A stretch of DNA of 64,000 bases, taken from positions 434,001 through 498,000 of the forward strand of contig NZ_PGCL01000003.1 of NCBI RefSeq assembly GCF_004297185.1, in the 5' to 3' direction. Position 1 is the first letter of the stretch. Each line of letters starts with the position of its first letter. Below, one piece after another: positions 1 through 64,000 of this stretch. A program made the translations under genes and the position numbers. The stretch comes from Methanofollis fontis (GTDB taxonomy: Archaea; Halobacteriota; Methanomicrobia; Methanomicrobiales; Methanofollaceae). The notes beneath the pieces were generated by a model that did no database searches, was not told where the DNA came from, and was given only the letters and a program-made list of their open reading frames with translations.

Positions 1-30
1 ACCTGTTCCATAAAATAACAATTTTCCATA

Positions 31-66
31 TTGATGTTGCATCAAAAAGGGAAAGGATATAAGTAA
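31..66 (+). promoter_or_regulatory. TATA-like box with upstream inverted repeat
   Basis: GGATATAAGTAA at 55-66 resembles an archaeal BRE/TATA element about 70 nt before the kinase start. Just upstream, TTGATG and CATCAA (31-36 and 40-45) form a 6-bp inverted repeat with a 3-nt spacer, a possible operator. Inference from sequence only. Confidence 0.45.
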
Positions 67-133
67 TTCCCTGATAATTTACAGTGATAAATCCCTTCCC
101 ACAGGAAGCGGGCAGGAGAACAGGGTCGGAACA

Positions 134-2047
134 ATGCTGGATATAAAGGCTTTTTTTTCGCGTTTACTGAAGGATCGACCCCTCACCGAACACCTCATGA
201 TCTCGGTGATCATACTGATCGTGCTCATAATTGCCTCGCTTTCCGCCTTCTCCTATTATGAAGCACAGTCCGGGCTTGAAGAGCGTGAACGCCTGCTCCA
301 GATAGAGACCGAACAGAGCATCATCCAGTGGATGACCCTTGTCGATGAGGGCCTGAAGATGTATGATGACACCCTCGATTTAAGGATGAAAGACAGTTTT
401 GAGGGTTTTCTCGAGGCATACCAGGATTCGGGGGGCGATCCCTCCAGGATGAATCTGGAGGATCTCAAAACCGGGCTTGACAATACAATGGACCTCTATA
501 TCATCAATTCAAGCGGCGTGATCGAATACAGCACTGTTGCTGAAGAAATCGGCGTTGATTTTTCTCAGATCCCGGAATTTTATCAATATCTCACCTCTAT
601 CAGGGAGAGCGACAATTTTTCAGCGGACCGGGTGGTGCGGGAGAGCTCTACGGGTGCAATCAGGAAATTTGCCTATATGCCAACGCCAGACCACAGGTAT
701 ATCCTCGAACTCGGACTGGTGCCGGATCTCCTGAAAGACCGGAAACTCGGACTCTCCTATGTGGATGCCGCCGAAGATCTCAAAAAAATAAACCGGAACC
801 TGCAATCCATTCGAATTTATGATATATTTGGCAAAACTGTCGGCAACAAGAGTCATGTCCCAACCCCCCTCCAGCAAGAACGGATCAAAGCGGCGATACA
901 GGAGCGCACAGGGAACCAGTCCTATGATCCGGCGAACAAAACCGCGACTGACTATATCTTTATCGATCTCTTCGATCCTGACTATCCTTCTGATATGAGT
1001 CTGGTGATCGAACTCACCTTCACCACCGCCCCCCTTGAAAGAAGTCTGAATTCGATCTTCTTCACCCATCTCCTGATCGCACTCCTCGCTCTCCTGATCA
1101 GCATGATCCTCGCATTTTCCCTGATTCGATATATATCAAAACCGATTTCCCGTATGGTTGCCGACGTCGATCAGATCGCCCATGGTGACCTGGATCACCG
1201 GATCCAGCATACCCGGGGTGTTGAACTCACCAGACTGGAGGAGAGCATCAACGCCATGGTTGGCACCCTGAAATCAAGCCTTACACGGGCACAGGAATCA
1301 GAAGAGGCCCTGAAACAGACGAATGAGAACCTTGAAAAAATTGTTGAAAAACGAACCGCAGATCTCCAGAATGCAAATGCAGAGGCAAACCTCTATCTTG
1401 ACATCATATCCCACGACATCAACAATGTGAATACCATCGGGCTTGGATATGTCCACATATTAAGACGGCGCCTCTCAGGTGGAGATAGGGAGTATGCCGA
1501 AAAAATCACCAGAACCATTCACAGAAGCAGTGGAATCATCCATAATGTCGCAACCATCAGGATGATACACCAGAAACGCCTCCCCCTCCAACCAGTGGAC
1601 CTGGACCGGGTAATCAGAGATGAGATCGCCCATAATCCCGAGGCCAGGATCCATTTTTCGGGTTGCGAAGGTCTGAAGGTCTATGCGGATTCGCTCCTCT
1701 CAGAAGTCTTTTCGAACCTGATCTCAAACTCACTGAAGTTTATGGAGAAGGATGGCGATATCACGATTCGCGTCTCCGATGAGGACAGGGAGATCATGGT
1801 TTCGGTGGAGGATACAGGACCGGGCATTCCCGATGAACTCAAGGAGGTCATCTTCAACCGCTTCAAGAGGGGGAGCGAACGGCAGACAGGAAAGGGCCTT
1901 GGCCTCTATATCGTCAGATCGCTGGTGGAGAATTACGGTGGAAGGGTCTGGGCAGATGACCGGATACCCGGACAACAAACTGCCGGTGCGGCGATCCGAT
2001 TCACCCTTGTCCGGGTCGCTGAGAAGGAGAAGGGACGACAGGGATAA
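134..2047 (+). CDS. Membrane sensor histidine kinase
   Basis: A 637-aa sensor kinase that would autophosphorylate on histidine in response to an extracytoplasmic signal. A first membrane helix lies near residues 21-43, an extracellular sensor region follows to about 306, and a second helix lies near 309-332. A HAMP-like segment and a coiled coil lead to the phosphoacceptor box SHDINN (His about 427). A C-terminal HATPase has an N box (SNLISNSLKF), a G1 box (VEDTGPGIP) and a G2 box (GKGLGLYIV). The H-box variant HDINN is common in methanogen kinases. No response regulator gene is adjacent, so the partner is unknown. It is followed after 8 nt by the antiporter gene and may be co-transcribed with it. 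Confidence 0.9.
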   Translation: MLDIKAFFSRLLKDRPLTEHLMISVIILIVLIIASLSAFSYYEAQSGLEERERLLQIETEQSIIQWMTLVDEGLKMYDDTLDLRMKDSFEGFLEAYQDSGGDPSRMNLEDLKTGLDNTMDLYIINSSGVIEYSTVAEEIGVDFSQIPEFYQYLTSIRESDNFSADRVVRESSTGAIRKFAYMPTPDHRYILELGLVPDLLKDRKLGLSYVDAAEDLKKINRNLQSIRIYDIFGKTVGNKSHVPTPLQQERIKAAIQERTGNQSYDPANKTATDYIFIDLFDPDYPSDMSLVIELTFTTAPLERSLNSIFFTHLLIALLALLISMILAFSLIRYISKPISRMVADVDQIAHGDLDHRIQHTRGVELTRLEESINAMVGTLKSSLTRAQESEEALKQTNENLEKIVEKRTADLQNANAEANLYLDIISHDINNVNTIGLGYVHILRRRLSGGDREYAEKITRTIHRSSGIIHNVATIRMIHQKRLPLQPVDLDRVIRDEIAHNPEARIHFSGCEGLKVYADSLLSEVFSNLISNSLKFMEKDGDITIRVSDEDREIMVSVEDTGPGIPDELKEVIFNRFKRGSERQTGKGLGLYIVRSLVENYGGRVWADDRIPGQQTAGAAIRFTLVRVAEKEKGRQG

Positions 2048-2055
2048 ATCCTGTC

Positions 2056-3246
2056 ATGATCGACTACGCCGCAATGGATCCCATCCTTCAGGTGATCCTG
2101 ATCCTGACCGTTGCGAAGCTGGCGGGTGAACTGGCCGAACGTGCCGGGTATCCCTCCCTCATCGGGGAAATAGCGGCAGGGATCGTACTCGGTCCGTCGT
2201 TGCTCTCAATTGTTGCTTATGAAGGGACGATGGAATTTCTTGCAGATATAGGAATTATCGCCCTCCTGTTTATCAGTGGCATCCAGATGAATATGCGATC
2301 GTTTGCCGCTTCTGAAAAACCCGCATTGTTCACCGCAATTGCCGGTATGGTGGTGCCATTCCTGATGGGGGCAGGGTTTGCCCATATCGCCGGTTTTGAT
2401 TCCATTGAGGCCATCTTCATCGGGATTGCCCTTTCGGTTACGTCCATTGGCATATCAATCCGGACACTGATCGACCTGAAAAAACTGGAAACGCCGGCAG
2501 GGACCACCATCGTTGGGGCAGCGGTGATCGATGATATCCTGGGGATCCTGCTGCTGGCCGGGCTAACAGCGGTATTTACCGGGAGCGAGGGGTCGCTGTT
2601 CTCGACCCTCATCACCGGCGGACTCTTCATCGGCGGGAGCCTGGTCGTCGGACGGCGGGTGCTTCCCGCCATAATGGACCGGGCCCGCTCAACACAGACC
2701 CATGAGATGACCTATACGGCAGCGATTGCAATCGCCCTGTGCATGGCCTATCTATCCGACCTTGCCGGACTCCATTATGCCATAGGAGCGTTTTTTGCGG
2801 GTTTACTGCTGGGTGACCAGATCAGAAACGATCGCAGCCTTTTTGAAGGCATAGCAGACTTTTCATTCGGTTTTTTTGTCACCTTCTTCTTCGCCTCCAT
2901 CGGGCTCCTGGTCACCATCACTCCTGAAACCCTGTTCTCCCCCTTTATCCTGCCACTCATCGTCATTGCATTCGCAGGCAAGATCCTCGGAGGATGGGCG
3001 GGTTCGACACAATTTATGGATTCGCAGGCAGGGGCGCTCATTGTCGGCATCGGCCTCTGCCCGCGGGGCGAAATCACCCTGGTGATTGCACAGATCGCCC
3101 TGATGACAGGAATTATTGGACAGGCGCTCTTCTCTTCATTTACCATTATGGTGATCATATCTGTGCTGCTCACACCGGTCCTGATGACATCTGCCTTCCG
3201 ACGCCTTGAGATCAGAGGTGACCGGCAACCCGCAAATGCGAGATGA
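2056..3246 (+). CDS. Cation:proton antiporter, CPA2/NapA-KefB family
   Basis: A 396-aa integral membrane protein with about 12 hydrophobic helices. It starts with the typical CPA2 pattern of an early helix containing AERAGYPSLIGEIAAGIVLG. AVIDDILGILLL in the middle carries the Asp-Asp pair that binds the cation in electrogenic Na+/H+ antiporters of this family. No C-terminal RCK/TrkA domain is present, so it is the short NapA-like form. The ATG follows the kinase stop by 8 nt, which suggests one transcript and possibly signal-linked ion homeostasis (inference). Its 3' end overlaps the convergent CBS gene by 35 nt. Confidence 0.88.
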   Translation: MIDYAAMDPILQVILILTVAKLAGELAERAGYPSLIGEIAAGIVLGPSLLSIVAYEGTMEFLADIGIIALLFISGIQMNMRSFAASEKPALFTAIAGMVVPFLMGAGFAHIAGFDSIEAIFIGIALSVTSIGISIRTLIDLKKLETPAGTTIVGAAVIDDILGILLLAGLTAVFTGSEGSLFSTLITGGLFIGGSLVVGRRVLPAIMDRARSTQTHEMTYTAAIAIALCMAYLSDLAGLHYAIGAFFAGLLLGDQIRNDRSLFEGIADFSFGFFVTFFFASIGLLVTITPETLFSPFILPLIVIAFAGKILGGWAGSTQFMDSQAGALIVGIGLCPRGEITLVIAQIALMTGIIGQALFSSFTIMVIISVLLTPVLMTSAFRRLEIRGDRQPANAR

Positions 3247-3658
3247 TCATGCAGACCTCCAGGCGCCCGACGGCGGCACCCCTCTCATCGACGACGATCA
3301 GCACAGGATAGCGGTAGCGTTCCATCGCCTCCATGGCATCCCTGAGCGTGGAATCGTCCGAAAGTGCGATATGACTGCGTGTCATGATATCGGCCGCCGT
3401 CGTGGTGTCACGCTTGAGCAGACAATCGATGCACGTGGTCTTTTTTAGGGTCCTGACCCCGATCACCGGCCCGACCGAGGCGAGGAGATCGAGGGCCGTG
3501 ATGAAACCGAGAAATTGTCCGTCCGGGGCGGCTACGATGAGGTCGGTACATCCTTTCTCAGAAAAACGCTCGAAAACTTCGGGAAGCGGAGTGTCGGGGC
3601 CAATGGTGACGATTTCTTGCGACATCACCAGTTTGATCGGTATTTCGCCAGGTTCCAT
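3212..3658 (-). CDS. Two-CBS-domain protein
   Basis: 148 aa, made almost entirely of a CBS pair. The first covers roughly residues 7-60 (KLVMSQEIVTIGPDTPLPEV ... DLIVAAPDG-FLGFITALDLL) and the second roughly 85-140 (AADIMTRSHIALSDDSTLRDA ... YPVLIVVDERGAAVGRLE). CBS pairs bind adenine nucleotides and act as energy or ligand sensors. No catalytic domain is attached, so the partner is unknown. A cysteine pair between the domains (CIDCLLKR) is slightly unusual. The end overlaps the antiporter gene tail to tail, so antisense coupling between the two transcripts is possible. Confidence 0.85.
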   Translation of the reverse strand: MEPGEIPIKLVMSQEIVTIGPDTPLPEVFERFSEKGCTDLIVAAPDGQFLGFITALDLLASVGPVIGVRTLKKTTCIDCLLKRDTTTAADIMTRSHIALSDDSTLRDAMEAMERYRYPVLIVVDERGAAVGRLEVCMIISHLRVAGHL

Positions 3659-3708
3659 AGAAGGTCAGATTGAGAGTTGCCCCGATGCCTAATAGTCGTT
3701 CGCCCTGT

Positions 3709-3754
3709 TGGAACGCCACCAATCAGGGGGGATCCCCCTGATTGATCGGTTCCA
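3709..3754 (-). terminator. Long stem-loop downstream of PEBP-like gene
   Basis: An 11-bp perfect stem with a 3-nt loop (3720-3744; arms CAATCAGGGGG and CCCCCTGATTG) is enclosed by a second pairing of TGGAAC (3709-3714) with GTTCCA (3749-3754). It lies after the stop of the minus-strand gene ending at 3788 and before the CBS gene. A terminator or processing site is likely. The lack of a clear U-tract leaves this uncertain. Confidence 0.5.
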
Positions 3755-3759
3755 TCGGT

Positions 3760-3781
3760 CAGGGTGGGTCAGTCCACCCTG
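3760..3781 (-). terminator. Second hairpin after PEBP-like gene
   Basis: Arms CAGGGTGG and CCACCCTG (8 bp) flank a 6-nt loop 7 nt beyond the stop codon at 3788. Together with the longer stem-loop at 3709-3754 it gives two consecutive hairpins in a 130-nt gap. Confidence 0.45.
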
Positions 3782-3787
3782 GGGTGC

Positions 3788-4243
3788 TCACTCCCGCCTG
3801 AACGTGGCAACGGCAGTGCCGCTATACTCCTTCTCATGCCCTTTCATTGCCTGTTTGAGTTCGGCCAGTGTCGCCCCGGGTGCGCACTGGAGCGGGGCAT
3901 CAAGGCCATAGAGGTTAAAGTAGTACTCATGGGCCGACCCTTTTGGCGGGCACGGCCCGTTGTAACCGATTTTTCCAAAATCGTTCGTCCCCTGCAGAGC
4001 GGCGAAGGGTGAAGACACCTCGGGTGTTTTCGGGATGTTTTCCGGGATGCGGTCGGGCTTTTTGATGTTCCAGATCAACCAGTGCGCAAACTCCCCGCCC
4101 GGCGCACCCGGGTCTGAGAGAATTAATGCACAATACGGCGATTCAAGACGGGATATACGAATTTCCGGCGATACGTCCTCACCCACACAGGTGTGCCTCT
4201 TTGGAAAGACAGTGAAATCGATCTCGACTATGGGATTTGCCAT
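3788..4243 (-). CDS. YbhB/YbcL (PEBP, Raf-kinase-inhibitor-like) protein
   Basis: 151 aa from an ATG preceded by a strong ribosome site (GAGAGAGGAGG, about 7 nt away); an in-frame upstream extension is unlikely. The family signature is visible: TCVGEDVSPEIRIS, SPYCALILSDPGAPGGEFAHWLIWNI (the D-P-D-A-P / H-W ligand-site region) and GYNGPCPPKGSAHEYYFNLYGLD. These cytosolic proteins share the phosphatidylethanolamine-binding fold; their role in archaea is not established. The gene stands alone, with two hairpins behind it. Confidence 0.9.
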   Translation of the reverse strand: MANPIVEIDFTVFPKRHTCVGEDVSPEIRISRLESPYCALILSDPGAPGGEFAHWLIWNIKKPDRIPENIPKTPEVSSPFAALQGTNDFGKIGYNGPCPPKGSAHEYYFNLYGLDAPLQCAPGATLAELKQAMKGHEKEYSGTAVATFRRE

Positions 4244-4414
4244 GGACAACCTCCTCTCTCCGGCGAAACATGGCCCCACGAATATAAAACTCTAATCATG
4301 ACCGCAGAACACACCGACCCGTATCATTACAGAAGACGATCAATGGCGACGAATCACCCTCATACCCATATTTTCGGGATTTGCTCCCGCAATCCCCCGG
4401 AAAAAAGGCAACCA

Positions 4415-4990
4415 TCACTCTCCCCTGAGCAGACGTCCGAGGGTCTGGAAATCGTCCTCAAGGTCCGCCCTGACCTGCCTGTTGTAGATGGATGCCGCTG
4501 GATGATACATGGGAATTACAGTGAACACCGCCCCCCCTTGCGACACGGTGATCACCTGCCCGTGCATTTCACCGATGCTGCCCGCTTCCACCCCGAACAT
4601 CTCAAGAACCAGACGCATCGCAAACCTTCCAAGGGTAACTATGAAACGGGGCCTGATCGCCGAGATCTGCTCTACAAGATATGGACGGCAGGCGGCGATC
4701 TCCTCGTTTTGCGGGTCGCGGTTCTCGGGGGGGCGGCACTTCACGACATTGGTGATAAACACCTCTTCACGGGATATGCCGGCCGAATCCAGCATTGAAT
4801 CCAGAATTCGCCCTGCACGCCCGACAAACGGTCTGCCCTGGAGATCTTCCTGCCTGCCCGGCGCCTCGCCGATGAACACGATTTCTGCATCCTTCGGTCC
4901 CTCACCGGGAACTGCGTGTGTCCTCGTTTCTGAGAGGGGACAGTGTGTGCAGTTCAGGATCTCGGTCTTCAGGCGTTCAACCTCATGCAT
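4415..4990 (-). CDS. Family 4 uracil-DNA glycosylase (4Fe-4S)
   Basis: Removes uracil from DNA arising by cytosine deamination, leaving an abasic site for base-excision repair. From the ATG at 4990 it is 191 aa (MHEVERLK...). Motif 1 is GEAPGRQEDLQGRPFVGRAG and motif 2 is MYHPAAS. The four cluster cysteines are visible as CTHC near the N terminus, then KCRPPENRDP and ACRPYL. Length and motif order match family 4 (UDGa/UDGb-like) enzymes of archaea and thermophiles. A longer frame extends upstream to 5137 but lacks family similarity. Confidence 0.93.
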   Translation of the reverse strand: MHEVERLKTEILNCTHCPLSETRTHAVPGEGPKDAEIVFIGEAPGRQEDLQGRPFVGRAGRILDSMLDSAGISREEVFITNVVKCRPPENRDPQNEEIAACRPYLVEQISAIRPRFIVTLGRFAMRLVLEMFGVEAGSIGEMHGQVITVSQGGAVFTVIPMYHPAASIYNRQVRADLEDDFQTLGRLLRGE

Positions 4991-5148
4991 ATACCCATTT
5001 CTTGATGTTCGACAGGAAAGAGTGTTATGGATATCCAGAGATTGCTCTGAAGACGGTTTTAGGGCAGATGGAGCAGGAGAGAAAGGTGAATACCACAAAG
5101 GGAGCGCGATCTTGCGTGAACACCTCTTCATCTCCACTCAGCCGCCCG

Positions 5149-5511
5149 TTATTCTCGAGCCCGGTTCAGGGAAAGGCCGATGCCCACCGGGATCAGGAAG
5201 GTGAGGGCATAGTAGAGAAATACGTGGGTGCTGTAGTAGGCGGTCTGGAACAGCAGGACGATAAAGAGGTAGTCGAGCACCACTGCGATCACCACCCATA
5301 CGATTCCCACTTTTACGAAATAGATGAGTGGAAGGTGCCGTTGTCTGAACCACCACCATGTAATTGCGATGGTGACAGGCGTGAAGACGGCCGTCAGGAC
5401 CCACCCCATCATCTCCGCAAACGGGGTGAAGAACAGCACGAGGGAGGCAAGATACCCGATCAGCCAGAGAAACGTACCGAGGCACAGCGCATCTTTGGTC
5501 CACGCCTTCAT
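5149..5511 (-). CDS. Small four-helix membrane protein
   Basis: 120 aa from the ATG at 5511 (a TTG at 5535 would add 8 residues). Four hydrophobic stretches are visible: LCLGTFLWLIGYLASLVLFF, MMGWVLTAVFTPVTIAITWW, IYFVKVGIVWVVIAVVLDYL and VFLYYALTFLIPVGIGLSL. I do not recognise the family; small proteins of this type are frequent orphans in methanogens. GATTAAATT about 25 nt upstream could be a TATA box, giving a nearly leaderless transcript. Function unknown. Confidence 0.6.
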   Translation of the reverse strand: MKAWTKDALCLGTFLWLIGYLASLVLFFTPFAEMMGWVLTAVFTPVTIAITWWWFRQRHLPLIYFVKVGIVWVVIAVVLDYLFIVLLFQTAYYSTHVFLYYALTFLIPVGIGLSLNRARE

Positions 5512-5827
5512 GCTCAGATGTCTCCGCAGGTCCAATTTAATCCTTTTGCCGGGAAAACAAGGCTATTTTCACAGGCATGAGCAGTTCATTGTTCCGTGAC
5601 AACCTGTAATGCAAAACTGAAAATCTTCAGGGGGTCGCTCCCGCTCATATGCAATCGAGGGGCGTTCGGAGAGAAAGGATCTCTGTGCGGGTGGCCATGC
5701 TTCTTCATCTGACCTCTCTCAGGGTTGATCGATAGGCAGGCGTGGAAGCGTTGCCCACAGGGAAGGGTGAAGAGCCCCATGAAAGAAAACGAAACATCTT
5801 TCCTCCCCGGAACACGAAATCTGGGCA
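5512..5827. other. Divergent intergenic region
   Basis: Separates the small membrane protein gene (minus) and the NSS transporter gene (plus). A TATA-like GATTAAATT on the minus strand near 5532-5541 may serve the former. I see no clear TATA box for the transporter, no RNA gene and no convincing ORF. Confidence 0.5.
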
Positions 5828-7366
5828 ATGAGTGCAGAAGAACGTTGGAGTTCCCGGTTCACCTTCATTCTCGCCGGGATAGGGGCGGCAATAGGCCTCG
5901 GAAACCTCTGGCGTTTTCCCTATGTCTGTTATGATAACGGTGGCGGGGCATTTCTTATACCCTATATCGTCGCCCTGCTCTTCGCCGGCGTACCGCTCTG
6001 GCTCATGGAGAGCGCTCTCGGATACCGGGCGCGGGCAGGAGTGCCCGGTTCGTTCCGGACGCTTATCGGCCGAAAGGTCGAATGGATCGGCTGGCTCGTC
6101 GTGATCCTGACCGTGATCCTGATGGCATACTATTCGGTGATCATGGCCTGGGGCGTGAACTACATCGGATTTGCCTCAACGCTGGCCTGGGGGTCGGATC
6201 CCGAAGGGTTCTTCCACGAGACCTTTCTCCATCTCTCTCCCGACATCTTTACGCTCGGCGGCCTGAACTGGGCGGTCGTTCTCGGTGCCGTCATCTCCTG
6301 GACGGCAGTATACGTTTCGATCTTCCGCGGGATCAGGAGCGTTGAAAAGGTCGTCTGGCTGACGGTCCTCCTTCCCTGGCTCTGCCTGATCATGATGGTC
6401 GTCCGGGGCGTGACGCTGCCGGGAGCGCTCGACGGGCTTGTATACTACCTGACGCCGGACTTTGCGGCGCTCATGAGACCCGGTGTCTGGGTGGCCGCGT
6501 TCGGACAGATCTTCTACTCGCTCTCGATCGGTATGGGGATCATGATCGCCTACGCGAAGTTTCTCCCGGACCGCCACGACCTCGTCAGGAGCGGATATGT
6601 AATCTGCATCGCGAATGGTGTGACATCGCTCATCGCCGGAGTTGCCGTCTTTTCGACCCTTGGATACCTGGCCCACACCACCGGCGTCCCGGTCCCCGAA
6701 GTCGTGAAAGGAGGCGTCGAACTCGTGTTCGTGGTCTACCCGGCGGCAATCAGCCTCCTGCCTCTCGCTCCCGAGATATTCGGCATCCTCTTCTTTCTGA
6801 TGTTCGTCACCCTTGCAGTCGACTCCATCTTCGCTGCGGTCGAGGGGATCAGCATATCACTGGAGGACTATCTCGGCATACCGCGCGTGCTGCTCTCCGC
6901 CATGGTCTCCGCAGGAGTCTTCCTCGTCGGACTGCTCTTCATGACGAACGGGGGGTTGTACTGGATCGATCTCATCGACTCCTACTACAACTCGTTCGCC
7001 GTTCTCATCGTCGGCATCCTGGAGGCGATAGCGATCGGTCACCTGTACGGCGCCGGGAGACTCCGTTCGTTCATGAACGAATCAGCATCGCACCCGGTCG
7101 GGGAGTGGTGGGACGTCTGTATCAGGTATCTCGTTCCTGTCGTCCTGATCGTCGCAGTTGCCATGAACCTCATCGACAGGATCGGCACGCCATATGGGGG
7201 ATACCCGCCCCTCGCACAGGCCGTGGGTTTGGCGCTCGTTTTCGGCGCTCCGATCGCCGCCGTGGCGATATCCGGGGTGTTTGGAGGCAAACCCAGTAGG
7301 GATGAACCATCCGAATGGGCGTTGCAGACCGAAGAGGAGGATGCCGAACCGGTTGCTGAGGACTGA
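5828..7366 (+). CDS. Neurotransmitter:sodium symporter (NSS/SNF) family transporter
   Basis: 512 aa with about 12 transmembrane helices and the LeuT fold. The N-terminal signature WSSRFTFILAGIGAAIGLGN LWRFP (helix 1, unwound GxxxGLGN region) is textbook for the family, as is the helix 6 region (AFGQIFYSLSIGMGIMIAY). These proteins couple Na+ to uptake of amino acids or related amines; the substrate cannot be read from the sequence. The C-terminal tail is acidic (TEEEDAEPVAED). It starts at an ATG following CTGGGCA and has no obvious operon partner. Confidence 0.92.
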   Translation: MSAEERWSSRFTFILAGIGAAIGLGNLWRFPYVCYDNGGGAFLIPYIVALLFAGVPLWLMESALGYRARAGVPGSFRTLIGRKVEWIGWLVVILTVILMAYYSVIMAWGVNYIGFASTLAWGSDPEGFFHETFLHLSPDIFTLGGLNWAVVLGAVISWTAVYVSIFRGIRSVEKVVWLTVLLPWLCLIMMVVRGVTLPGALDGLVYYLTPDFAALMRPGVWVAAFGQIFYSLSIGMGIMIAYAKFLPDRHDLVRSGYVICIANGVTSLIAGVAVFSTLGYLAHTTGVPVPEVVKGGVELVFVVYPAAISLLPLAPEIFGILFFLMFVTLAVDSIFAAVEGISISLEDYLGIPRVLLSAMVSAGVFLVGLLFMTNGGLYWIDLIDSYYNSFAVLIVGILEAIAIGHLYGAGRLRSFMNESASHPVGEWWDVCIRYLVPVVLIVAVAMNLIDRIGTPYGGYPPLAQAVGLALVFGAPIAAVAISGVFGGKPSRDEPSEWALQTEEEDAEPVAED

Positions 7367-7501
7367 TACTGCCGTACCGCAACAGCGGAGACGACAGATG
7401 GAAGGTGTGCAATACGCAGGAGACATCTGTCATGAAAATGTAAGAGTAGTCATCCCACAATCCTGCAGATCATGATGCTGCATGCAAAGAGGATGAATCC
7501 A

Positions 7502-7747
7502 ATGAATGACCCTCGTTTTGTTCATGCCCGGGAAAAATTTTCTAAAACACTCCAACCCGGCCAAAGGATCGTTCAACAACTCCTCTTATCCTATAAGGAT
7601 CCAGATCGAACTGTACCGTTCTTCTGTTCTCCGGATCTTTCGTGTTTCTTTTATACCGATCTGCCTGAGTCATACTCCTGGCTTATCCGATTCAACAAAG
7701 CCGGATTTTATTTCTTTTCCTGTGGGAACGATGAGGAGCAGAAGTAG
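7502..7747 (+). CDS. Possible small hypothetical protein
   Basis: An 81-aa frame from an ATG preceded by a GAGG-type ribosome site (about 7489-7492). It reads MNDPRFVHAREKFSKTLQPG and onward and ends in a plausible aromatic-rich segment (YSWLIRFNKAGFYFFSCG). I recognise no family and base composition is lower in G+C than in the neighbours. A second frame (7506-7865) overlaps it, so coding is uncertain. It could be a remnant of a transferred gene. Confidence 0.3.
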   Translation: MNDPRFVHAREKFSKTLQPGQRIVQQLLLSYKDPDRTVPFFCSPDLSCFFYTDLPESYSWLIRFNKAGFYFFSCGNDEEQK

Positions 7748-8006
7748 GGCATTGCGGTTTACATCCGTTCACAACAATGACGAAGAAGAGCGGAAGATTG
7801 TCCGGCTTATGCACAGACCCTGTATCGTATTACCCATCATAACATCATTCGCACATTATATGTAAATGCTAAAATGTTTGCCAAATAAGTAATTCATTTA
7901 TACAACATACTCACACCCACTGATATGGGAGCACCGGATACACTGAGAGACGCACCCCCCTGTTCAGTGCACGACCTCAGGTTATGAGATCCTCTGTTAA
8001 TGGGCC
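7748..8006. promoter_or_regulatory. AT-rich leader with TATA box for the Gate-domain gene
   Basis: ATTTATACAA at 7896-7905 is a good TATA candidate; transcription would begin near 7925-7930, giving an 80-nt leader to the start at 8007. The rest of the 7367-8006 gap holds only the doubtful small ORF. Confidence 0.5.
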
Positions 8007-8963
8007 ATGTACGACAGTATTGTTCAGACGGTGACGCTGGCGGTCGGACTGCTCGGTGAGATAGTCCCAATGATGGTCATCGGTGTCTTTTTCGCCGAGC
8101 TGCTCGTCGCAATGAAGATCGCCGGGAGGATTGCAGTTCTCTCCCGTCCGCTCACCAGATTCGCCTGCCTCCGTGAGGAGTGTGGCACCAGTTTCCTCAT
8201 GGCCTTCGTTTCGCCTCCTGCCGCCAACGCCATGCTGGTGGATTACCATGCGAAGGAGATCATTAGCCGGCGCGAGGTTATCATTGCAGCCATCATGAAT
8301 TCGTTTCCGACGGTTGTCATGCACTGGCGCTACCTCCTCCCGGTCTACGTCCCCCTTCTTGGTATTCCCGGCCTCATCTATTTCGGTCTGCTGATGCTGG
8401 TGGGGCTTGCGAAGACCGCGATCATCATGGTTGCCGGGCGGGTCGTCCTCACACCGGCTCCGACCGTTCAGGTTCGGTCCGTGGAGGAGCCAGCCGCAGT
8501 TACGTTGCGTGAGGCGCTGCGGGAGGCAGGCGCCTCTTCCCGGAAAACCCTGACGCGCCTGCTTAAAGTCACCGTCCCTACCATCATCATCGTCGCTTTC
8601 CTCATCAACGCAGGTACATTCGACCGACTCGCCGGGATGATGCAGGGTGCAGGCGGGTTCTTCCCGATTCCTCCGGAAGGTTTCGCGATCATCGCCGCTC
8701 AGTTCGGGAGTTTCGTTGCAGGTGCGAGCGTCGCGTCCGCCCTGCTCGCGGCAGGGGACATGAACTGGCAGCAGATTGTGCTTACCCTGCTCGTCGGCAA
8801 CATTCTCACCAGCGTAACCCGGAGCATCCGCTGGTTCGGTTCATCCTATGCGGCGATATTCGGGATGCGGACCGGAACGGAGATCATGTTGATTTCGACA
8901 GCACTCCGGAACAGTATTATGGCGGTGTTAGTCATCGTGCTGGCGTACGGCCTTGGCTGGTGA
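8007..8963 (+). CDS. Nucleoside-recognition (Gate) domain membrane protein
   Basis: 318 aa, multi-pass, with two homologous Gate-type halves around residues 10-140 and 190-318. It belongs to the loosely characterised group including SpmA/SpmB, YjiH and the membrane core of FeoB- and CNT-like transporters. Diagnostic stretches are RIAVLSRPLTRFACLREECG, SFLMAFVSPPAANAMLVDY and FGSFVAGASVASALLAAGD. The substrate is unknown. A diverged paralogue of nearly equal length (316 aa) lies at 38511-39461, sharing the pattern LSRPISRLSGL ... ANPTAGKSMLAGFY ... TLLMGTFPTVL. Confidence 0.8.
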   Translation: MYDSIVQTVTLAVGLLGEIVPMMVIGVFFAELLVAMKIAGRIAVLSRPLTRFACLREECGTSFLMAFVSPPAANAMLVDYHAKEIISRREVIIAAIMNSFPTVVMHWRYLLPVYVPLLGIPGLIYFGLLMLVGLAKTAIIMVAGRVVLTPAPTVQVRSVEEPAAVTLREALREAGASSRKTLTRLLKVTVPTIIIVAFLINAGTFDRLAGMMQGAGGFFPIPPEGFAIIAAQFGSFVAGASVASALLAAGDMNWQQIVLTLLVGNILTSVTRSIRWFGSSYAAIFGMRTGTEIMLISTALRNSIMAVLVIVLAYGLGW

Positions 8964-9160
8964 TGAGAGGGGATCGTTTCCGACCGCATCTTCCATGGAT
9001 GAGATTGAGCCCATTCCGTGCTATTTCGGCAAATTAACCCTTGAATGCCAGAAATTCGACGGAAATCAGCCAGAATGCCGCCCTCACAGAACACCACAAT
9101 GTGTGGTCGGGAAAAGAAAATATAAGCGTTTTTCAAAGGATTCGAGCGTGAATATACAAT

Positions 9161-9232
9161 ACCCCCGGGCGGATTCGAACCGCCGTCACCGGATCCAAAG
9201 TCCTGTATGATTGACCACTACACTACGGGGGT
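9161..9232 (-). tRNA. tRNA-Gln (anticodon UUG)
   Basis: 72 nt on the minus strand with a 7-bp acceptor stem (ACCCCCG/CGGGGGT). The D arm has a 3-bp stem, the anticodon loop is CTTTGGA with UUG at positions 34-36 (plus-strand 9198-9196), and the T arm is GGCGG/CCGCC with loop TTCGAAT. No CCA is encoded and no intron is seen. The anticodon stem CAGGA/TCCGG contains an A28.G42 mismatch. An AT-rich element (GATATAGC, minus strand near 9260-9268) about 30 nt upstream may be its TATA box. Confidence 0.93.
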
Positions 9233-9347
9233 GAACTGCCGTTAGGTGTTGGTTTTCATGCTATATCATAGTGTTTTCCGATACAAGGACGGGGGTGGTG
9301 ATATAAGGACAATGGATCATGATACCACCACCTCTGGAGAGCATCAA

Positions 9348-10193
9348 ATGCGTGTCCTCATCCTTGGTGCCGAGTCCCTCGGCGCACGCTCCATGGCAAC
9401 GGTCGTCGAAACAGCGGATCGAACAGTGCTCATCGATCCCGGTGTCGCCCTCGGGCGGTTCCGGTTCAGGCTCCCTCCACACCCCGATGAGGCGGCAGCG
9501 GCGGCACGTATCAGGGAATCGATCCTCAGACATCTCCCCCGGACGACCGACATCGTCTTCACCCATTACCACGGCGACCATGTGCCCCTCAAAGACCCGG
9601 ACTGCCATCAGATTGCTCTGGACGATTTCACCCCCCCGGAGGGTGTCGTCGTCCACGCAAAAGGACCGGACGGGATCTCCCGGACCTCGGCACAACGGAG
9701 ATCTGATCTTGAGAACGCCCTCGGTCGCGGATTCCCGAACGCAGAGGGAACAGACGACGGAGTGGTGGCCTGTTCCCCGCCCGTCCCCCATGGGAGCAGC
9801 GGCGGTTCGGTGATGATGACCGCGGTCAGGGAGGGTGAGGCATGCTTCGTCCATGCATCCGACATCCAGTGCACCTCCCCGGATGCAATCGGGGTGGTCG
9901 CCGGATGGCACCCGTCACTCGTCTTCGTTTCCGGCCCGCCGCTCTATCTGCACTCATTCACCAGGGAGCAGGAGGAAAACGCCTTTTCAAATGCGCTCCA
10001 TCTCGCACGCTCATGCACCTGCCTTGTCATCGATCACCATCTTCTCAGGTCGATGGTGGGCGATCGGTGGATGAAAGGCCTCAGAAAAGCAACAGCATGC
10101 CGCATCCTCTCGGCAGCCGAATTCATGGGGGAAGAACCCAGACTTCTGGAAGCGATGAGGGCAGAACTCTGGGCGTGTGGCATCCCACCCTGA
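9348..10193 (+). CDS. UPF0282 metallo-beta-lactamase-fold hydrolase
   Basis: 281 aa from the ATG at 9348, which has GGAGAG upstream; in-frame starts at 9246 and 9312 are less likely. The N terminus MRVLILGAESLGARSMATVV followed by VLIDPGVALGRFRFRLPPHP is characteristic of the archaeal UPF0282 family. THYHGDH (about residues 75-81) is the metal-binding HxHxDH motif, with later histidines at VPHG, FVHASDIQ and VIDHHLLR as ligand candidates. It is presumably a cytosolic metal-dependent hydrolase of unknown substrate. Confidence 0.85.
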   Translation: MRVLILGAESLGARSMATVVETADRTVLIDPGVALGRFRFRLPPHPDEAAAAARIRESILRHLPRTTDIVFTHYHGDHVPLKDPDCHQIALDDFTPPEGVVVHAKGPDGISRTSAQRRSDLENALGRGFPNAEGTDDGVVACSPPVPHGSSGGSVMMTAVREGEACFVHASDIQCTSPDAIGVVAGWHPSLVFVSGPPLYLHSFTREQEENAFSNALHLARSCTCLVIDHHLLRSMVGDRWMKGLRKATACRILSAAEFMGEEPRLLEAMRAELWACGIPP

Positions 10194-10555
10194 ATAGAGA
10201 GACAGAATGGGGTTTTATGTAGAACACCGGACAGGCGTTCCAGAGATCCAGGTGCACACCGATGTCAAAAAATCCACGACGATCACAACAATCCCCCCAT
10301 CACCAAACCAACAAATACGACGCACATACGCGATAAAAATCACATCACAGGACCCCTTCTTGTGGCACCCCCACGCACAAATTATTTAAATTGTCAATGA
10401 CCTCACCCCCCACCATGGAAGGGACAGTGCCACCATAAACCACCAAAAGGCCACGCATCCGCACCAAAACCATGCATGTGCAGAAACAAGCGAGTACAGT
10501 ATCACACAATCGGAGCGATCCACTTCCAGGACGGAATAAAAGAGGTGAGTCCTCA
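10194..10555. promoter_or_regulatory. Intergenic region with TATA-like box
   Basis: ATTATTTAAA at 10381-10390 is the best promoter candidate for the secreted protein gene that follows, implying a leader of roughly 140 nt. No RNA gene or convincing small ORF is seen in the rest. Confidence 0.4.
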
Positions 10556-12385
10556 ATGGAGAAAAGGAACAGAATGATCCCCATCAGATCCATGGTCGTC
10601 ATTCTGGCCATGGTGATCGCCGCCTGCGGCATGGTGCCCGCCGCAGCTCGAGAGATTCCGATCTGCACCAATAACTCATCGCAGGTATTGCCGGACATCG
10701 ACGGGGAGTTGATCGTCTGGATGGACTACCGGAACGGCAATTATGATATCTACCTCTACAACCTCACATCCGGAGAAGAGCGCCCGATCTGCACCGATCC
10801 TGCCGACCAGTGGGACCCCGTGATCTCCGAAAACTGGATCGTCTGGGACGACGAGCGCAACGGAAACCACGATATCTATCTCTATGACCTCAGTACCGGG
10901 CAGGAGATGGAAATCTGTACCGAACGGCATGCACAGCGGCATCCAGCCGTCAATGAGGGGCAGATTGTCTGGCAGGACCTCAGGCACGGTTCCTATACAA
11001 TATACACCTACGATTTCACGCTGAAAGAAGACGTGAAGGTCTCTGATCATTATGGAACCGTCCATCCCGACATCAATGACGAATGGTTGGTCTATGAATC
11101 AGGCGGCGACATCTATGCATGGTATATTCCAACCGGCAGATATGTCAGACTGAGCATCCCGGACGAGCAAAACCACCCGAAGATCTGGGGCGACCGCGTG
11201 GTCTGGACCGATTACCGCGAAGTGACACAGAGCGACATCTATATGTACGACCTCACCACCGAGAACGAAACACCGATCTGCACCAATAACTCATCACAGG
11301 CGATGCCGGCCATCGATGGCGACCTGATCACCTGGGAAGACCGGCGGAACGGGGACAAGGAGATCTATCTCTTCAATATCTCCTCCGGGGCAGAGACCCG
11401 GATCACCGATGATCCGGCATGGCAATCCGACCCGTCCATCTCCGGCGGGCGTATCGTCTGGGAGGACCACCGGAACGGCAACCCGGACATCTATCTCTAC
11501 ACCCCCGAAGACGGACCCGGTTTCATCCCTGTTGCAGATTTCAGGGCGAACCGCACAGTCGGGACCGCACCGCTGACAGTAGAGTTCAATGACACCAGCA
11601 GCGGCATGCCGGAATCATGGGCATGGGAGTTCGGTGACGGGGCCACTTCAGAGGAGCAGAACCCGGTTCACACCTACGGACTCCCTGGCACCTATACGGT
11701 CAGCCTCACGGTGAGCACCGCGACCGGGAGCGACACCATGACAAAACCGGATTACATCAGGGTGGCAGAACCGGTGGGGGCGCTCCACCTGTACGAGGGG
11801 TGGAACTTTATCTCCGTTCCGCAACGACTGGCGCCCGGTTCTTCAACCGTAACAGAGGTCTTCACTGATGTCGACATGGCAGGAAACGAGATCCTGCTAT
11901 ATGAACCGGGAGAGGGGTTCATCCCCATGGCGGCGGACAATGAACTCAGACCGCTCGACGGCATCTGGATATATGCCAACGCCTCTTCGGTCGTGGACCT
12001 GATCTATGACGATGATCCGGTCTCGCCCCCTCCCGAAAAACACCTCCTCAGCGGCTGGAATGCCATCGGCTTCACCGGGAGCAGCGACCGGACCGCCGGC
12101 ACGGCGCTCATTTCAGTCCGGGACGCCTGGAGATATCTGATCGGGTATGACGCGGCCGGACAGTTCTATGAACTGACCATTGTCAACAATGAGAGCGATC
12201 CGGCAGAGGTTTCCGATCCGGTCCACCCGATGAAGGGCTACTGGATCTTTATGGAGAGGGACGGCGTACTCGGTTCTCCGGTCCCCGGCACCCTGACATC
12301 CAGGATCATGAGCATTGCACCGGGGATCATCTGGAATAGAAACACCACCACCCCATCACCACCGCACCCCCCGGGTGGCGGATAA
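10556..12385 (+). CDS. Secreted TolB-like beta-propeller protein with PKD domain
   Basis: 609 aa from the ATG at 10556 with GAGGTGAG upstream. A signal peptide covers residues 1 to about 31. Seven or so propeller blades follow (to about 320), built on the repeated motif (I/L)VWxDxRNGNxDIYLY(N/D)L. A PKD domain follows at about 325-410 (PLTVEFNDTSSGMPESWAWE, FGDGATSEEQNPVHTY). The C-terminal part opens with LHLYEGWNFISVPQRL, a segment common in Methanomicrobiales surface proteins. No C-terminal membrane helix is seen, so it is probably exported and bound to the S-layer or released. Blades 1 and 6 are near-copies at the DNA level (about 10665 and 11272). Confidence 0.85.
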   Translation: MEKRNRMIPIRSMVVILAMVIAACGMVPAAAREIPICTNNSSQVLPDIDGELIVWMDYRNGNYDIYLYNLTSGEERPICTDPADQWDPVISENWIVWDDERNGNHDIYLYDLSTGQEMEICTERHAQRHPAVNEGQIVWQDLRHGSYTIYTYDFTLKEDVKVSDHYGTVHPDINDEWLVYESGGDIYAWYIPTGRYVRLSIPDEQNHPKIWGDRVVWTDYREVTQSDIYMYDLTTENETPICTNNSSQAMPAIDGDLITWEDRRNGDKEIYLFNISSGAETRITDDPAWQSDPSISGGRIVWEDHRNGNPDIYLYTPEDGPGFIPVADFRANRTVGTAPLTVEFNDTSSGMPESWAWEFGDGATSEEQNPVHTYGLPGTYTVSLTVSTATGSDTMTKPDYIRVAEPVGALHLYEGWNFISVPQRLAPGSSTVTEVFTDVDMAGNEILLYEPGEGFIPMAADNELRPLDGIWIYANASSVVDLIYDDDPVSPPPEKHLLSGWNAIGFTGSSDRTAGTALISVRDAWRYLIGYDAAGQFYELTIVNNESDPAEVSDPVHPMKGYWIFMERDGVLGSPVPGTLTSRIMSIAPGIIWNRNTTTPSPPHPPGGG

Positions 12386-12434
12386 AGAGGCCCCAACGGT
12401 GCTTGTGGAGATTCGGCAGGGGGTATAACACCCC

Positions 12435-12944
12435 CTACCCGAGTACATCCAGCACGGTCCGGACAAACGCCGGAAGGTCGTCCGGGCTCCGGCTCGATAC
12501 AAGATTTCCATCCACAACCACCTCCTGATCCAGAAAATCGGCGCCTGCGTTCCTGATATCGATCTCGATCGAACGCCACCCGGTCACCCGTCTTCCGTCC
12601 AGCACCCGTGCCGAGATCAGGAGTTGCGGGCCATGACAGATGACAAAGACGGGTTTCCCCTTCCTGACAAAATCTCGCACGAACCGGACCGGTTCAGGAA
12701 AAGCACGCAGCCGATCCGGCGAGTAGCCCCCCGGGATCAGGAGGGCATCATAATCATCGATTGAAGAATCCCTGACTGATACATCGATACGAACAGAACT
12801 GGCATCGGTCTTCCCCTTCACCATACTCCCTGCCTTCAGCCCGAGATTGACAACCTCATGGCCAGCGGACCGGATGGCACGCACCGGCACAGTGTACTCC
12901 GAATCCTCAAACATCCCGTCAATCAGAACAGCAACCCGTTTCAT
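12435..12944 (-). CDS. DJ-1/PfpI family protein
   Basis: 169 aa from the ATG at 12944; a frame reaching 12980 adds 12 non-conserved residues. The nucleophile elbow is FVICHGPQLL (Cys about 105), and the conserved acidic residue is in MFEDSEYTVP near residue 13. Members act as proteases, chaperones or glyoxalase/deglycase-type enzymes; here the closest pattern is the PfpI/YhbO branch (VTGWRSIEIDIRNAGADFLDQEVVVDGNLVSSRSPDDLP). It is cytosolic and has no operon partner. Confidence 0.88.
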   Translation of the reverse strand: MKRVAVLIDGMFEDSEYTVPVRAIRSAGHEVVNLGLKAGSMVKGKTDASSVRIDVSVRDSSIDDYDALLIPGGYSPDRLRAFPEPVRFVRDFVRKGKPVFVICHGPQLLISARVLDGRRVTGWRSIEIDIRNAGADFLDQEVVVDGNLVSSRSPDDLPAFVRTVLDVLG

Positions 12945-13117
12945 GATCGTCCCCCATACACCGGGTTCTGTTCTCCCCATATCAAGATATCGTCACAACC
13001 TGAAGGAGGGAGGGCACTGCCCCCTGATCTCTTCCCCTCCCGCAGCATGATATCCACGCCCGAAGTTCCCCCCTCCCTGATCCACCGGGGACCCCCGGAC
13101 ATATAGCATCATACGGT

Positions 13118-14038
13118 TTATGGCCCGGAGTTGCCATTGGAGAGCGGGAAAAATTCCCGGTACACGGCACGGCGTTCATCGAGATCGGTATGCAGGTAGA
13201 CTTCGGTCGTCTTGATGGACGAGTGCCCCAGGTTCTCCTGCACCACCCTGAGATTTTTGGAGCGCCGGTAGAGTTCGGAGGCATAACTGTGGCGGATCTT
13301 GTGAGGAGTGATGCCGGGAGGGGCATATTTTCGGAAGATCCTCTGGATCGTCCGGGGAGAAATGTGGTGCCCCTGCTGACCCACAAAGAGCGGCCCCATG
13401 ATCCGATGCCCAATATGACGATCAATTTCCGAAAGAGTCGCCTCATCCACAAAAACAACACGGATTTTGTCCCCTTTCCCGGTTACCCGTATCGTATGCT
13501 CCTCGAAGTCAATATCCTCAATATTCATATTGCACAGTTCAGAAACCCGAACGCCAGTCGCATATATCAACCGAACAATTAACCGATCGGCAGGATCGTC
13601 AATAGAATTGATCAAACGCACCACCTGACTGTGCTTCAGGTATTTTAAGTCCTGATTTTTTATCCTGGGCCTTTCAACACCAAGCATCGGGTTCACCGAC
13701 ACGCCGCCCTGAGCATAGAGATACGAATAAAATGACGCAAGCGTCGAAATCATTCGATGGAGAGTTTTCGGCTTATATTCATACTGTTCTGCAAGAGAAG
13801 AGAAATAATCAGTAACAATCGCGGTTGAAACAGCAACACACACATCGCACCTCGCCCCGTCCACCTCATCCGGCCCGAAGGATCGCCGGTCACCACCCGC
13901 ATGCTGCCGGAGGAAGACATAACGGGCAAAATGCCGTACCGTCTGCTCATAACTTCGGACCGTCCGAGGCGAATAATTCCTCATCCTTAAGTATCCCACA
14001 TATCGATCAAGCCATTCTGGAAAAAATCCACTATCCAT
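13118..14038 (-). CDS. xerA: Xer-type tyrosine recombinase (XerA-like)
   Basis: 306 aa with an N-terminal core-binding SAM-like domain (EWLDRYVGYLRMRNYSPRTV) and a C-terminal catalytic domain. All catalytic positions are visible: Arg164 (TGVRVSEL), Lys188 (TGKGDKIR), His246 and Arg249 (HKIRHSYAS), His272 (LGHSSIKTT) and Tyr281 (VYLH). Size and simple architecture fit archaeal XerA or XerH/XerS-like single-recombinase systems for chromosome-dimer resolution better than phage integrases. A roughly 25-residue insertion (about 44-68, with CDVC) in the N-terminal domain is unusual. The site at 14072-14099 is a candidate substrate. It could instead be an element integrase, since AT-rich DNA follows. 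Confidence 0.9.
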   Translation of the reverse strand: MDSGFFPEWLDRYVGYLRMRNYSPRTVRSYEQTVRHFARYVFLRQHAGGDRRSFGPDEVDGARCDVCVAVSTAIVTDYFSSLAEQYEYKPKTLHRMISTLASFYSYLYAQGGVSVNPMLGVERPRIKNQDLKYLKHSQVVRLINSIDDPADRLIVRLIYATGVRVSELCNMNIEDIDFEEHTIRVTGKGDKIRVVFVDEATLSEIDRHIGHRIMGPLFVGQQGHHISPRTIQRIFRKYAPPGITPHKIRHSYASELYRRSKNLRVVQENLGHSSIKTTEVYLHTDLDERRAVYREFFPLSNGNSGP

Positions 14039-14059
14039 CCATTATTTTGTCTGTTTTGC

Positions 14060-14070
14060 CCACATATAAC
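14060..14070 (-). promoter_or_regulatory. TATA box of the recombinase gene
   Basis: GTTATATGTG on the minus strand is centred about 28 nt before the ATG at 14038, which would give a leaderless mRNA. It lies directly between the start codon and the dif-like site. Confidence 0.5.
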
Positions 14071-14071
14071 T

Positions 14072-14099
14072 TTGTCGCAGAATATACATTTGGCGACAA
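14072..14099. other. Candidate dif (Xer recombination) site
   Basis: 28 bp arranged as two 11-bp arms around a 6-bp centre. The left arm is TTGTCGCAGAA (14072-14082), the centre TATACA (14083-14088) and the right arm TTTGGCGACAA (14089-14099). The reverse complement of the right arm, TTGTCGCCAAA, matches the left at 9 of 11 positions, with the outer 7 bp perfect. This 11-6-11 geometry is that of known dif sites, and it starts 34 nt upstream of the recombinase start. Function is inferred. Confidence 0.6.
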
Positions 14100-14581
14100 C
14101 CCCAAAAAGATCCAGGATTGCCGACCTGAAAAGAGAGAGAAAACAGGACGCCAGGATCAAAACAATAAGAGGATGTAAAATAGGCCCGAATTTAATTCCA
14201 AAAAACCAATAGGAACCGCCACCCCACCCAGACACCAACAAAGAAATGGACACCAAAATAGTCCCAATTTATCGTTTTTCAATGAGATACAAGAGCCAGA
14301 TTTCCGACCCACAATCCCAAACCATTGACATCCACAATTAATACCAAAATAGTGCCCTCAAAAAGAGAGAATACAATGTTTTTCCACAAACATTCGCAGA
14401 TTCAGAGTTTTCACCACCCAGACGCCAGATGCCCCGGACTCCGGCACCCCCACCCAACAGCCACTCATTCGCCCCCACAACACCTGCAATATATTTCATC
14501 AAGCCCGGGCGAATGAGAACCCCAATAAAGAGCAATTGAAAACACAACTTATTTGATTGGCAAACACCATTCGATGATTAA
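14100..14581. other. AT-rich, A/C-biased intergenic region
   Basis: No convincing coding frame. The plus strand is markedly rich in A and C. Two short direct repeats (ACCAAAATAGT at about 14252 and 14343) occur. ACTTATTT at 14547-14554 is a TATA candidate about 30 nt before the HNH gene start at 14582. Confidence 0.5.
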
Positions 14582-15178
14582 ATGAGCAGAGATTACAATA
14601 TTAAGGGAAAAAAGAGAGGGAGATGGACGCCAGAGGAAGACATGACCCTCACCCAATTAATGGATCAACACCAGGACATGTATATCGCGGCACGTTTGAT
14701 GGAGAGATCATACTCCTCCATTGCCCACAGATATAAGAAGTTAAAGAATCCCGAAATATTCGATTACGAACGAGATCGAGCAAAAAAATATTATAATAAT
14801 CTAGATCTCGACGGACTTCTGAACGTTCGCCTCAAGACAATGAACCAACACATACAGCAACCATCCCTGATAAAAAAGAATGCGAATGTGCTCGAATTGG
14901 GAGTTGGAGACTTAAAAGAAATCTGGGAGAAGCAGAGAGGAAAATGTTTCTATTCCGGAGTTGAAATGAGCACAGATCCCAGGGATCCCCGTTGCCTGTC
15001 CGTGGACCGAATTAACCCAGACGAAGGCTACACCAAGAACAACGTCGCATTATGCTGCTCCATCATCAACTCATGCAAACGAGAGCACAAAGCTAGAGAT
15101 TTCATAAATATGTGCATATCCGTTGCGAGACATTTCGAAAATATCAACCCGGACAACCATTTATCAGAACGCCTTTGA
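14582..15178 (+). CDS. SANT/Myb-like DNA-binding plus HNH endonuclease-like protein
   Basis: 198 aa. Residues about 13-55 (GRWTPEEDMTLTQLMDQHQD, then SYSSIAHRYKKLK) look like a SANT/Myb helix-turn-helix. Residues about 118-168 resemble phage-type HNH nucleases: GKCFYSG, SVDRINPDEGYTKNNVALCC and NSCKRE, matching the SxDRIxPxxGYxxxNV...C...N..K pattern. Codon use is AT-richer than in all neighbours (AAA, ATA, AAT common), suggesting transfer. A TATA candidate 30 nt upstream implies a leaderless start. Such proteins are typical of free-standing homing nucleases or phage genomes; no phage structural genes are nearby. Confidence 0.72.
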   Translation: MSRDYNIKGKKRGRWTPEEDMTLTQLMDQHQDMYIAARLMERSYSSIAHRYKKLKNPEIFDYERDRAKKYYNNLDLDGLLNVRLKTMNQHIQQPSLIKKNANVLELGVGDLKEIWEKQRGKCFYSGVEMSTDPRDPRCLSVDRINPDEGYTKNNVALCCSIINSCKREHKARDFINMCISVARHFENINPDNHLSERL

Positions 15179-15702
15179 CAGCATAAACTCGGCCGGAGTG
15201 GAATTCAGAGCATTCAGGCACGGTTGAAATGTTTCAAAACACCGACCCCCCAAAATTCAATCAGGATGATCGAATGGGGGAAGGCCAAAACCGGACACTG
15301 AGGAATTTTTAGAGTTCCAGGGGGAAAAGCCCGGAGAATTCCCGGCAGCCGCCGCAATGGAGAATACATTTTGCCGTCGAATACACCCCACAATCACCCA
15401 TACCAGAAAAATTCAGGGGAGGGGAGAAAATGTGTCAATTTTTACTGCCGAAGACAAATAGAATCCCATTGCGGGCACCGATGTAAATTGCCAGGAAATA
15501 ACCGCGGTTTCAACGGCGATCCGATTTAGAAGCGAGACCCGGCCACCCCCCTGGACGAAAATGATTGAATGAGAGTTTCATTCTTGTTTTTTAAATAACG
15601 CCCCATAAACCGGGCCTTTTTGAAAGCCTCCTGCCCGGAGAAGAATACCTGTTCCCCCCATTTTCATTTCAGGATCAGCAAAGACCCCTCACATCCTCCA
15701 CC
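15179..15702. other. Intergenic region after the HNH gene
   Basis: No ORF with protein-like composition. A hairpin (GAATGA/TCATTC, 15567-15583, loop of 5) followed by a T-rich tract (TTGTTTTTTAAA) resembles an intrinsic terminator on the plus strand, 390 nt after the HNH stop. TTTAAATAA at about 15589-15597 could equally be a TATA box. Confidence 0.4.
15567..15595 (+). terminator. Hairpin plus T-tract
   Basis: The 6-bp stem GAATGA/TCATTC with loop GAGTT is directly followed by a T-rich run. It has the form of an intrinsic terminator for transcripts coming from the HNH gene. Confidence 0.4.
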
Positions 15703-15728
15703 CATAAACCATATGATGCTATATGTAA
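15703..15728 (+). repeat. Promoter-like direct repeat, copy 1
   Basis: ATAAACCATATGATGCTATA starts here; it matches the segment at 16503-16528 at about 21 of 26 positions. It contains a TATA-like ATAAACC followed by an ATAT-based inverted repeat (CATAT at 15710-15714, ATATG at 15721-15725). No recognisable gene follows it. Confidence 0.55.
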
Positions 15729-16087
15729 GCGGCGCCCCCAGAACCGGCTCTCACCACCCGCCACGCACCCACACACCACAGAAAAAAGTCGACGACCACG
15801 CCCCGCCGTCCACCACGTATGGAACAGCACCAGACAGAAAATGATGATGACCCACGCCGGATCACAATCGTCGCTGACCGCCCTTTGCGTTGATCACAAA
15901 GGGAAGCAGACCACAAAGCCAGCGATAACCGAACCTGCCGTGACGCTGGGACCCACCATACGATCAGCGGATCACTTGCATCCCCCGCATGTGTGGCGAC
16001 GACTGAACGCTCCCAGGCGCGTTGGAGGCCCAACCATTCATCTGCCGGGAATCTGATGATGGCCAGATAATTCAGATCCACGATCAT
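15719..16087 (-). pseudogene. Doubtful ORF or gene remnant
   Basis: A 122-aa minus-strand frame beginning MIVDLNYLAIIRFPADEWLG. The first 40 residues look protein-like but the remainder is rich in Ser, Arg, Val and Trp without recognisable motifs. I cannot assign it; it may be a decayed gene or chance. The rest of 15729-16500 shows no better frame. Confidence 0.2.
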
Positions 16088-16500
16088 GGACGATGCACCC
16101 CTCGCCACAACCGATCCTGCACAGCGATCGGCGCACCCCAAAGAGGGGAGACGCCACAGCACAACTCCCCCCCCGGTTCTTCTCTCCAAATATTACGCGG
16201 AAGGTATCCCGGCGATCAGGCGCATGAGGACCGGATCGCCCTTACAGCGGGTGCCGGAATGGCGTGCCGAAGACAGAGGAGCATGAAGGGCCCGGCGGGC
16301 AGGACAATTTAGAGAGGAGCTTTCGGATAAGACCCCCTGCCGATCCGGAAAGGCTCAAAAGAGGGTCTCGCCCCCTCAGATGCAGAAGAGTTCAACCACC
16401 ACCCGGACAACTCCGCCGAATTTTCCTATCAGGCGCCATTGCACCGGATAGAAAAAGAAACAGGAGATTATAACCGATTTTTCAGGACGAAAACACCACA

Positions 16501-16528
16501 AATATAAACCATATCATGCGATATACAA
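16501..16528 (+). promoter_or_regulatory. TATA box and operator-like inverted repeat (direct repeat copy 2)
   Basis: AATATAAACC (16501-16510) is a TATA candidate. It is immediately followed by ATATC-ATGC-GATAT (16511-16524), a 5-bp inverted repeat placed between TATA and the expected transcription start, the usual position for an archaeal repressor site. The module is nearly identical to 15703-15728, exactly 800 bp upstream. Confidence 0.6.
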
Positions 16529-16575
16529 AGAAGACCGATCAGGGCAGGGAGATCGAAGGCAGGAGAGATCATCAG

Positions 16576-17109
16576 ATGAAGGAATCAGCAGACCGTGCTG
16601 AAGAGATCAAGAAATACCGGAAATTCAGAAAGGTTGAAGGTTCGACCTACCATCGAGTAAACCAGTTTCTCAGGAAACACACCTACATCACTGCACGAGA
16701 GTGGGCAATCGCCCGCCTCTGTGCTGATTTCCAGACGACGAGCGGAGCGGAGATGACATTCATCGGCGCACACCTCCCCGAACTCGTCCCATTCATGACC
16801 GAGCCCTACACCCCGCAGGCGGTCAATCAGGCAAGAAACGCCTTTAAAAATAAGGTGAAAATGGCCGGAGCCACGTTTTTTTACGGGGCCCTCTGCGGCT
16901 TTTTTACAACCGAGGAGCTTGACGATATCCTGTTCGAAGCAAGCGAGGTCGCCCGTTTCCTCATGGAGATCGAGGGGACCAACCTGGGGATCGATGAGGA
17001 AATCGAACTCGAAGACCGGGTTTCAGAGGTAATGAAAAAAGTCTCCCGTTCATCGGCAGAACTGCTCAATGAAAGGATGAAAAATGCGCACCATGGTGAG
17101 GATACATGA
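16576..17109 (+). CDS. Conserved archaeal protein (DUF5806-like)
   Basis: 177 aa from the ATG at 16576, chosen because AGGAGAG sits 8 nt before it; the in-frame ATG at 16516 lies inside the putative operator. The core (FRKVEGSTYHRVNQFLRKHT, ITAREWAIARLCADF, TPSGAEMTFIG-like TTSGAEMTFIGAHLPELVPF, KMAGATFFYGALCGFFTTEE) matches, to my recollection, a family shared with haloarchaea (DUF5806). It is mostly helical and soluble, of unknown function. It overlaps the MobB-MoaE gene by ATGA, so the two are co-translated. Confidence 0.7.
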   Translation: MKESADRAEEIKKYRKFRKVEGSTYHRVNQFLRKHTYITAREWAIARLCADFQTTSGAEMTFIGAHLPELVPFMTEPYTPQAVNQARNAFKNKVKMAGATFFYGALCGFFTTEELDDILFEASEVARFLMEIEGTNLGIDEEIELEDRVSEVMKKVSRSSAELLNERMKNAHHGEDT

Positions 17110-17858
17110 AGATAATTCAGGTTGTCGGCAGATCAAACAGTGGTAAGACCACATTTATCGAAGCCCTGATCCCCATTCTCAGGGAGCAGGGAAGTATCGC
17201 AGTCATAAAGCACCTCGGACATGATCGCTTTGCGGTCAATGAGGGAAAGGACACCTCCCGCTACATGGCGGCAGGCGCCGATCGATCGGTCGGCATCGAC
17301 GATATCAAATCGGTCGCAATTCTGGACACCGCCGACCTGAAGACTGCCCTCACCGAGATATGCGATGCCGGAGTCGAGGTCTGTATCATCGAAGGCTTCA
17401 AAACCATCCCCTTCCCGAGAATTGTGATCGGCGACCTGGAAACAGAGGGGGCGGTCCTGAGAAATCCGTCGACTGCAGACGTCATCTCTTCTCTCGCCCT
17501 GTTTGAAGACTACTACACGATGCAGGGAGTGGTCAGAGAACTCAGGCGGACCATATCCACCGAACGGGCAGGCTGCATCCTCACCTTCAACGGTCTCGTG
17601 CGGGAGATCACCGGAGACCAGCGGACCGAATACCTGGATTTCGCCCCCTCCATCGATCCCATCATCGAAAGCCTCGAAGAAGAGGCCAGAAACACGCCCG
17701 GCGTCATCGGCGCCAGATTCCACCACCAGAAAGGAAGACTCTGTGCAGGAGAGGACATCACCTACTTTGCACTGATCGCCGAACACCGGCAGGAGGCCTT
17801 CGCCGCAATGAGCCGCGCCATCGACCGCCTCAAGAGTGAGGCACACAATAAACCGTGA
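17106..17858 (+). CDS. MobB-MoaE fusion (molybdopterin cofactor biosynthesis)
   Basis: 250 aa. Residues 1 to about 125 are a MobB-type GTP-binding domain: P-loop GRSNSGKTT (8-16), AVIKHLGHDRF and VEVCIIEGFK. Residues about 130-250 resemble MoaE, the large subunit of MPT synthase: AGCILTFNGLVREIT, FHHQKGRLCAGEDITYFALI, AEHRQEAFAAMSRAIDRLK. It would serve molybdenum or tungsten cofactor assembly, needed for formylmethanofuran dehydrogenase in methanogens. The protein ends at DRLKSEAHNKP, so the usual MoaE tail with the PxWKxE motif and its second catalytic lysine is missing. Confidence 0.85.
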   Translation: MKIIQVVGRSNSGKTTFIEALIPILREQGSIAVIKHLGHDRFAVNEGKDTSRYMAAGADRSVGIDDIKSVAILDTADLKTALTEICDAGVEVCIIEGFKTIPFPRIVIGDLETEGAVLRNPSTADVISSLALFEDYYTMQGVVRELRRTISTERAGCILTFNGLVREITGDQRTEYLDFAPSIDPIIESLEEEARNTPGVIGARFHHQKGRLCAGEDITYFALIAEHRQEAFAAMSRAIDRLKSEAHNKP

Positions 17859-17867
17859 GGAGAGTGC

Positions 17868-19262
17868 ATGAGCGAAACAAGAGTTCAAAAGAGATTGTTC
17901 GGAACGAACGGAGTACGGGGCATCGTTGGATCAGATATGACCGCCGACCTGGTGATGCGGATCGGCAAGGCGCTCGGCAGCATGCGGGGCGGACGGATCG
18001 CCGTCGGGCGGGACACACGGACATCAGGAGAGGCGCTGTCATCCGCCATCTCTGCAGGGCTGATGGCAACCGGATGTGATGTTGTCGACTGCGGCGTCCT
18101 GCCCACCCCTGCACTCCAGTACATCGTCAGGGACCACTTTGATGCCGGGGCCATGATCACCGCTTCCCACAACCCCCCGGAGTACAACGGCGTCAAGATC
18201 ATCGAACCAGACGGGACCGAGATGGGCGATCAGGAAACCCTGAAACTTGAAGACCTCATCTTTTCAGGCGACTTCAAAGAGGTCGCATGGGAACGGGTCG
18301 GGCAGAAGACCGAGGACAAAAACCTGCGCACCACCTATGTCGATGCCATCGTCAACCATTTTCCCGCAGGTGCGGGCGACGGCATGACCGTCGTCGTTGA
18401 CCCCGGTTCCGGACCGGCGGCAGAGACCACCCCGCAGATCCTCACCCGCCTCGGCTGCCGGGTCCATACCATCAATGCCCGCATGGACGGGCGGTTCCCG
18501 GGCCGACTCCCTGAACCAAGTCCGGAAGGGCTTGCCCCCCTCGCAGAGATGGTCAGGGCGACAGGCGCCGCCTTCGGTGTCGCCCACGACGGTGATGCTG
18601 ATCGGGCCGTGTTTGTCGATGATCAGGGACGATATATCGAGGAGAACATGGAGTTCGGCCTGATAGAAGGACACATCTGCAGCGGACGGACGGGAATTGT
18701 GGTTACTCCGGTATCGACCTCCATGATTGCAGAGACCGTCGCCGGAAAGAATGACTGTCGGGTCGAATTCACCCCGGTCGGCAGCATATATGTCGCCAGA
18801 AAAATGCGAGAACTCATCGCCGCAGGTGAGAAAGTCGCTTTTGGCGGTGAAGGGAATGGAGGGCTGATTTTTCCCGAACACCAGTTCTGCCGCGACGGGG
18901 GGATGACCGCTGCCATGATGGTCGCCGTCCTGCACGCCCGGGGAGAGAAACTCTCGACTCTCGTCGATGCAATGCCCTCCTACCGGATTATCAAAGAGAA
19001 GGTAAAAACCGCCCATGCCGAGGAGGTCATCGCCACCCTGAAAGAACGGCATTCAACGGAGCGGATCGACTGCCGGGACGGGATCCGGATCAACCGGGAG
19101 GGAGCATGGGCACTTGTCCGCCCCTCGGGCACCGAACCCATGATGCGCATAATCGTGGAGGCAACCGACGACTCCACCTGTCAGGAATTTTTCGAGGAGA
19201 TAATGGAGAGCATTCATGCTGCAGCCCCGGATCTTCTCGAACCGCAGGCCGGCCACCAATAA
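17868..19262 (+). CDS. glmM: Phosphoglucosamine/phosphohexomutase
   Basis: 464 aa, alpha-D-phosphohexomutase fold with all four motifs. The phosphoserine loop is TASHNPPEYNG (Ser about 100), the metal loop DGDADRAV, the sugar loop GGEGNGG and the phosphate loop VRPSGTEP. The N terminus LFGTNGVRGIVGSDMT points to the GlmM branch, which interconverts glucosamine-6-P and glucosamine-1-P for UDP-GlcNAc; phosphomannomutase activity cannot be excluded. The ATG has GAGGAG upstream, 9 nt after the MobB-MoaE stop. Confidence 0.9.
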   Translation: MSETRVQKRLFGTNGVRGIVGSDMTADLVMRIGKALGSMRGGRIAVGRDTRTSGEALSSAISAGLMATGCDVVDCGVLPTPALQYIVRDHFDAGAMITASHNPPEYNGVKIIEPDGTEMGDQETLKLEDLIFSGDFKEVAWERVGQKTEDKNLRTTYVDAIVNHFPAGAGDGMTVVVDPGSGPAAETTPQILTRLGCRVHTINARMDGRFPGRLPEPSPEGLAPLAEMVRATGAAFGVAHDGDADRAVFVDDQGRYIEENMEFGLIEGHICSGRTGIVVTPVSTSMIAETVAGKNDCRVEFTPVGSIYVARKMRELIAAGEKVAFGGEGNGGLIFPEHQFCRDGGMTAAMMVAVLHARGEKLSTLVDAMPSYRIIKEKVKTAHAEEVIATLKERHSTERIDCRDGIRINREGAWALVRPSGTEPMMRIIVEATDDSTCQEFFEEIMESIHAAAPDLLEPQAGHQ

Positions 19263-19447
19263 ATACACCCAATATTTAAAACATTTTATAATGCACACCG
19301 CCATCACTCCCGGATCTCTTTTTCACCATATCAGACCGGTTCAATACATGTAATATTCTTCAATTTGTTATTGGGAATATAATATCAAAAGTCACCAGAG
19401 GGAAACTTTTTTAACTATTGTTGGATTATATTTTGGTAGGAAGAACC

Positions 19448-22400
19448 TTGCCCAATAATGAAGTTGAGATCGTAAACCGGATACATTCGGTCGTGGCACG
19501 AGGAAACGAAGACGAGATTGAAGTTCTTCTGAGTGACATCTCGCAGATTCCCCGCAGAAAAGAGAAGAAGGAATTGCTGGAGACAATCCATGCCACCATT
19601 CTCGAAACCGCCTTTCGTGAAAACCACCCGGAACTGGCCAGACTTCCAGTCATTCTTCCCAAAAATGAGATTTATGATTATATCCACAGGGCAACCCATC
19701 ATTTTATCGATACCAAAGAGCCCGCATGGCTGAACGCCGTTTACGATCTTGCCGAATCTCTTGACCGGAAAAGTTCACAGTCCCAGATCCTCTCTGAAGT
19801 CACAAAAAACCTCATCGAATCCGGCGTGGATCACGCAGATGCCGACCTGATTGAGGCGGGCATGAAAACATTCCATCAGATCAGTTTCAGAAAATACCGC
19901 TCGGCGATTCTGATGGACATTGTTCCCCTGCATATTGTCTGGAGCATCACCATCCGCGACACCACTCTCCTGAAGGAGGCGCTCGGTCTGATCGAAGGGA
20001 TAGGAGATATATCCAAACGTTCCCTTCTCCAGAGCGAGGTCACGAAGGCCATCGGGCGGATCGGGATTGCAAAGAGGGAATTTAATCTGATCATCGATGC
20101 ACTCAGGGATGCCGCAGGGATCAAACAGAAGATCCGCCGGACAAACAGCATCGATTCGATTATCGGTCAGGTATGGAAATCACCCCTTGGCTCCTCGATA
20201 TCAGATATTCCGGCAGTGCTTGCCCGGATGGAGGGGCTGGAGGAGGAGCAGATCTCAGAGATCACCGCCGCACTTATCGGTGAGAAGATCAGACGCGCCC
20301 ATGACAAGGGCGCCGTCATATCACACCTGGAAGAGGTGCTGAAAGAGTATCCCTTCACCCTCCAGGCCACCATCACCGAATTGTTAAAGGCAGCGGAACA
20401 CTTCGGAGACCCATATTATCTTGAATCGGCACTCAGGTTCAATACTCAGCTCTCTCCATCCGATGAAGTCCAGATCAGAGAGATCATCCGTGCGGGAATC
20501 TCGGTCGTCGAACGGACAGGAGAGGCAAAGTTTCTGCTTGACATCGTCCCGATCGTCGAAGAAGCCGTCACCGGACCGCGGGCCTATGCAATCTATCTGC
20601 AGCTCGTCCACACCATGCTCCAGCGGGGCGCCTTCACCCATGCCGTCGACATCTATACCAGAATCACTTCATTCACGGAGCTCATCCAGACAGGCACCCA
20701 GTTCTGGGACACCTCGGTGATGCTAGTCAGTGCAGGTGTCCTCAGGGACCGCGTCGACCAGATACGGGATCAGGTGTTCGCGCGGATGGATACAGAGACC
20801 AGGGAGAATCTGATCCAGAGGAGCATTGCAGATATCTGCAAACATACGAGTCTGGGCGAGATCATTCATCATATCTCCTCCCTTGTCGCCCTTGCCGGAA
20901 TGCACCGACACCGGGATGAACAACTCCTGATGGCGATAGACCTGCTGATCGAACGCCGGTTTATTGAAACACTCGATCCGTCCTATCTCGTAGAAATTGC
21001 CCGTCAGATCTCAAACACCGGCATATCCGGGATAGCCGTCTCCAGAATCGTTACCAATATTGCGGATTTCGGCGTCAGCCATCGAAACAGGGACTATCTC
21101 CAGCGGGCAGTCGGACTGACCTGTGAGATCAGGGGACAGAAGACCCGTTCAGAGGCGCTCTGCAGCGTGATCGACCGCGCCGCCGATCTGGCCGTCAATC
21201 AGGGCGATCTCACCCTTCTGAAACGGATGCGCAGCTGGACAGACCCCCTGCTCGAAAAGGAGTACGGCCTCTACACCACCGGAAATATCGTCCTCGGGAT
21301 GGTAAAATACGGGATCGATAAGAAGGCACCGCATGCGCTGGAAAACGCCTATGATATCGCCGGTGAGATCGATGATCCCTCACTGAGGCAGCAGCTGTAT
21401 GAACAGATCATCGAGGGGTATATTCGGGTCGGTTGTCTGATGATGAGAGAGGCCATCAGCGCCGAGAACAGGGACCTCCTTGAGACGCGGATTTCAGTGT
21501 TCAGGCGGGCGACCGACATCCTGCGGGTTACGGTTACCGAACGCCGGTATTCGATCCGGATTGCACGCGGCATCGATATCATCACCGAATATGTGCATCA
21601 GACAAAAAACCCCTATTATTCCATACCGCTCGTGATGTTCGTTCTTGAGATCAAGAGCGCGGTTGAGCGGGATGCCATGATCACGAGGGTGGCAACCGAG
21701 TTCGAACCCTATATCGATGATGTTGCCTCAACCGATCCCTATGAGATGATGGCCTTCCTCCTCCAGCGTCTGGAGCATGCGAAGGGTCTGCCCGAGGTGA
21801 TGGAGCTGACCAGATCCCTGCTCATGCGGATCGGAAACCTCTACACACGATTTTCAGGAATGTGCACCCTCGCAGAAGGTTATCTGAGGTTGCATGACAC
21901 CGAACGCGCCGCCGAGATACTGGGCGATGTCAGGAGGGGGACGGCGGATATGGGGATCCCCCATGAACGGGCACTGATCCTCTCAGATAGTGCGGGACTG
22001 ATCGCCAGGATCGACATCGATGCAGGCTACGAGTCTTTTGAGGAGGCCTTCACCCTTCTTCCAGAAATCGATCCGGAAATGGGCGGGATTGTCAGGAAAC
22101 ATCTCGTGTTCTCCCTTGTGAGTCTCCATGCCCTGAGAGCGGATGAAACCAATACGGCCATTGCGATCAGGCTGATCAATGCAATTGAGGAACCGGTGGA
22201 TTTCGTGAACTCGCTTGTGGCGGCCTTCGGGATTGTGATCCAGGGAGGGCAGACACAGGATGTGATGGAGAGCATCTATGCCGGAATCGACGAAATTCCT
22301 CTTGCCTATGACCGTGCGTCAATGCTACTTTCCGTGGTCCCGATCGCCCAGAAATATGGTGAAAACGGCGATGCGGAGCGTCTGCTCAGAGAGGCGACCA

Positions 22401-23023
22401 ACCTGACAGACGAGATCATGATCCCTCTTGTCGCCGCCATGGTGAGAAAAGGGATCTGCCAGATGTATCTCATGCTCTCGACGGCCGAACACAACGAAGA
22501 TTATCGGAACGAAGGGATTCGGGTCATCGAGACAATTGAAGAAGAGATCATCAGGCACCGGATCTTCCAGCAGCTCGGGTTAAAGGATGAGAAGGGGATC
22601 ACCGATCCCGCCTATAAACGTCTGATGGAGGCGACCCAGGAGATGCTCGCTGCAACTCCCAATCACCCGGATCTCTCTTCGATCGAGTACCTCATCGAAA
22701 GCCTATCCGACCGCGCTCAGAGAGCCAGATACTGTTTTGAACTGTTCCTTCTGCTTCATGAAGCCGAACGGGAGCGTGCTGCAGATGCCATTCTCCTCTT
22801 CGGCCTTGACGAAGCGAGCATCATTCGCCCGCTGTCCAGACGTGTATATGTCCTCTGCGACCTTGCGCTCTCCCTCCATGAGGCAGGAGAGAGGAAAAAG
22901 AGCAGGGACATCATCGGCATGGCGGTGAACGCCGCCACCAATATCAGACAGGACGATCTCAGGGACGAGGTGTTCAATGAACTCGATGTCGCCATGCGGA
23001 TCATCCAGGAGGAAAGAATGTGA
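19448..23023 (+). CDS. Giant alpha-solenoid repeat protein, function unknown
   Basis: About 1191 aa from a TTG at 19448 (GGTAGGAAG upstream); a TTG at 19418 would add 10 residues. The whole length consists of helical hairpins with a recurring pattern: an AxxLxExIxDxSxR turn, then a helix ending in xxxxGI/GV (for example GLIEGIGDISKRSLLQSEVT and YDIAGEIDDPSLRQQLYEQI). No signal peptide, membrane helix, nuclease or NTPase motif is seen, so it is likely a cytosolic scaffold. An ORFan-like methanogen family is likely. It is translationally coupled (GTGA) to the acylphosphatase gene. Confidence 0.7.
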   Translation: MPNNEVEIVNRIHSVVARGNEDEIEVLLSDISQIPRRKEKKELLETIHATILETAFRENHPELARLPVILPKNEIYDYIHRATHHFIDTKEPAWLNAVYDLAESLDRKSSQSQILSEVTKNLIESGVDHADADLIEAGMKTFHQISFRKYRSAILMDIVPLHIVWSITIRDTTLLKEALGLIEGIGDISKRSLLQSEVTKAIGRIGIAKREFNLIIDALRDAAGIKQKIRRTNSIDSIIGQVWKSPLGSSISDIPAVLARMEGLEEEQISEITAALIGEKIRRAHDKGAVISHLEEVLKEYPFTLQATITELLKAAEHFGDPYYLESALRFNTQLSPSDEVQIREIIRAGISVVERTGEAKFLLDIVPIVEEAVTGPRAYAIYLQLVHTMLQRGAFTHAVDIYTRITSFTELIQTGTQFWDTSVMLVSAGVLRDRVDQIRDQVFARMDTETRENLIQRSIADICKHTSLGEIIHHISSLVALAGMHRHRDEQLLMAIDLLIERRFIETLDPSYLVEIARQISNTGISGIAVSRIVTNIADFGVSHRNRDYLQRAVGLTCEIRGQKTRSEALCSVIDRAADLAVNQGDLTLLKRMRSWTDPLLEKEYGLYTTGNIVLGMVKYGIDKKAPHALENAYDIAGEIDDPSLRQQLYEQIIEGYIRVGCLMMREAISAENRDLLETRISVFRRATDILRVTVTERRYSIRIARGIDIITEYVHQTKNPYYSIPLVMFVLEIKSAVERDAMITRVATEFEPYIDDVASTDPYEMMAFLLQRLEHAKGLPEVMELTRSLLMRIGNLYTRFSGMCTLAEGYLRLHDTERAAEILGDVRRGTADMGIPHERALILSDSAGLIARIDIDAGYESFEEAFTLLPEIDPEMGGIVRKHLVFSLVSLHALRADETNTAIAIRLINAIEEPVDFVNSLVAAFGIVIQGGQTQDVMESIYAGIDEIPLAYDRASMLLSVVPIAQKYGENGDAERLLREATNLTDEIMIPLVAAMVRKGICQMYLMLSTAEHNEDYRNEGIRVIETIEEEIIRHRIFQQLGLKDEKGITDPAYKRLMEATQEMLAATPNHPDLSSIEYLIESLSDRAQRARYCFELFLLLHEAERERAADAILLFGLDEASIIRPLSRRVYVLCDLALSLHEAGERKKSRDIIGMAVNAATNIRQDDLRDEVFNELDVAMRIIQEERM

Positions 23024-23298
23024 ATTCGATCCGGATCAGGATCTCGGGTCGTGTTCAGCATGTTGGATTTCGGGCGTGTACCAGGAAGATCGCCGTCAAC
23101 CTTAGACTTGGAGGTTCGGTCAGGAACCTCGATGACGGCGCCGTGGAGATCCTCGCCACCGGCGATATGGCGGTTCTTGAAAAATTTATTGGGATGCTTT
23201 ATGGCTGCCCCCGGGCCGTGATCAGGGATATTGAAGTCAAAGAAATTCCTCTCCTCCATCAGGATGGCTTTTTTGTCCTCAGAAACACAATTCAATAA
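23020..23298 (+). CDS. acyP: Acylphosphatase
   Basis: 92 aa with a GTG start that overlaps the stop of the preceding gene; GGAGG lies just upstream. The family signature GRVQHVGFRACTRKIA contains the substrate-binding Arg, and the catalytic Asn is in GSVRNLDDGAVEI. It hydrolyses acyl phosphates such as carbamoyl or acetyl phosphate. That is of interest because carbamate kinase is encoded 2.3 kb away, though on the other strand. The 3' end overlaps the solo Cas1 gene tail to tail by 7 nt. Confidence 0.93.
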   Translation: MNSIRIRISGRVQHVGFRACTRKIAVNLRLGGSVRNLDDGAVEILATGDMAVLEKFIGMLYGCPRAVIRDIEVKEIPLLHQDGFFVLRNTIQ

Positions 23299-24230
23299 AC
23301 CGGGGAGAATACATTCCCTTTCAGCAGTGCGTCGCAGTAATCCCGCACAACCGCCGCCACCGCCTCCTCACGGATCGAACGGTGCAGCCGCGGCAGCAAT
23401 TCTCCAATCAGATCATCAGAGAGATAGCAGCGCCGCTCTCCGATCTCATATGCCGTTTCGGCAATCCCTTCTCTGGCCATTGAAAACACCGTCTCATCCA
23501 CCATCACCGGCTGGAAACCATCGATAATGTCCCGGATCAGTCCGTCGTCCCCATCATGCAGCACACCGGCACAGGGGTCAAGCCCCGCAGCGGCAACCAT
23601 CGTTCCGGCGACACCGAACAGCACGGCATACCCAAATGAAAGCATTGCATTGACGGGATCACGGTGAGGGCGCTCTGTTCTCCTCCTGAACCCCAGTTCA
23701 GGCGGAAGCGTCCGGGCCATGATCTCATAGTACATATCCCTCAGATATTTATGGAGACGTCTGATCTCCTCCATCCGGACAAGATACTGAATTTCCTCAC
23801 GTGAACTCTGAAGAAGATCGAGTTCGCCCTCGTACAGCAGGCTCCATCCATGAGAATGGCCGTATCGCTCTATCGCAAGAATCCGGGAATCAACACCGGC
23901 TTTCGCAAAGACAAGGGCATAGTTGTGTTTTGAAGCGCGCCGTTGCGCCTCCCTCAGGCGCTCCTGATAGCAGTCACCACGGAGAGCAATCCTCCCTGCC
24001 GCCTTCCCGTCCGCGTCAAAAAAAGAGATCGGTATCCCGGCACGTGAAAGGGAGATGACAGCAGAGGTGTGCAGGGTGTGTCCTCCGATGACGATGAGGT
24101 GATCAAGGGTGTTGACCCTGATCTGCTCCTCCCGTCCTCCCCGCCGAATGGTGAGATAGTCTCTCGTCGCCCGTATATGCGCCCCGTGTCCGGCGACCGT
24201 GAACCATGCACCCCCCTTATCAGTCGCCAT
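23292..24230 (-). CDS. cas1: Stand-alone Cas1-like integrase
   Basis: 312 aa. The N-terminal beta-rich domain (1-90) contains DHLIVIGGHTLHTSAVISLS and AGIPISFFDADGKAAGRI. The helical catalytic domain has the diagnostic DPVNAMLSFGYAVLFG (about 191-206) and GLDPCAGVLHDGDDG. The metal ligands of Cas1 appear conserved: Glu154/155 (RMEEIRRLHKYL), His225 (GVLH) and Asp234 (LIRDIIDGFQPVMVDE). No cas2, other cas gene, CRISPR repeat, PolB or terminal inverted repeat is visible nearby, so it is neither a CRISPR adaptation operon nor an obvious casposon. The role is unknown; DNA integration or structure-specific cleavage is inferred. Confidence 0.88.
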   Translation of the reverse strand: MATDKGGAWFTVAGHGAHIRATRDYLTIRRGGREEQIRVNTLDHLIVIGGHTLHTSAVISLSRAGIPISFFDADGKAAGRIALRGDCYQERLREAQRRASKHNYALVFAKAGVDSRILAIERYGHSHGWSLLYEGELDLLQSSREEIQYLVRMEEIRRLHKYLRDMYYEIMARTLPPELGFRRRTERPHRDPVNAMLSFGYAVLFGVAGTMVAAAGLDPCAGVLHDGDDGLIRDIIDGFQPVMVDETVFSMAREGIAETAYEIGERRCYLSDDLIGELLPRLHRSIREEAVAAVVRDYCDALLKGNVFSPVY

Positions 24231-24365
24231 AAAACCGCACCATCTCTCCCCGTAGCGGGTGATCCATCTATTTACTCTGGCATTTTCCCCTACATGAAGG
24301 GATCGGTACGTCTGCCGGAACAGATCTCACAAGATTGATGACAGAACAGGGATCAACATCAGTTC

Positions 24366-25586
24366 ATGAGTGCAGGAGCGGGAGCGGAGTGGCACCGCCT
24401 CCAGGAGGTGCTGGTGCATGAACCGGGACCAGAGGTCTTTTTCGCCCTCCTGAACCCGGACCATCACCTCTACGAACGGTTCTTCAATCTCGATGCGGCG
24501 CAGCGGGAACACCGCAGACTCTGTGAGATCCTTCAGGAGGACTTCGGGGTCAGGATCCGTCGCCTCTGCACATCAATCCTGGACGGGGCAACGGCAGTGC
24601 CCGGTGTCAGAGAGGGACTCCTCGGCTGTACCTCTCACCTGCTGGAGGATACACGTCCCCCGGTCCAGGAACGGGACCCCCATCATCTTCTTCTGGCCGC
24701 AATCCTCGGATCCCGCCCGGAAGGGCAGGATACCGCTCTCCACGGAACGATGCACAACCTCTACTTCATGCGTGACCAGCAGATATGCACCGATCTCGGC
24801 ATGGTATCCGGCAGAATGGCGACGACAGAACGCCGACACGAAACCCGCGTCACGAAACTTGCACTGACCGCCCTCGGTGCCGGGCCGGTTGCGTCGGTCA
24901 CTGAGGGGCACCTGGAAGGCGGGGACTTCATACCGGCAGGGGAGTTTGCCATGATCGGGTGCGGAGGCAGGACCACCTCTGCAGGTATCTCCTGCCTGTT
25001 GCAGGAGGGGATCGGTTTCGATGAGGTCGCCGTCGTGCACGAACCCGTCCATCCCCTGATCGGAGGGAGGGATTATATGGTGAATATGCACCTCGACACC
25101 TACTGCAACATCTGCGGCGACGGCATCGTCGTCGGTAACCCTGCGCTCCTCAATGCCGCCACCGTCGATCTCCATGTCAGGGAAGGAGCCGGTTATCGGT
25201 TTACCGGTGAAAAAAAGAGCTTGAAGGAATTTTTTGCGGAAAAAGACTTCTCGATCGTGCCGATCACGACCCTCGAACAGGTCTGCTATGCCTCCAATTT
25301 TCTCTGCGTCAGGGACCGGGAGTGTGTTGCCGTGGATACCGGACAGATCGCCCCCCTCATGCTGGAACGGCTCAGGCAACGGGCGAATACAGCGCCGGAG
25401 ACCTGGGGGCACCTGTGTGCGCAGGCGGAGAGGGATTACCGTCGCCTTCGCGGGGAGGCGGAATTTTTCCCGTATAAACGCGAGGTCTATGCCGAAGGTC
25501 TGGAGATGACACCGCTCGGGCTGAAAAACGCCACCGGCGGGTATGGCGGCGCCCATTGCATGACCTGCCCGATCAGGCGGGGGTGA
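24366..25586 (+). CDS. arcA: Arginine deiminase family protein
   Basis: 406 aa, guanidino-group modifying enzyme fold. Arginine deiminase converts arginine to citrulline and ammonia. Expected catalytic positions are present: Asp in YFMRDQQ, Glu in GHLEGGDFIP, His in MHLDTYCNICG and the nucleophile Cys398 in GGAHCMTCP near the C terminus. Length matches bacterial ArcA (about 410). The carbamate kinase gene lies convergent with a 14-nt overlap. A transcarbamoylase is not in this window. A related amidinotransferase activity is a less likely alternative. Confidence 0.85.
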   Translation: MSAGAGAEWHRLQEVLVHEPGPEVFFALLNPDHHLYERFFNLDAAQREHRRLCEILQEDFGVRIRRLCTSILDGATAVPGVREGLLGCTSHLLEDTRPPVQERDPHHLLLAAILGSRPEGQDTALHGTMHNLYFMRDQQICTDLGMVSGRMATTERRHETRVTKLALTALGAGPVASVTEGHLEGGDFIPAGEFAMIGCGGRTTSAGISCLLQEGIGFDEVAVVHEPVHPLIGGRDYMVNMHLDTYCNICGDGIVVGNPALLNAATVDLHVREGAGYRFTGEKKSLKEFFAEKDFSIVPITTLEQVCYASNFLCVRDRECVAVDTGQIAPLMLERLRQRANTAPETWGHLCAQAERDYRRLRGEAEFFPYKREVYAEGLEMTPLGLKNATGGYGGAHCMTCPIRRG

Positions 25587-26508
25587 TGCGCGTTCCCGAC
25601 TCACCTGCAAGCGCCGATTCGGCGTCGTCGAGATGGGCGATCACCGCACACGTGTCAGTGCGCTCCACAAACCTGACGGCCGCGGCCACCTTCGGCGCCA
25701 TCGATCCCTCTTCGCATTCACCAGCGGCCAGAAGATCTCCGGCGCCTTTGAGATCCATCGACCGGATCAGGAGCTGATCAGCGGTGCCAAAACCGGTATA
25801 GACGCCAGGAACATCGGTGAGCATCATCAGGAGATCGGCGCCGATCCCCTCGGCGATATATGCGGCGGCACGATCCTTGTCCACCACCGCCTCCACACCG
25901 GCAAGATGCCCCTCCCGCCAGATCACCGGCACCCCTCCACCGCCGCCCGCGATCACCACGGCCCCCGCATCAAAGAGCGTTCTGATGGCATCGATCTCCA
26001 GGATTGTTACCGGAGAAGGAGACGGCACGATCCGTCGCCACCCCCTGCCCTCTGTTTTTCTCATCTGCCAGCCCTCGTCCTCGATGATCCGGCGCGCCTC
26101 GGCATCGGTATAATAGGGACCGATCCCCTTCGTCGGATCATGAAAGGCGGGATCGTCGGGATCGACGAGGGTCCGGGTGAGCAGGGTTACGACCGGCGTC
26201 CTGACAGACCGCATCGAGAGACGCTCCTCCATACGCTGCTGGATCATGTAGCCGATCATCCCCTGCGATTCAGCCCCGCAGACATCAAGAGGCATCCTCG
26301 GAACCGCTTCTCTGGCGCACTCGTTCTGGAGCAGGATATCCCCGACCTGTGGGCCGTTGCCGTGGGTGATCAGGATACGATGACCCGCCGCCGCCATCCG
26401 GGCCAGCGGAGCGACGGCGGTGTCGATATGGCCAAGTTGTTCCTCCGCCGTACCCTCCTCCCGATAACGAATGATCGCGTTTCCACCGAGTGCTGCAACA
26501 ATCTTCAT
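25573..26508 (-). CDS. arcC: Carbamate kinase
   Basis: 311 aa of the amino-acid kinase fold, which makes ATP from carbamoyl phosphate and ADP. Signatures are AALGGNAIIRY at the N terminus, LITHGNGPQVGDILLQNE, AVVIAGGGGGVPVI and VDKDRAAAYIAEGIGADLLMMLTDV. Together with the neighbouring arginine deiminase it supports an arginine fermentation route. It starts 4 nt after the decarboxylase stop on the same strand, so these two genes form an operon. Confidence 0.93.
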   Translation of the reverse strand: MKIVAALGGNAIIRYREEGTAEEQLGHIDTAVAPLARMAAAGHRILITHGNGPQVGDILLQNECAREAVPRMPLDVCGAESQGMIGYMIQQRMEERLSMRSVRTPVVTLLTRTLVDPDDPAFHDPTKGIGPYYTDAEARRIIEDEGWQMRKTEGRGWRRIVPSPSPVTILEIDAIRTLFDAGAVVIAGGGGGVPVIWREGHLAGVEAVVDKDRAAAYIAEGIGADLLMMLTDVPGVYTGFGTADQLLIRSMDLKGAGDLLAAGECEEGSMAPKVAAAVRFVERTDTCAVIAHLDDAESALAGESGTRITPA

Positions 26509-26512
26509 CCCA

Positions 26513-28849
26513 TCACCTCAGGCAGAGCACCGAATACACCTGCCGATTGTCCCCCTCATCACGGACCACACCATGAATCTCTGTCTCAAATCCTGGAAAC
26601 GTAGCATCAAAGTCCTCATATACCTTCAAAAATGTGATGATCTCGCCATCTTTCGGACCGAGTCCCTCACCGGGCATCCAGATCGGGATGCCCGGCGGAT
26701 AGGGGACCACCATCACCGCCGCCGTTCGCCCTGCAACCTCTCCGACAGGCACTTTTTCAGCCTCTCCGGCGATCATACGCCGGTATGCCTCCGCAGGTGT
26801 CATCGAGGGTTCAGGAATCCGCGCAATGACATTTTTCAGGAGGGATGAGATCCTCTGTTCACAGAGATAGGCATGCATCTCATTGCAGAGATCTGCAAGC
26901 CCCATCCCTGCATACCTGTGTGGATATGCTCGATCCAGACCGGGGAACACCGAATCAAGCGGTGCATTGTCATCATAGGCGTCCTTGAACTCAAAGAGTT
27001 GTGCAATCAGTGTCCCGGACTTTCCCTTCGATATTCCCATTGTGAAGAGAACAAGGAAGGAGTAAAATCCGATTTTTTCCACCACAATACCCCGCTCCTG
27101 AAGAAACCGTGCGACGATCACGGCGGGTATCCCGAATTTCTCCATACCGCCGTCGACATCGATCCCGGGCGTGAGGATGGTCACCTTGGCAGGGTCGAGC
27201 ATGCAGTAGCCATCATCAATACCTGAAAAACCATGCCAGCGCTCGCCGGAACGCAGGGTCCAGAATTCCCGCTGAGCCAGAAGAGCACCGTTATCACCAT
27301 CGAGCATCCGGGGTTTCAGGGAGAGGATCTCATCGGAACCATGGAGCTCGCCGTGACCGGGCTGCCAGAGGGAGAACCACCACCGCCGCTCCGCCTCCAC
27401 CTCGTCCTCTGCCACCTGCCGGGAGAGCTGCACCATCTTCTGCCTGAAGATCACCGCCTCCTCGATGGTGTCGGCGATCAGAACCGTCCCCGAGTCTCCT
27501 TCCATCATCTTTGCAGCGACATCGAGGGAGGCGACGATGCTGTACTGCGGCGAGGTCGAGGTGTGCATCATGAACGCCTCATTGAAGACACCGGGATCGA
27601 TCCGCCGCTCTTCCGGCGAGTGGGCGTCGCCGATATGGATCATCGAACCCTGTGAGAAGGCCGCAAGCACCTTGTGCGTGGACTGCGTGGCAAAGACCGC
27701 CGGGTAACCCGGACCCTTCTCCCCTTCCGCCATCGCATACCGCCCCTCATACAGGGGATGAAACCGGGCATAGCCGTACCAGGCCTCATCAAAGTGCAGG
27801 CAGTCGGTCAGACCGGAGAGGCAGTGACCGATCACCCCGGTGTCATAGCAGAGACCGTCATAGGTGGAGTTCGTGACGACTGCAAGGCGCGGCAGGCGTC
27901 CGGCATCGCCAACAAGAGGATGGGAGGCACATTTCTGTCGGAGGTTCTCCGGATCGAACTCAGATGAACGGATCGGGCCGATGATTCCATAACTGTTGCG
28001 TGTCGGCGTCAGGTACACCGGTACGGCCTGCGTCAGGATGATCGCATGCATCACCGATTTATGGCAATTCCTGTCCACCAGCACAATGTCGCCCGGACGG
28101 ACACAGGACGAGAAGACGATCTTGTTTGATGTGGAGGTTCCGTTGGTGACAAAATACGTGCGATCCGCTCCGAAGATCCTGGCGGCATTCGCCTCGGCCT
28201 CGCCGACGACACCGGTGTGCTCAAGGAGGGAACCGAGTTCGGGCACCGAGACCGAGAGATCCGACCGGAGGGTGTTTTCTCCATAGAACTGGAAGAAGAG
28301 TTTCCCCACCGGCGATTTGAGGAATGCGGCCCCGCCGGTATGGCCCGGCGTGTGCCAGGCGTAGTTGTATTCCTGCGTGTACCTGACCAGTTCTCCGAAA
28401 AACGAGGGGAGAAGACGGTCGAGATAATCACCGGTGACATCCTCGATGCGCCCTGCAATGAAACGGGGGGTGTTGTCCAGTTTCCAGAAATAACCGTCTA
28501 TTGAACGGATCACTTCAAGGGGAATCTCACTGATCGACGGTTTTCTGGTGAACAGGAAGATCGGGAGGTCACGATTTCTCCTGCGGATTGTCCGGACCAT
28601 CTCAACAGGGCCTGGAGACGCCGTCGAGGGGGGCTGGAGGTCCCAATCGAGCAGCACACCGGCAATCTCGGGATAGGTGGAACGATAGATCGAAAGACCA
28701 TCTTCGACCGTCAGGGCCTCCATCACCCTGAAATCAAGGTCTTTGAGGTGCTTGATGATCTCGCGCAGTGCAAGACCGCCCGCACTTTCTGTGTGGAGGT
28801 CTGAATCAATGATCAGGATTGAGAGATCAAGGCTGCTATACCACTCCAT
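26513..28849 (-). CDS. Orn/Lys/Arg decarboxylase (PLP, group III)
   Basis: 778 aa, the size of bacterial inducible lysine, ornithine and arginine decarboxylases. It has an N-terminal receiver-like wing domain (ILIIDSDLHTESAGG ... IAGVLLDWDLQPPS), a PLP core (HTPGHTGGAAFLKSP; SGLTDCLHFDEAWYGYARFH; ATQSTHKVLAAFSQGS with PLP lysine about 393) and a C-terminal domain. The substrate is not decidable; arginine is plausible because arginine deiminase and carbamate kinase are neighbours. Methanogens usually make agmatine with a pyruvoyl enzyme, so this long PLP enzyme suggests acquisition from bacteria. Confidence 0.9.
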   Translation of the reverse strand: MEWYSSLDLSILIIDSDLHTESAGGLALREIIKHLKDLDFRVMEALTVEDGLSIYRSTYPEIAGVLLDWDLQPPSTASPGPVEMVRTIRRRNRDLPIFLFTRKPSISEIPLEVIRSIDGYFWKLDNTPRFIAGRIEDVTGDYLDRLLPSFFGELVRYTQEYNYAWHTPGHTGGAAFLKSPVGKLFFQFYGENTLRSDLSVSVPELGSLLEHTGVVGEAEANAARIFGADRTYFVTNGTSTSNKIVFSSCVRPGDIVLVDRNCHKSVMHAIILTQAVPVYLTPTRNSYGIIGPIRSSEFDPENLRQKCASHPLVGDAGRLPRLAVVTNSTYDGLCYDTGVIGHCLSGLTDCLHFDEAWYGYARFHPLYEGRYAMAEGEKGPGYPAVFATQSTHKVLAAFSQGSMIHIGDAHSPEERRIDPGVFNEAFMMHTSTSPQYSIVASLDVAAKMMEGDSGTVLIADTIEEAVIFRQKMVQLSRQVAEDEVEAERRWWFSLWQPGHGELHGSDEILSLKPRMLDGDNGALLAQREFWTLRSGERWHGFSGIDDGYCMLDPAKVTILTPGIDVDGGMEKFGIPAVIVARFLQERGIVVEKIGFYSFLVLFTMGISKGKSGTLIAQLFEFKDAYDDNAPLDSVFPGLDRAYPHRYAGMGLADLCNEMHAYLCEQRISSLLKNVIARIPEPSMTPAEAYRRMIAGEAEKVPVGEVAGRTAAVMVVPYPPGIPIWMPGEGLGPKDGEIITFLKVYEDFDATFPGFETEIHGVVRDEGDNRQVYSVLCLR

Positions 28850-29066
28850 ACCATCACTCCGGCGTGAACGGACATCCCCTGCAGAGCGTCTGCCCGGACC
28901 GTTATCACTGAACTGGAATAGCGATCAATTATGTCTTGTGGCCCGAAGAGATCCGGGAAGTGCACCTCAACGCTGCCACCATAAACTGAAAAAAAAGGTC
29001 CGAACCCCCTGATCAGGCTGTATCCCGAACACAGGGGTTCGCGCATGTGCCGTGTAGCACAGCAGA

Positions 29067-30575
29067 TTATTCTTCGGTCTTCTCTTCCTCAACCAAGGAG
29101 ATGCTCCGCATCGAGGGGAAGAGGATCACTTCCTTGATCGAATTGTTGCCGGTGATGAGCATGATCAGACGGTCGATGCCGATACCGACACCGCCGGTCG
29201 GCGGCATGCCGTAGCCGATGGCATTGATGAAGTCATAATCGATCATCTGCGCCTCGAGATCCCCGAGACGGCGCTTTTTATCCTGTTCCTCAAAGCGCTC
29301 CTTCTGGTCGATCGGATCGTTCAGCTCAGAGAACCCATTTGCCAGCTCCATACCAAAGACGAAGAGCTCGAACCGCTCGGTGAAACCTGGCTTTGAGCGA
29401 TGGCGCTTCGCAAGCGGGGAATTTTCCACCGGGAAATCATGGATGAAGGTCGGCTGAATCAGTTTATCCTCGCAGTAATGCTCGAAGAAGAGCACGAGGA
29501 AGTCGCCCTTTGTCTCCGCCCCCTCATATTTCTCCATACGTTCGCTTTCGGCAATACGGCGGAGTTCTTCGACCGGCGTGTCCATCACCGAAATGCCGGC
29601 ATACTCCCGCACGGCGTCCTCCATCGAAAGGCGCCGCCAGGGCCTCTCAAAGGAGATCTCGGTCCCTTCAAAGGTGACCGTCGTCTTCCCCAGGGCAGAT
29701 TCGGCGAGATGCGAGATGATCTCCTCGGTGAGGTCCATCATGTCGTTGTAGTCATGGTAGGCGGCATAGATCTCCACCATGGAGAATTCGGGGTTGTGGT
29801 GGGTGTCGATATCCTCGTTCCTGAAGTTCTTGGAGATCTCATAGACCTTCTCAAAACCACCGACAACAAGCCTCTTGAGGTAGAGTTCGGGTGCGATGCG
29901 GAGGAAGAGCTGCTGCTCCAGATAGTTGTGATAGGTGGTGAAGGGACGCGCATTGGCCCCGCCATAAACCGGCTGGAGGGTCGGGGTCTCGAATTCGAGG
30001 AAGTCCTTTTCATTCAGGAAGTTCCGCAGTTCTGCAATGGTGCGACTGCGCAGGCGGAAGGTCTCCCGCGCCTCCTCGTTCATGATCAGGTCGAGGTAAC
30101 GCTGCCTGTACCTGGTCTCGGTGTTCTTCAGACCATGGAACTTCTCAGGCATGGCACAGACCGACTTTGCAAGCAGGGAATAGGTGCTGACCCAGACGGT
30201 GATCTCACCCATTTTCGTCCTGAACACCCTGCCCGTCACCCCGATGATGTCCCCGGCGTCGAGATATTTTTTAATGAACTCAAACGGTTCATCGCCGATA
30301 TCATTTTTGCGGATATACAATTGCATCCTTGCCGATTCATCACCGATATCGATGAATATCGTCTTGCCGTGCCTGCGGATCACATAGATCCTGCCGGCGG
30401 TGGTGACCTCCTCATCCGAGGGATCGTGGCCGATCTCTGAGAAATGCTCCCTGATCTCGGCAAGAGTGCTTGTTCTCTCAAAATGGGCCGGATAGAAATC
30501 GGTTCCGGTCTCAGAGAGGTCGCGATATTTACTGAGTTTTGCCTCGTCAAAACTGATCTGGCTGCTGTCGCTCAT
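29067..30575 (-). CDS. lysS: Lysyl-tRNA synthetase, class II
   Basis: 502 aa from the ATG at 30575 (GGGAG upstream). An N-terminal OB fold (VTTAGRIYVIRRHGKTIFID) precedes the class II core: motif 1 around FLNEKDFLEFETPTLQ, motif 2 FRNEDIDTHHNPEFSMVEIY and motif 3 VGIGIDRLIMLI. It charges tRNA-Lys. Many archaea use the unrelated class I enzyme; whether one exists elsewhere here is unknown. The mRNA leader can form a hairpin (CACCCG/CGGGTG, 30600-30623) 25-48 nt before the start. Confidence 0.93.
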   Translation of the reverse strand: MSDSSQISFDEAKLSKYRDLSETGTDFYPAHFERTSTLAEIREHFSEIGHDPSDEEVTTAGRIYVIRRHGKTIFIDIGDESARMQLYIRKNDIGDEPFEFIKKYLDAGDIIGVTGRVFRTKMGEITVWVSTYSLLAKSVCAMPEKFHGLKNTETRYRQRYLDLIMNEEARETFRLRSRTIAELRNFLNEKDFLEFETPTLQPVYGGANARPFTTYHNYLEQQLFLRIAPELYLKRLVVGGFEKVYEISKNFRNEDIDTHHNPEFSMVEIYAAYHDYNDMMDLTEEIISHLAESALGKTTVTFEGTEISFERPWRRLSMEDAVREYAGISVMDTPVEELRRIAESERMEKYEGAETKGDFLVLFFEHYCEDKLIQPTFIHDFPVENSPLAKRHRSKPGFTERFELFVFGMELANGFSELNDPIDQKERFEEQDKKRRLGDLEAQMIDYDFINAIGYGMPPTGGVGIGIDRLIMLITGNNSIKEVILFPSMRSISLVEEEKTEE

Positions 30576-30872
30576 GGTGTTCTCCCGGGTGCAGATGTCC
30601 ACCCGCCGGGGGCCCAACGGGTGAAATGATGCTCTCAATACTTTTTATTCAGGGGTATTAAGGATATCACCGGTCCCTCGAAAAACCCCATCAGGACAGA
30701 AACAAAGGTGAAGAGTCAATATGAGGTAAAAACCGCTCGTATCATGATGGTATATTCCCGGCAGGGTCGGCGATAGCGCCACCTCCCTGAAGGGGAGACC
30801 GACCCGGACGTATCCGGCCTCCCAAATACGATGATTTTTATAGTGAGCGGACGACCGAGTCTGGGTTTGCAG

Positions 30873-31733
30873 ATGAAAGTGGGCTATTCCAGTGCCAACC
30901 ATTCCATCGGGTGTTCTACTGGAAACAGTTTTGATATCACTGCATATTCCGAGGGCACACAGATCTGGGCGACTGCAGAAAATCTATCCTGTCTGGCACG
31001 CATTCTCGAGTTCAATAGAAAGGCCGGGCTCCACCTCTTTGTCCTGGATACCAGGCTTGTGCCATATGCCGCACACCCGGTGAATACGCTGGACTGGGCG
31101 GAGGAGTTTGCGGCAGACTTTGCCGCTCTCGGGGCATTTATCAGGGAAAGCGGGATCCGTATCGCCATGCAGCCGCCGGTGCCGTTCTCGGGTCCGGGGT
31201 CCTATCCAGGCTATTACGAATATTCGGCAATGGTGCTCAGAGCAATGGGGCTCGGCGGGGATGCACGGATCCCGGCACGGGCGGGCGACCCGGCATTGTT
31301 CGGGGAGCAGTTCGATAAAGCAACCCCGGAGGTGAAGAGGCGTCTCGCCCTGATGAACGATGATCTCTGCACCGTCGCACGATGCTGCGAGGTCGCCCGG
31401 GAGTGCGGGATCCCGGTCATGTATAATCACTATTTTTCGGAGGACGAAGATTCGGTAACCGGTGCGCTTGAGGCCTGTGCCCGGACATGGAAAGAGGAGG
31501 ACGGTCTGCCTCTGGTCCGCTTCTCCCCCAGAACTGAGGGGGCGACCACACCCGCCCATACCCTGGATCCTCCCCGCTTCCTGACATTTCTCGAGCGTTC
31601 ACACCCCCTTGACTTCGACCTCCTGATCGACTTTCCCGACAGGGAGCAGAGCGCCCTTGTAGCGATGATCGCCGCCTTTGAAGACCCCAGACTCCTCCCA
31701 GGACGGAAAAAACTCCGGCCCGGAGCAGTCTGA
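30873..31733 (+). CDS. UVDE-like pseudoenzyme (UvsE paralogue)
   Basis: 286 aa, clearly homologous to the UvsE that follows (shared LARILEFNRKAGLHLF, LVPYAAHPVNTLDW). The metal and catalytic positions are altered: HPDQF reads QPPVPF, HVGG reads PARAG, ENDD reads MNDD, FDAFHH reads YNHYF and EIKDKEQSA reads DFPDREQSA. The TIM barrel is probably kept but nuclease activity is doubtful. TTTTTATAG at about 30835-30843 could drive a near-leaderless transcript. It overlaps the next gene by one base (TGATG), so both are made together; a regulatory or DNA-binding partner role is inferred. Confidence 0.82.
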   Translation: MKVGYSSANHSIGCSTGNSFDITAYSEGTQIWATAENLSCLARILEFNRKAGLHLFVLDTRLVPYAAHPVNTLDWAEEFAADFAALGAFIRESGIRIAMQPPVPFSGPGSYPGYYEYSAMVLRAMGLGGDARIPARAGDPALFGEQFDKATPEVKRRLALMNDDLCTVARCCEVARECGIPVMYNHYFSEDEDSVTGALEACARTWKEEDGLPLVRFSPRTEGATTPAHTLDPPRFLTFLERSHPLDFDLLIDFPDREQSALVAMIAAFEDPRLLPGRKKLRPGAV

Positions 31734-32629
31734 TGCGCATCGGATACCCCTGCGTGAACCGCGGCATCGGGTGCACCTCCGCCCGCACCTTCAGGCTGAA
31801 GTCCTGGAGCGAAGAGCGCTTTTATGCGACCATGAGGGAGAACCTCGAATGCCTCTCCCGCACCCTTGAGTTCAACCGTACACATGGCCTTCTCTTTTTC
31901 CGGATCACCTCAGACCTCGTCCCCTTCGCCTCCCATCCGGTGAACACCCTCGACTGGGAATCGGCGTTTGCAGAGGATTTTTCAGGCATTGGCCGCATGC
32001 TCAGGGAGAATGGGATGCGCATATCGATGCACCCCGACCAGTTCACCCTGATCAACTCCCCGGACGAGGGCGTGCTGATGCGGAGCATCGCCGAACTTGA
32101 ATACCATTCAACTGTTCTGGATGCGATGGGACTGGACAGCACGGCAAAGGTCCAGATCCATGTCGGCGGGCGTTACGGTGATGCAGAGTCTGCACTCGGT
32201 CGATTTGTCGACCGTTACCGGGATCTCCCTGCACCGGTGCGCCGGCGACTCGTCGTGGAGAATGACGACCGCCTGTTCACGGTGACCGACTGCCTGCTCC
32301 TGCACCGTGAATGCGGAACCCCTGTGCTCTTCGACGCCTTCCACCATGAATGCAATCCGGACGGTTCGGATACGGCCGATGCCCTCGGGCGGTGTGCCGC
32401 CACATGGGGGAAATCCGACGGAATCCTGATGACCGATTACTCGTCGCAGGAGAACGGGGCCAGGAAGGGCACGCACGCCCAGAGTATTGATATCTCCCTT
32501 TTTTCCGCCTTTCTCACCGAATCACGCCCCCATGACATCGATATCATGCTCGAGATCAAGGATAAGGAGCAGAGCGCCCGTCGGGCCCTTGAGGCGGCGA
32601 GAGGGGACACGAGACTTGTGCAGGGGTGA
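31733..32629 (+). CDS. uvsE: UV damage endonuclease UvsE/UVDE
   Basis: 298 aa, the usual length. It nicks DNA 5' to UV photoproducts and some other lesions, starting an alternative excision-repair route. Conserved TIM-barrel motifs are intact: RIGYPCVNRGIGCTSARTFR at the N terminus, RISMHPDQFTLINSP, KVQIHVGGRYGD, LVVENDDRLFTV, VLFDAFHHECNP, GTHAQSID and IMLEIKDKEQSAR. These supply the three-metal site. It is encoded directly after a degenerate paralogue with a TGATG overlap. Confidence 0.93.
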   Translation: MRIGYPCVNRGIGCTSARTFRLKSWSEERFYATMRENLECLSRTLEFNRTHGLLFFRITSDLVPFASHPVNTLDWESAFAEDFSGIGRMLRENGMRISMHPDQFTLINSPDEGVLMRSIAELEYHSTVLDAMGLDSTAKVQIHVGGRYGDAESALGRFVDRYRDLPAPVRRRLVVENDDRLFTVTDCLLLHRECGTPVLFDAFHHECNPDGSDTADALGRCAATWGKSDGILMTDYSSQENGARKGTHAQSIDISLFSAFLTESRPHDIDIMLEIKDKEQSARRALEAARGDTRLVQG

Positions 32630-32640
32630 CGGCTGTGCGC

Positions 32641-32693
32641 GCCATGTCAGAGCATGGCAAGGTTATTTGGCGGACACGCCCCACATATACTGA
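32641..32693 (+). promoter_or_regulatory. Inverted repeat and TATA-like box before paaK
   Basis: GCCATG (32641-32646) and CATGGC (32653-32658) form a 6-bp inverted repeat just after the uvsE stop. CACATATACTG at about 32683-32693 is a TATA candidate some 50 nt before the paaK start at 32741. Confidence 0.35.
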
Positions 32694-32740
32694 ACCCATG
32701 GACGGCAACCGCGCCGTCCGGATGGCAGGATTGTGTGCGC

Positions 32741-34033
32741 ATGTTCTGGAACAGGGAGATGGAAACAATAGGGGAGGCAGATCTGGAGGAATTGCAGCTT
32801 TCCCGGCTGAAATGGACGGTGGCACAGGCCCGGAACATTGAATTTTACCAGAAAGCCTTTTCACGGGCAGGGGTTGCACCCGGCGATATCGAATGCCTCG
32901 ATGACATCGAGAAACTGCCCTTCACCAGGAAGGCGGACCTGAGAGAGGGGTATCCATTTGGTTTTCTTGCCGTCCCCATGCACGACGTCGTCAGGATCCA
33001 CACCACATCAGGGACGACAGGGAAACCCACCGTCGTCTGTTATACCCGGCAGGACATCGAGAACTGGACAGAACTGATCGCCCGGAACCTCATGATGATC
33101 GGTCTGACCGCCGACGATGTATTTCAGAACGCCCTCGGCTACGGGATGTTCACCGGCGGTCTCGGGTTTCACTATGGTGCCGAGCGGATCGGGATGACCG
33201 TTATACCAAGCGCCACCGGGAACACAAAGCGGCAGATCGAGATGATCGACGACTTCGGGGTCACCGCCATCAACTGCACCCCGAGTTATGGTCTCCATCT
33301 TGCCGAGGTCGCCGAGGAGATGGGATCGTCCCTCGACTCCCTGAAGACCGCCGTCTTCGGCGCCGAACCCTGGTCCGAGAGCATGCGGGCGGAACTGGAA
33401 CGGCGCCTCGGCGTCAGGGCATTCGACAGTTACGGCATGAGCGAGATGTATGGTCCGGGTGCCGGTTTTGAGTGTGAGGAGCGCGACGGTCTCCATATCT
33501 GGCACGACTGCTTTTTGATCGAGATCATCGATCCCGCCACCGGCGAACGCCTGCCGGACGGCGAGCGGGGCGAACTGGTGGTCACCCCGCTGGTGAAGGA
33601 GGCGATGCCCCTGATCCGCTACCGGACGGGGGACATCACGCGCATCCTCACCGAAGACTGCCCGTGCGGCAGGAATGGGCGGATCGACCGACTCTCCGGT
33701 CGGGCCGACGACATGCTTGTCATCCGGGGGATCAATGTCTTCCCCTCGCAGATCGAGCACACCCTCCTCGCCCTCCCGGAGGTCGGGGATCAGTTCATGG
33801 TATATGTGGACAGGATCAACCATCTGGACGAGATGACGATAGAGGTGGAGTTGAACAGGAGGTATTTCTCCGGGGAACTGGCTGATCTGCAGCGGATCCA
33901 GCAGAAGGTCGCCGGGGCGATCAGAGAGGCGCTGAACCTGCGGACGACGGTGAAACTGGTCGAGCCCGGAAGCCTCCCGCGCTTTGAGGGGAAGGCGAAA
34001 CGGGTGATCGACCGGCGGGGGGCGATCTGGTGA
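32741..34033 (+). CDS. paaK: Phenylacetate-CoA ligase 1 (AMP-forming)
   Basis: 430 aa from the ATG at 32741; upstream in-frame codons are unlikely to be translated. It belongs to the ANL adenylate-forming family: P-loop HTTSGTTGKPTVVCYT, AEP-type motif VFGAEPWSESMR, DSYGMSEMYGPG, YRTGDIT and the PaaK-type C-terminal LVIRGINVFPSQIEH. It activates aryl acids such as phenylacetate or indoleacetate to CoA thioesters. In methanogens this serves aromatic amino acid synthesis from arylacetates or the reverse. The first of a three-gene operon with a second ligase and an ACT protein. Confidence 0.9.
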   Translation: MFWNREMETIGEADLEELQLSRLKWTVAQARNIEFYQKAFSRAGVAPGDIECLDDIEKLPFTRKADLREGYPFGFLAVPMHDVVRIHTTSGTTGKPTVVCYTRQDIENWTELIARNLMMIGLTADDVFQNALGYGMFTGGLGFHYGAERIGMTVIPSATGNTKRQIEMIDDFGVTAINCTPSYGLHLAEVAEEMGSSLDSLKTAVFGAEPWSESMRAELERRLGVRAFDSYGMSEMYGPGAGFECEERDGLHIWHDCFLIEIIDPATGERLPDGERGELVVTPLVKEAMPLIRYRTGDITRILTEDCPCGRNGRIDRLSGRADDMLVIRGINVFPSQIEHTLLALPEVGDQFMVYVDRINHLDEMTIEVELNRRYFSGELADLQRIQQKVAGAIREALNLRTTVKLVEPGSLPRFEGKAKRVIDRRGAIW

Positions 34034-35334
34034 TGATGTGGGACCCGCGTATGGAGGGGATGCCCGCCGGGGATCTGAAACGTCTCCAGTATCGCCTGCT
34101 CAAGACACTCGTTTACCGCCTGTATTCGTTCAGCCCCTTCTATCACGACAGGATGAAAGAGGCGGGCACCCACCCGGATGACATCAGAAGCCTTGAGGAC
34201 ATCACAAAACTCCCGTTCATGTACAAGAGCGATCTGCGGGACAATTACCCGGACCGCATCTTCACCGCCTCACAGGACGAACTCGTCCGCTATCATGTCT
34301 CATCGGGGACGACCGGGAAACCGACGGTCGTCGGGTATACGGCCAATGACCTCGAGAGCTGGACAACGTCCCTCGCCCGCTCACTCACCGCCTGCGGACT
34401 TGGCCGCGGCGACGTGATGCAGGTGAGTTACGGCTACGGACTCTTCACAGGCGGGCTTGGCCTGCACTACGGTGCAGAGCGTATCGGTGCCACGGTGCTC
34501 CCCATCGGCACCGGCAACACCGAACGGCAGATCGAACTGATGCAGGACCTCCACGTAACGGCGATTGCCTGCACCCCGTCGTACCTCGTCCATATCGGCG
34601 AGACGGCGAACAGGATGGGAATATCCATCAGAAACGACACCGACCTGCGGGTCGGCATCCTGGGTGCGGAACCCTGGTCCGAAGGGATCCGCACAACGCT
34701 GCAGAACGAACTCGGGATCCGGGTGTACGACATCTACGGCACATCCGAACTCTCGGGACCGATGTTCACCGAGTGCACCGAGCAGCAGGGGATCCATATC
34801 TGGGGCGATATCGCCTACCCCGAGATCATCGACCCGGAGAGCGGCGAACACCTGCCCCCGGGCGAGAAGGGCGAACTGGTGATGACTGTTCTGAAAAAAG
34901 AGGCGCTGCCGATGATCCGCTACCGGATCGGCGACATCACCTCCATCGACGATTCAGTCTGTGCCTGCGGGCGCACCTCACCCCGGATCATGCGCATCCA
35001 GGGCCGGGTCGACGATATGCTCATCGTTCGCGGGATCAATGTGTTCCCATCGCAGGTGGAGCACACCCTGATGGGTATTCCCGAGGTGGTGGGTTCGGCC
35101 TTCCAGATCGAGGTCGACCGCCGCGGGGCGCTGGACTCGATGCTGGTCAGGGTGGAGATGAGCAAGGACGCCTTCTCAGACAAGATCACCGATCTGATGA
35201 AGGTGAAGGCGAAGGTCACCCATGACCTGAGAAATTCCCTGAATGTGGCGGCGGACGTAGAACTCGTCGCCCCCGGGACCCTCCCCCGCTTTGAGGGGAA
35301 GGCGAAGAGAGTGATTGACCGGAGAGTGTACTGA
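34030..35334 (+). CDS. paaK: Phenylacetate-CoA ligase 2 (AMP-forming)
   Basis: 434 aa, a close paralogue of the preceding ligase. It has HVSSGTTGKPTVVGYT, GILGAEPWSEGIR, DIYGTSELSGP, YRIGDITSIDDS, MLIVRGINVFPSQVEH and the same ending RFEGKAKRVIDRR. The start overlaps the first ligase stop by 4 nt (ATGA). Two successive copies probably reflect different aryl acid preference (inference). A four-cysteine cluster is not present. Confidence 0.9.
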   Translation: MMMWDPRMEGMPAGDLKRLQYRLLKTLVYRLYSFSPFYHDRMKEAGTHPDDIRSLEDITKLPFMYKSDLRDNYPDRIFTASQDELVRYHVSSGTTGKPTVVGYTANDLESWTTSLARSLTACGLGRGDVMQVSYGYGLFTGGLGLHYGAERIGATVLPIGTGNTERQIELMQDLHVTAIACTPSYLVHIGETANRMGISIRNDTDLRVGILGAEPWSEGIRTTLQNELGIRVYDIYGTSELSGPMFTECTEQQGIHIWGDIAYPEIIDPESGEHLPPGEKGELVMTVLKKEALPMIRYRIGDITSIDDSVCACGRTSPRIMRIQGRVDDMLIVRGINVFPSQVEHTLMGIPEVVGSAFQIEVDRRGALDSMLVRVEMSKDAFSDKITDLMKVKAKVTHDLRNSLNVAADVELVAPGTLPRFEGKAKRVIDRRVY

Positions 35335-35335
35335 T

Positions 35336-35770
35336 ATGGCAGAGAAGAAGTATATCATCAAACAGATCTCGATCTTTTCGGAGAACAAGCCCGGGCGCCT
35401 CGCCTCGATCGCCCATGCCCTTGAAGAGGCCGGCATCAATATTCTGGCCTTCTCGATCGCCGAGGCGAACGGATTCGGCGTGGTAAGGGCGCTGGTGAAC
35501 AGACCGGACGCCGCCCATGAAACCCTCACCAGCATGGGGTTCATGGTCTCTTTCACCGACGTCATCGCCGTGCGGATGCGGGATGAACCCGGCGGACTCT
35601 TTGAGATCGCCCGGATTCTGGGTGAGGCAGGGATCAACATCGAGTACAGCTACGCCTATTCCGGAAAGGAGGGGGCTGTCCTGATCCTGCGGATCGACCG
35701 CGTCGAGGAGGGGGTCAGGCAGATCCTTCAGGCCGGCGGCGAGGTTCTGATATCAGACCTGTTCCAGTGA
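35336..35770 (+). CDS. Tandem ACT domain protein
   Basis: 144 aa with two ACT domains: residues 6 to about 70 (KQISIFSENKPGRLASIAHA) and about 75-144 (VIAVRMRDEPGGLFEIARIL). The ATG is preceded by GGAGAG and starts 1 nt after the second ligase stop. ACT domains bind amino acids. The position after two phenylacetate-CoA ligases is a recurrent arrangement in methanogens and suggests sensing of an aromatic or branched amino acid. Confidence 0.88.
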   Translation: MAEKKYIIKQISIFSENKPGRLASIAHALEEAGINILAFSIAEANGFGVVRALVNRPDAAHETLTSMGFMVSFTDVIAVRMRDEPGGLFEIARILGEAGINIEYSYAYSGKEGAVLILRIDRVEEGVRQILQAGGEVLISDLFQ

Positions 35771-36241
35771 ATACTCCATTTTTTCTGTATTTTTGGTTCT
35801 TTCGGACACCATATAAAGGATGGAGCAATACATCCCCATTAATGCCATTTTCAGAATTTAAATGCTCAAATAGCCGGTTTTCATAAGATCAACATAGGGT
35901 AATGTGCCCCGTCCCCTTCCATCCAGAGTGACATGAAAGTGAGTCAGATACCGCCATACCGCCCCCGGATCGGCATTCGGGCCGACCGATCCGGCCCCAT
36001 ATCGCCCGAATTTCAATCAAGCGCAGATATGGAGTTTTCCTTCAAAATAGAAGAATATCCGGGCCCTCTCCTGTCCCCCTGAGCCCGATATGAGTGGGAG
36101 AGATATCCCGGGAAACACCCTCCCGGAAAACCGGACGGGAGGGGAGGGAGAGGGGATGAATATCCTTCGTTCATTTAAAAAGCAAAGAATTATCAGCCGT
36201 TTCCGGGGGAGCAGACCCCACTCATGCAATAACGGACGGGC
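35771..36241. other. Convergent intergenic region
   Basis: ACCATATAAAGG at about 35811-35822 is a good TATA box pointing right, with no annotated gene behind it apart from a 49-codon frame at 35933. An imperfect inverted repeat (GATCGG...CCGATC, about 35968-35991) lies inside. The 36083-36241 part shows nothing clear. Confidence 0.4.
35933..36082 (+). CDS. Possible 49-aa small protein
   Basis: The frame begins MKVSQIPPYRPRIGIRADRS and ends EEYPGPLLSP. A weak GAGTG ribosome-site-like element precedes the ATG, and a TATA box lies about 115 nt upstream. Composition is protein-like, but the frame is short enough to be chance. No family recognised. Confidence 0.25.
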   Translation: MKVSQIPPYRPRIGIRADRSGPISPEFQSSADMEFSFKIEEYPGPLLSP

Positions 36242-37528
36242 CTATTTCTTCTCCCACTTGTAGAGTTCCGAGACCGCGGAGAGGGTACTCCCCCGTTCAA
36301 TCTCTGCCCGCACCCGTTCTTCGTTCTTCTTCACCTCGAGGGCGCGGCGGGCGACCTCGTAGGCGCGCTCCTTCGGGACGACGACAACGCCGCTCTCGTC
36401 GGCGACGATCCAGTCGCCGGGGCGGACCTGCTGACCACAGCAGGGGATCTCGGCATTGATCTCCCCAAAGCCCTTCGGTTCACCGGCGTTCGGGACACAG
36501 GCGCGCGCGAACAGGGGATACTTCAGGGCCCTGATATCGTCGACATCGCGGGTGGCGCCGTCGATGATCACGCCGGCGATACCGCGGTTTATCGCGCTCC
36601 GGGTCGCCAGTTCACCCCAGGGGGCGACATGCGTGGCGGCGCTGTTATAGATTACCAGGACGTCTCCGGGGCGGCAGAGGTCGATCGCCTCCACCGGTTT
36701 CGCCCAGTCGCCCGCGAATGTCTGGACCGTCACCGCCGGGCCCACCGCCTTCACCCCGAAGGTGAGGGGGATCAGCCCGGACATCGCTCCCTTGCGGTGC
36801 ATCGCATCGGTGACATTCGGGGCCGAGACCTGCAGAAACAGGGACCTGATCTCCTCCTCCAGACTCTTCTTCTTCGCCGGCGCAATGGCCGGAGCATCGA
36901 TCGCCGCCCTGATACGAGCGGCCGAACCCTCGACATCACCGGAGCGCACGATCCAGCCCCCCACGATCACGATATCGGCGCCCGCCGCCACCGCCTGCGC
37001 TGCCGTTTCCGCATCGAGGCCGCCGGCCACCGCCAGGGGGAGCGAAACCTCGCCGGCAAGAGAGCGGAGGAGGTCCACCGAGGATTTTCCGATCATCTGC
37101 TGGTCGATGCCCACGTGGGCGTTGATGATGTCGACGCCGAGGGACTCGAGCTCCCGGGCCCGACCAACCGGATCGGCCACATTGATCAGGTCGGCCATGA
37201 TCCGCACACCATAGAGCCGCGCCGCCCGGACGCACTCGGCGATGACCGTATCGTCGGCGTCACCCAGGACGCAGACGATTGAAGCCCCGGCCTTCGCCGC
37301 CATCTCCACCTCCATCGTCCCGGTATCGGCGATCTTCATATCGGCCACGACCTCGGTGCGCGGAAAGGCCTCCCGCAGGTCCCGCACCGCCGCCATCCCC
37401 TCGCTCTTGATGAGGGGCGTGCCCACCTCGATCCAGTCGGCACCGCCCGCCATCGCTTCCCGCGCGATCTGCCGGGCGCGGTGCAGTTCGAGGATATCGA
37501 GCGCAACCTGGAGCGTAGGGCGAGTCAT
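36242..37528 (-). CDS. Bifunctional hexulose-6-phosphate synthase / RraA-like protein
   Basis: 428 aa from the ATG at 37528. Residues 1 to about 215 are a 3-hexulose-6-phosphate synthase barrel ([63 protein letters not shown]). Residues about 230-420 are an RraA/HMG-aldolase-like domain ([52 protein letters not shown]). In archaea lacking the oxidative pentose pathway, Hps with Phi makes ribulose-5-P from fructose-6-P in reverse for nucleotide synthesis. The RraA half is of unclear function. No phi gene is adjacent. Confidence 0.92.
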
Positions 37529-37614
37529 GCGAGAAAATGGGAGCAGATAGGTGTTAAGATTACCGCCGGTCGTCATGCATAAGTGGTGTGCACGCCCATG
37601 TTCCTTCTGATACC

Positions 37615-38364
37615 ATGATCAAACTCGTCCTCCTCCGCCACGGCGAGAGCATATGGAATAAGGAGAACCGCTTCACCGGATGGACCGATGTCGATCTCTC
37701 GGAAAAGGGAATCGAAGAAGCGCACGAAGCCGGAAAAACTCTCCTGCGGGAGGGCTACACCTTCGACTGCGCCTTCACCTCGGTGCTGAAACGGGCGATC
37801 CGCACCCTCTGGATCACCCTCGACGAGATGGACCTGATGTGGATACCGGTGGAGCGCTGCTGGCGATTGAACGAGCGCCACTACGGCGCCCTGCAGGGCC
37901 TGAACAAGGCAGAGACGGCCGAACAGTACGGTGACGAGCAGGTGTTCGTCTGGCGGCGGAGCTATGCCGTGCCGCCTCCGCCCCTCGACGCCGACGACGA
38001 GCGGCATCCGGGCAGGGATCGCCGGTATGCCGGGCTTTCACCTGCCGAACTTCCGGCCACCGAGTGCCTGAAGGACACCGTCGCCCGCTTCGTGCCCTAC
38101 TGGGAGGGTACGATCGTTCCGGCCCTCACGGAGGGGAAGAGGGTGCTCATCGCCGCGCACGGCAACAGCATCAGGGCGCTCGTGAAACACCTCGACAACA
38201 TCCCGGACGACGAGATCGCACAGGTGAACATCCCGACCGGCATCCCCCTCGTCTACGAACTCGACGACGACCTGAAACCGATCCGCCACTATTATCTTGC
38301 GGACGAGGAGACGGTGCGGGCGGCGATCGAGGGCGTGAAAAAGCAGGGAAAGGCAGAAAAATAA
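37615..38364 (+). CDS. gpmA: Phosphoglycerate mutase, BPG-dependent
   Basis: 249 aa from the ATG at 37615. It is a histidine phosphatase-fold enzyme with the phosphohistidine motif [20 protein letters not shown], then [24 protein letters not shown] and the second catalytic His in [15 protein letters not shown]. It interconverts 3- and 2-phosphoglycerate using 2,3-BPG. Most archaea use a cofactor-independent or ApgM-type enzyme, so a bacterial-type GpmA suggests transfer. It is divergent from the Hps-RraA gene with an 86-nt gap. Confidence 0.92.
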
Positions 38365-38460
38365 CTTTTCCCACTCACCCTCTTTTTTTGCGGACAGCAC
38401 CGGAGGAGGAAACGGGGTGTCGTCCCATTCCTCGATCCCCGCAGTTCTGGCGGTGTTCGT

Positions 38461-38504
38461 GTGTCCACAGGCTGCTGGTGTTCACCACCTGATGGCGTGG
38501 ACAC
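38461..38504. terminator. Nested inverted repeat between convergent genes
   Basis: GTGTCCAC (38461-38468) and GTGGACAC (38497-38504) are perfect 8-bp arms. Inside lies a smaller hairpin GGTG-TT-CACC (38477-38486). It sits between the convergent gpmA and Gate-domain genes, 7 nt before the latter's end, so a bidirectional terminator or mRNA-stability structure is plausible. Confidence 0.5.
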
Positions 38505-38510
38505 AATCGG

Positions 38511-39461
38511 TTAAAATACGGCGATCACCACCATGATCGTCAGCACCTTCGCCCCCATACTTGCACAATACGTTTTTATGGCGATTCCCGTCCCTTCCAC
38601 ACCGAACAGAGAGAGATACAGGGGCAGGGAATATTTGAGATAGATCATCGTGATCACCATCATCGATCCGACGATGAGGGTGACAAGCGCCTGCTCCAGC
38701 GTGAGGATTCCACCGGTGACCATCGTCCCGACCACTGCATATCCGGCCGAAAAATGCATCGCCTGGGCGACGATCGCCGTGATGCTCTCACCCGGCAGAC
38801 CAATGAGACCAAGGAGGGGAGAAAAAACAAGAGCGATCGCCTCGACCACGCCGGCGGCATAGAGGAGGAAGAACACCGTCGTCGCAACCACACTCACCGG
38901 TATGATGCGTTTGAGATGGGGGATCGCCTTCATGACACCTGCCCGAACGGTCGGGCGGTCGATCCGTATGCGCTCTGCAGGGTTTGTTTCATCAGTAATC
39001 CCTCCTTCGCTGCTGCCGACCACGAAACGGAGCCAGATGATCGCACCCGCCGTCTGGATCAGGGTTGAAAAGAGGTTGAAAAGGGTATAGAGCCCACCGA
39101 TCACCGGACCCAGGAGGACCACTGCCGTGGGAAAATGGACGCGAAACAGGGTCTCACCCAGCACTGTTGGAAATGTGCCCATCAGGAGGGTTGGCACCAC
39201 CTCCTCCCGCCTGATCTGTCCCTCCCGATAGAACCCGGCAAGCATGGATTTTCCGGCCGTGGGGTTTGCGACCATGGCGACAAGGGAGAGGGAGGACGGG
39301 GACGAAAGCCCGGAAAGCCGGGAGATCGGGCGCGATAGAAACCGGAGTCTCCCTGCGATCCCGGTCTCGGTGATGATGCTCCCGATCAGGATGCCGATGG
39401 TGATGAGAACGCTCGCCCTCAGGAGATAGAGCACAGCGTCCGCAAGACCGAGGGTCGCCAT
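38511..39461 (-). CDS. Nucleoside-recognition (Gate) domain membrane protein, paralogue 2
   Basis: 316 aa from the ATG at 39461, which is one base after the stop of a small upstream gene (TGA-G-ATG), so translation is coupled. Multi-pass, with two Gate halves: FLSRPISRLSGLSSPSSLSL, MVANPTAGKSMLAGFYREGQ, TLLMGTFPTVLGE; and AQAMHFSAGYAVVGTMVTGG with LVTLIVGSMM. It resembles the protein at 8007-8963 in length and layout but is strongly diverged. Transport substrate unknown. Confidence 0.8.
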   Translation of the reverse strand: MATLGLADAVLYLLRASVLITIGILIGSIITETGIAGRLRFLSRPISRLSGLSSPSSLSLVAMVANPTAGKSMLAGFYREGQIRREEVVPTLLMGTFPTVLGETLFRVHFPTAVVLLGPVIGGLYTLFNLFSTLIQTAGAIIWLRFVVGSSEGGITDETNPAERIRIDRPTVRAGVMKAIPHLKRIIPVSVVATTVFFLLYAAGVVEAIALVFSPLLGLIGLPGESITAIVAQAMHFSAGYAVVGTMVTGGILTLEQALVTLIVGSMMVITMIYLKYSLPLYLSLFGVEGTGIAIKTYCASMGAKVLTIMVVIAVF

Positions 39462-39462
39462 C

Positions 39463-39681
39463 TCATCTCCCCTGCCGGCATCTCTCCGCGACGGCCACGA
39501 TGGCATCCGCGGCCGCCGGGCTGAAACAGGCGTGGCTATCGCCAAGGACGGCATATTCGCAGAGACCGTCCTTACCATCCGCGATCCCCTTCCCCATCCG
39601 GAGGTTGAGGCCGAACCGGGCGTCAGGGGCCGGATACAGGGAGAAATATGGGAATTCATGCCCTCGATAACCGGTGATCAT
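39463..39681 (-). CDS. Small hypothetical protein coupled to Gate-domain gene
   Basis: 72 aa beginning MITGYRGHEFPYFSLYPAPD, then RFGLNLRMGKGIADGKDGLC and ending AAADAIVAVAERCRQGR. I do not recognise it. Translational coupling to the Gate-domain gene (1-nt gap) and protein-like composition support it being real. The start is uncertain because the frame is open further upstream to 39849 and no ribosome site is evident. Confidence 0.55.
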   Translation of the reverse strand: MITGYRGHEFPYFSLYPAPDARFGLNLRMGKGIADGKDGLCEYAVLGDSHACFSPAAADAIVAVAERCRQGR

Positions 39682-40021
39682 CGGTCGAATATGGATCTGA
39701 AGACGGGATGAAGATTCCTTATGGCTGGTAGGCGACAGGGGCCTGCGATCAGAATGGAAATAACGACATAACCATATCTGGATATGGAGCATACTCCAGC
39801 GTGTATTGTGGTGTCCCCCGCACACCCTATCCTGGTGGGAGAGCATCACGCCCGTGCCGCCGAAACGGGATCGACCCGAATACGGCCGACATCAGAATAT
39901 ACACATCCAGGAGATTGAGAGGCCAGAGGGCTATCGCTGACATCCATACAGGCAACCGAACCCCCCTCTGGTTCCGGATCATTTGGGAAGATATTACTAC
40001 TCTCCTGTATCACCATACTTC
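39682..40021. other. Divergent intergenic region
   Basis: Between the small minus-strand gene and the PadR-type regulator. AGATATTAC near 39989-39997 could be the TATA box of the regulator gene (about 30 nt before its ATG, leaderless). Nothing else is recognisable. Confidence 0.4.
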
Positions 40022-40849
40022 ATGCGAGACCCGGAGCTGGAGGTGCTCACCGCACTTGCCGGCACGCCCTCCCACGTCTACGAGTTAAAGTTTAAACTTG
40101 AGGAGCGGGGGCTGCAGAAGAGTCACAGCGACCTCTATAAGATGATGAACTCGCTGGAACGCCGCGGGCTGGTCACCTTCACCCGCGTGCCAAGCGAAAA
40201 AGGGCCCGAACGAAAGGTTTTCTCCATCACGGACACCGGCAAGGAGAGATTGATCGCCGCCCGCAGGAGCGGCATACACCTGCTGCTCTCCGATTATTTC
40301 CGGGTGGTGGCAGGGACCTTTCAGGACCTGATGGTCTCTGAGTTCGAGAGCGACCGCCCCCTTCAACGGGTCGCCCTCTTCACCGATCCCTACAGCGGTG
40401 AACTCGCCGATCTCTTTGTGGCGGCAACAGCTGATCTGACCGGATCAATACCCGAACGGTGGCTGATTGCAAAAGGGGCACAGAATGCTGAAGGGTTTGA
40501 GCGCCTCTCTGCAGGGGCGGAGAACCTCCCATGCAGGGATGGCGTCTTCGACCTGATCATCGCCCCCGCACTCCCGAACTGGGACCTTGAAGCCACGCTC
40601 CCCGAACTGAGGCGTGTTCTCGCCCCTTCGGCACAGCTGGTAACATTCCTTCCCTTTGCCGAAGAGATGGCGGATTCGTCCCTTATTGGCGGGTTCATCC
40701 TCAGGGAAATCGCAGCCCACTACCCGGATATGCAGATCTGGCGACAGGTGGACTTCTTGCGCGAGCTCGATACCCACTTCGACGTGATGAGTGTCAATTA
40801 TCGTGAATTTTCACTGATATTCTGCCGTCCGCAGCCCGAAACACATTAA
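40022..40849 (+). CDS. PadR-like winged-helix protein with methyltransferase-like C-terminal domain
   Basis: 275 aa from the ATG at 40022. Residues 1-80 form a PadR-type winged helix (LEVLTALAGTPSHVYELKFK, DLYKMMNSLERRGLVTFTRV, KVFSITDTGKERL). Residues about 125-270 resemble a class I methyltransferase fold: DGVFDLIIAPALPNWDLEAT and LPELRRVLAPSAQLVTFLPF match the post-II/post-III pattern. The SAM-binding glycine loop is not evident, so the domain may be a ligand sensor rather than an enzyme. A DNA-binding regulator of unknown target; a leaderless start is likely. Confidence 0.72.
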   Translation: MRDPELEVLTALAGTPSHVYELKFKLEERGLQKSHSDLYKMMNSLERRGLVTFTRVPSEKGPERKVFSITDTGKERLIAARRSGIHLLLSDYFRVVAGTFQDLMVSEFESDRPLQRVALFTDPYSGELADLFVAATADLTGSIPERWLIAKGAQNAEGFERLSAGAENLPCRDGVFDLIIAPALPNWDLEATLPELRRVLAPSAQLVTFLPFAEEMADSSLIGGFILREIAAHYPDMQIWRQVDFLRELDTHFDVMSVNYREFSLIFCRPQPETH

Positions 40850-40856
40850 AAAAGGG

Positions 40857-41375
40857 TCAATTTTTGGAGTATTTCTCAGAGAATGTGATCTCCGCAAGAT
40901 CCTTTTTCCCGGCGACGCTCACGTCCGCAGGGTATCCCGCCGACACGAGGGAGACCAGGGTGTAGTCATCAGGCACATTCAGCAGTTCGCCGACGGCGCC
41001 CGCATACTCCTTCTTGTCGCCGGCAACCCAGCACGAACCGACGCCATAGGCCCAGAGCCCAAGGATCAACTGAGTCGTTGCCGCCGAACAGTCTTCAAGA
41101 TAATATTTCTCATCCTTTTTCCCGAAGACTGCAAAGCAGACCTGAGCACCTGCGATAAACCTGCCATGATCGGTGAGATCGGCGATTGCACGCAGGACCT
41201 CCTTCTCCTTTACGACACCAAAGAGCCATGGCTGCTCATTCCTGGCCGTAGGAGCAAGCCTGGCGCAGTCGAGGGCATCCTGAATGATCTTCTCGTCGAC
41301 GGTGTCATCCTTGTATTTCCTGATGGAGTGACGCGTCCTCAGAATGGTAAGCCCAAGATTCGGACCAAGATACAT
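40857..41375 (-). CDS. Nitroreductase family protein
   Basis: 172 aa from the ATG at 41375, chosen for the GAGAGGAG ribosome site; a longer frame to 41516 is not conserved-looking. FMN-binding nitroreductase fold: RHSIRKYKDDTVDEKIIQDA, ARLAPTARNEQPWLFGVV, DCSAATTQLILGLWAYGVGS and a C-terminal VSLVSAGYPAD. Short members of this family reduce flavins, quinones or nitro compounds; the physiological substrate is unknown. It ends 7 nt from the convergent PadR-like gene. Confidence 0.9.
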   Translation of the reverse strand: MYLGPNLGLTILRTRHSIRKYKDDTVDEKIIQDALDCARLAPTARNEQPWLFGVVKEKEVLRAIADLTDHGRFIAGAQVCFAVFGKKDEKYYLEDCSAATTQLILGLWAYGVGSCWVAGDKKEYAGAVGELLNVPDDYTLVSLVSAGYPADVSVAGKKDLAEITFSEKYSKN

Positions 41376-41481
41376 GCTCCTCTCTGGGGAGGGATACCGG
41401 ATAAGGGTTGCGTAGAGGGAAATGCCAGACAGGTGAGCGGGGGATGTGACCGGCACCAGGATGAGGCGTGAGCAAAGGGGA

Positions 41482-42684
41482 TCAGGGGGAAAACAGACCC
41501 CCGAGCCACCCGACAAAATTGGCGAATCCCTGCGGTATGATCACCGTCGGATCGATCCCGAGGATCGGTGATATAAAGGCGAAATAGGCGATCGTGCCCA
41601 GTGTGGAACCAACGTTGGCAAGCGCCGCAACCAGCACAACCCGGAAGATCGGGACCTTCCGCATCTCTGAAAAGTTCTCCGCATCCATTATCCGCTGGAA
41701 ATCCGCGGTCGAAGGTTTTCGGATCTTCGCCTCGACGGCAGCGGCGAACCAGCCCGCCGCCATGAGCGGGTTGAGGGAGGTCATCCAGGCAACGCCAAAT
41801 GCCGTGACCGCAGAGAGGGGGTGCCCCCCGGCGGCGATGGTGAAGGCGGCGGCCAGCACGCCATTGATCAGCACCCAGTAGAGGATCGCCCAGACAAGAA
41901 CCTCGAACCCGACGCCTGAGAAGGCCAGGGAGATGATCAGCAGGGCGAAGAGCACCACAAACACCCCGCCGATGATCTTACCCCAGGGGTAGTGCCGCGG
42001 CGGCGCCACGAGGTCTTCCTCTGCAGGGAGGAGCTCGGGCGAGGAGAGATAGCGCTCCACGCCCCGCACATGACCGGCACCGACGACGGCCAGCACCCGC
42101 TCATAGCGGCCGGAGAGATCGATGATCCGGCGGGCAATATAGGCGTCGCGCTCATCGATGAGCGCTCTCGCCCCATTCGGGGAGAAACGCCTGAACTCCT
42201 CGAGGGCAGCGGTGACGACATCCTGCTCGGTCAGGGCGTCCACATCGATCCCGTCCTCGCCGGGCCCGCTGAGCGAGGCGGCAAGGGCGTAGATCATCTT
42301 CATCTTCTCCCAGAGGCTCATCCCCTGCCAGAACCGCGCCAGAGTGATCCTGATATCGCGGTCGATAAGGGCAAGACGCAGGCCGCGCCGCTCCACCTCA
42401 CCGATGGCGGCGACCATCTCGGCACCGGGCTCCACCCCGACGTCCATCCCGATCTTCCGCTGGATATAACCAAGGGTCCACTGGAACAGGAGTTGCGAGA
42501 AGTTCCCGGCCTTCAGCACATCTTCGACCTTCGGGGGCGCCTGCTCCTTTTTCAGGGCGGCATACCGGCCACGGTCGAGTTCGACACCGACGACATCCGG
42601 GGAAAATTCCTCTATAGCATCCCTGACCGCCTCAATGCTCCGCTCTGAGACATGGGCAGTGCCGACGATCCTGACCTCACCCAT
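41482..42684 (-). CDS. TraB/PrgY (TIKI superfamily) membrane protein
   Basis: 400 aa. The N-terminal TraB domain contains the first signature GTAHVSERS (8-16), DVVGVELDRGRYAAL and the second GH motif VVGAGHVRGVERYL (about 200). Three or four hydrophobic helices follow (VFVVLFALLIISLAF; VWAILYWVLINGVLAAAFTI; VLVAALANVGSTLGTIAYFA). TraB-type proteins are putative metal-dependent peptidases; bacterial PrgY dampens a peptide pheromone. Its 5' end overlaps the YkgJ-like gene by 8 nt, within an overlapping chain. Confidence 0.88.
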   Translation of the reverse strand: MGEVRIVGTAHVSERSIEAVRDAIEEFSPDVVGVELDRGRYAALKKEQAPPKVEDVLKAGNFSQLLFQWTLGYIQRKIGMDVGVEPGAEMVAAIGEVERRGLRLALIDRDIRITLARFWQGMSLWEKMKMIYALAASLSGPGEDGIDVDALTEQDVVTAALEEFRRFSPNGARALIDERDAYIARRIIDLSGRYERVLAVVGAGHVRGVERYLSSPELLPAEEDLVAPPRHYPWGKIIGGVFVVLFALLIISLAFSGVGFEVLVWAILYWVLINGVLAAAFTIAAGGHPLSAVTAFGVAWMTSLNPLMAAGWFAAAVEAKIRKPSTADFQRIMDAENFSEMRKVPIFRVVLVAALANVGSTLGTIAYFAFISPILGIDPTVIIPQGFANFVGWLGGLFSP

Positions 42685-43219
42685 GGACCGTCCACACCCC
42701 CTCTGAATCGATCACGACCGATGCACCGGGAGGTATACGGCTGCAGGCATAGACCTGCCCGACTCCATCCTCCTCCTCTCTCTCAGCCGCCTGACGCGCC
42801 AGGAGATCACACGCCAGCACGGCGGCCTCGTCCCGGGTCATGGGCGCACCGAGTCCCGGACACTCTGAGACGCAGAGGCGGTCACCGTCGAGCATGAACG
42901 GATAGGTCCGGCAGATCCACGAACGCGCATCATAGATCGTGCACCTGGTGCCGTCGAGGAACCGGCAGTGGCCCTCCTGTCGCCTGTACGACCACCCGAA
43001 GGTGCAGGAGGTGCCGTCCGGGCCGTCAATGCTCTCTGGATAGGGTTCTGCAACCTCATCCCTCGGGAGAGCGGCGGCATTGCATGCGGCCCGCACCTCG
43101 GCCGGAGAGAGGAGGACCAGATCTGAACCGGCACCATCACCGGTGCAGCAGGCGCCACAGCGGCGGCACGAAAACCCGATCCGCTGAATTTCATCAATAA
43201 GGTCGTCTATTCGCCGCAT
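42677..43219 (-). CDS. YkgJ-family cysteine cluster protein
   Basis: 180 aa. The zinc or Fe-S cluster cysteines are FSCRRCGACCTGDG at the N terminus, then HCRFLDGTRCTIYDARSWIC and CVSECPG. This CxxCxxCC ... Cx(n)C pattern defines the YkgJ/UPF0153 family, proposed to bind a metal cluster; function unknown. It overlaps the TraB gene at its 3' end (8 nt) and the GMP synthase subunit gene at its 5' end (13 nt). Confidence 0.88.
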   Translation of the reverse strand: MRRIDDLIDEIQRIGFSCRRCGACCTGDGAGSDLVLLSPAEVRAACNAAALPRDEVAEPYPESIDGPDGTSCTFGWSYRRQEGHCRFLDGTRCTIYDARSWICRTYPFMLDGDRLCVSECPGLGAPMTRDEAAVLACDLLARQAAEREEEDGVGQVYACSRIPPGASVVIDSEGVWTVHG

Positions 43220-43761
43220 ATTCGTTCAAAATTCCGGAAGAGCAGATCCCCGTTTTCCGTGTGGCTCACTTCAGGGTGCCACTGGACGCCATAGATCCGC
43301 TCATCTGCCGATCCCATTGCCTCCACCGGGCAGATATCGGAACGGGCATGGACCACAAAGCCGTCGGGCACCTGCTTCACCTCATCGGCATGTGAGGCCC
43401 AGACATGGATCGGCCCCTCATATCCGGCAAGGATCTCGCTCTCGCCGGTGATCTCGACGGTGACCCCGCCGTATCCGCCGTGCGATCCGGGCCCGACCTG
43501 ACCGCCGCGGGCCGTGGCAATGACATGCAGCCCGAGGCAGATGCCGAGCACCGGGAGGCCGAGGTCAAGATATTCGGCACAGTTGCCGGCGCGCTCAAGG
43601 GACGGACCACCTCCCAGGACGATGCCGCTGCACCCGGCCTCTACATCCGAAGGAGCGGTAGTGTTCGGGATCATCCGCACCTCGATATCCATATCGCGGA
43701 GTTTGCGGTGGATGAGGTGATTGAATTGCCCATGGTTGTTCACGACAAAAATGGGAAGCAT
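43207..43761 (-). CDS. guaAA: GMP synthase glutaminase subunit A
   Basis: 184 aa from the ATG at 43761. Class I glutamine amidotransferase with nucleophile GICLGLH (Cys about 75) and the His-Glu pair in QWHPEVSHTENG. Start residues LPIFVVNNHGQFNHLIHRKL and PSDVEAGCSGIVLGGGPSLE are typical of the split archaeal GuaA, where amidotransferase and ATP-pyrophosphatase are separate proteins. It supplies ammonia for XMP to GMP. The synthetase subunit is not in the window. Confidence 0.93.
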   Translation of the reverse strand: MLPIFVVNNHGQFNHLIHRKLRDMDIEVRMIPNTTAPSDVEAGCSGIVLGGGPSLERAGNCAEYLDLGLPVLGICLGLHVIATARGGQVGPGSHGGYGGVTVEITGESEILAGYEGPIHVWASHADEVKQVPDGFVVHARSDICPVEAMGSADERIYGVQWHPEVSHTENGDLLFRNFERICGE

Positions 43762-43797
43762 CAAAGATGTATGGTATGGTGAGGGTATAGCCTTTTG

Positions 43798-44808
43798 TCA
43801 GCGGAAGGAGAGGACCGTCGAGAGGATCGCCGATCTGATCTCCTCCTCTGAATACCCCATGATGCGGGCGAGGAGGATCGCACCGCCTGCACCCATTCCC
43901 TCCTTCACCTCGCCCTCGCAGTAGCGGGCGAGTCCGGCATCACCGATGGTGTCAAAACCGGGATCGACATACCATGCCCCGGCACCGACCGATGCCGCAA
44001 CCGCCTCGAAGTTCGCCGAGGCATCAGCACGCACGTACTCGGTCGTTGCGAGGGGGGCCATCCGCTCACCAAGTCCCTTCAGCACCGCATTCACCGAGAG
44101 CATCTGGGTGCCGCCTGCCAGCACCACCTCACCTGAAAAACCGCAGACGATGCCGGCGGCGACCGCCATCATCGGATCACCGCCGATCCTGACCACATCC
44201 AGGGGATCGGTCACTCCACTCTCCCGGACCCGTGCCACCACCGCCCGGCAGACCTCCTCCTTCTGCTCCACCGGATTGTTCACGAAGCTGCTCGATACGC
44301 GTGCGTCGTAGCCAAGGGCGCGCAGCACACACAGCGCCGTTGTCGTCCCGCCCGGCACACTCTCCCCGAGGACGAGGAGATCAGCGCAGCCGGAGAGCAG
44401 TCGTCCGGCCCGTTTTCCGGCCTCGAAGATGGCATGCGCCCGCGGCACAGCATCGCCCTGACGCGGATCGGCCCCTGCATCACCATACACATCCAGACAG
44501 GGGACCGTCGGGCGGTTGAACATCCCGGCATTCACAAACACCGGTTCGATCCCGCAGAGCTGGAGCATGGAGCGTGTGATCACCGCCGGTGTCGGGCAGT
44601 TTGTCGGGGTGTTGGGTTTGTAGCCCATCGAGTGGATCTCGCCCTTCACGATCAGTTCGGCATCCAGGATCGGGGTGAACACCGTCCTTTCAGGTGTGGA
44701 ACCGGCACCTGAGATGCCGGGCACCATCGAAAGGGCGGTGTTTCCCAGAATACCTGCGAACAGGGGACGAGAAAACTCAATCTCAGGAAATGAGGAGAGA
44801 AATGCCAT
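43798..44808 (-). CDS. cobT: Archaeal CobT-like nicotinate-nucleotide-dimethylbenzimidazole phosphoribosyltransferase
   Basis: 336 aa from the ATG at 44808. Features of the archaeal UPF0284/CobT-like family are LFAGILGNTALSMVPGISGA, GAGSTPERTVFTPILDAELI, ESVPGGTTTALCVLRALGYD, DVVRIGGDPMMAVAAGI and GGTQMLSV. It would activate the lower ligand base of cobamides as its alpha-riboside phosphate. The divergent neighbours are cobZ- and cobS-like genes of the same pathway, which supports the assignment. Confidence 0.85.
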   Translation of the reverse strand: MAFLSSFPEIEFSRPLFAGILGNTALSMVPGISGAGSTPERTVFTPILDAELIVKGEIHSMGYKPNTPTNCPTPAVITRSMLQLCGIEPVFVNAGMFNRPTVPCLDVYGDAGADPRQGDAVPRAHAIFEAGKRAGRLLSGCADLLVLGESVPGGTTTALCVLRALGYDARVSSSFVNNPVEQKEEVCRAVVARVRESGVTDPLDVVRIGGDPMMAVAAGIVCGFSGEVVLAGGTQMLSVNAVLKGLGERMAPLATTEYVRADASANFEAVAASVGAGAWYVDPGFDTIGDAGLARYCEGEVKEGMGAGGAILLARIMGYSEEEIRSAILSTVLSFR

Positions 44809-44812
44809 ATGA

Positions 44813-44822
44813 ATGTATATAT
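44813..44822 (+). promoter_or_regulatory. TATA box of the cobZ-like gene
   Basis: TGTATATATG, centred about 30 nt before the ATG at 44847, suggests a leaderless mRNA. The element is nearly symmetric and lies only 5-14 nt outside the divergent cobT start, so binding factors there would affect both genes. Confidence 0.5.
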
Positions 44823-44846
44823 GGGGTAACATCAAGAAATTTGCGT

Positions 44847-45290
44847 ATGTTTGAGATCGAAGAGCGACTCTCCTCAAAGGGGATCACAACAGAGGCCATC
44901 GTAGACGCCGGGATGGCCCTCTATGTCCCCCATGGCATGGATGCCGAGGAGGCGCGCCGCCGCCTCCATACGCGCATCACCGCCTCATATAATGATCCCA
45001 ACATCTCCTCCCTGCTACTCGGCGCCATTCTGCTTGAAGAAGAGCTCTTCGAACGAAGGGCCAATTCAGAAATCGCCGATGATCCCGTTTTTCTGCTCTC
45101 AGACGAGATTATCGGCATGTCCATCGCCGAGATCATCGGCGGCATCTATGCCAGGTTCGAGTTCACCCGATATGATCAGAAAAAACCGGGCATCCTCTCC
45201 GAACTCGGCCCCTTCCTCGATGATGCCGTTGCAGGCCTGATTGCCGGAAACACCTCCCGCCTCTACTCAGAATGCTTCTCGAACCAGTAA
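44847..45290 (+). CDS. cobZ: Alpha-ribazole phosphatase CobZ-like (PgpA-fold)
   Basis: 147 aa from the ATG at 44847. The sequence resembles the phosphatidylglycerophosphatase A family (GITTEAIVDAGMALYVP, DPNISSLLLGAILLEEELFE, DDPVFLLSDEIIGMSIAEII, LGPFLDDAVAGLIAG). In methanogens a PgpA-like protein, CobZ, replaces bacterial CobC as alpha-ribazole-phosphate phosphatase and is encoded beside cobS. Its 3' end overlaps cobS by 19 nt, matching that arrangement. A phospholipid phosphatase role is the alternative. Confidence 0.75.
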   Translation: MFEIEERLSSKGITTEAIVDAGMALYVPHGMDAEEARRRLHTRITASYNDPNISSLLLGAILLEEELFERRANSEIADDPVFLLSDEIIGMSIAEIIGGIYARFEFTRYDQKKPGILSELGPFLDDAVAGLIAGNTSRLYSECFSNQ

Positions 45291-45985
45291 GGGCCCTGCT
45301 CCAGTTCACCACCGTCCTGCCCCTCGGGCGGCATGCAGAGTTCGATGCCTTTGCACGACATTCATGGCTCTATCCAGCAGCAGGATGGATTACAGGGGGC
45401 GGGGCGGCGATCATCGCATTCCTTCTTGGGGGACACACCCTGCTGGCGGCAGCAGCAGCGGTTACTGCCGCCGTGGTCATCTCAGGAGCCAACCATTTCG
45501 ATGGTCTCCTCGACCTCGGCGACGGGCTGATGGCCCACGGGAGCAGGGAAAAACGGATCGCCGCCCTGACCGATCGGCAGATCGGTGCGGGGGGGGTGGC
45601 GGCAGGGATCCTCATCACCATATGCGCAATCGCCGGTCTCGTCGAGGTATGGAGCATCCCCCTCGTCATCCTCACCGCCGAGGTCTGCGCAAAACTTGCC
45701 ATGGCATGGATCACCGCTCTCGGGGCCCCCTTCCACGACGGCATCCACGCCTACCTCCACGGGTTTGCCCGACCGTTCTTTGTCCCTCTCGCAATCCTCC
45801 CGGTACTGCCGCTTCTCCTGCTGGTCTCTCCGCTCTCACTGGGAAAGGCCATCCTTGCCACCGGCATCGTGGTCCTGATCCTGATGGGAACCGCCCGTCG
45901 CCTCTTCGGCGGCGTGAACGGCGACGTTGCCGGGGCGTCAAATGAGATTGTCAGGGCAGCGGTCATCATCGCCCTTGCGCTCTAG
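45272..45985 (+). CDS. cobS: Cobalamin synthase CobS
   Basis: 237 aa, integral membrane enzyme joining adenosyl-GDP-cobinamide with alpha-ribazole or its phosphate. The N-terminal region (LEPVRALLQFTTVLPLGRHA) and the acidic signature HFDGLLDLGDGLMAHGSREK (about 75-94) are diagnostic. Five to six helices follow. It starts inside the cobZ-like gene, so translation is coupled. Confidence 0.93.
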   Translation: MLLEPVRALLQFTTVLPLGRHAEFDAFARHSWLYPAAGWITGGGAAIIAFLLGGHTLLAAAAAVTAAVVISGANHFDGLLDLGDGLMAHGSREKRIAALTDRQIGAGGVAAGILITICAIAGLVEVWSIPLVILTAEVCAKLAMAWITALGAPFHDGIHAYLHGFARPFFVPLAILPVLPLLLLVSPLSLGKAILATGIVVLILMGTARRLFGGVNGDVAGASNEIVRAAVIIALAL

Positions 45986-46021
45986 GGCGCATACACCTTT
46001 TTATTCATCAGACCGTAGTGT

Positions 46022-46894
46022 ATGCTGATGATGCACGGAAGACCCATCCATACGCGCGGCGGCGTGATCACCGAGATCGATCCCGATCTCTGCGCCATCC
46101 GCCTCCGCCTGCCGGCGGGGATCCTCCCGGTCGATAAAATGGCCGGAATCGCAGAAATCGCAAAAAAATACGGTAGCGGCGAGGTCCATCTCACCACCCG
46201 CCAGACCATGGAGATCCCGCATGTAGATCCTCAGCACCTGGAGGAGATCGCACAAGAACTCGAGGAAAACGGCACTCCCGTCGGTTCAGAGCATGATGAG
46301 GTCGTCAATATCATCGCCTGCCCGGGAACGTCGCAGTGCAAATATTCCAATATCGAGACATTCGGGCTGGCACGGCGGATCGACGAACGCGTATTCGGAA
46401 AGGAAATGCCAATCCGGGTCAGAATCTCACTCTCAGGCTGTCCGAATGCCTGCACCAGCCCGGTACTCAATGAGATCGGAGTCGTCGGCCGGATCAGGCC
46501 CCTGCGAGTGGAAGGCATGTGCACCGGTTGCGGCACCTGCGCAGAGTACTGCAAGGAGAAAGCGATCACCATAAAAAATGGGATCTCCGAGATCATCCCG
46601 GAACGCTGCGTGCAGTGCGGCATCTGCATCCAGTCCTGTCCGTTCGACCTGCTGAAGTCTGAATATCGGCACTACCTGATCACCATCGGAGGGCGCCGCG
46701 GCCGCCACCCGGCCTCAGGACGGGAACTGGTCACAGTCGAGACGGAGGATGACGTGCTCGAGGTGATCGACCGGACGGTCTACTGGATCTACAGGAATGC
46801 ATGGAGCGGAAGGCATCTTGCTGACCAGCTCGATGAAATTGGCTATGATGCCTTCCGTGAAACAATCAGGACCGAGTTCGGCGGCGGTACATAG
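46022..46894 (+). CDS. Small dissimilatory sulfite reductase-like protein (Dsr-LP)
   Basis: 290 aa with one siroheme/4Fe-4S nitrite-sulfite reductase repeat and an inserted ferredoxin. The siroheme-cluster cysteines are IIACPGTSQCKY and SGCPNACTSP; VHLTTRQTMEIPHV is the substrate-side segment. Two 4Fe-4S motifs follow (CTGCGTCAEYCKEKA, CVQCGICIQSCPFDL). Methanogens carry several such Dsr-like proteins whose physiological reaction is mostly unproven. CTTTTTATTC about 22-28 nt upstream is a TATA candidate, so a leaderless start. It lies 36 nt after cobS; siroheme and cobamide share a tetrapyrrole precursor. Confidence 0.88.
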   Translation: MLMMHGRPIHTRGGVITEIDPDLCAIRLRLPAGILPVDKMAGIAEIAKKYGSGEVHLTTRQTMEIPHVDPQHLEEIAQELEENGTPVGSEHDEVVNIIACPGTSQCKYSNIETFGLARRIDERVFGKEMPIRVRISLSGCPNACTSPVLNEIGVVGRIRPLRVEGMCTGCGTCAEYCKEKAITIKNGISEIIPERCVQCGICIQSCPFDLLKSEYRHYLITIGGRRGRHPASGRELVTVETEDDVLEVIDRTVYWIYRNAWSGRHLADQLDEIGYDAFRETIRTEFGGGT

Positions 46895-47180
46895 AGGAAA
46901 AACCGGTTCCGGCATCGTCCGAGCACTCAATCGCATCTCCATCACGGACAAGCGAGTTGAACATCATCGCTGCATTGAGCAGTTCTTCATCAATCCCCAT
47001 TCCACCGCGGGCACCCTTCATCGCCTGCTGCTGGGGCGGCGGGAGTACCCGTTTGCCCACCCGGACCCCGGCACAATGCCGGCAATAGGCGCAATGGCTA
47101 TGCACCGAAACCTCCTTACCAGCGCAGGTGACGGTGACGCGGTTTTTTTCCGTATCACGGTGAAATTCCAGAGTTTTCAT
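46866..47180 (-). CDS. Small Cys/His-rich hypothetical protein
   Basis: 104 aa from the ATG at 47180; an ATG at 47210 would add 10 residues. It contains VHSHCAYCRHCAGVRVGKRV, a possible metal site, then a helical part (GIDEELLNAAMMFNSLVRDG). I do not recognise a family. The end overlaps the Dsr-like gene tail to tail by 29 nt. CTATATAAATC on the minus strand near 47272-47283 could be its promoter. Confidence 0.5.
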   Translation of the reverse strand: MKTLEFHRDTEKNRVTVTCAGKEVSVHSHCAYCRHCAGVRVGKRVLPPPQQQAMKGARGGMGIDEELLNAAMMFNSLVRDGDAIECSDDAGTGFSSMYRRRTRS

Positions 47181-47273
47181 AGGGCAGTGAGTATTTGTCG
47201 GATCAGGCATTTGAGTGTGTCGGTACTCCTCTATACGCCCCCCTTTGAACGGAGCAGGGGCATATCGAAATGA

Positions 47274-47350
47274 TTTATATAGATCGATGCCCAATATATG
47301 ATACTCGCTTCAATCCGACTGTGCAAACAGTCTCATATTTGAGTGGAGGA
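47274..47350 (+). promoter_or_regulatory. EF-1alpha promoter and ribosome-binding site
   Basis: Two TATA-like elements occur, TTTATATAG (47274-47282) and CAATATATGATAC (47292-47304); the second would place transcription start near 47322. GGAGGA at about 47345-47350 lies 6 nt before the tuf start. The first element reads equally well on the minus strand. Confidence 0.6.
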
Positions 47351-47356
47351 TAACCA

Positions 47357-48634
47357 ATGGCAACCGAAAAACCACACATGAACCTTGCTGTCATCGGGCA
47401 CATCGACCACGGAAAGTCGACCACCGTCGGCCGCCTGATGTTTGAGACAGGAGCTGTACCGCCCCATATTATCGAGAACTACAGAAAGGAAGCTGAGTCC
47501 AAAGGTAAGGGCTCCTTCGAGTTCGCATGGGTTATGGACAGTCTCAAGGAAGAGCGCGAGCGCGGTATCACCATCGACATCGCTCACAAGCGGTTCGACA
47601 CCGACAAGTACTACTTCACCGTTGTGGACTGCCCGGGTCACCGTGACTTCATCAAGAACATGATCACCGGTGCATCGCAGGCCGACGCCGCCCTTCTCGT
47701 CGTCGCCGCTCCGGACGGTGTCATGGAGCAGACCAAGGAGCACGTCTTCCTCTCCAGGACACTCGGCATCACGCAGCTCATCGTCGGCATCAACAAGATG
47801 GACGCCGCCGACTACTCGGAGAAGCGCTACAACGAGGTCAAGGAGCAGCTCTCGCAGCTCCTGAAGATGGTCGGCTTCAAGCCCGCCGACGTCCCGTTCA
47901 TCCCGATGTCCTCCTTTGAGGGTGTCAACATCTCCAAGAAGTCCGACAAGACTCCCTGGTACAACGGTCCGACGGTCCTTGAATCCCTCGACCTGCTCAA
48001 GGAGCCCGAGAAGCCGACGAGCCTTCCGTTCCGTCTCCCGATTCAGGACGTCTACTCGATCTCCGGCGTCGGCACCGTGCCTGTCGGCCGTATCGAGACC
48101 GGCGTCATGAAGAAGGGTATGAAGGTCTCCTTCATGCCGGCAAACGTCAACGGCGAAGTGAAGTCCATTGAGATGCACCACGAGGAAGTGCCCGAGGCAC
48201 TGCCCGGCGACAACGTCGGCTTCAACGTCCGTGGTGTCGGCAAGAATGATGTCCGCCGCGGCGATGTCTGTGGGCCTGTCGATGAGCCCCCAACGGTTGC
48301 CGAGGAGTTCACCGCCCAGATCGTCGTGCTCCACCACCCGAGCGCCATCACGGTCGGCTACACCCCGGTCTTCCACTGCCACACCTCGCAGATCGCCTGC
48401 ACCTTCACCGAGCTCATGACCAAACTCGACCCGCGCACCGGTCAGGTCAAGGAGCAGAACCCGACCTTCCTGAAGACCGGCGATGCGGCGATCGTCAAGA
48501 TCCGCCCGACCCGCCCGATGGTCATCGAGAAGATCAAGGAGATCCCGCAGCTCGGTCGCTTTGCCATCCGTGACATGGGATCGACGATCGCAGCCGGCAT
48601 GTGTATCGACATCCAGGCCAAACAGATGAGATAA
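47357..48634 (+). CDS. tuf: Translation elongation factor 1-alpha
   Basis: 425 aa archaeal EF-1A/EF-Tu, the GTPase that delivers aminoacyl-tRNA to the ribosome. G1 is GHIDHGKST, switch I contains [14 protein letters not shown]3 is DCPGHRDF, G4 is NKMD, and domains II and III follow. Codon use is strongly biased to C- and G-ending codons (AAG, GTC, ATC), as expected for a highly expressed gene. rpsJ follows after 24 nt, the classic archaeal tuf-rpsJ pair. Confidence 0.97.
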
Positions 48635-48658
48635 GTCTTCGTTCAGTGGTGAAGGTCT

Positions 48659-48967
48659 ATGCAAAAAGCCAGAATACGCCTATCAGGGACCGATTACGAC
48701 AAAATCGAGATGGTCTGTGACAGAATACGGGAAATTGCAGAGCGGACGGGCGTGAATCTGGCAGGGCCTATCCCCCTCCCCACGAAGAGACTCGTCGTGC
48801 CGATCAGGAAAAGCCCGGACGGAGAGGGAACTGCGACCTGGGATCGTTGGCAGATGCGCGTGCACAAGCGTCTCATCGACATCGATGCCGACGAGCGGGC
48901 CCTGAGGCAGCTGATGCGCATTCAGGTGCCAAAGGACATCGGCATCGAGATTGTGCTGGAGAGCTGA
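48659..48967 (+). CDS. rpsJ: Ribosomal protein S10 (uS10)
   Basis: 102 aa: [20 protein letters not shown] at the N terminus, [20 protein letters not shown] in the loop region and [13 protein letters not shown] at the end. Length and motifs match archaeal uS10. Co-transcribed with tuf. Confidence 0.96.
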
Positions 48968-48971
48968 TGCT

Positions 48972-50573
48972 GTGAGCGGCATTAAAGCCGCCGGATTTGC
49001 CATTCGAATCCAGAATTTTCTCTCTTTTGAGAGACTTTTTTTTTGTTTCATTATCCTTGCGGCGATCCTGCGGTTCGCATTCCTGGATCTCAAACTCTTC
49101 CACCATGACGAGGCAATCCATGCCTGGTTTTCCTACAAACTCCTGACCACCGGCGTCTACCTCTACGATCCCTCATTCCACGGACCCCTGCTCTACTATG
49201 TAACGTCAGGGATGTTCTCGGCCTTCGGCGACTCAGACCTCGTGGGACGGATCATACCCGCACTCCTCGGCACCCTGATCGTGGTGCTGCTCTATCCACT
49301 CTACCGCCTCGGTTACCTTGACCAGCGGCAGACACTGGTTGCAGCCCTGTTCCTTGCAATCTCCCCGAACATGGTGTATTTTTCCCGGTTCCTGAGAAAC
49401 GACATCTTCATCCTCTTTCTGACCTTCGTCCTCCTGCTCTCCCTGATCCTCTATCTGGAGCGAGGGCAGATGCAATATGCGGCCCTGGCGGCGGTCGCAA
49501 CCGGACTGGGACTTTCATGCAAGGAAAATATGCCGATCGTGCTCGGGATATTCGGGGCCTACCTGATCTATCTCGTCTGGTCAGGGAAGGTTACCCTGCC
49601 GCGACGGTGGATACGCGATCTCGCCCTTGGCGCACTGATCACCATCGGGATAGTGGCGGTCATGTATTCATCCTTCGGCGTCCATCCCGAGCGTCTGATC
49701 ACCTTCATTCCCGACGCCTTCCTCCACTGGTGGGATATGCACGAGCAGCAGCGTCTCGGCGGACCGTTTTTCTTCTATATTCTCCTGTTCCTGCTCTACG
49801 AGGTCCCGATATTCCTTCTGGCCATTGCAGGGACGGTGCAGTTCATCCAGCACGGACGGCACAAGCAATCCAGAGAGACGGCGAAACGGACGATGCATGA
49901 GATCGTCGGGATTGCCCTCGAGCAGATCAGGGGGCATCTGCCCGAGGCACCCCGGTCGTTCGATAAGAAAGAGGAGTTTTTCCGGTTCTGCATCGTGTGG
50001 TGGCTCCTTTCAATTGTGGCATACGCCTATATCGGGGAGAAGGTGCCCTGGCTCCTGATCCACCAGCTGCTCCCGACCGTCCTGGTGGCGACCTATGCGA
50101 TGACCCGCAAAAAAGCGATCATTGCCGTTTTATCAAGCATCTTTCTCGTGTTTGCCCTCTGGCACGTCGCCTATGTGCCGGCCGATGTGAACGAACCGAT
50201 CGTGCAGGTGCAGAACTCCGAGGATCTGAGAGAGGTGATGGCACTGATCGATGCCTCGGAGTCCGTTGCCGTGGCATCGGACCGTTATTGGCCGCTGCCA
50301 TGGTATTACCGCGGGGACCGCTCCGAAAACCTGAATTATTTCGGAAAACGGATTGACGAGGGAAATTTTGCAGGCGATGCCTACGACCTGGTGATCACCT
50401 CTGACGAAGATTCCTATGCCTCCCTGCCGGGCTTCGAGAAGCGGCAATACAACCTCAACTACTGGTTCTCGTGGTACGACAACAAGGACCGGATCGCCCA
50501 GTATTACTTCTTCAGGGACGGGAAAATGGGAAATATGAAGCTTGAAGTCTTTGTCAGGAATGCAACGGTATAA
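48972..50573 (+). CDS. Agl23-type (TIGR03663) membrane glycosyltransferase-like protein
   Basis: 533 aa from a GTG at 48972 (GGAG about 12 nt upstream), 4 nt after rpsJ. About 10-12 membrane helices form a GT-C-like fold. The early luminal loop HHDEAIHAWFSYKLLTTGVY resembles the DxE/DE motif used by GT-C enzymes to bind lipid-phosphate sugars, followed by YDPSFHGPLLYYV and SRFLRNDIFILFLTF. The family is named in databases for association with flippase activity in archaeal glycosylation. A soluble C-terminal part (about 420-533) ends the protein. Its YYY-domain relative lies at 56460. Confidence 0.82.
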   Translation: MSGIKAAGFAIRIQNFLSFERLFFCFIILAAILRFAFLDLKLFHHDEAIHAWFSYKLLTTGVYLYDPSFHGPLLYYVTSGMFSAFGDSDLVGRIIPALLGTLIVVLLYPLYRLGYLDQRQTLVAALFLAISPNMVYFSRFLRNDIFILFLTFVLLLSLILYLERGQMQYAALAAVATGLGLSCKENMPIVLGIFGAYLIYLVWSGKVTLPRRWIRDLALGALITIGIVAVMYSSFGVHPERLITFIPDAFLHWWDMHEQQRLGGPFFFYILLFLLYEVPIFLLAIAGTVQFIQHGRHKQSRETAKRTMHEIVGIALEQIRGHLPEAPRSFDKKEEFFRFCIVWWLLSIVAYAYIGEKVPWLLIHQLLPTVLVATYAMTRKKAIIAVLSSIFLVFALWHVAYVPADVNEPIVQVQNSEDLREVMALIDASESVAVASDRYWPLPWYYRGDRSENLNYFGKRIDEGNFAGDAYDLVITSDEDSYASLPGFEKRQYNLNYWFSWYDNKDRIAQYYFFRDGKMGNMKLEVFVRNATV

Positions 50574-51124
50574 TATCCCCATTTTTTCTCGGGAGGAGAA
50601 TCACTGCATCGACCGGGAACACCGGAATACTCTTTTTTGCGGCCGCTGAACGGCATATCACCTCCATCCTGCAAGGTTGTGCCGATCCGGAGGTCATGGC
50701 AATCACGTGGCGGTCAGGAAATGCGGGCTGGAGATCTGGCAGTCTCAGGATAATAACGCACCAAACAGGCCCCACCCTGCGGCATCATGAGGGAGCGCGA
50801 CAGACCCGACGGGTGAGTTGGGAGAAGTTCCTGAAGTACGGCATCGTTCAAGAGCATGCTGCCGCCCTGCCCCTACGTTCGGTGGGTATCCGGGAGTCTC
50901 CACCCGCCAGGAGAGAGCAAGGAAACACGCTTTATTCTCACTGTGGGCGGCAGGTCTGATCGATCGACCCCCACTATGAAGACAGAGAAATGGACGGGAA
51001 GCGTCTCAAACCAGGTGATTGATCGAAGCGCGGAATGGCTCTAAATATGCTCGATCATTACGAAGGAACGGGAAGCGGAGATGACCTGAGGGACAAAAGC
51101 AGAAAAATGAGGGGATCGGGAACG
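50574..51124. other. Convergent intergenic region
   Basis: The T-run CATTTTTTCTC right after the stop at 50573 may terminate the tuf-rpsJ-Agl23 transcript. A pair ACCTCC/GGAGGT (about 50661 and 50690) could form a stem. Several open frames exist but none looks like a protein, and I see no tRNA or other RNA gene. Confidence 0.45.
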
Positions 51125-52252
51125 TTATCCAAGTTCGTCCCATTTTCGTTTATTGCGGAGATACAGCACGCCACCGATGACCAGGACGATCAGGATGCCG
51201 GCACCGATATAGATGGGGAGGGATCCAAGGTTCAGGGAGAAGCCCTCACCGATTTCCTCCTTGAGGGCCTTTGCCGTGTTCAGCGTTGCATTCGCCTTCT
51301 GATCCGCCTCCTCGGCCTTGATCCTGGCGGCGTCATAGTCCTGCGCATTCATCTTGTCGTTAGCGCCCGAGAGCTCCTGGGCGGCGATGTCGCGCTGTGA
51401 TACAAGACTCATCACCCGCTGGTCGGTCGACATGCTCCGGTTGACCTGGAAATACGAGATGATGCCGTCAATCTCATTGATGGCAGTCTGGGCATCGTTG
51501 ATCTCCTTCTGCGCCCATGACCGCGAGAGGGCGGTCTCCGATGCGTCCATGGCGGCATTGGCAGTCGTCAGGTAGTTCTGGGCCGCAGCATAATCTGAAG
51601 TTGCCGAAGCACTGTTGATCGCCGCCTTTGCCTCTTCGTACTTCGCCGTGGCCTCGGTCGTGTCGACACCCATCGCCGTCTTCCCGTCGATATCGGCCTT
51701 CAGGGCATTCAGCCGGTTTGCGGCGGTACCAATGTTGGTCTGGACATCGGCCGGATTGACGACGGTCCGCTTCAGGATATACTCACTGTCTTCAACGACA
51801 TCGTCATCTTTGTCGAGCTGATGGATCCTGACAAGCACCTTCTGCTGCGTGGAGGTCACCGTCGGGGCATTCCCTTCAACGGTCACCTTCACGCTCACAT
51901 CGGAATCCGACTTGTATGCAAGATCCCATCCATCGAGATAGAGGTAGCGACTTGACGATGAACGCGGCTGCGAGAAGATGCCGATACCATCCACCTCGAT
52001 ATTGTAACTCCAGCGGATAGCATCCAGTTCGGAGAAGAATTCAAGGTAATGGTCATCGGGGAAAGAGAGATCGCCGCTCTCCTTGAGATCAAGGACCAGA
52101 CCAACGGTCACATGCTGTCCGGGGGAGAGATCCCCGGAGGCAGGATTGACATCCGGGGTCTTCGCGAGCCCATAATTCACCGATGCCGACGCCGCTCCGA
52201 TCAGGCAGAGGGCGAAGACACATCCAATTAAAAATTTAAAACCATTTTTCAT
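51125..52252 (-). CDS. Secreted, C-terminally anchored coiled-coil protein
   Basis: 375 aa from the ATG at 52252. A signal peptide lies at about 1-24 (FKFLIGCVFALCLIGAASAS), then a beta-rich extracellular domain (about 30-150). A long alanine-rich helical/coiled-coil stretch runs over about 155-335 (ATAKYEEAKAAINSASATSD; ARIKAEEADQKANATLNTAK). A C-terminal helix (IYIGAGILIVLVIGGVLYL) ends in a short positive tail (RNKRKWDELG). It should be anchored in the membrane and face outward. It starts 4 nt after the CetZ stop, implying coupled expression. Family not recognised. Confidence 0.8.
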   Translation of the reverse strand: MKNGFKFLIGCVFALCLIGAASASVNYGLAKTPDVNPASGDLSPGQHVTVGLVLDLKESGDLSFPDDHYLEFFSELDAIRWSYNIEVDGIGIFSQPRSSSSRYLYLDGWDLAYKSDSDVSVKVTVEGNAPTVTSTQQKVLVRIHQLDKDDDVVEDSEYILKRTVVNPADVQTNIGTAANRLNALKADIDGKTAMGVDTTEATAKYEEAKAAINSASATSDYAAAQNYLTTANAAMDASETALSRSWAQKEINDAQTAINEIDGIISYFQVNRSMSTDQRVMSLVSQRDIAAQELSGANDKMNAQDYDAARIKAEEADQKANATLNTAKALKEEIGEGFSLNLGSLPIYIGAGILIVLVIGGVLYLRNKRKWDELG

Positions 52253-52256
52253 TCTA

Positions 52257-53435
52257 TCACTCAAACAATGGATCAATCTCGGGATCATCAAACATCGAGG
52301 ACCGCTTTTCCTTCGACTTGATGACATCCTCCTTTGTTTCCCTTGCAATCTCAAACAGTTCACGTACCCGCGGCGCCTCGCCGATTGTCGCAAGCACGAC
52401 CACTGCGGCGACAAAGGTACTCTCCACCGGATAGTCGCCACCGCGGACCTCCACACCGGCGATGTTCTCCTCGACCCAGCTCTTTGCCTTCTCGACACCC
52501 TTTCTGTCCATCTCATTCGGGTTGCCGGCGACCAGAACAAGGGCGCGTTCGGCAGTGGAATAGTCGCAGGGGAGCGTGAGGCGCCCGAGCATGGCGCGGC
52601 GGACGAGTGCGATGACCTTTGCCGACTTGTCCTCGCCCATCAGCACCTCTTCGGTCTTCTCCTTCTTGGATAAACTCTCCTTGAGACCGCCGAAGAGTCC
52701 ACGCTTCTTCTTTGTCCGCTCGCTCACCATCTCGGTGACCGCATATCCGACACTCGTGATGCCGCCGCCGCGGAGGGTGTTGATGATCTCGGAGGAATCG
52801 ACGACCATCTCACCGACGCCGGCCTTGCTCACCTCGCCGGCACGGAACAGCACACCGAAACGCCGGACAATTTCGTCATTGAGCCGGGAATATGCGGTCT
52901 TGACGCTCTCACCCTCGTTTTTCCAGGCAGAGTTGTCGAAGACAAATACATTATCCGCCTCTTTAACGAGCGTCGAGAGACTTCTGGCTGCATTATAGGT
53001 ATACAGGCGCCCTTCCTCAGGGGCGGGAAGCAGACCGAGAACGTACACCGGTTCACGGTAAATCCGTTTGAGATGGCGGGCCAGCACCGGTGAACCGCCA
53101 GATCCGGTCCCGCCACCGAGACCTGCCACGATCACGAACGCATCGACATCATGGGTGCCACGCGTGTCGATGGCATTCACAATCGAATCGATCTCATCGG
53201 CGGCAATACGGGCCCCGGTGACGTTGTCAGTGCCCACACCATGACCCTTGACAACGGTCTGGCCGATCAGAATCCGGTCCTTGAGTTCGATGTTCTTGAG
53301 CCCCATCAGGTCGGTGCGGGCGGTGTTGACGGCAATTCCCCTGAAGTTGTTCATCCCGGACTTTCTGTCCTGCTCGATGAACATGTCCACCACTTTCCCG
53401 CCAGCCTGACCGAATCCTATGAAAAATACCCTCAT
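52257..53435 (-). CDS. cetZ: Tubulin/FtsZ superfamily GTPase, CetZ-like
   Basis: 392 aa. N-terminal GFGQAGGKVVDMF, the nucleotide segment NTARTDLMGLKNI and the tubulin signature AGLGGGTGSGGSPVLARHLK (about 107-126) are clear. The C-terminal half lacks the canonical FtsZ tail. CetZ proteins form dynamic polymers that control cell shape in haloarchaea. Here the gene is the first of a two-gene unit with a membrane-anchored coiled-coil protein. GCATTTATCG (minus strand, about 53462-53471) is a possible TATA box for a short-leader transcript. An FtsZ paralogue is the alternative call. Confidence 0.85.
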   Translation of the reverse strand: MRVFFIGFGQAGGKVVDMFIEQDRKSGMNNFRGIAVNTARTDLMGLKNIELKDRILIGQTVVKGHGVGTDNVTGARIAADEIDSIVNAIDTRGTHDVDAFVIVAGLGGGTGSGGSPVLARHLKRIYREPVYVLGLLPAPEEGRLYTYNAARSLSTLVKEADNVFVFDNSAWKNEGESVKTAYSRLNDEIVRRFGVLFRAGEVSKAGVGEMVVDSSEIINTLRGGGITSVGYAVTEMVSERTKKKRGLFGGLKESLSKKEKTEEVLMGEDKSAKVIALVRRAMLGRLTLPCDYSTAERALVLVAGNPNEMDRKGVEKAKSWVEENIAGVEVRGGDYPVESTFVAAVVVLATIGEAPRVRELFEIARETKEDVIKSKEKRSSMFDDPEIDPLFE

Positions 53436-53573
53436 TTATGTTCCACCATCCAGTCGGCAACAAATCGATAAATGCAAAGTTTGCTAGTAGCTGGTATCTA
53501 GCTAATAGTAGAGTTCTCATACGAGTTCAAAAACTTTCTTATGCGCTTCTGATGATACTCACTATTGCAGATT
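53436..53573. promoter_or_regulatory. Divergent promoter region between cetZ and the FAD oxidoreductase operon
   Basis: AT-rich. A minus-strand TATA candidate lies at about 53462-53471 for cetZ and TTCTTATG near 53535-53542 for the operon. TAGCT/AGCTA (about 53490-53506) forms a short inverted repeat between them, a possible operator. Confidence 0.4.
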
Positions 53574-54806
53574 ATGGATATTTGTATCATCGGAGGGGGT
53601 CTTTCAGGACTTGCCGCCTCCCTCCCCCTATCAGAGACACAGGACGTCACGATATTTGAACGCAGACCGATCGTCGGCGGCTGCCTGGCTTCCTATGACC
53701 GGGGCAACTATCAGATAGAAGAGTATTACCACCACTGCTTTGCCGGGGACCGCAGGCTTTTTTCCCTCCTCACCGATCTCGGCCTCAGCGACAGACTGGA
53801 GTGGCTGAAGGGTTCGACAGGATACTGCGTGGACGGGACGATCCATCCCCTCACCAGCCCCATCGAGATCCTCCGCTATCCGCACCTGACGATCGTCGAA
53901 AAGGCACGCCTTGCACTCCTCACCCTGCGGGCAAAAAATTTTGATCTCGGCCCCCTCGATGATGTGCCGGCCCGGGAGTTCATACTCGAACACCTCGGCG
54001 AGGGTATCTATGCCTCATTCTTTGAACCATTGCTCAGGAGCAAGTTCGGCGACCGGAGAGACGAGGTCTCGGCAGCATGGCTGATCTCCCGGATCGCCAT
54101 CAGGTCGGACCGCGGTGTTGAGGGGGAGCGCCTCGGTTATATCCGGGGGGGGTGGCATGAGCTGATCGATGCCATGGCGGAGCGTGCACAAAGCCGCGGC
54201 TGCCGGATCGAGACCGACACCCCCGTCACCGCCATCAGCAGGAAGGGCGATTGCTGGGAGGTGAACGGGCAGGTATTCGACGCCGTGCTCGCCACCGTCC
54301 CCCCGCAGGAGATCGGGCGACTCATCGGCACCGACCATTTCGCCGCCATCCCGTACCAGGGTGCCGCCTGCCTGACGATCGGACTCGACCGCGAGGTCTC
54401 ACAGGGCATATACTGGGTGAATATGAAGGATCCCGCACCCTACGGGGCGGTGGTCACCCATACCAACTTCGCCCCGCGTGAGCGTTATGGAGAGGACATC
54501 GTCTACCTCGCCTCCTATTTCGGGGAACAGCCGGCAACGGGTCTGAAGGAAACCATGCTCACCGATTTCTGTCGCCGTTTCTCTGTACCAAAGGAGTCTA
54601 TCCACTGGGCGGAGCTCGCCGTCGAGCGTCTCGCCGGCCCGGTCTACACCACCGGATTCCGGCACCTGATCCCGGCGTACGAGGAGCACGGGGTCTACCT
54701 TGCAGGCATGTACTCTCCCCCCAACTATCCGGAGCGTTCGATGGAGGGTTCGATCGCCGCCGGACAGGAGGTCGCCGCACGGATCCTGGAGGGCACGGAT
54801 GCCTGA
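53574..54806 (+). CDS. FAD-dependent oxidoreductase (amine oxidase/protoporphyrinogen oxidase-like)
   Basis: 410 aa from the ATG at 53574. Rossmann dinucleotide motif ICIIGGGLSGLAASLPLSE, then FERRPIVGGCLASYDRGNYQ, a substrate domain (HLGEGIYASFFEPLLRSKFG; GYIRGGWHELIDAMAERAQ) and a C-terminal FAD motif ending GVYLAGMYSPPNYPERSMEG. The family includes flavin-dependent desaturases and UDP-sugar mutase-like enzymes. Being first in an operon with a dolichol-phosphate sugar transferase suggests action on a polyprenol or sugar (inference). Its stop overlaps the next start by 8 nt. Confidence 0.82.
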   Translation: MDICIIGGGLSGLAASLPLSETQDVTIFERRPIVGGCLASYDRGNYQIEEYYHHCFAGDRRLFSLLTDLGLSDRLEWLKGSTGYCVDGTIHPLTSPIEILRYPHLTIVEKARLALLTLRAKNFDLGPLDDVPAREFILEHLGEGIYASFFEPLLRSKFGDRRDEVSAAWLISRIAIRSDRGVEGERLGYIRGGWHELIDAMAERAQSRGCRIETDTPVTAISRKGDCWEVNGQVFDAVLATVPPQEIGRLIGTDHFAAIPYQGAACLTIGLDREVSQGIYWVNMKDPAPYGAVVTHTNFAPRERYGEDIVYLASYFGEQPATGLKETMLTDFCRRFSVPKESIHWAELAVERLAGPVYTTGFRHLIPAYEEHGVYLAGMYSPPNYPERSMEGSIAAGQEVAARILEGTDA

Positions 54807-55515
54807 CAACGGCGTCTCGGTGATCATCCCGGTCTTCAACGACCGGGAAGCACTTGAGCGTGCGATCCCGGAATCGATCGATGCCCTTTCCGGGATTACC
54901 GGAGCCTTCGAGATCCTGGTTGCCGAGGACGGGAGTACGGACGGGAGTGCGGACCTGGTGCGGAACTGGCATGAGACTGATCCCCGCGTCATCCTCCTCC
55001 ATGCCGATGAGCGTCTGGGGCGGGGGAGGGCCCTGAACCGGGCGATCAAGAGTGCCAGCTACGGGATCGTTTGCTACTATGATGTCGACCTTGCCACCGA
55101 CATCGCACACCTCCCTGACCTTGTCGGGGCGATCCGGGACGGGGCGGATATCGCAACCGGATCCCGCCTGATGCCCGACTCCAGTATCGTCAGGAGCGGC
55201 GGGCGTGAGATCGCAAGCCGCGGGTACAACCTCCTGGTCCGCACGATCCTCCGCAGTCGACTCTACGACCACCAGTGCGGCTTCAAGGCATTCCGGAGGG
55301 ACCGGATCCTGACCCTCATCCCTGAAGTGCAGGCGCCCCACTGGTTCTGGGACACCGAGGTGCTGGTGCGGGGGCAGCGGAAGGGATGGCGGGTCGCCGA
55401 GTTCCCGGTCGTCTGGAACGAGGGACCGGGAACGACCGTCCGGTTCAAGGACGTTTTCTCGATGGGATCGCAGATCATCGGGCTCTGGTGGCAATTGCAT
55501 GTGGCGAAAGGTTAG
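54799..55515 (+). CDS. Glycosyltransferase family 2 (dolichyl-phosphate sugar synthase-like)
   Basis: 238 aa GT-A enzyme: VSVIIPVFNDREALERAIPE, the VAEDGSTDGSADLV nucleotide loop, YYDVDLATDIAHLPDLV (metal DxD-like) and ATGSRLMPDS, then DHQCGFKAFRRDRIL typical of DPM1/GtrB-like enzymes, with FWDTEVLVRGQRKGW. It would transfer a sugar from a nucleotide to polyprenyl phosphate on the cytosolic face. No membrane helices are appended. It overlaps the flippase-like gene by 17 nt. Confidence 0.88.
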   Translation: MPDNGVSVIIPVFNDREALERAIPESIDALSGITGAFEILVAEDGSTDGSADLVRNWHETDPRVILLHADERLGRGRALNRAIKSASYGIVCYYDVDLATDIAHLPDLVGAIRDGADIATGSRLMPDSSIVRSGGREIASRGYNLLVRTILRSRLYDHQCGFKAFRRDRILTLIPEVQAPHWFWDTEVLVRGQRKGWRVAEFPVVWNEGPGTTVRFKDVFSMGSQIIGLWWQLHVAKG

Positions 55516-56470
55516 CGCCGTCCTGATCCCGACCTGCATCGCCGCCGGGATCCTGGCATTCATGCTCTGGCGCGTCTGGGACGACCTGGTCGTCACCATT
55601 TCAAGCGCCGATCCCCTCTACCTTGCCATCGCCGTCATCGTCTGCACCCTTGCATGGGTGATGCGCGGCTGGCGGTACAGGGCAATCCTTGCAGGACTCT
55701 CGGTGCGTGCGACTCTCGGTTTCTCCACGGCCTGCATCTTTCTCTCCCAGACCGCCAACCTCATCGTCCCCGCCCGACTCGGGGATCTGGTCAGGATCTT
55801 CATCCTCAAGCACGAGGGGATGGCAGGATATTCACAGGGTGTATCCTCCCTGATCATCGAGCGGATCTTCGACGTCGTCACCGTGGCGCTCCTCGGACTG
55901 ATCGCCCTGCCCTTCGTCATCGGGACGCCGGAATGGTTTTTACCGCTGATCGCCGTCCCTATCGTCGGCGGCGCCCTCTTCGCGGTGTTCCTGATGCTCT
56001 TCGGGGAGCGCACCTCCGACAACCGTTACCTCAGGATCATCTACGACATGCTCGCCGAGATCAGGGCGGCGTCCCTGAACCCGTCGGCCCTGATCATTCT
56101 GGGTCTCTCCTCGGTGGCGATCTGGCTCGTGGACATCGCCGTGTGTGCCATCGTCATCCTGATGTTCGGCGAGATGGTCCCGATCAGCGTGGTTATACTG
56201 GCGGTGGTCATCGGCAACCTGGTGAAGGCCGTCCCGATCACGCCCGGCGGTGTTGGCACCTATGAGTTCGCCCTCGCCGTCACCTTCGAACTCGCCGGCA
56301 CCGCCCCGGCAACCGCCACGGTGATCGCCGTCGTCGATCACCTGATCAAAAACCTGGTCACCCTCGGCGGCGGGATCGTCTCCCTCTATTACTTCGGCGA
56401 CTGGGCGGTGTCCCTGATGAAACGCTCGTTCTCCGAAGGGATCAGCAGGGAGGAACTGCGTGAGTCCTGA
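55499..56470 (+). CDS. Lysylphosphatidylglycerol synthetase-type membrane protein (putative flippase, UPF0104)
   Basis: 323 aa with about 8 helices. Signatures are WRYRAILAGLSVRATLGFST, SQTANLIVPARLGDLVRIFI, SSLIIERIFDVVTVALLGL and PITPGGVGTYEFALAVTFEL. This is the membrane half of MprF/AglD-like proteins, which flip lipids; no aminoacyltransferase domain is attached. Next to a dolichyl-phosphate sugar synthase it probably moves the lipid-linked sugar to the outer face. It overlaps the YYY gene by 11 nt. Confidence 0.87.
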   Translation: MWRKVSAVLIPTCIAAGILAFMLWRVWDDLVVTISSADPLYLAIAVIVCTLAWVMRGWRYRAILAGLSVRATLGFSTACIFLSQTANLIVPARLGDLVRIFILKHEGMAGYSQGVSSLIIERIFDVVTVALLGLIALPFVIGTPEWFLPLIAVPIVGGALFAVFLMLFGERTSDNRYLRIIYDMLAEIRAASLNPSALIILGLSSVAIWLVDIAVCAIVILMFGEMVPISVVILAVVIGNLVKAVPITPGGVGTYEFALAVTFELAGTAPATATVIAVVDHLIKNLVTLGGGIVSLYYFGDWAVSLMKRSFSEGISREELRES

Positions 56471-58436
56471 GATGCAGGCCCTCATGGTCGTCTCATGGCT
56501 CATTCTGCTAAAATTTCTCCAGGTTGCCCTCTGGCCCCGTCTGGCCCCCACCCTCCATGAATACGCCTATCCGGCGGCATATCCCCTCTCAATCCTTGTT
56601 TTTGGCGCCGTATCATGGTATGCGGCCCTGATCGGTCTCCCGGTCTGGAGCGCCCTCCTCCCCTTTCTCATCCTCGCCGGATATGCGGTGCGGAAGGGGG
56701 AGTATACACCCGAAAAATTTCGGCCCTCACTCCACTGGGACGCCGTGTTTATCGTATTCTTCTGTATGATGCTGGGGTTCCGGTTTGTGAACCCGTCCAT
56801 CTCCTTTGCCGAGAAGTTCATGGACCACGCCTTTCTCGCCTCGATCATGCGCGATCCCGCCGTCCCGCCCCTTGACCCCTGGTTTGCAGGTGGCTACCTC
56901 GATGTCTATTATTACCTGGGCTACTGGATCGTCGGCGCCCTCGGGACGGTCGCCGCCGTCCCTTCGACGGTCGCCTTCAACCTCGGTCTCCCGACAGTGC
57001 TCGGCGCCTCTGCGGTGACGGCCTATGCCATCGGGCGCCTGCTTGTGCCGAAGGTCGCATGGATCACCCTGATCCTGTTTTTCCTCCCTGACCCGGCATT
57101 CTTCCATGAGATCCTCCTCGGATCCGGGATGCAGACGCTGCTCTGGAACAGTACGCGCGTGATCGACGGCACCATCAACGAGTACACGGCATTCTCATTC
57201 CTCTGGGGGGATCTCCATCCCCATGTCGTCGGCATCTTCGTGCAGTTCCTGCTCATCTTCCTCATCGCCTATTCCCTCACCCACTGGGAGAAATGCGACC
57301 GGAACGCACGCATCCTGCTCATCGGGGCGATGGCCCTCGCCCTCGGTTCGATGCCGCCGATCAACTCCTGGGATGTCCTGCTCTACGCCCCCCTGGTGGT
57401 GGCGACGGGCATCCTGATCTGGCGACGGTACGGGGACTTCAGTCTGCTTCTCGCCGTTCCGCCCCTCGCCGTCCTCGTGTATGCCCCCTATTATCTGATG
57501 CTCAACAGTGCGGGTGTCGAGGGGGCGGGCATGGTGACGGTCGTCTCTGACCCGATCAGGTTTCTGCTGGTCTTCGGGTTCTTCCTGGCGGTGCTCTTTA
57601 TCAGGGAGTTGGGGGCGGTCCGGCATGCCCCATGGGTTCTCATCCCCCCCGCCCTGCTCACCGTTGGCGGCTATATATCGGCAGCAATCGCCGCCTTCCC
57701 TCTCACCGCCATCGTCCTGCGGCGTCGGTGGACACCCACCGATCTCCTCCTCTCCTTCGGGCTACTGATCCTCATCGCCTGTGAATTCGTATTCCTGAAG
57801 GACAATATGGGCGGTGCGAACGAACGACTGAACACCGTGTTCAAGTGTTATTCTGTTGCATGGATCCTGATCGGCACCGGCGTGATGGTAACGCTCGGGG
57901 AGTGGATCACAGGGCAGGGATGGACCGGACGGTTCAACCGGTCACAATGGCGGCTGCTCGCCGTCGCTGCCGCTGTCGCACTCCTCATCACCCCCTTTGC
58001 GCTGAACCTCACCTTCGGTTATGATGGATATACTCTCGACGGCATTGCCTGGGTGAATGATCAGCACCCCGGCGATGCAGACGCCGTGGCATGGCTGCGC
58101 GGGCATTCGGGCGAGCATGTGCTGGTGGAGGCGGTGGGGAGCGATTACTCGTATGCCGGGCGTGTGTCGGCGTTCACCGGCATCCCGGCGATCCTGGGGC
58201 AACCCTTCCATGAACAGATGTGGCGGGATGATTGGGAGAGTATATCCGGACGAAAAAATGACGTTCAGGCGATATACGAGGAGCCCACCAGGTCGATCGC
58301 GCTGATGGATCGCTACGGTGCCGACCTGCTGTATGTCGGCGACCTCGAACGCCAGACCTACCAGATACGACTCCCTTCGGAGGGGCTCGAAACGGCGTGG
58401 GAGGGGGACGGCGTCACGGTCTACAGGCGGACGTGA
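56460..58436 (+). CDS. YYY-domain (DUF2298, Chlor_Arch_YYY) membrane protein
   Basis: 658 aa from a GTG at 56460, with about 13-14 helices and a soluble C-terminal domain (about 520-658). The naming motif is visible as GGYLDVYYYLGYWIVGALG (about 143-161). NEYTAFSFLWGDLHPHVVGI and SMPPINSWDVLLYAPLVVAT are also conserved in this Chloroflexi/Archaea family. GT-C-like topology suggests use of a lipid-linked sugar donor at the outer face, but no activity is proven. Last gene of the FAD-GT2-flippase operon; the Agl23-type protein at 48972 is a common genomic companion. Confidence 0.85.
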   Translation: MSPEMQALMVVSWLILLKFLQVALWPRLAPTLHEYAYPAAYPLSILVFGAVSWYAALIGLPVWSALLPFLILAGYAVRKGEYTPEKFRPSLHWDAVFIVFFCMMLGFRFVNPSISFAEKFMDHAFLASIMRDPAVPPLDPWFAGGYLDVYYYLGYWIVGALGTVAAVPSTVAFNLGLPTVLGASAVTAYAIGRLLVPKVAWITLILFFLPDPAFFHEILLGSGMQTLLWNSTRVIDGTINEYTAFSFLWGDLHPHVVGIFVQFLLIFLIAYSLTHWEKCDRNARILLIGAMALALGSMPPINSWDVLLYAPLVVATGILIWRRYGDFSLLLAVPPLAVLVYAPYYLMLNSAGVEGAGMVTVVSDPIRFLLVFGFFLAVLFIRELGAVRHAPWVLIPPALLTVGGYISAAIAAFPLTAIVLRRRWTPTDLLLSFGLLILIACEFVFLKDNMGGANERLNTVFKCYSVAWILIGTGVMVTLGEWITGQGWTGRFNRSQWRLLAVAAAVALLITPFALNLTFGYDGYTLDGIAWVNDQHPGDADAVAWLRGHSGEHVLVEAVGSDYSYAGRVSAFTGIPAILGQPFHEQMWRDDWESISGRKNDVQAIYEEPTRSIALMDRYGADLLYVGDLERQTYQIRLPSEGLETAWEGDGVTVYRRT

Positions 58437-58532
58437 GGAAGTTTTATCAGTTTTCCTGTCGAACTTGTTTGGCTATTCAATCACACCTGATGATTGATGA
58501 AGGAGAGACTACGCTCCTGAATGAGGTGAACC
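58437..58532 (+). promoter_or_regulatory. Promoter and ribosome site of the L7Ae operon
   Basis: AGTTTTATCAG (58439-58449) is a TATA candidate and GAGGTGAACC precedes the ATG at 58533. A GGAG/CTCC pair (58502-58517 region) could form a small leader hairpin. Confidence 0.4.
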
Positions 58533-58901
58533 ATGGCAAAGTCATACGTTACATTCGAAGTTTCTGAAGATATTCAGAATAAGGCGCTCGAATCACTCGA
58601 GATCGCCCGTGATACCGGCAAGATCAAGAAGGGGTCCAACGAGGCCACCAAGTGCATCGAGCGCGGCACCGCCCAGCTGGTGCTCATCGGTTCCGATGTC
58701 GAGCCCGAAGAGATCGTGATGCACCTCGCCCCCCTGTGTGAGGAGAAGCAGATCCCGTACGTCTTCATCGGGAAACAGAACGAGATCGGTGCGGCAAGCG
58801 GCCTCAGTGTCGGTTCCGCTGCGGCGGCCATCGTAAAGCCCGGCAAGGCAAAGGAACTCGTTGAAGAGGTTGCAAAGCAGGTCGGCGAACTGAGGGCCTG
58901 A
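58533..58901 (+). CDS. rpl7ae: Ribosomal protein L7Ae
   Basis: 122 aa. Binds kink-turns in 23S rRNA, box C/D and H/ACA guide RNAs and RNase P RNA. The family core is seen in [58 protein letters not shown] and the C-terminal [17 protein letters not shown]. First gene of the classic archaeal L7Ae-S28e-L24e-Ndk operon. Confidence 0.97.
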
Positions 58902-58915
58902 AGGGGGAGTTCTGA

Positions 58916-59122
58916 ATGGCAGACGGAACACCCGCAGAGGTCATCGAGGTCATCGGCAGCACGGGCATGCATGGCGAGGCCATGCAGGTGAAGTGCCGCA
59001 TCCTCGAGGGCAACAATAAGGGCCGGATCATCACCCGCAATACTGTCGGCCCCATCCGCGAGGGCGATGTTCTGATGCTCCTCGAGACCGAGCGCGAAGC
59101 AAAGAAACTGTCGAGGCGGTGA
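58916..59122 (+). CDS. rps28e: Ribosomal protein S28e
   Basis: 68 aa: [40 protein letters not shown] and [20 protein letters not shown] are all canonical. A GGGGGAG ribosome site lies just before the ATG. Confidence 0.96.
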
Positions 59123-59127
59123 AGAGG

Positions 59128-59319
59128 ATGGTCGAGACCTACAAGTGCAGCTTCTGCGGCGAGAGCATCGAACCCGGCACCGGGAGGCTCTTTGTCCGCA
59201 AGGACGGCGCACTCTTCTACTTCTGTTCAACGAAGTGCCGCAAGAACTATGAACTCAAGCGCGTCCCCCGCCGTGTCACCTGGACTGAAGCCGGCAGGAA
59301 GGCGCTCGGGAAGGAGTGA
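59128..59319 (+). CDS. rpl24e: Ribosomal protein L24e
   Basis: 63 aa from the ATG at 59128; a GTG at 59119 would add three residues and overlap S28e. It carries the zinc-binding pattern [13 protein letters not shown] ... [14 protein letters not shown]. Usual length for archaeal L24e. Confidence 0.95.
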
Positions 59320-59324
59320 AACGG

Positions 59325-59774
59325 ATGGACCGCACCTTTGTGATGATCAAGCCCGATGGAGTCCAGCGCGGCATCATCGGAGCGATCATCTCCCGGCTTG
59401 AGGCGAAGGGCCTCAAGCTGGTGGCGGCAAAGCTCACCATGCTGCCCGAGGAGAAGGTGATGGAGCACTATGCCGAGCACGTCGAGAAGCCGTTCTTCCC
59501 GTCGCTGAAGGCCTATGTGATGTCCGGACCCGTCCTCACCATGGTCTGGGAGGGACGGGGCTCGGTCGCCATCGTCCGCAGGATCGTCGGTGCCACCAAC
59601 CCGGCCGAAGCGGCGCCCGGCACCATCAGGGGCGACATGGGCATGGAAACCGGCAAAAACGTGATCCATGCCTCCGACTCGGATGAGAGCGCTGCACGCG
59701 AGATTGCGATCCACTTCTCGGCAGACGAACTCGTCGACTACACCCGTATCGACGAACCGGTTCTCTACGAGTAA
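59325..59774 (+). CDS. ndk: Nucleoside diphosphate kinase
   Basis: 149 aa from the ATG at 59325, with GGAG upstream. Transfers the gamma phosphate between nucleoside tri- and diphosphates. [32 protein letters not shown] and the active-site His in [14 protein letters not shown] are canonical. Last gene of the ribosomal operon; a T-rich run (CTTTTTTTG) follows near 59797 and may terminate it. Confidence 0.97.
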
Positions 59775-59866
59775 ATCACCGGAATTTCCCGGTTACTTTT
59801 TTTGTGTATTTTTCCCTCTTGAAGAGAGGGATGCCGTTCTGGTGCTCCACACCGTTCACCGGACCC

Positions 59867-61570
59867 TCAATTGTCAAAATGCATGCTGATCCGGCACTCC
59901 CGACCATCGCACGCACTCGACACACGGTCGGCGAACCGCCGGATCATCACGGCCGAAAGGCGGGCGATCGCCGATTCGTCCTCGAGAAGATCGTCCTCTG
60001 TGGGGGGCGACGACGAAAGGTCCACCGGTCCGCCGGGGACGGTGACCTGGATATCAAGGTTGAACTCGTCATATGCTGCCGTCACCTGCAGCGGACGGTC
60101 GATCCGTCCGAGGACGGCGAGCATCTCAACGCATTCGGTGAGGGCCGATGTGGCGCGGACGATCACGTCCCTGGGCGCACCCCAGGCGGCACCCTGCCGC
60201 TCCATGAATGCATGGACGCTCCCTGCATATCGCTCCCCAGGTTCGAGGGTCATCTCCTGCTCCTGCCTGAGCCCGATCCGCATCACCAGGTTCAGGAGAA
60301 TCACGCAGACGGTCGCAAGCGAGAGGGAGGAGGAGAAGACGGGCTGGATCGAGGGGTGCATCCCCGCATAGATCTCAGGGAAGATATCCACCGAAAGACC
60401 GAATATCAGGGAGATCCCGACAACAAAGGTCTTCCGTGCATCGAGCATCCGCGAGGTGATGATCGAGAGACCGGTGATGATCATGAAGGAGACGGCAAAG
60501 ATGAGGGCGGCACCCATCACCGGCGCCGGCATGATCACAAACACTCCCGCCAGTTTCGGGAAAAAAGCGAGGGCGACCAGGATCGCCCCGATCGAAAAGG
60601 CGATCACCCTGCTTGCGGCACTGGTGGCAATGGAAAGCCCGATATTCGAGGACGAGGTCGACTGCCCCATCCCCCCCACGATACCGGCGACGACCGCCCC
60701 CGCACCGTCCGCGAGGATGCCGCCGCTGATATTGGTCATGTCGGGCCGTTTCCATTCGGGATCATTGATTTTCTGGCACGAGGTCAGGTCTCCGACACTC
60801 TTCAGGGACGAGCAGATGATGGCAACAAAAAACGGAACGATGAGAACGGGATCGAAGGCCCAGCCAAAATAGGAGAGGTCCGGGGCCTCAAAGAGGGGCC
60901 GCGCCATGACCAAACCGATCTCCGCACTGCCGATGAGCCCGAGGGCATAGGCCGCGATATACCCGACGATCATCCCGATCAGCACCGAGTAGAGCTTCAG
61001 CGACCCCCTCCCCCAGACATTCATCCCGACCATCGTAGCGAGGGTGATCAGGGCGACGGCGAGCGCGGCGGGATTCCCCACGTCACCTTCCCAGCCGAAG
61101 AAGAGCGGGACCGCAAGCGGGATGACGGCGACGCCGACCATCATCACCACAACGCCGGTGACCTCGGCAGGGAACAGGAAACGCAATTTCGGCAGGATTC
61201 TGGAGAATAGGCCCTCGAACATTCCTGCAAGCGCGGTCATCCCGAACACCAGATGGAGACCCCCTGTCTGGGCGGCGAGGATCGAGGCGGAAAGATAGGA
61301 CGGACCCGCCACCGACGGGCAGAGATATCCCGAACCGACGCCGCGGCGCCCGAGGGCCTGGATGACGGTGGCAATGCCGGCTGCAAGCATCGTCATCGAG
61401 ACCATGAACCCGGCCATCTCGTCACTTCCCCCCATCGCCCTGACAATCACGATCGGAAAAATGAGACTGATTGAGATGATGAACACGTGCTGGAGGCCGA
61501 GGACGGCGAGCACAGGCAGGGAAGGGCGGTCATCGAGGCCATAGATGAGGTCCGGGGGTTTCTGGTTCAT
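59867..61570 (-). CDS. NCS2 (uracil/xanthine) permease with C-terminal HATPase-like domain
   Basis: 567 aa from the ATG at 61570. The membrane part (about 1-430) is an NCS2 transporter: VLAVLGLQHVFIISISLIFP, GVGSGYLCPSVAGPSYLSAS and GGMGQSTSSSNIGLSIATSA. About 130 residues follow, with the outline of an RsbW-type HATPase: ATSALTECVEML in place of the N box, a beta section and a final ARLSAVMIRRFADRVSSACD. The ATP-binding G boxes are not evident. The fusion suggests regulation of transport; the substrate is likely a nucleobase but unproven. Confidence 0.88.
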   Translation of the reverse strand: MNQKPPDLIYGLDDRPSLPVLAVLGLQHVFIISISLIFPIVIVRAMGGSDEMAGFMVSMTMLAAGIATVIQALGRRGVGSGYLCPSVAGPSYLSASILAAQTGGLHLVFGMTALAGMFEGLFSRILPKLRFLFPAEVTGVVVMMVGVAVIPLAVPLFFGWEGDVGNPAALAVALITLATMVGMNVWGRGSLKLYSVLIGMIVGYIAAYALGLIGSAEIGLVMARPLFEAPDLSYFGWAFDPVLIVPFFVAIICSSLKSVGDLTSCQKINDPEWKRPDMTNISGGILADGAGAVVAGIVGGMGQSTSSSNIGLSIATSAASRVIAFSIGAILVALAFFPKLAGVFVIMPAPVMGAALIFAVSFMIITGLSIITSRMLDARKTFVVGISLIFGLSVDIFPEIYAGMHPSIQPVFSSSLSLATVCVILLNLVMRIGLRQEQEMTLEPGERYAGSVHAFMERQGAAWGAPRDVIVRATSALTECVEMLAVLGRIDRPLQVTAAYDEFNLDIQVTVPGGPVDLSSSPPTEDDLLEDESAIARLSAVMIRRFADRVSSACDGRECRISMHFDN

Positions 61571-61665
61571 ATCTGGCTTTAAGGTGCTGGTTCCAACAAT
61601 ACAAGCCTGCCGAAATCCTCCGGGCCCTCGAAAGGAATTAAGGGGCGGAACACACACATTCCTGC

Positions 61666-62322
61666 ATGAGCGGCGACATGCTGAGTTTTGTTCTGCTGAC
61701 CCTCTCATCCATCATCATCGTTGTCAACCCGCTTGCGGCGACATTGCTGTTTGTGTCGCTGACCGAGGCGATGGACGAGGTGGAGAAGATGACGGTCGCC
61801 GCTATCGCCTGCCGCTATGCACTGGCCATTCTGCTCACCTTTGCCATCGCCGGCGGGTTGATCCTGAACCTCTTCGGGATCACCCTCGAAGCCTTCAGGA
61901 TTGCCGGCGGACTGCTCCTCTTCGGCATCGGCATGGAGATGGTCTATGCGAAGACCTCCCGGACAAAGATCTCGGCGACCGAGAAGTATGAGAGCCAGGA
62001 TGCCGACGATGTGGCGGTGATGCCCCTCGCCATCCCAATGATCGCCGGGCCCGGCGCAATCACGACGACAATCGTGCTCACCAATGAGGCGACCGCGGTC
62101 CATCCGCTGGCGGTGGCGATAGTGATTGCCGCCATCCTCCTGACGATCGGGATCATCTACCTGATGTTCTCCCGCTCCGAGATAATCGTGGAGCGGATCG
62201 GGCAGCGTGAATATAGGGCCGTGAACAGGTTGATGGGCATGCTGCTCATCGCCATCGCCGTCCAGTTCGTGATCACCGGGGTCAAGACGGCGTTTCCGCT
62301 CCTGGGGGGTGCCGGGCTGTGA
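61666..62322 (+). CDS. marC: MarC-family membrane protein
   Basis: 218 aa with six helices: MLSFVLLTLSSIIIVVNPLA at the N terminus and MPLAIPMIAGPGAITTTIVL are the two family signatures (the N-P and G-P-G motifs). Function is unknown despite the MarC name; it is not linked to drug resistance. No ribosome site is seen; GAATTAAGG about 25-30 nt upstream may be a TATA box, giving a leaderless start. Its stop overlaps the next GTG. Confidence 0.9.
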   Translation: MSGDMLSFVLLTLSSIIIVVNPLAATLLFVSLTEAMDEVEKMTVAAIACRYALAILLTFAIAGGLILNLFGITLEAFRIAGGLLLFGIGMEMVYAKTSRTKISATEKYESQDADDVAVMPLAIPMIAGPGAITTTIVLTNEATAVHPLAVAIVIAAILLTIGIIYLMFSRSEIIVERIGQREYRAVNRLMGMLLIAIAVQFVITGVKTAFPLLGGAGL

Positions 62323-63059
62323 AGGTCTGGTGCGCCGGCATGACCTCCAGCAGTTCCATGGAGGCAAATATCCAGCGTGCAGACGAGATGGCGGCACAGG
62401 CAGCATCGGAGGGTGCCGACCTCGTCCTCTTCCCGGAACAGTTCTTAACCGGATGGAACCCGGACCGCCCCCGTGTCGATCCCGCCGTCATTCCCGCAAT
62501 CAGAGGCATGGCGATGGAGCACGCCCTCTGGATCGCCGGATCCTGCTACGGGGGGACAAAAACCCCGCAGAACCGTGCCATAGTCATCGATCCAGAAGGC
62601 GAGGTCAGGGCGGAGTATGCGAAGGTCCACCTCTTCTCACCTGCAGGCGAGGAGGCGACTTGCACGCCGGGCGACGAACCGGCAGCATTCACCGCTGGAG
62701 GTGTCGTGTTCGGGCTTGCGATCTGTTACGACCTCCGCTTCCCTGAACTGTTCACCCACTACCGCTCCGCAGGCGTCCACTGCCTCCTCGTTCCAGCGGC
62801 ATGGCCGGAGGCGCGCCTCTCGCAGTGGGAAGCCCTGATACGCGGGCGCGCCGTCGAGATGCAGGGGTATGCCGCCGGCGCCAATGCCGCCGGCGGGTCC
62901 TGTATTGCCGGACCGGACGGAAACCTGATCGCCGCCGGAGAGGGGGGATCTGCCATGGCAGAGATCGATCCAATGGCGGTGGACGCCGCCCGTTCCGCCC
63001 TCCCGGTGGTCCGGGACCGGCGGCCCGACCTCTATCGACGCTGGAATACAGGACAATGA
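62319..63059 (+). CDS. Carbon-nitrogen hydrolase (nitrilase superfamily)
   Basis: 246 aa from a GTG overlapping the marC stop. The catalytic triad is visible: Glu in LVLFPEQFLTG, Lys in AEYAKVHLFSP and Cys in FGLAICYDLRFPELF. Short single-domain members act as omega-amidases or deaminated-glutathione amidases; the CYDLRFPEL signature fits that branch. It overlaps the next gene by ATGA. Confidence 0.92.
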   Translation: MKVWCAGMTSSSSMEANIQRADEMAAQAASEGADLVLFPEQFLTGWNPDRPRVDPAVIPAIRGMAMEHALWIAGSCYGGTKTPQNRAIVIDPEGEVRAEYAKVHLFSPAGEEATCTPGDEPAAFTAGGVVFGLAICYDLRFPELFTHYRSAGVHCLLVPAAWPEARLSQWEALIRGRAVEMQGYAAGANAAGGSCIAGPDGNLIAAGEGGSAMAEIDPMAVDAARSALPVVRDRRPDLYRRWNTGQ

Positions 63060-63772
63060 ACGGCGAACAGCACATCACCATCAGCATCGCAACTGCAGGC
63101 GTGGTGCTCGTCCCCCTCATCGCATCCTTCCCACCGGCATGGATTGTGTTTGCCCTTTTCGGCGTGTTTATCGGCGCTCTCGCACCCGATGCAGACGCAA
63201 ACGACTCGGCGATCTTCCACACCCGCCTCCCCGGCGGGAAGAGGAGACGGAGATGCATCGTGCTCCCGCTCTTCGGCTACACCATCCGCTATCTGATCTA
63301 TTACCCGATCTCCGTCCCGTTCATTGCGATCTTCGGGAAAAAGGCGATGCCAAAACACCGCGGCATCCTCCACTCTGCCATCGGCGTCATCCTGATGACC
63401 TTCCTCCTTGGCGTCTATGCATATATCGCCGGCAGGATCGTCTTGCAGATCCCGTGGTCACCCATCGCCGGCATGTTCCTGCTCGGGTTCTTCGGCGGTG
63501 CCGTCTGTCACCTTCTCGAGGACTCCTGCACGCGGAGCGGAGTGGCGTGGCTTTTTCCCCTCAGCGGGTGGAGAGTGCGCGGCGGCATCGTCACCGGCAG
63601 CAGGGACCTGCGCCCCGGACTCTTTGCAGGGATCCTGGCAGCAGCTGCGGCCATATTGCTGCTGGCAGGACATGAAGGCCCGATTCAGGCACCGCTCCCC
63701 CCATGGTCCGGTGCACTCTGTGCCGCCGGTCTCTGGGTGATCTTCCTGTTTGCAGCCCGCATAGGACGATAG
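63056..63772 (+). CDS. YdjM-like membrane-bound metal-dependent hydrolase (DUF457)
   Basis: 238 aa from the ATG at 63056, overlapping the hydrolase stop. Motifs are EQHITISIATAGVVL, IGALAPDADANDSAIFHTRL (acidic metal-binding loop) and KHRGILHSAIGVILMTFLLG (HRGxLHS signature), then VCHLLEDSCTRSGVAWLFPL. Four to five helices. The family is found widely in bacteria and archaea without a settled function. Confidence 0.87.
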   Translation: MNGEQHITISIATAGVVLVPLIASFPPAWIVFALFGVFIGALAPDADANDSAIFHTRLPGGKRRRRCIVLPLFGYTIRYLIYYPISVPFIAIFGKKAMPKHRGILHSAIGVILMTFLLGVYAYIAGRIVLQIPWSPIAGMFLLGFFGGAVCHLLEDSCTRSGVAWLFPLSGWRVRGGIVTGSRDLRPGLFAGILAAAAAILLLAGHEGPIQAPLPPWSGALCAAGLWVIFLFAARIGR

Positions 63773-63780
63773 GTTCCCGC

Positions 63781-63790
63781 ATTTTAATCT
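63781..63790 (+). promoter_or_regulatory. TATA box of the threonine synthase gene
   Basis: ATTTTAATCT lies about 28 nt before the ATG at 63814, consistent with a leaderless transcript; no ribosome site is present. Confidence 0.5.
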
Positions 63791-63813
63791 ACCCCGACAA
63801 CCAACAATTTCAT

Positions 63814-64000
63814 ATGTACCGTCTCTCGTGCATCCACTGCGGTGCCGAATACGCGCCCGGCGAGATCATCTATACCTGCCCGAAATGCGGGCACCTGCTT
63901 ACCGTCGACCATGATCTTGATGCCATCAGCGTGACGAGGGAAGACTGGAACAGGCGCCCGATCTCGGTCTGGCGCTACCGGGAACTGCTCCCGGTCACCA
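63814..64000 (+). CDS. thrC: Threonine synthase, N-terminal part (cut by window end)
   Basis: The first 62 codons are visible. MYRLSCIHCGAEYAPGEIIY followed by TCPKCGHLL gives the N-terminal zinc ribbon (two CxxC pairs), and WNRRPISVWRYRELLPV is the conserved lead into the PLP domain. It makes threonine from O-phosphohomoserine. Assignment rests on this fragment; another PLP lyase with the same ribbon is less likely. Confidence 0.8.
   Translation, partial: MYRLSCIHCGAEYAPGEIIYTCPKCGHLLTVDHDLDAISVTREDWNRRPISVWRYRELLPVT

Follow-up and report, generated by a model that had tools for sequence, protein, structure and literature searches.

Results

The xerA gene and its upstream site

The window, i.e. 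the whole stretch of 64,000 nucleotides of Methanofollis fontis DNA that was analysed, contains on its minus strand, at positions 13118..14038, an open reading frame for a protein of 306 amino acids which is assigned as the archaeal Xer tyrosine recombinase XerA. The predicted protein scored 282.7 bits against the model for the archaeal XerA equivalog (NCBIfam NF040815), which has a cut-off of 220, and also matches the Pfam family PF00589. Its closest solved structure is chain 4a8e, an XerC-like archaeal recombinase which we take to be the XerA of P. abyssi. The protein is below the cut-offs of the XerC, XerD and XerS models; with 112.6 bits against the XerS cut-off of 267, the XerS and XerH recombinases, to which an earlier note on this DNA had related it, are the wrong family. 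The six catalytic residues which that note had recognized (R164, K188, H246, R249, H272 and Y281) are all present, and did not vary among ten aligned orthologues. A single-copy xerA orthologue was found in 53 of the 53 good Methanomicrobiales genomes sampled.

A dif-like XerA site of 28 bp lies upstream of xerA at positions 14072..14099 (minus strand). Read directly in the orientation of the window, its sequence is TTGTCGCAGAA TATACA TTTGGCGACAA. In the orientation of xerA it is TTGTCGCCAAA-TGTATA-TTCTGCGACAA, with arms of 11 bp around a centre of 6 bp, and is followed by AG and then by the TATA block TTATATG. On the minus strand, the promoter-distal arm TTGTCGCCAAA occupies positions 14089..14099, the central TGTATA, presumed to be the region of strand exchange, positions 14083..14088, and the promoter-proximal arm TTCTGCGACAA positions 14072..14082. 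The arms pair at 9 of 11 positions, the outer seven perfectly, and 33 nt separate the site from the start codon of xerA (14036-14038, minus strand).

The 9/11 palindrome alone is not significant, since palindromes of the 11-6-11 geometry with at least 9 of 11 paired positions occurred 21 times in the 64-kb window, as compared with about 10 times in shuffled sequence. The palindrome that the earlier note had described next to xerA was found again when the window was re-read, but the site is counted as real because it is conserved across relatives. The genome from which the window derives holds one copy of the site at no more than 3 mismatches, the number that had been expected. Most relatives also hold one copy, and a few have one extra, weaker match, some of these on mobile DNA.

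Upstream of the site, a long and mostly non-coding gap (14100-16515) extends from xerA to a conserved divergent neighbour (16516-17109). The gap between xerA and this neighbour measures 0.1 to 5.5 kb in relatives. An HNH/Myb-like gene is found in the gap of the window (14582-15178), and its proximity, together with the presence of a tyrosine recombinase adjoining a palindromic site, would fit the integrase of a mobile element and its attachment site rather than a housekeeping module. This explanation is contradicted by the single-copy orthologue in all good genomes and by vertical conservation throughout the order; the divergent neighbours are also conserved, and the protein is assigned to the XerA equivalog. 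We consider it extremely improbable.

Conservation across Methanomicrobiales and similarity to E. coli dif

An equivalent site was present before xerA, at about -61 to -34, in 52 of the 56 Methanomicrobiales genomes with the gene, the other four belonging to one genus (g6). At the aligned offset, at least 7 of 11 arm positions paired in 50 of the 56 orthologues and 6 of 11 in two more, compared with 0-2 of 56 at control offsets. When the best palindrome was searched for blindly at 136 loci, the offset -61 was chosen in 105. The information content of 106 non-redundant promoters shows a steep increase at the left boundary of the 28-mer, so that the distal arm has a sharp outer conservation edge, and the upstream flank is mostly below 0.3 bit. 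Both arms contain mostly 0.6-2.0 bits, the proximal arm being the better conserved, and the four middle positions of the core are low, its outer T and A being conserved.

The arm covariation score was 0.191, compared with 0.099 in shuffles that were not corrected for relatedness (0 of 500). It fell to 0.03-0.08 when the partner arm was slid by 1-3 columns, a control which preserves relatedness. Covariation was clearest in genus g17 (L032/L175), in which the arms are now TTGACTGAGAA / TTCTCAGTAAT and still pair at 9 of 11 positions. The earlier view that a single-Xer dif adjoins its gene is thus borne out by a linked site before xerA throughout the order, as are the proposed conservation of the site before orthologous genes and the covariation of its arms.

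The E. coli dif sequence, a query confirmed by its occurrence once per genome in 5192 genomes, shares 17 of its 28 positions with the window site. Compared with 74 distinct archaeal sites, it had a mean of 17 and a maximum of 22 identical positions of 28. Shuffled sites had a mean of 8.4 and never more than 15 (2000 tries). No paper on a dif of Methanomicrobiales was found in a literature search.

Two of four Methanocellales-like genomes (L077 and L078) have 10/11 palindromes of similar sequence approximately 100-170 nt before the likely xerA starts, and upstream of xerA in a third genome there is a palindrome of lesser similarity. Because of these palindromes, the linkage of xerA with the site may be older than the order, and the fusion with the promoter may be specific to Methanomicrobiales.

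The xerA promoter

The TATA box of xerA, TTATATG, is located at 14063..14069 (minus strand) and corresponds to a conserved T/A-rich block in the 106 non-redundant promoters. The block starts 2 nt past the site, in agreement with the earlier description of the site as abutting the TATA box, and its centre lies approximately 28 nt before the ATG. The spacing between site, TATA block and ATG is almost exactly the same throughout the order. In archaeal promoters the TATA box is centred near -27, with the BRE just upstream. From the distance between the TATA centre and the ATG, the xerA transcript is probably leaderless and the BRE would overlap the end of the proximal arm. The proximal arm would then run into the BRE/TATA element of the xerA promoter, and XerA on its own site should exclude or compete with TFB and TBP, lowering its own level. 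We consider the chances about even that XerA represses its own gene via the promoter-embedded site.

Separation of site and promoter in genus g6

The xerA promoters of the four g6 genomes (family f6) lack the distal arm and the core of the site. A complete palindrome is found on its own 0.6-1.3 kb upstream, within the same intergenic gap. The promoters keep exactly the proximal half-site, ATTCTGCGCAA, which is identical at 11 of 11 positions in all four genomes, and the 17 bp adjoining it share only 3-5 identical positions between genomes, one closely related pair being the exception. Rfam gave no match for the site and its surroundings or for the intergenic gap of g6. We read the arrangement in g6 as two functions having come apart, recombination being served by the complete site and the promoter by the half-site. 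The retention of the half-site favours some promoter function, which could be that of a plain promoter element and not of an XerA operator.

These observations bear on the explanation that the site is dif only and that its placement in the promoter was inherited and is neutral for xerA expression. Known xer-dif modules adjoin the recombinase gene without proven regulation (PMC5357621, PMC2731167), and the palindromes of the Methanocellales-like genomes are clearly upstream of xerA, not against its promoter, both of which are compatible with neutral placement. The near-constant spacing in the whole order is less so, and in g6 the half-site remained intact after the loss of its partner arm, while its surroundings diverged to about chance level. 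Neutral placement therefore appears rather unlikely.

Position on the chromosome

The angle between the site and the Orc1-1 gene had a mean of 122 degrees and exceeded 90 degrees in 18 of 20 complete or near-complete genomes, values which are not independent because the gene order near a second Orc gene is common to related genomes. One genome (G037) has its site at only 42 degrees from Orc1-1. The window genome was left out of these angles, its Orc1-1 and xerA being on different contigs. In many genomes of the order, xerA and the second Orc1/Cdc6 gene (G000:C3:510802-511848 and relatives) are separated by approximately 40-125 kb, in a shared gene-order block. In Thermococcales, dif is likewise located 122-142 degrees from the origin (Cortez et al. 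2010; PMC2958812).

Base skew was sampled in six genomes, with 20 stretches of 20 kb taken from each. The skew switched within about 30 degrees of the site in three of the six (G002, G012 and G037), and 67 and 91 degrees from it in G005 and G039, respectively; in G056 the switch was ambiguous. Upstream of the window site the local base skew is strong; this was considered as a polarity signal and rejected, the skew being weaker in relatives and like that found ordinarily between divergent genes. The terminus position which the earlier note had proposed is thus only partly supported: the site generally lies away from Orc1-1, but the agreement with skew is inconsistent and the angles share gene order.

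dif-like sites on viruses and mobile elements

dif-like sites were also identified on mobile DNA. Two homologous viral contigs, IMGVR_UViG_3300038321_000339 (L185:9239-9266) and IMGVR_UViG_3300038312_000168 (L186, approximately 2917-2942), which are 80 % identical around the site, carry the intergenic sequence ATTGCGGGGAA TATCCA TTTACCGCAAG. It matches Methanoculleus dif at 21 of 22 arm positions, including non-palindromic ones, and has a different core. An element with its own tyrosine integrase, integrated beside a tRNA-Gly gene (L182:7991-14712, G060:C13), carries a site which matches that of its host at 20 of 22 arm positions and 3 of 6 core positions. A third viral contig, IMGVR_UViG_3300037104_000552 (L181:4949-4976), which encodes an MCM helicase and a terminase, has an intergenic site matching that of Methanoregula at 20 of 22 arm positions and 6 of 6 core positions. 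The hosts of the viral contigs were assigned from the arm match alone.

Strand exchange by tyrosine recombinases depends on homology between the cores. The differing cores of the L185/L186 site and of the site on the integrated element consequently point to resolution of multimers of the element rather than to integration. The matching core of L181 leaves integration at dif possible. The L185/L186 contigs are candidate XerA-using viruses.

A 3.9-kb contig with a gene for a D5-type primase, possibly a small replicon, contains a diverged dif-like site (L183:651-676, G016:C47). Other matches were not retained. Six viral contigs matching a looser pattern (L308-L313) were set aside, the site being inside coding sequence in five and intergenic in L312, for which no archaeal link was seen. 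L179 and L180 were dropped because their matches did not correspond to the full type of site, and L187, which has both a tyrosine recombinase of its own and a dif-like site, may be bacterial.

None of the sites on L185, L186, L181 and the integrated element lies before a xerA gene in the stretches examined, which argues against the reading of the palindrome as only an operator, of XerA or of another regulator, with the true dif elsewhere. Such a reading would account for the fixed spacing to TATA and ATG, for the half-site retained alone at the g6 promoter and for the imperfect terminus position. Nevertheless, in g6 the promoter copy is broken and a complete palindrome persists nearby, off the promoter; copies occur on viral and plasmid-like DNA; the pattern of core and arm conservation and the similarity to E. 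coli dif are typical of a recombination site; and most genomes are without any other copy. An operator alone is thus improbable.

Discussion

With good confidence, we identify the 28-bp site as the dif of Methanomicrobiales, fused to the promoter of xerA. As the single Xer recombinase, XerA would bind dif as two protomers per site and would recombine two dif copies, turning chromosome dimers into monomers. Binding, cleavage and dimer resolution by XerA at this site are inferred from sequence comparison.

The system resembles XerA/dif of P. abyssi, which consists of a single XerA and a 28-bp, bacterial-dif-like 11-6-11 site present once per chromosome (Cortez et al. 2010, PMC2958812). The Thermococcal dif does not adjoin xerA, whereas that of Methanomicrobiales is inside the xerA promoter. 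In Sulfolobales, a different order, dif is reported close to xerA, and overlap with the promoter, fixed spacing and retention of a half-site are not among the features described in the part of the report available (PMC2958812). The bacterial xerS-difSL and xerH-difH modules also combine a single recombinase with a site by its gene, at 16-52 bp in some epsilonproteobacteria, but they involve other recombinase families and are FtsK-dependent, and difSL is 31 bp long with an 11-bp centre (PMC5357621, PMC2731167).

Overlap of a recombination site with the promoter of its recombinase gene has a parallel in the integrases of bacterial prophages and islands (P4/PAI), whose own promoter is repressed at the overlapping att site in a negative feedback (PMC7286903). 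Those are bacterial mobile integrases, whereas XerA is a housekeeping resolvase with an archaeal TATA/BRE promoter and putative regulation. Mobile DNA with host-type Xer sites is likewise known from Xer-exploiting elements and from the cer and psi sites of plasmids (PMC5357621). Here, by contrast, the carriers are viral contigs of methanogens and one integrated element, and core differences favour multimer resolution in two cases. Linked xer-dif modules are thus already known; what is added is the fusion with the promoter, its separation in g6 and the copies on mobile DNA.

More tentatively, the site may be a dual element, in which the two arms form dif and the proximal half also is an operator for XerA. 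In this case g6 would have split the two jobs, and mobile sites with altered cores would be resolved by the XerA of the host without recombination with the chromosome.

One proposal for how archaea, in the absence of an FtsK homologue, time the resolution of chromosome dimers is that the expression of xerA is controlled (Cortez et al. 2010; PMC2958812). A dif embedded in the promoter provides a concrete, testable feedback circuit for xerA. The sites collected here form a catalogue of putative dif sites covering an entire methanogen order, together with a natural half-site experiment and candidate XerA-using viruses, and such sites could anchor site-specific genetic tools in methanogens.
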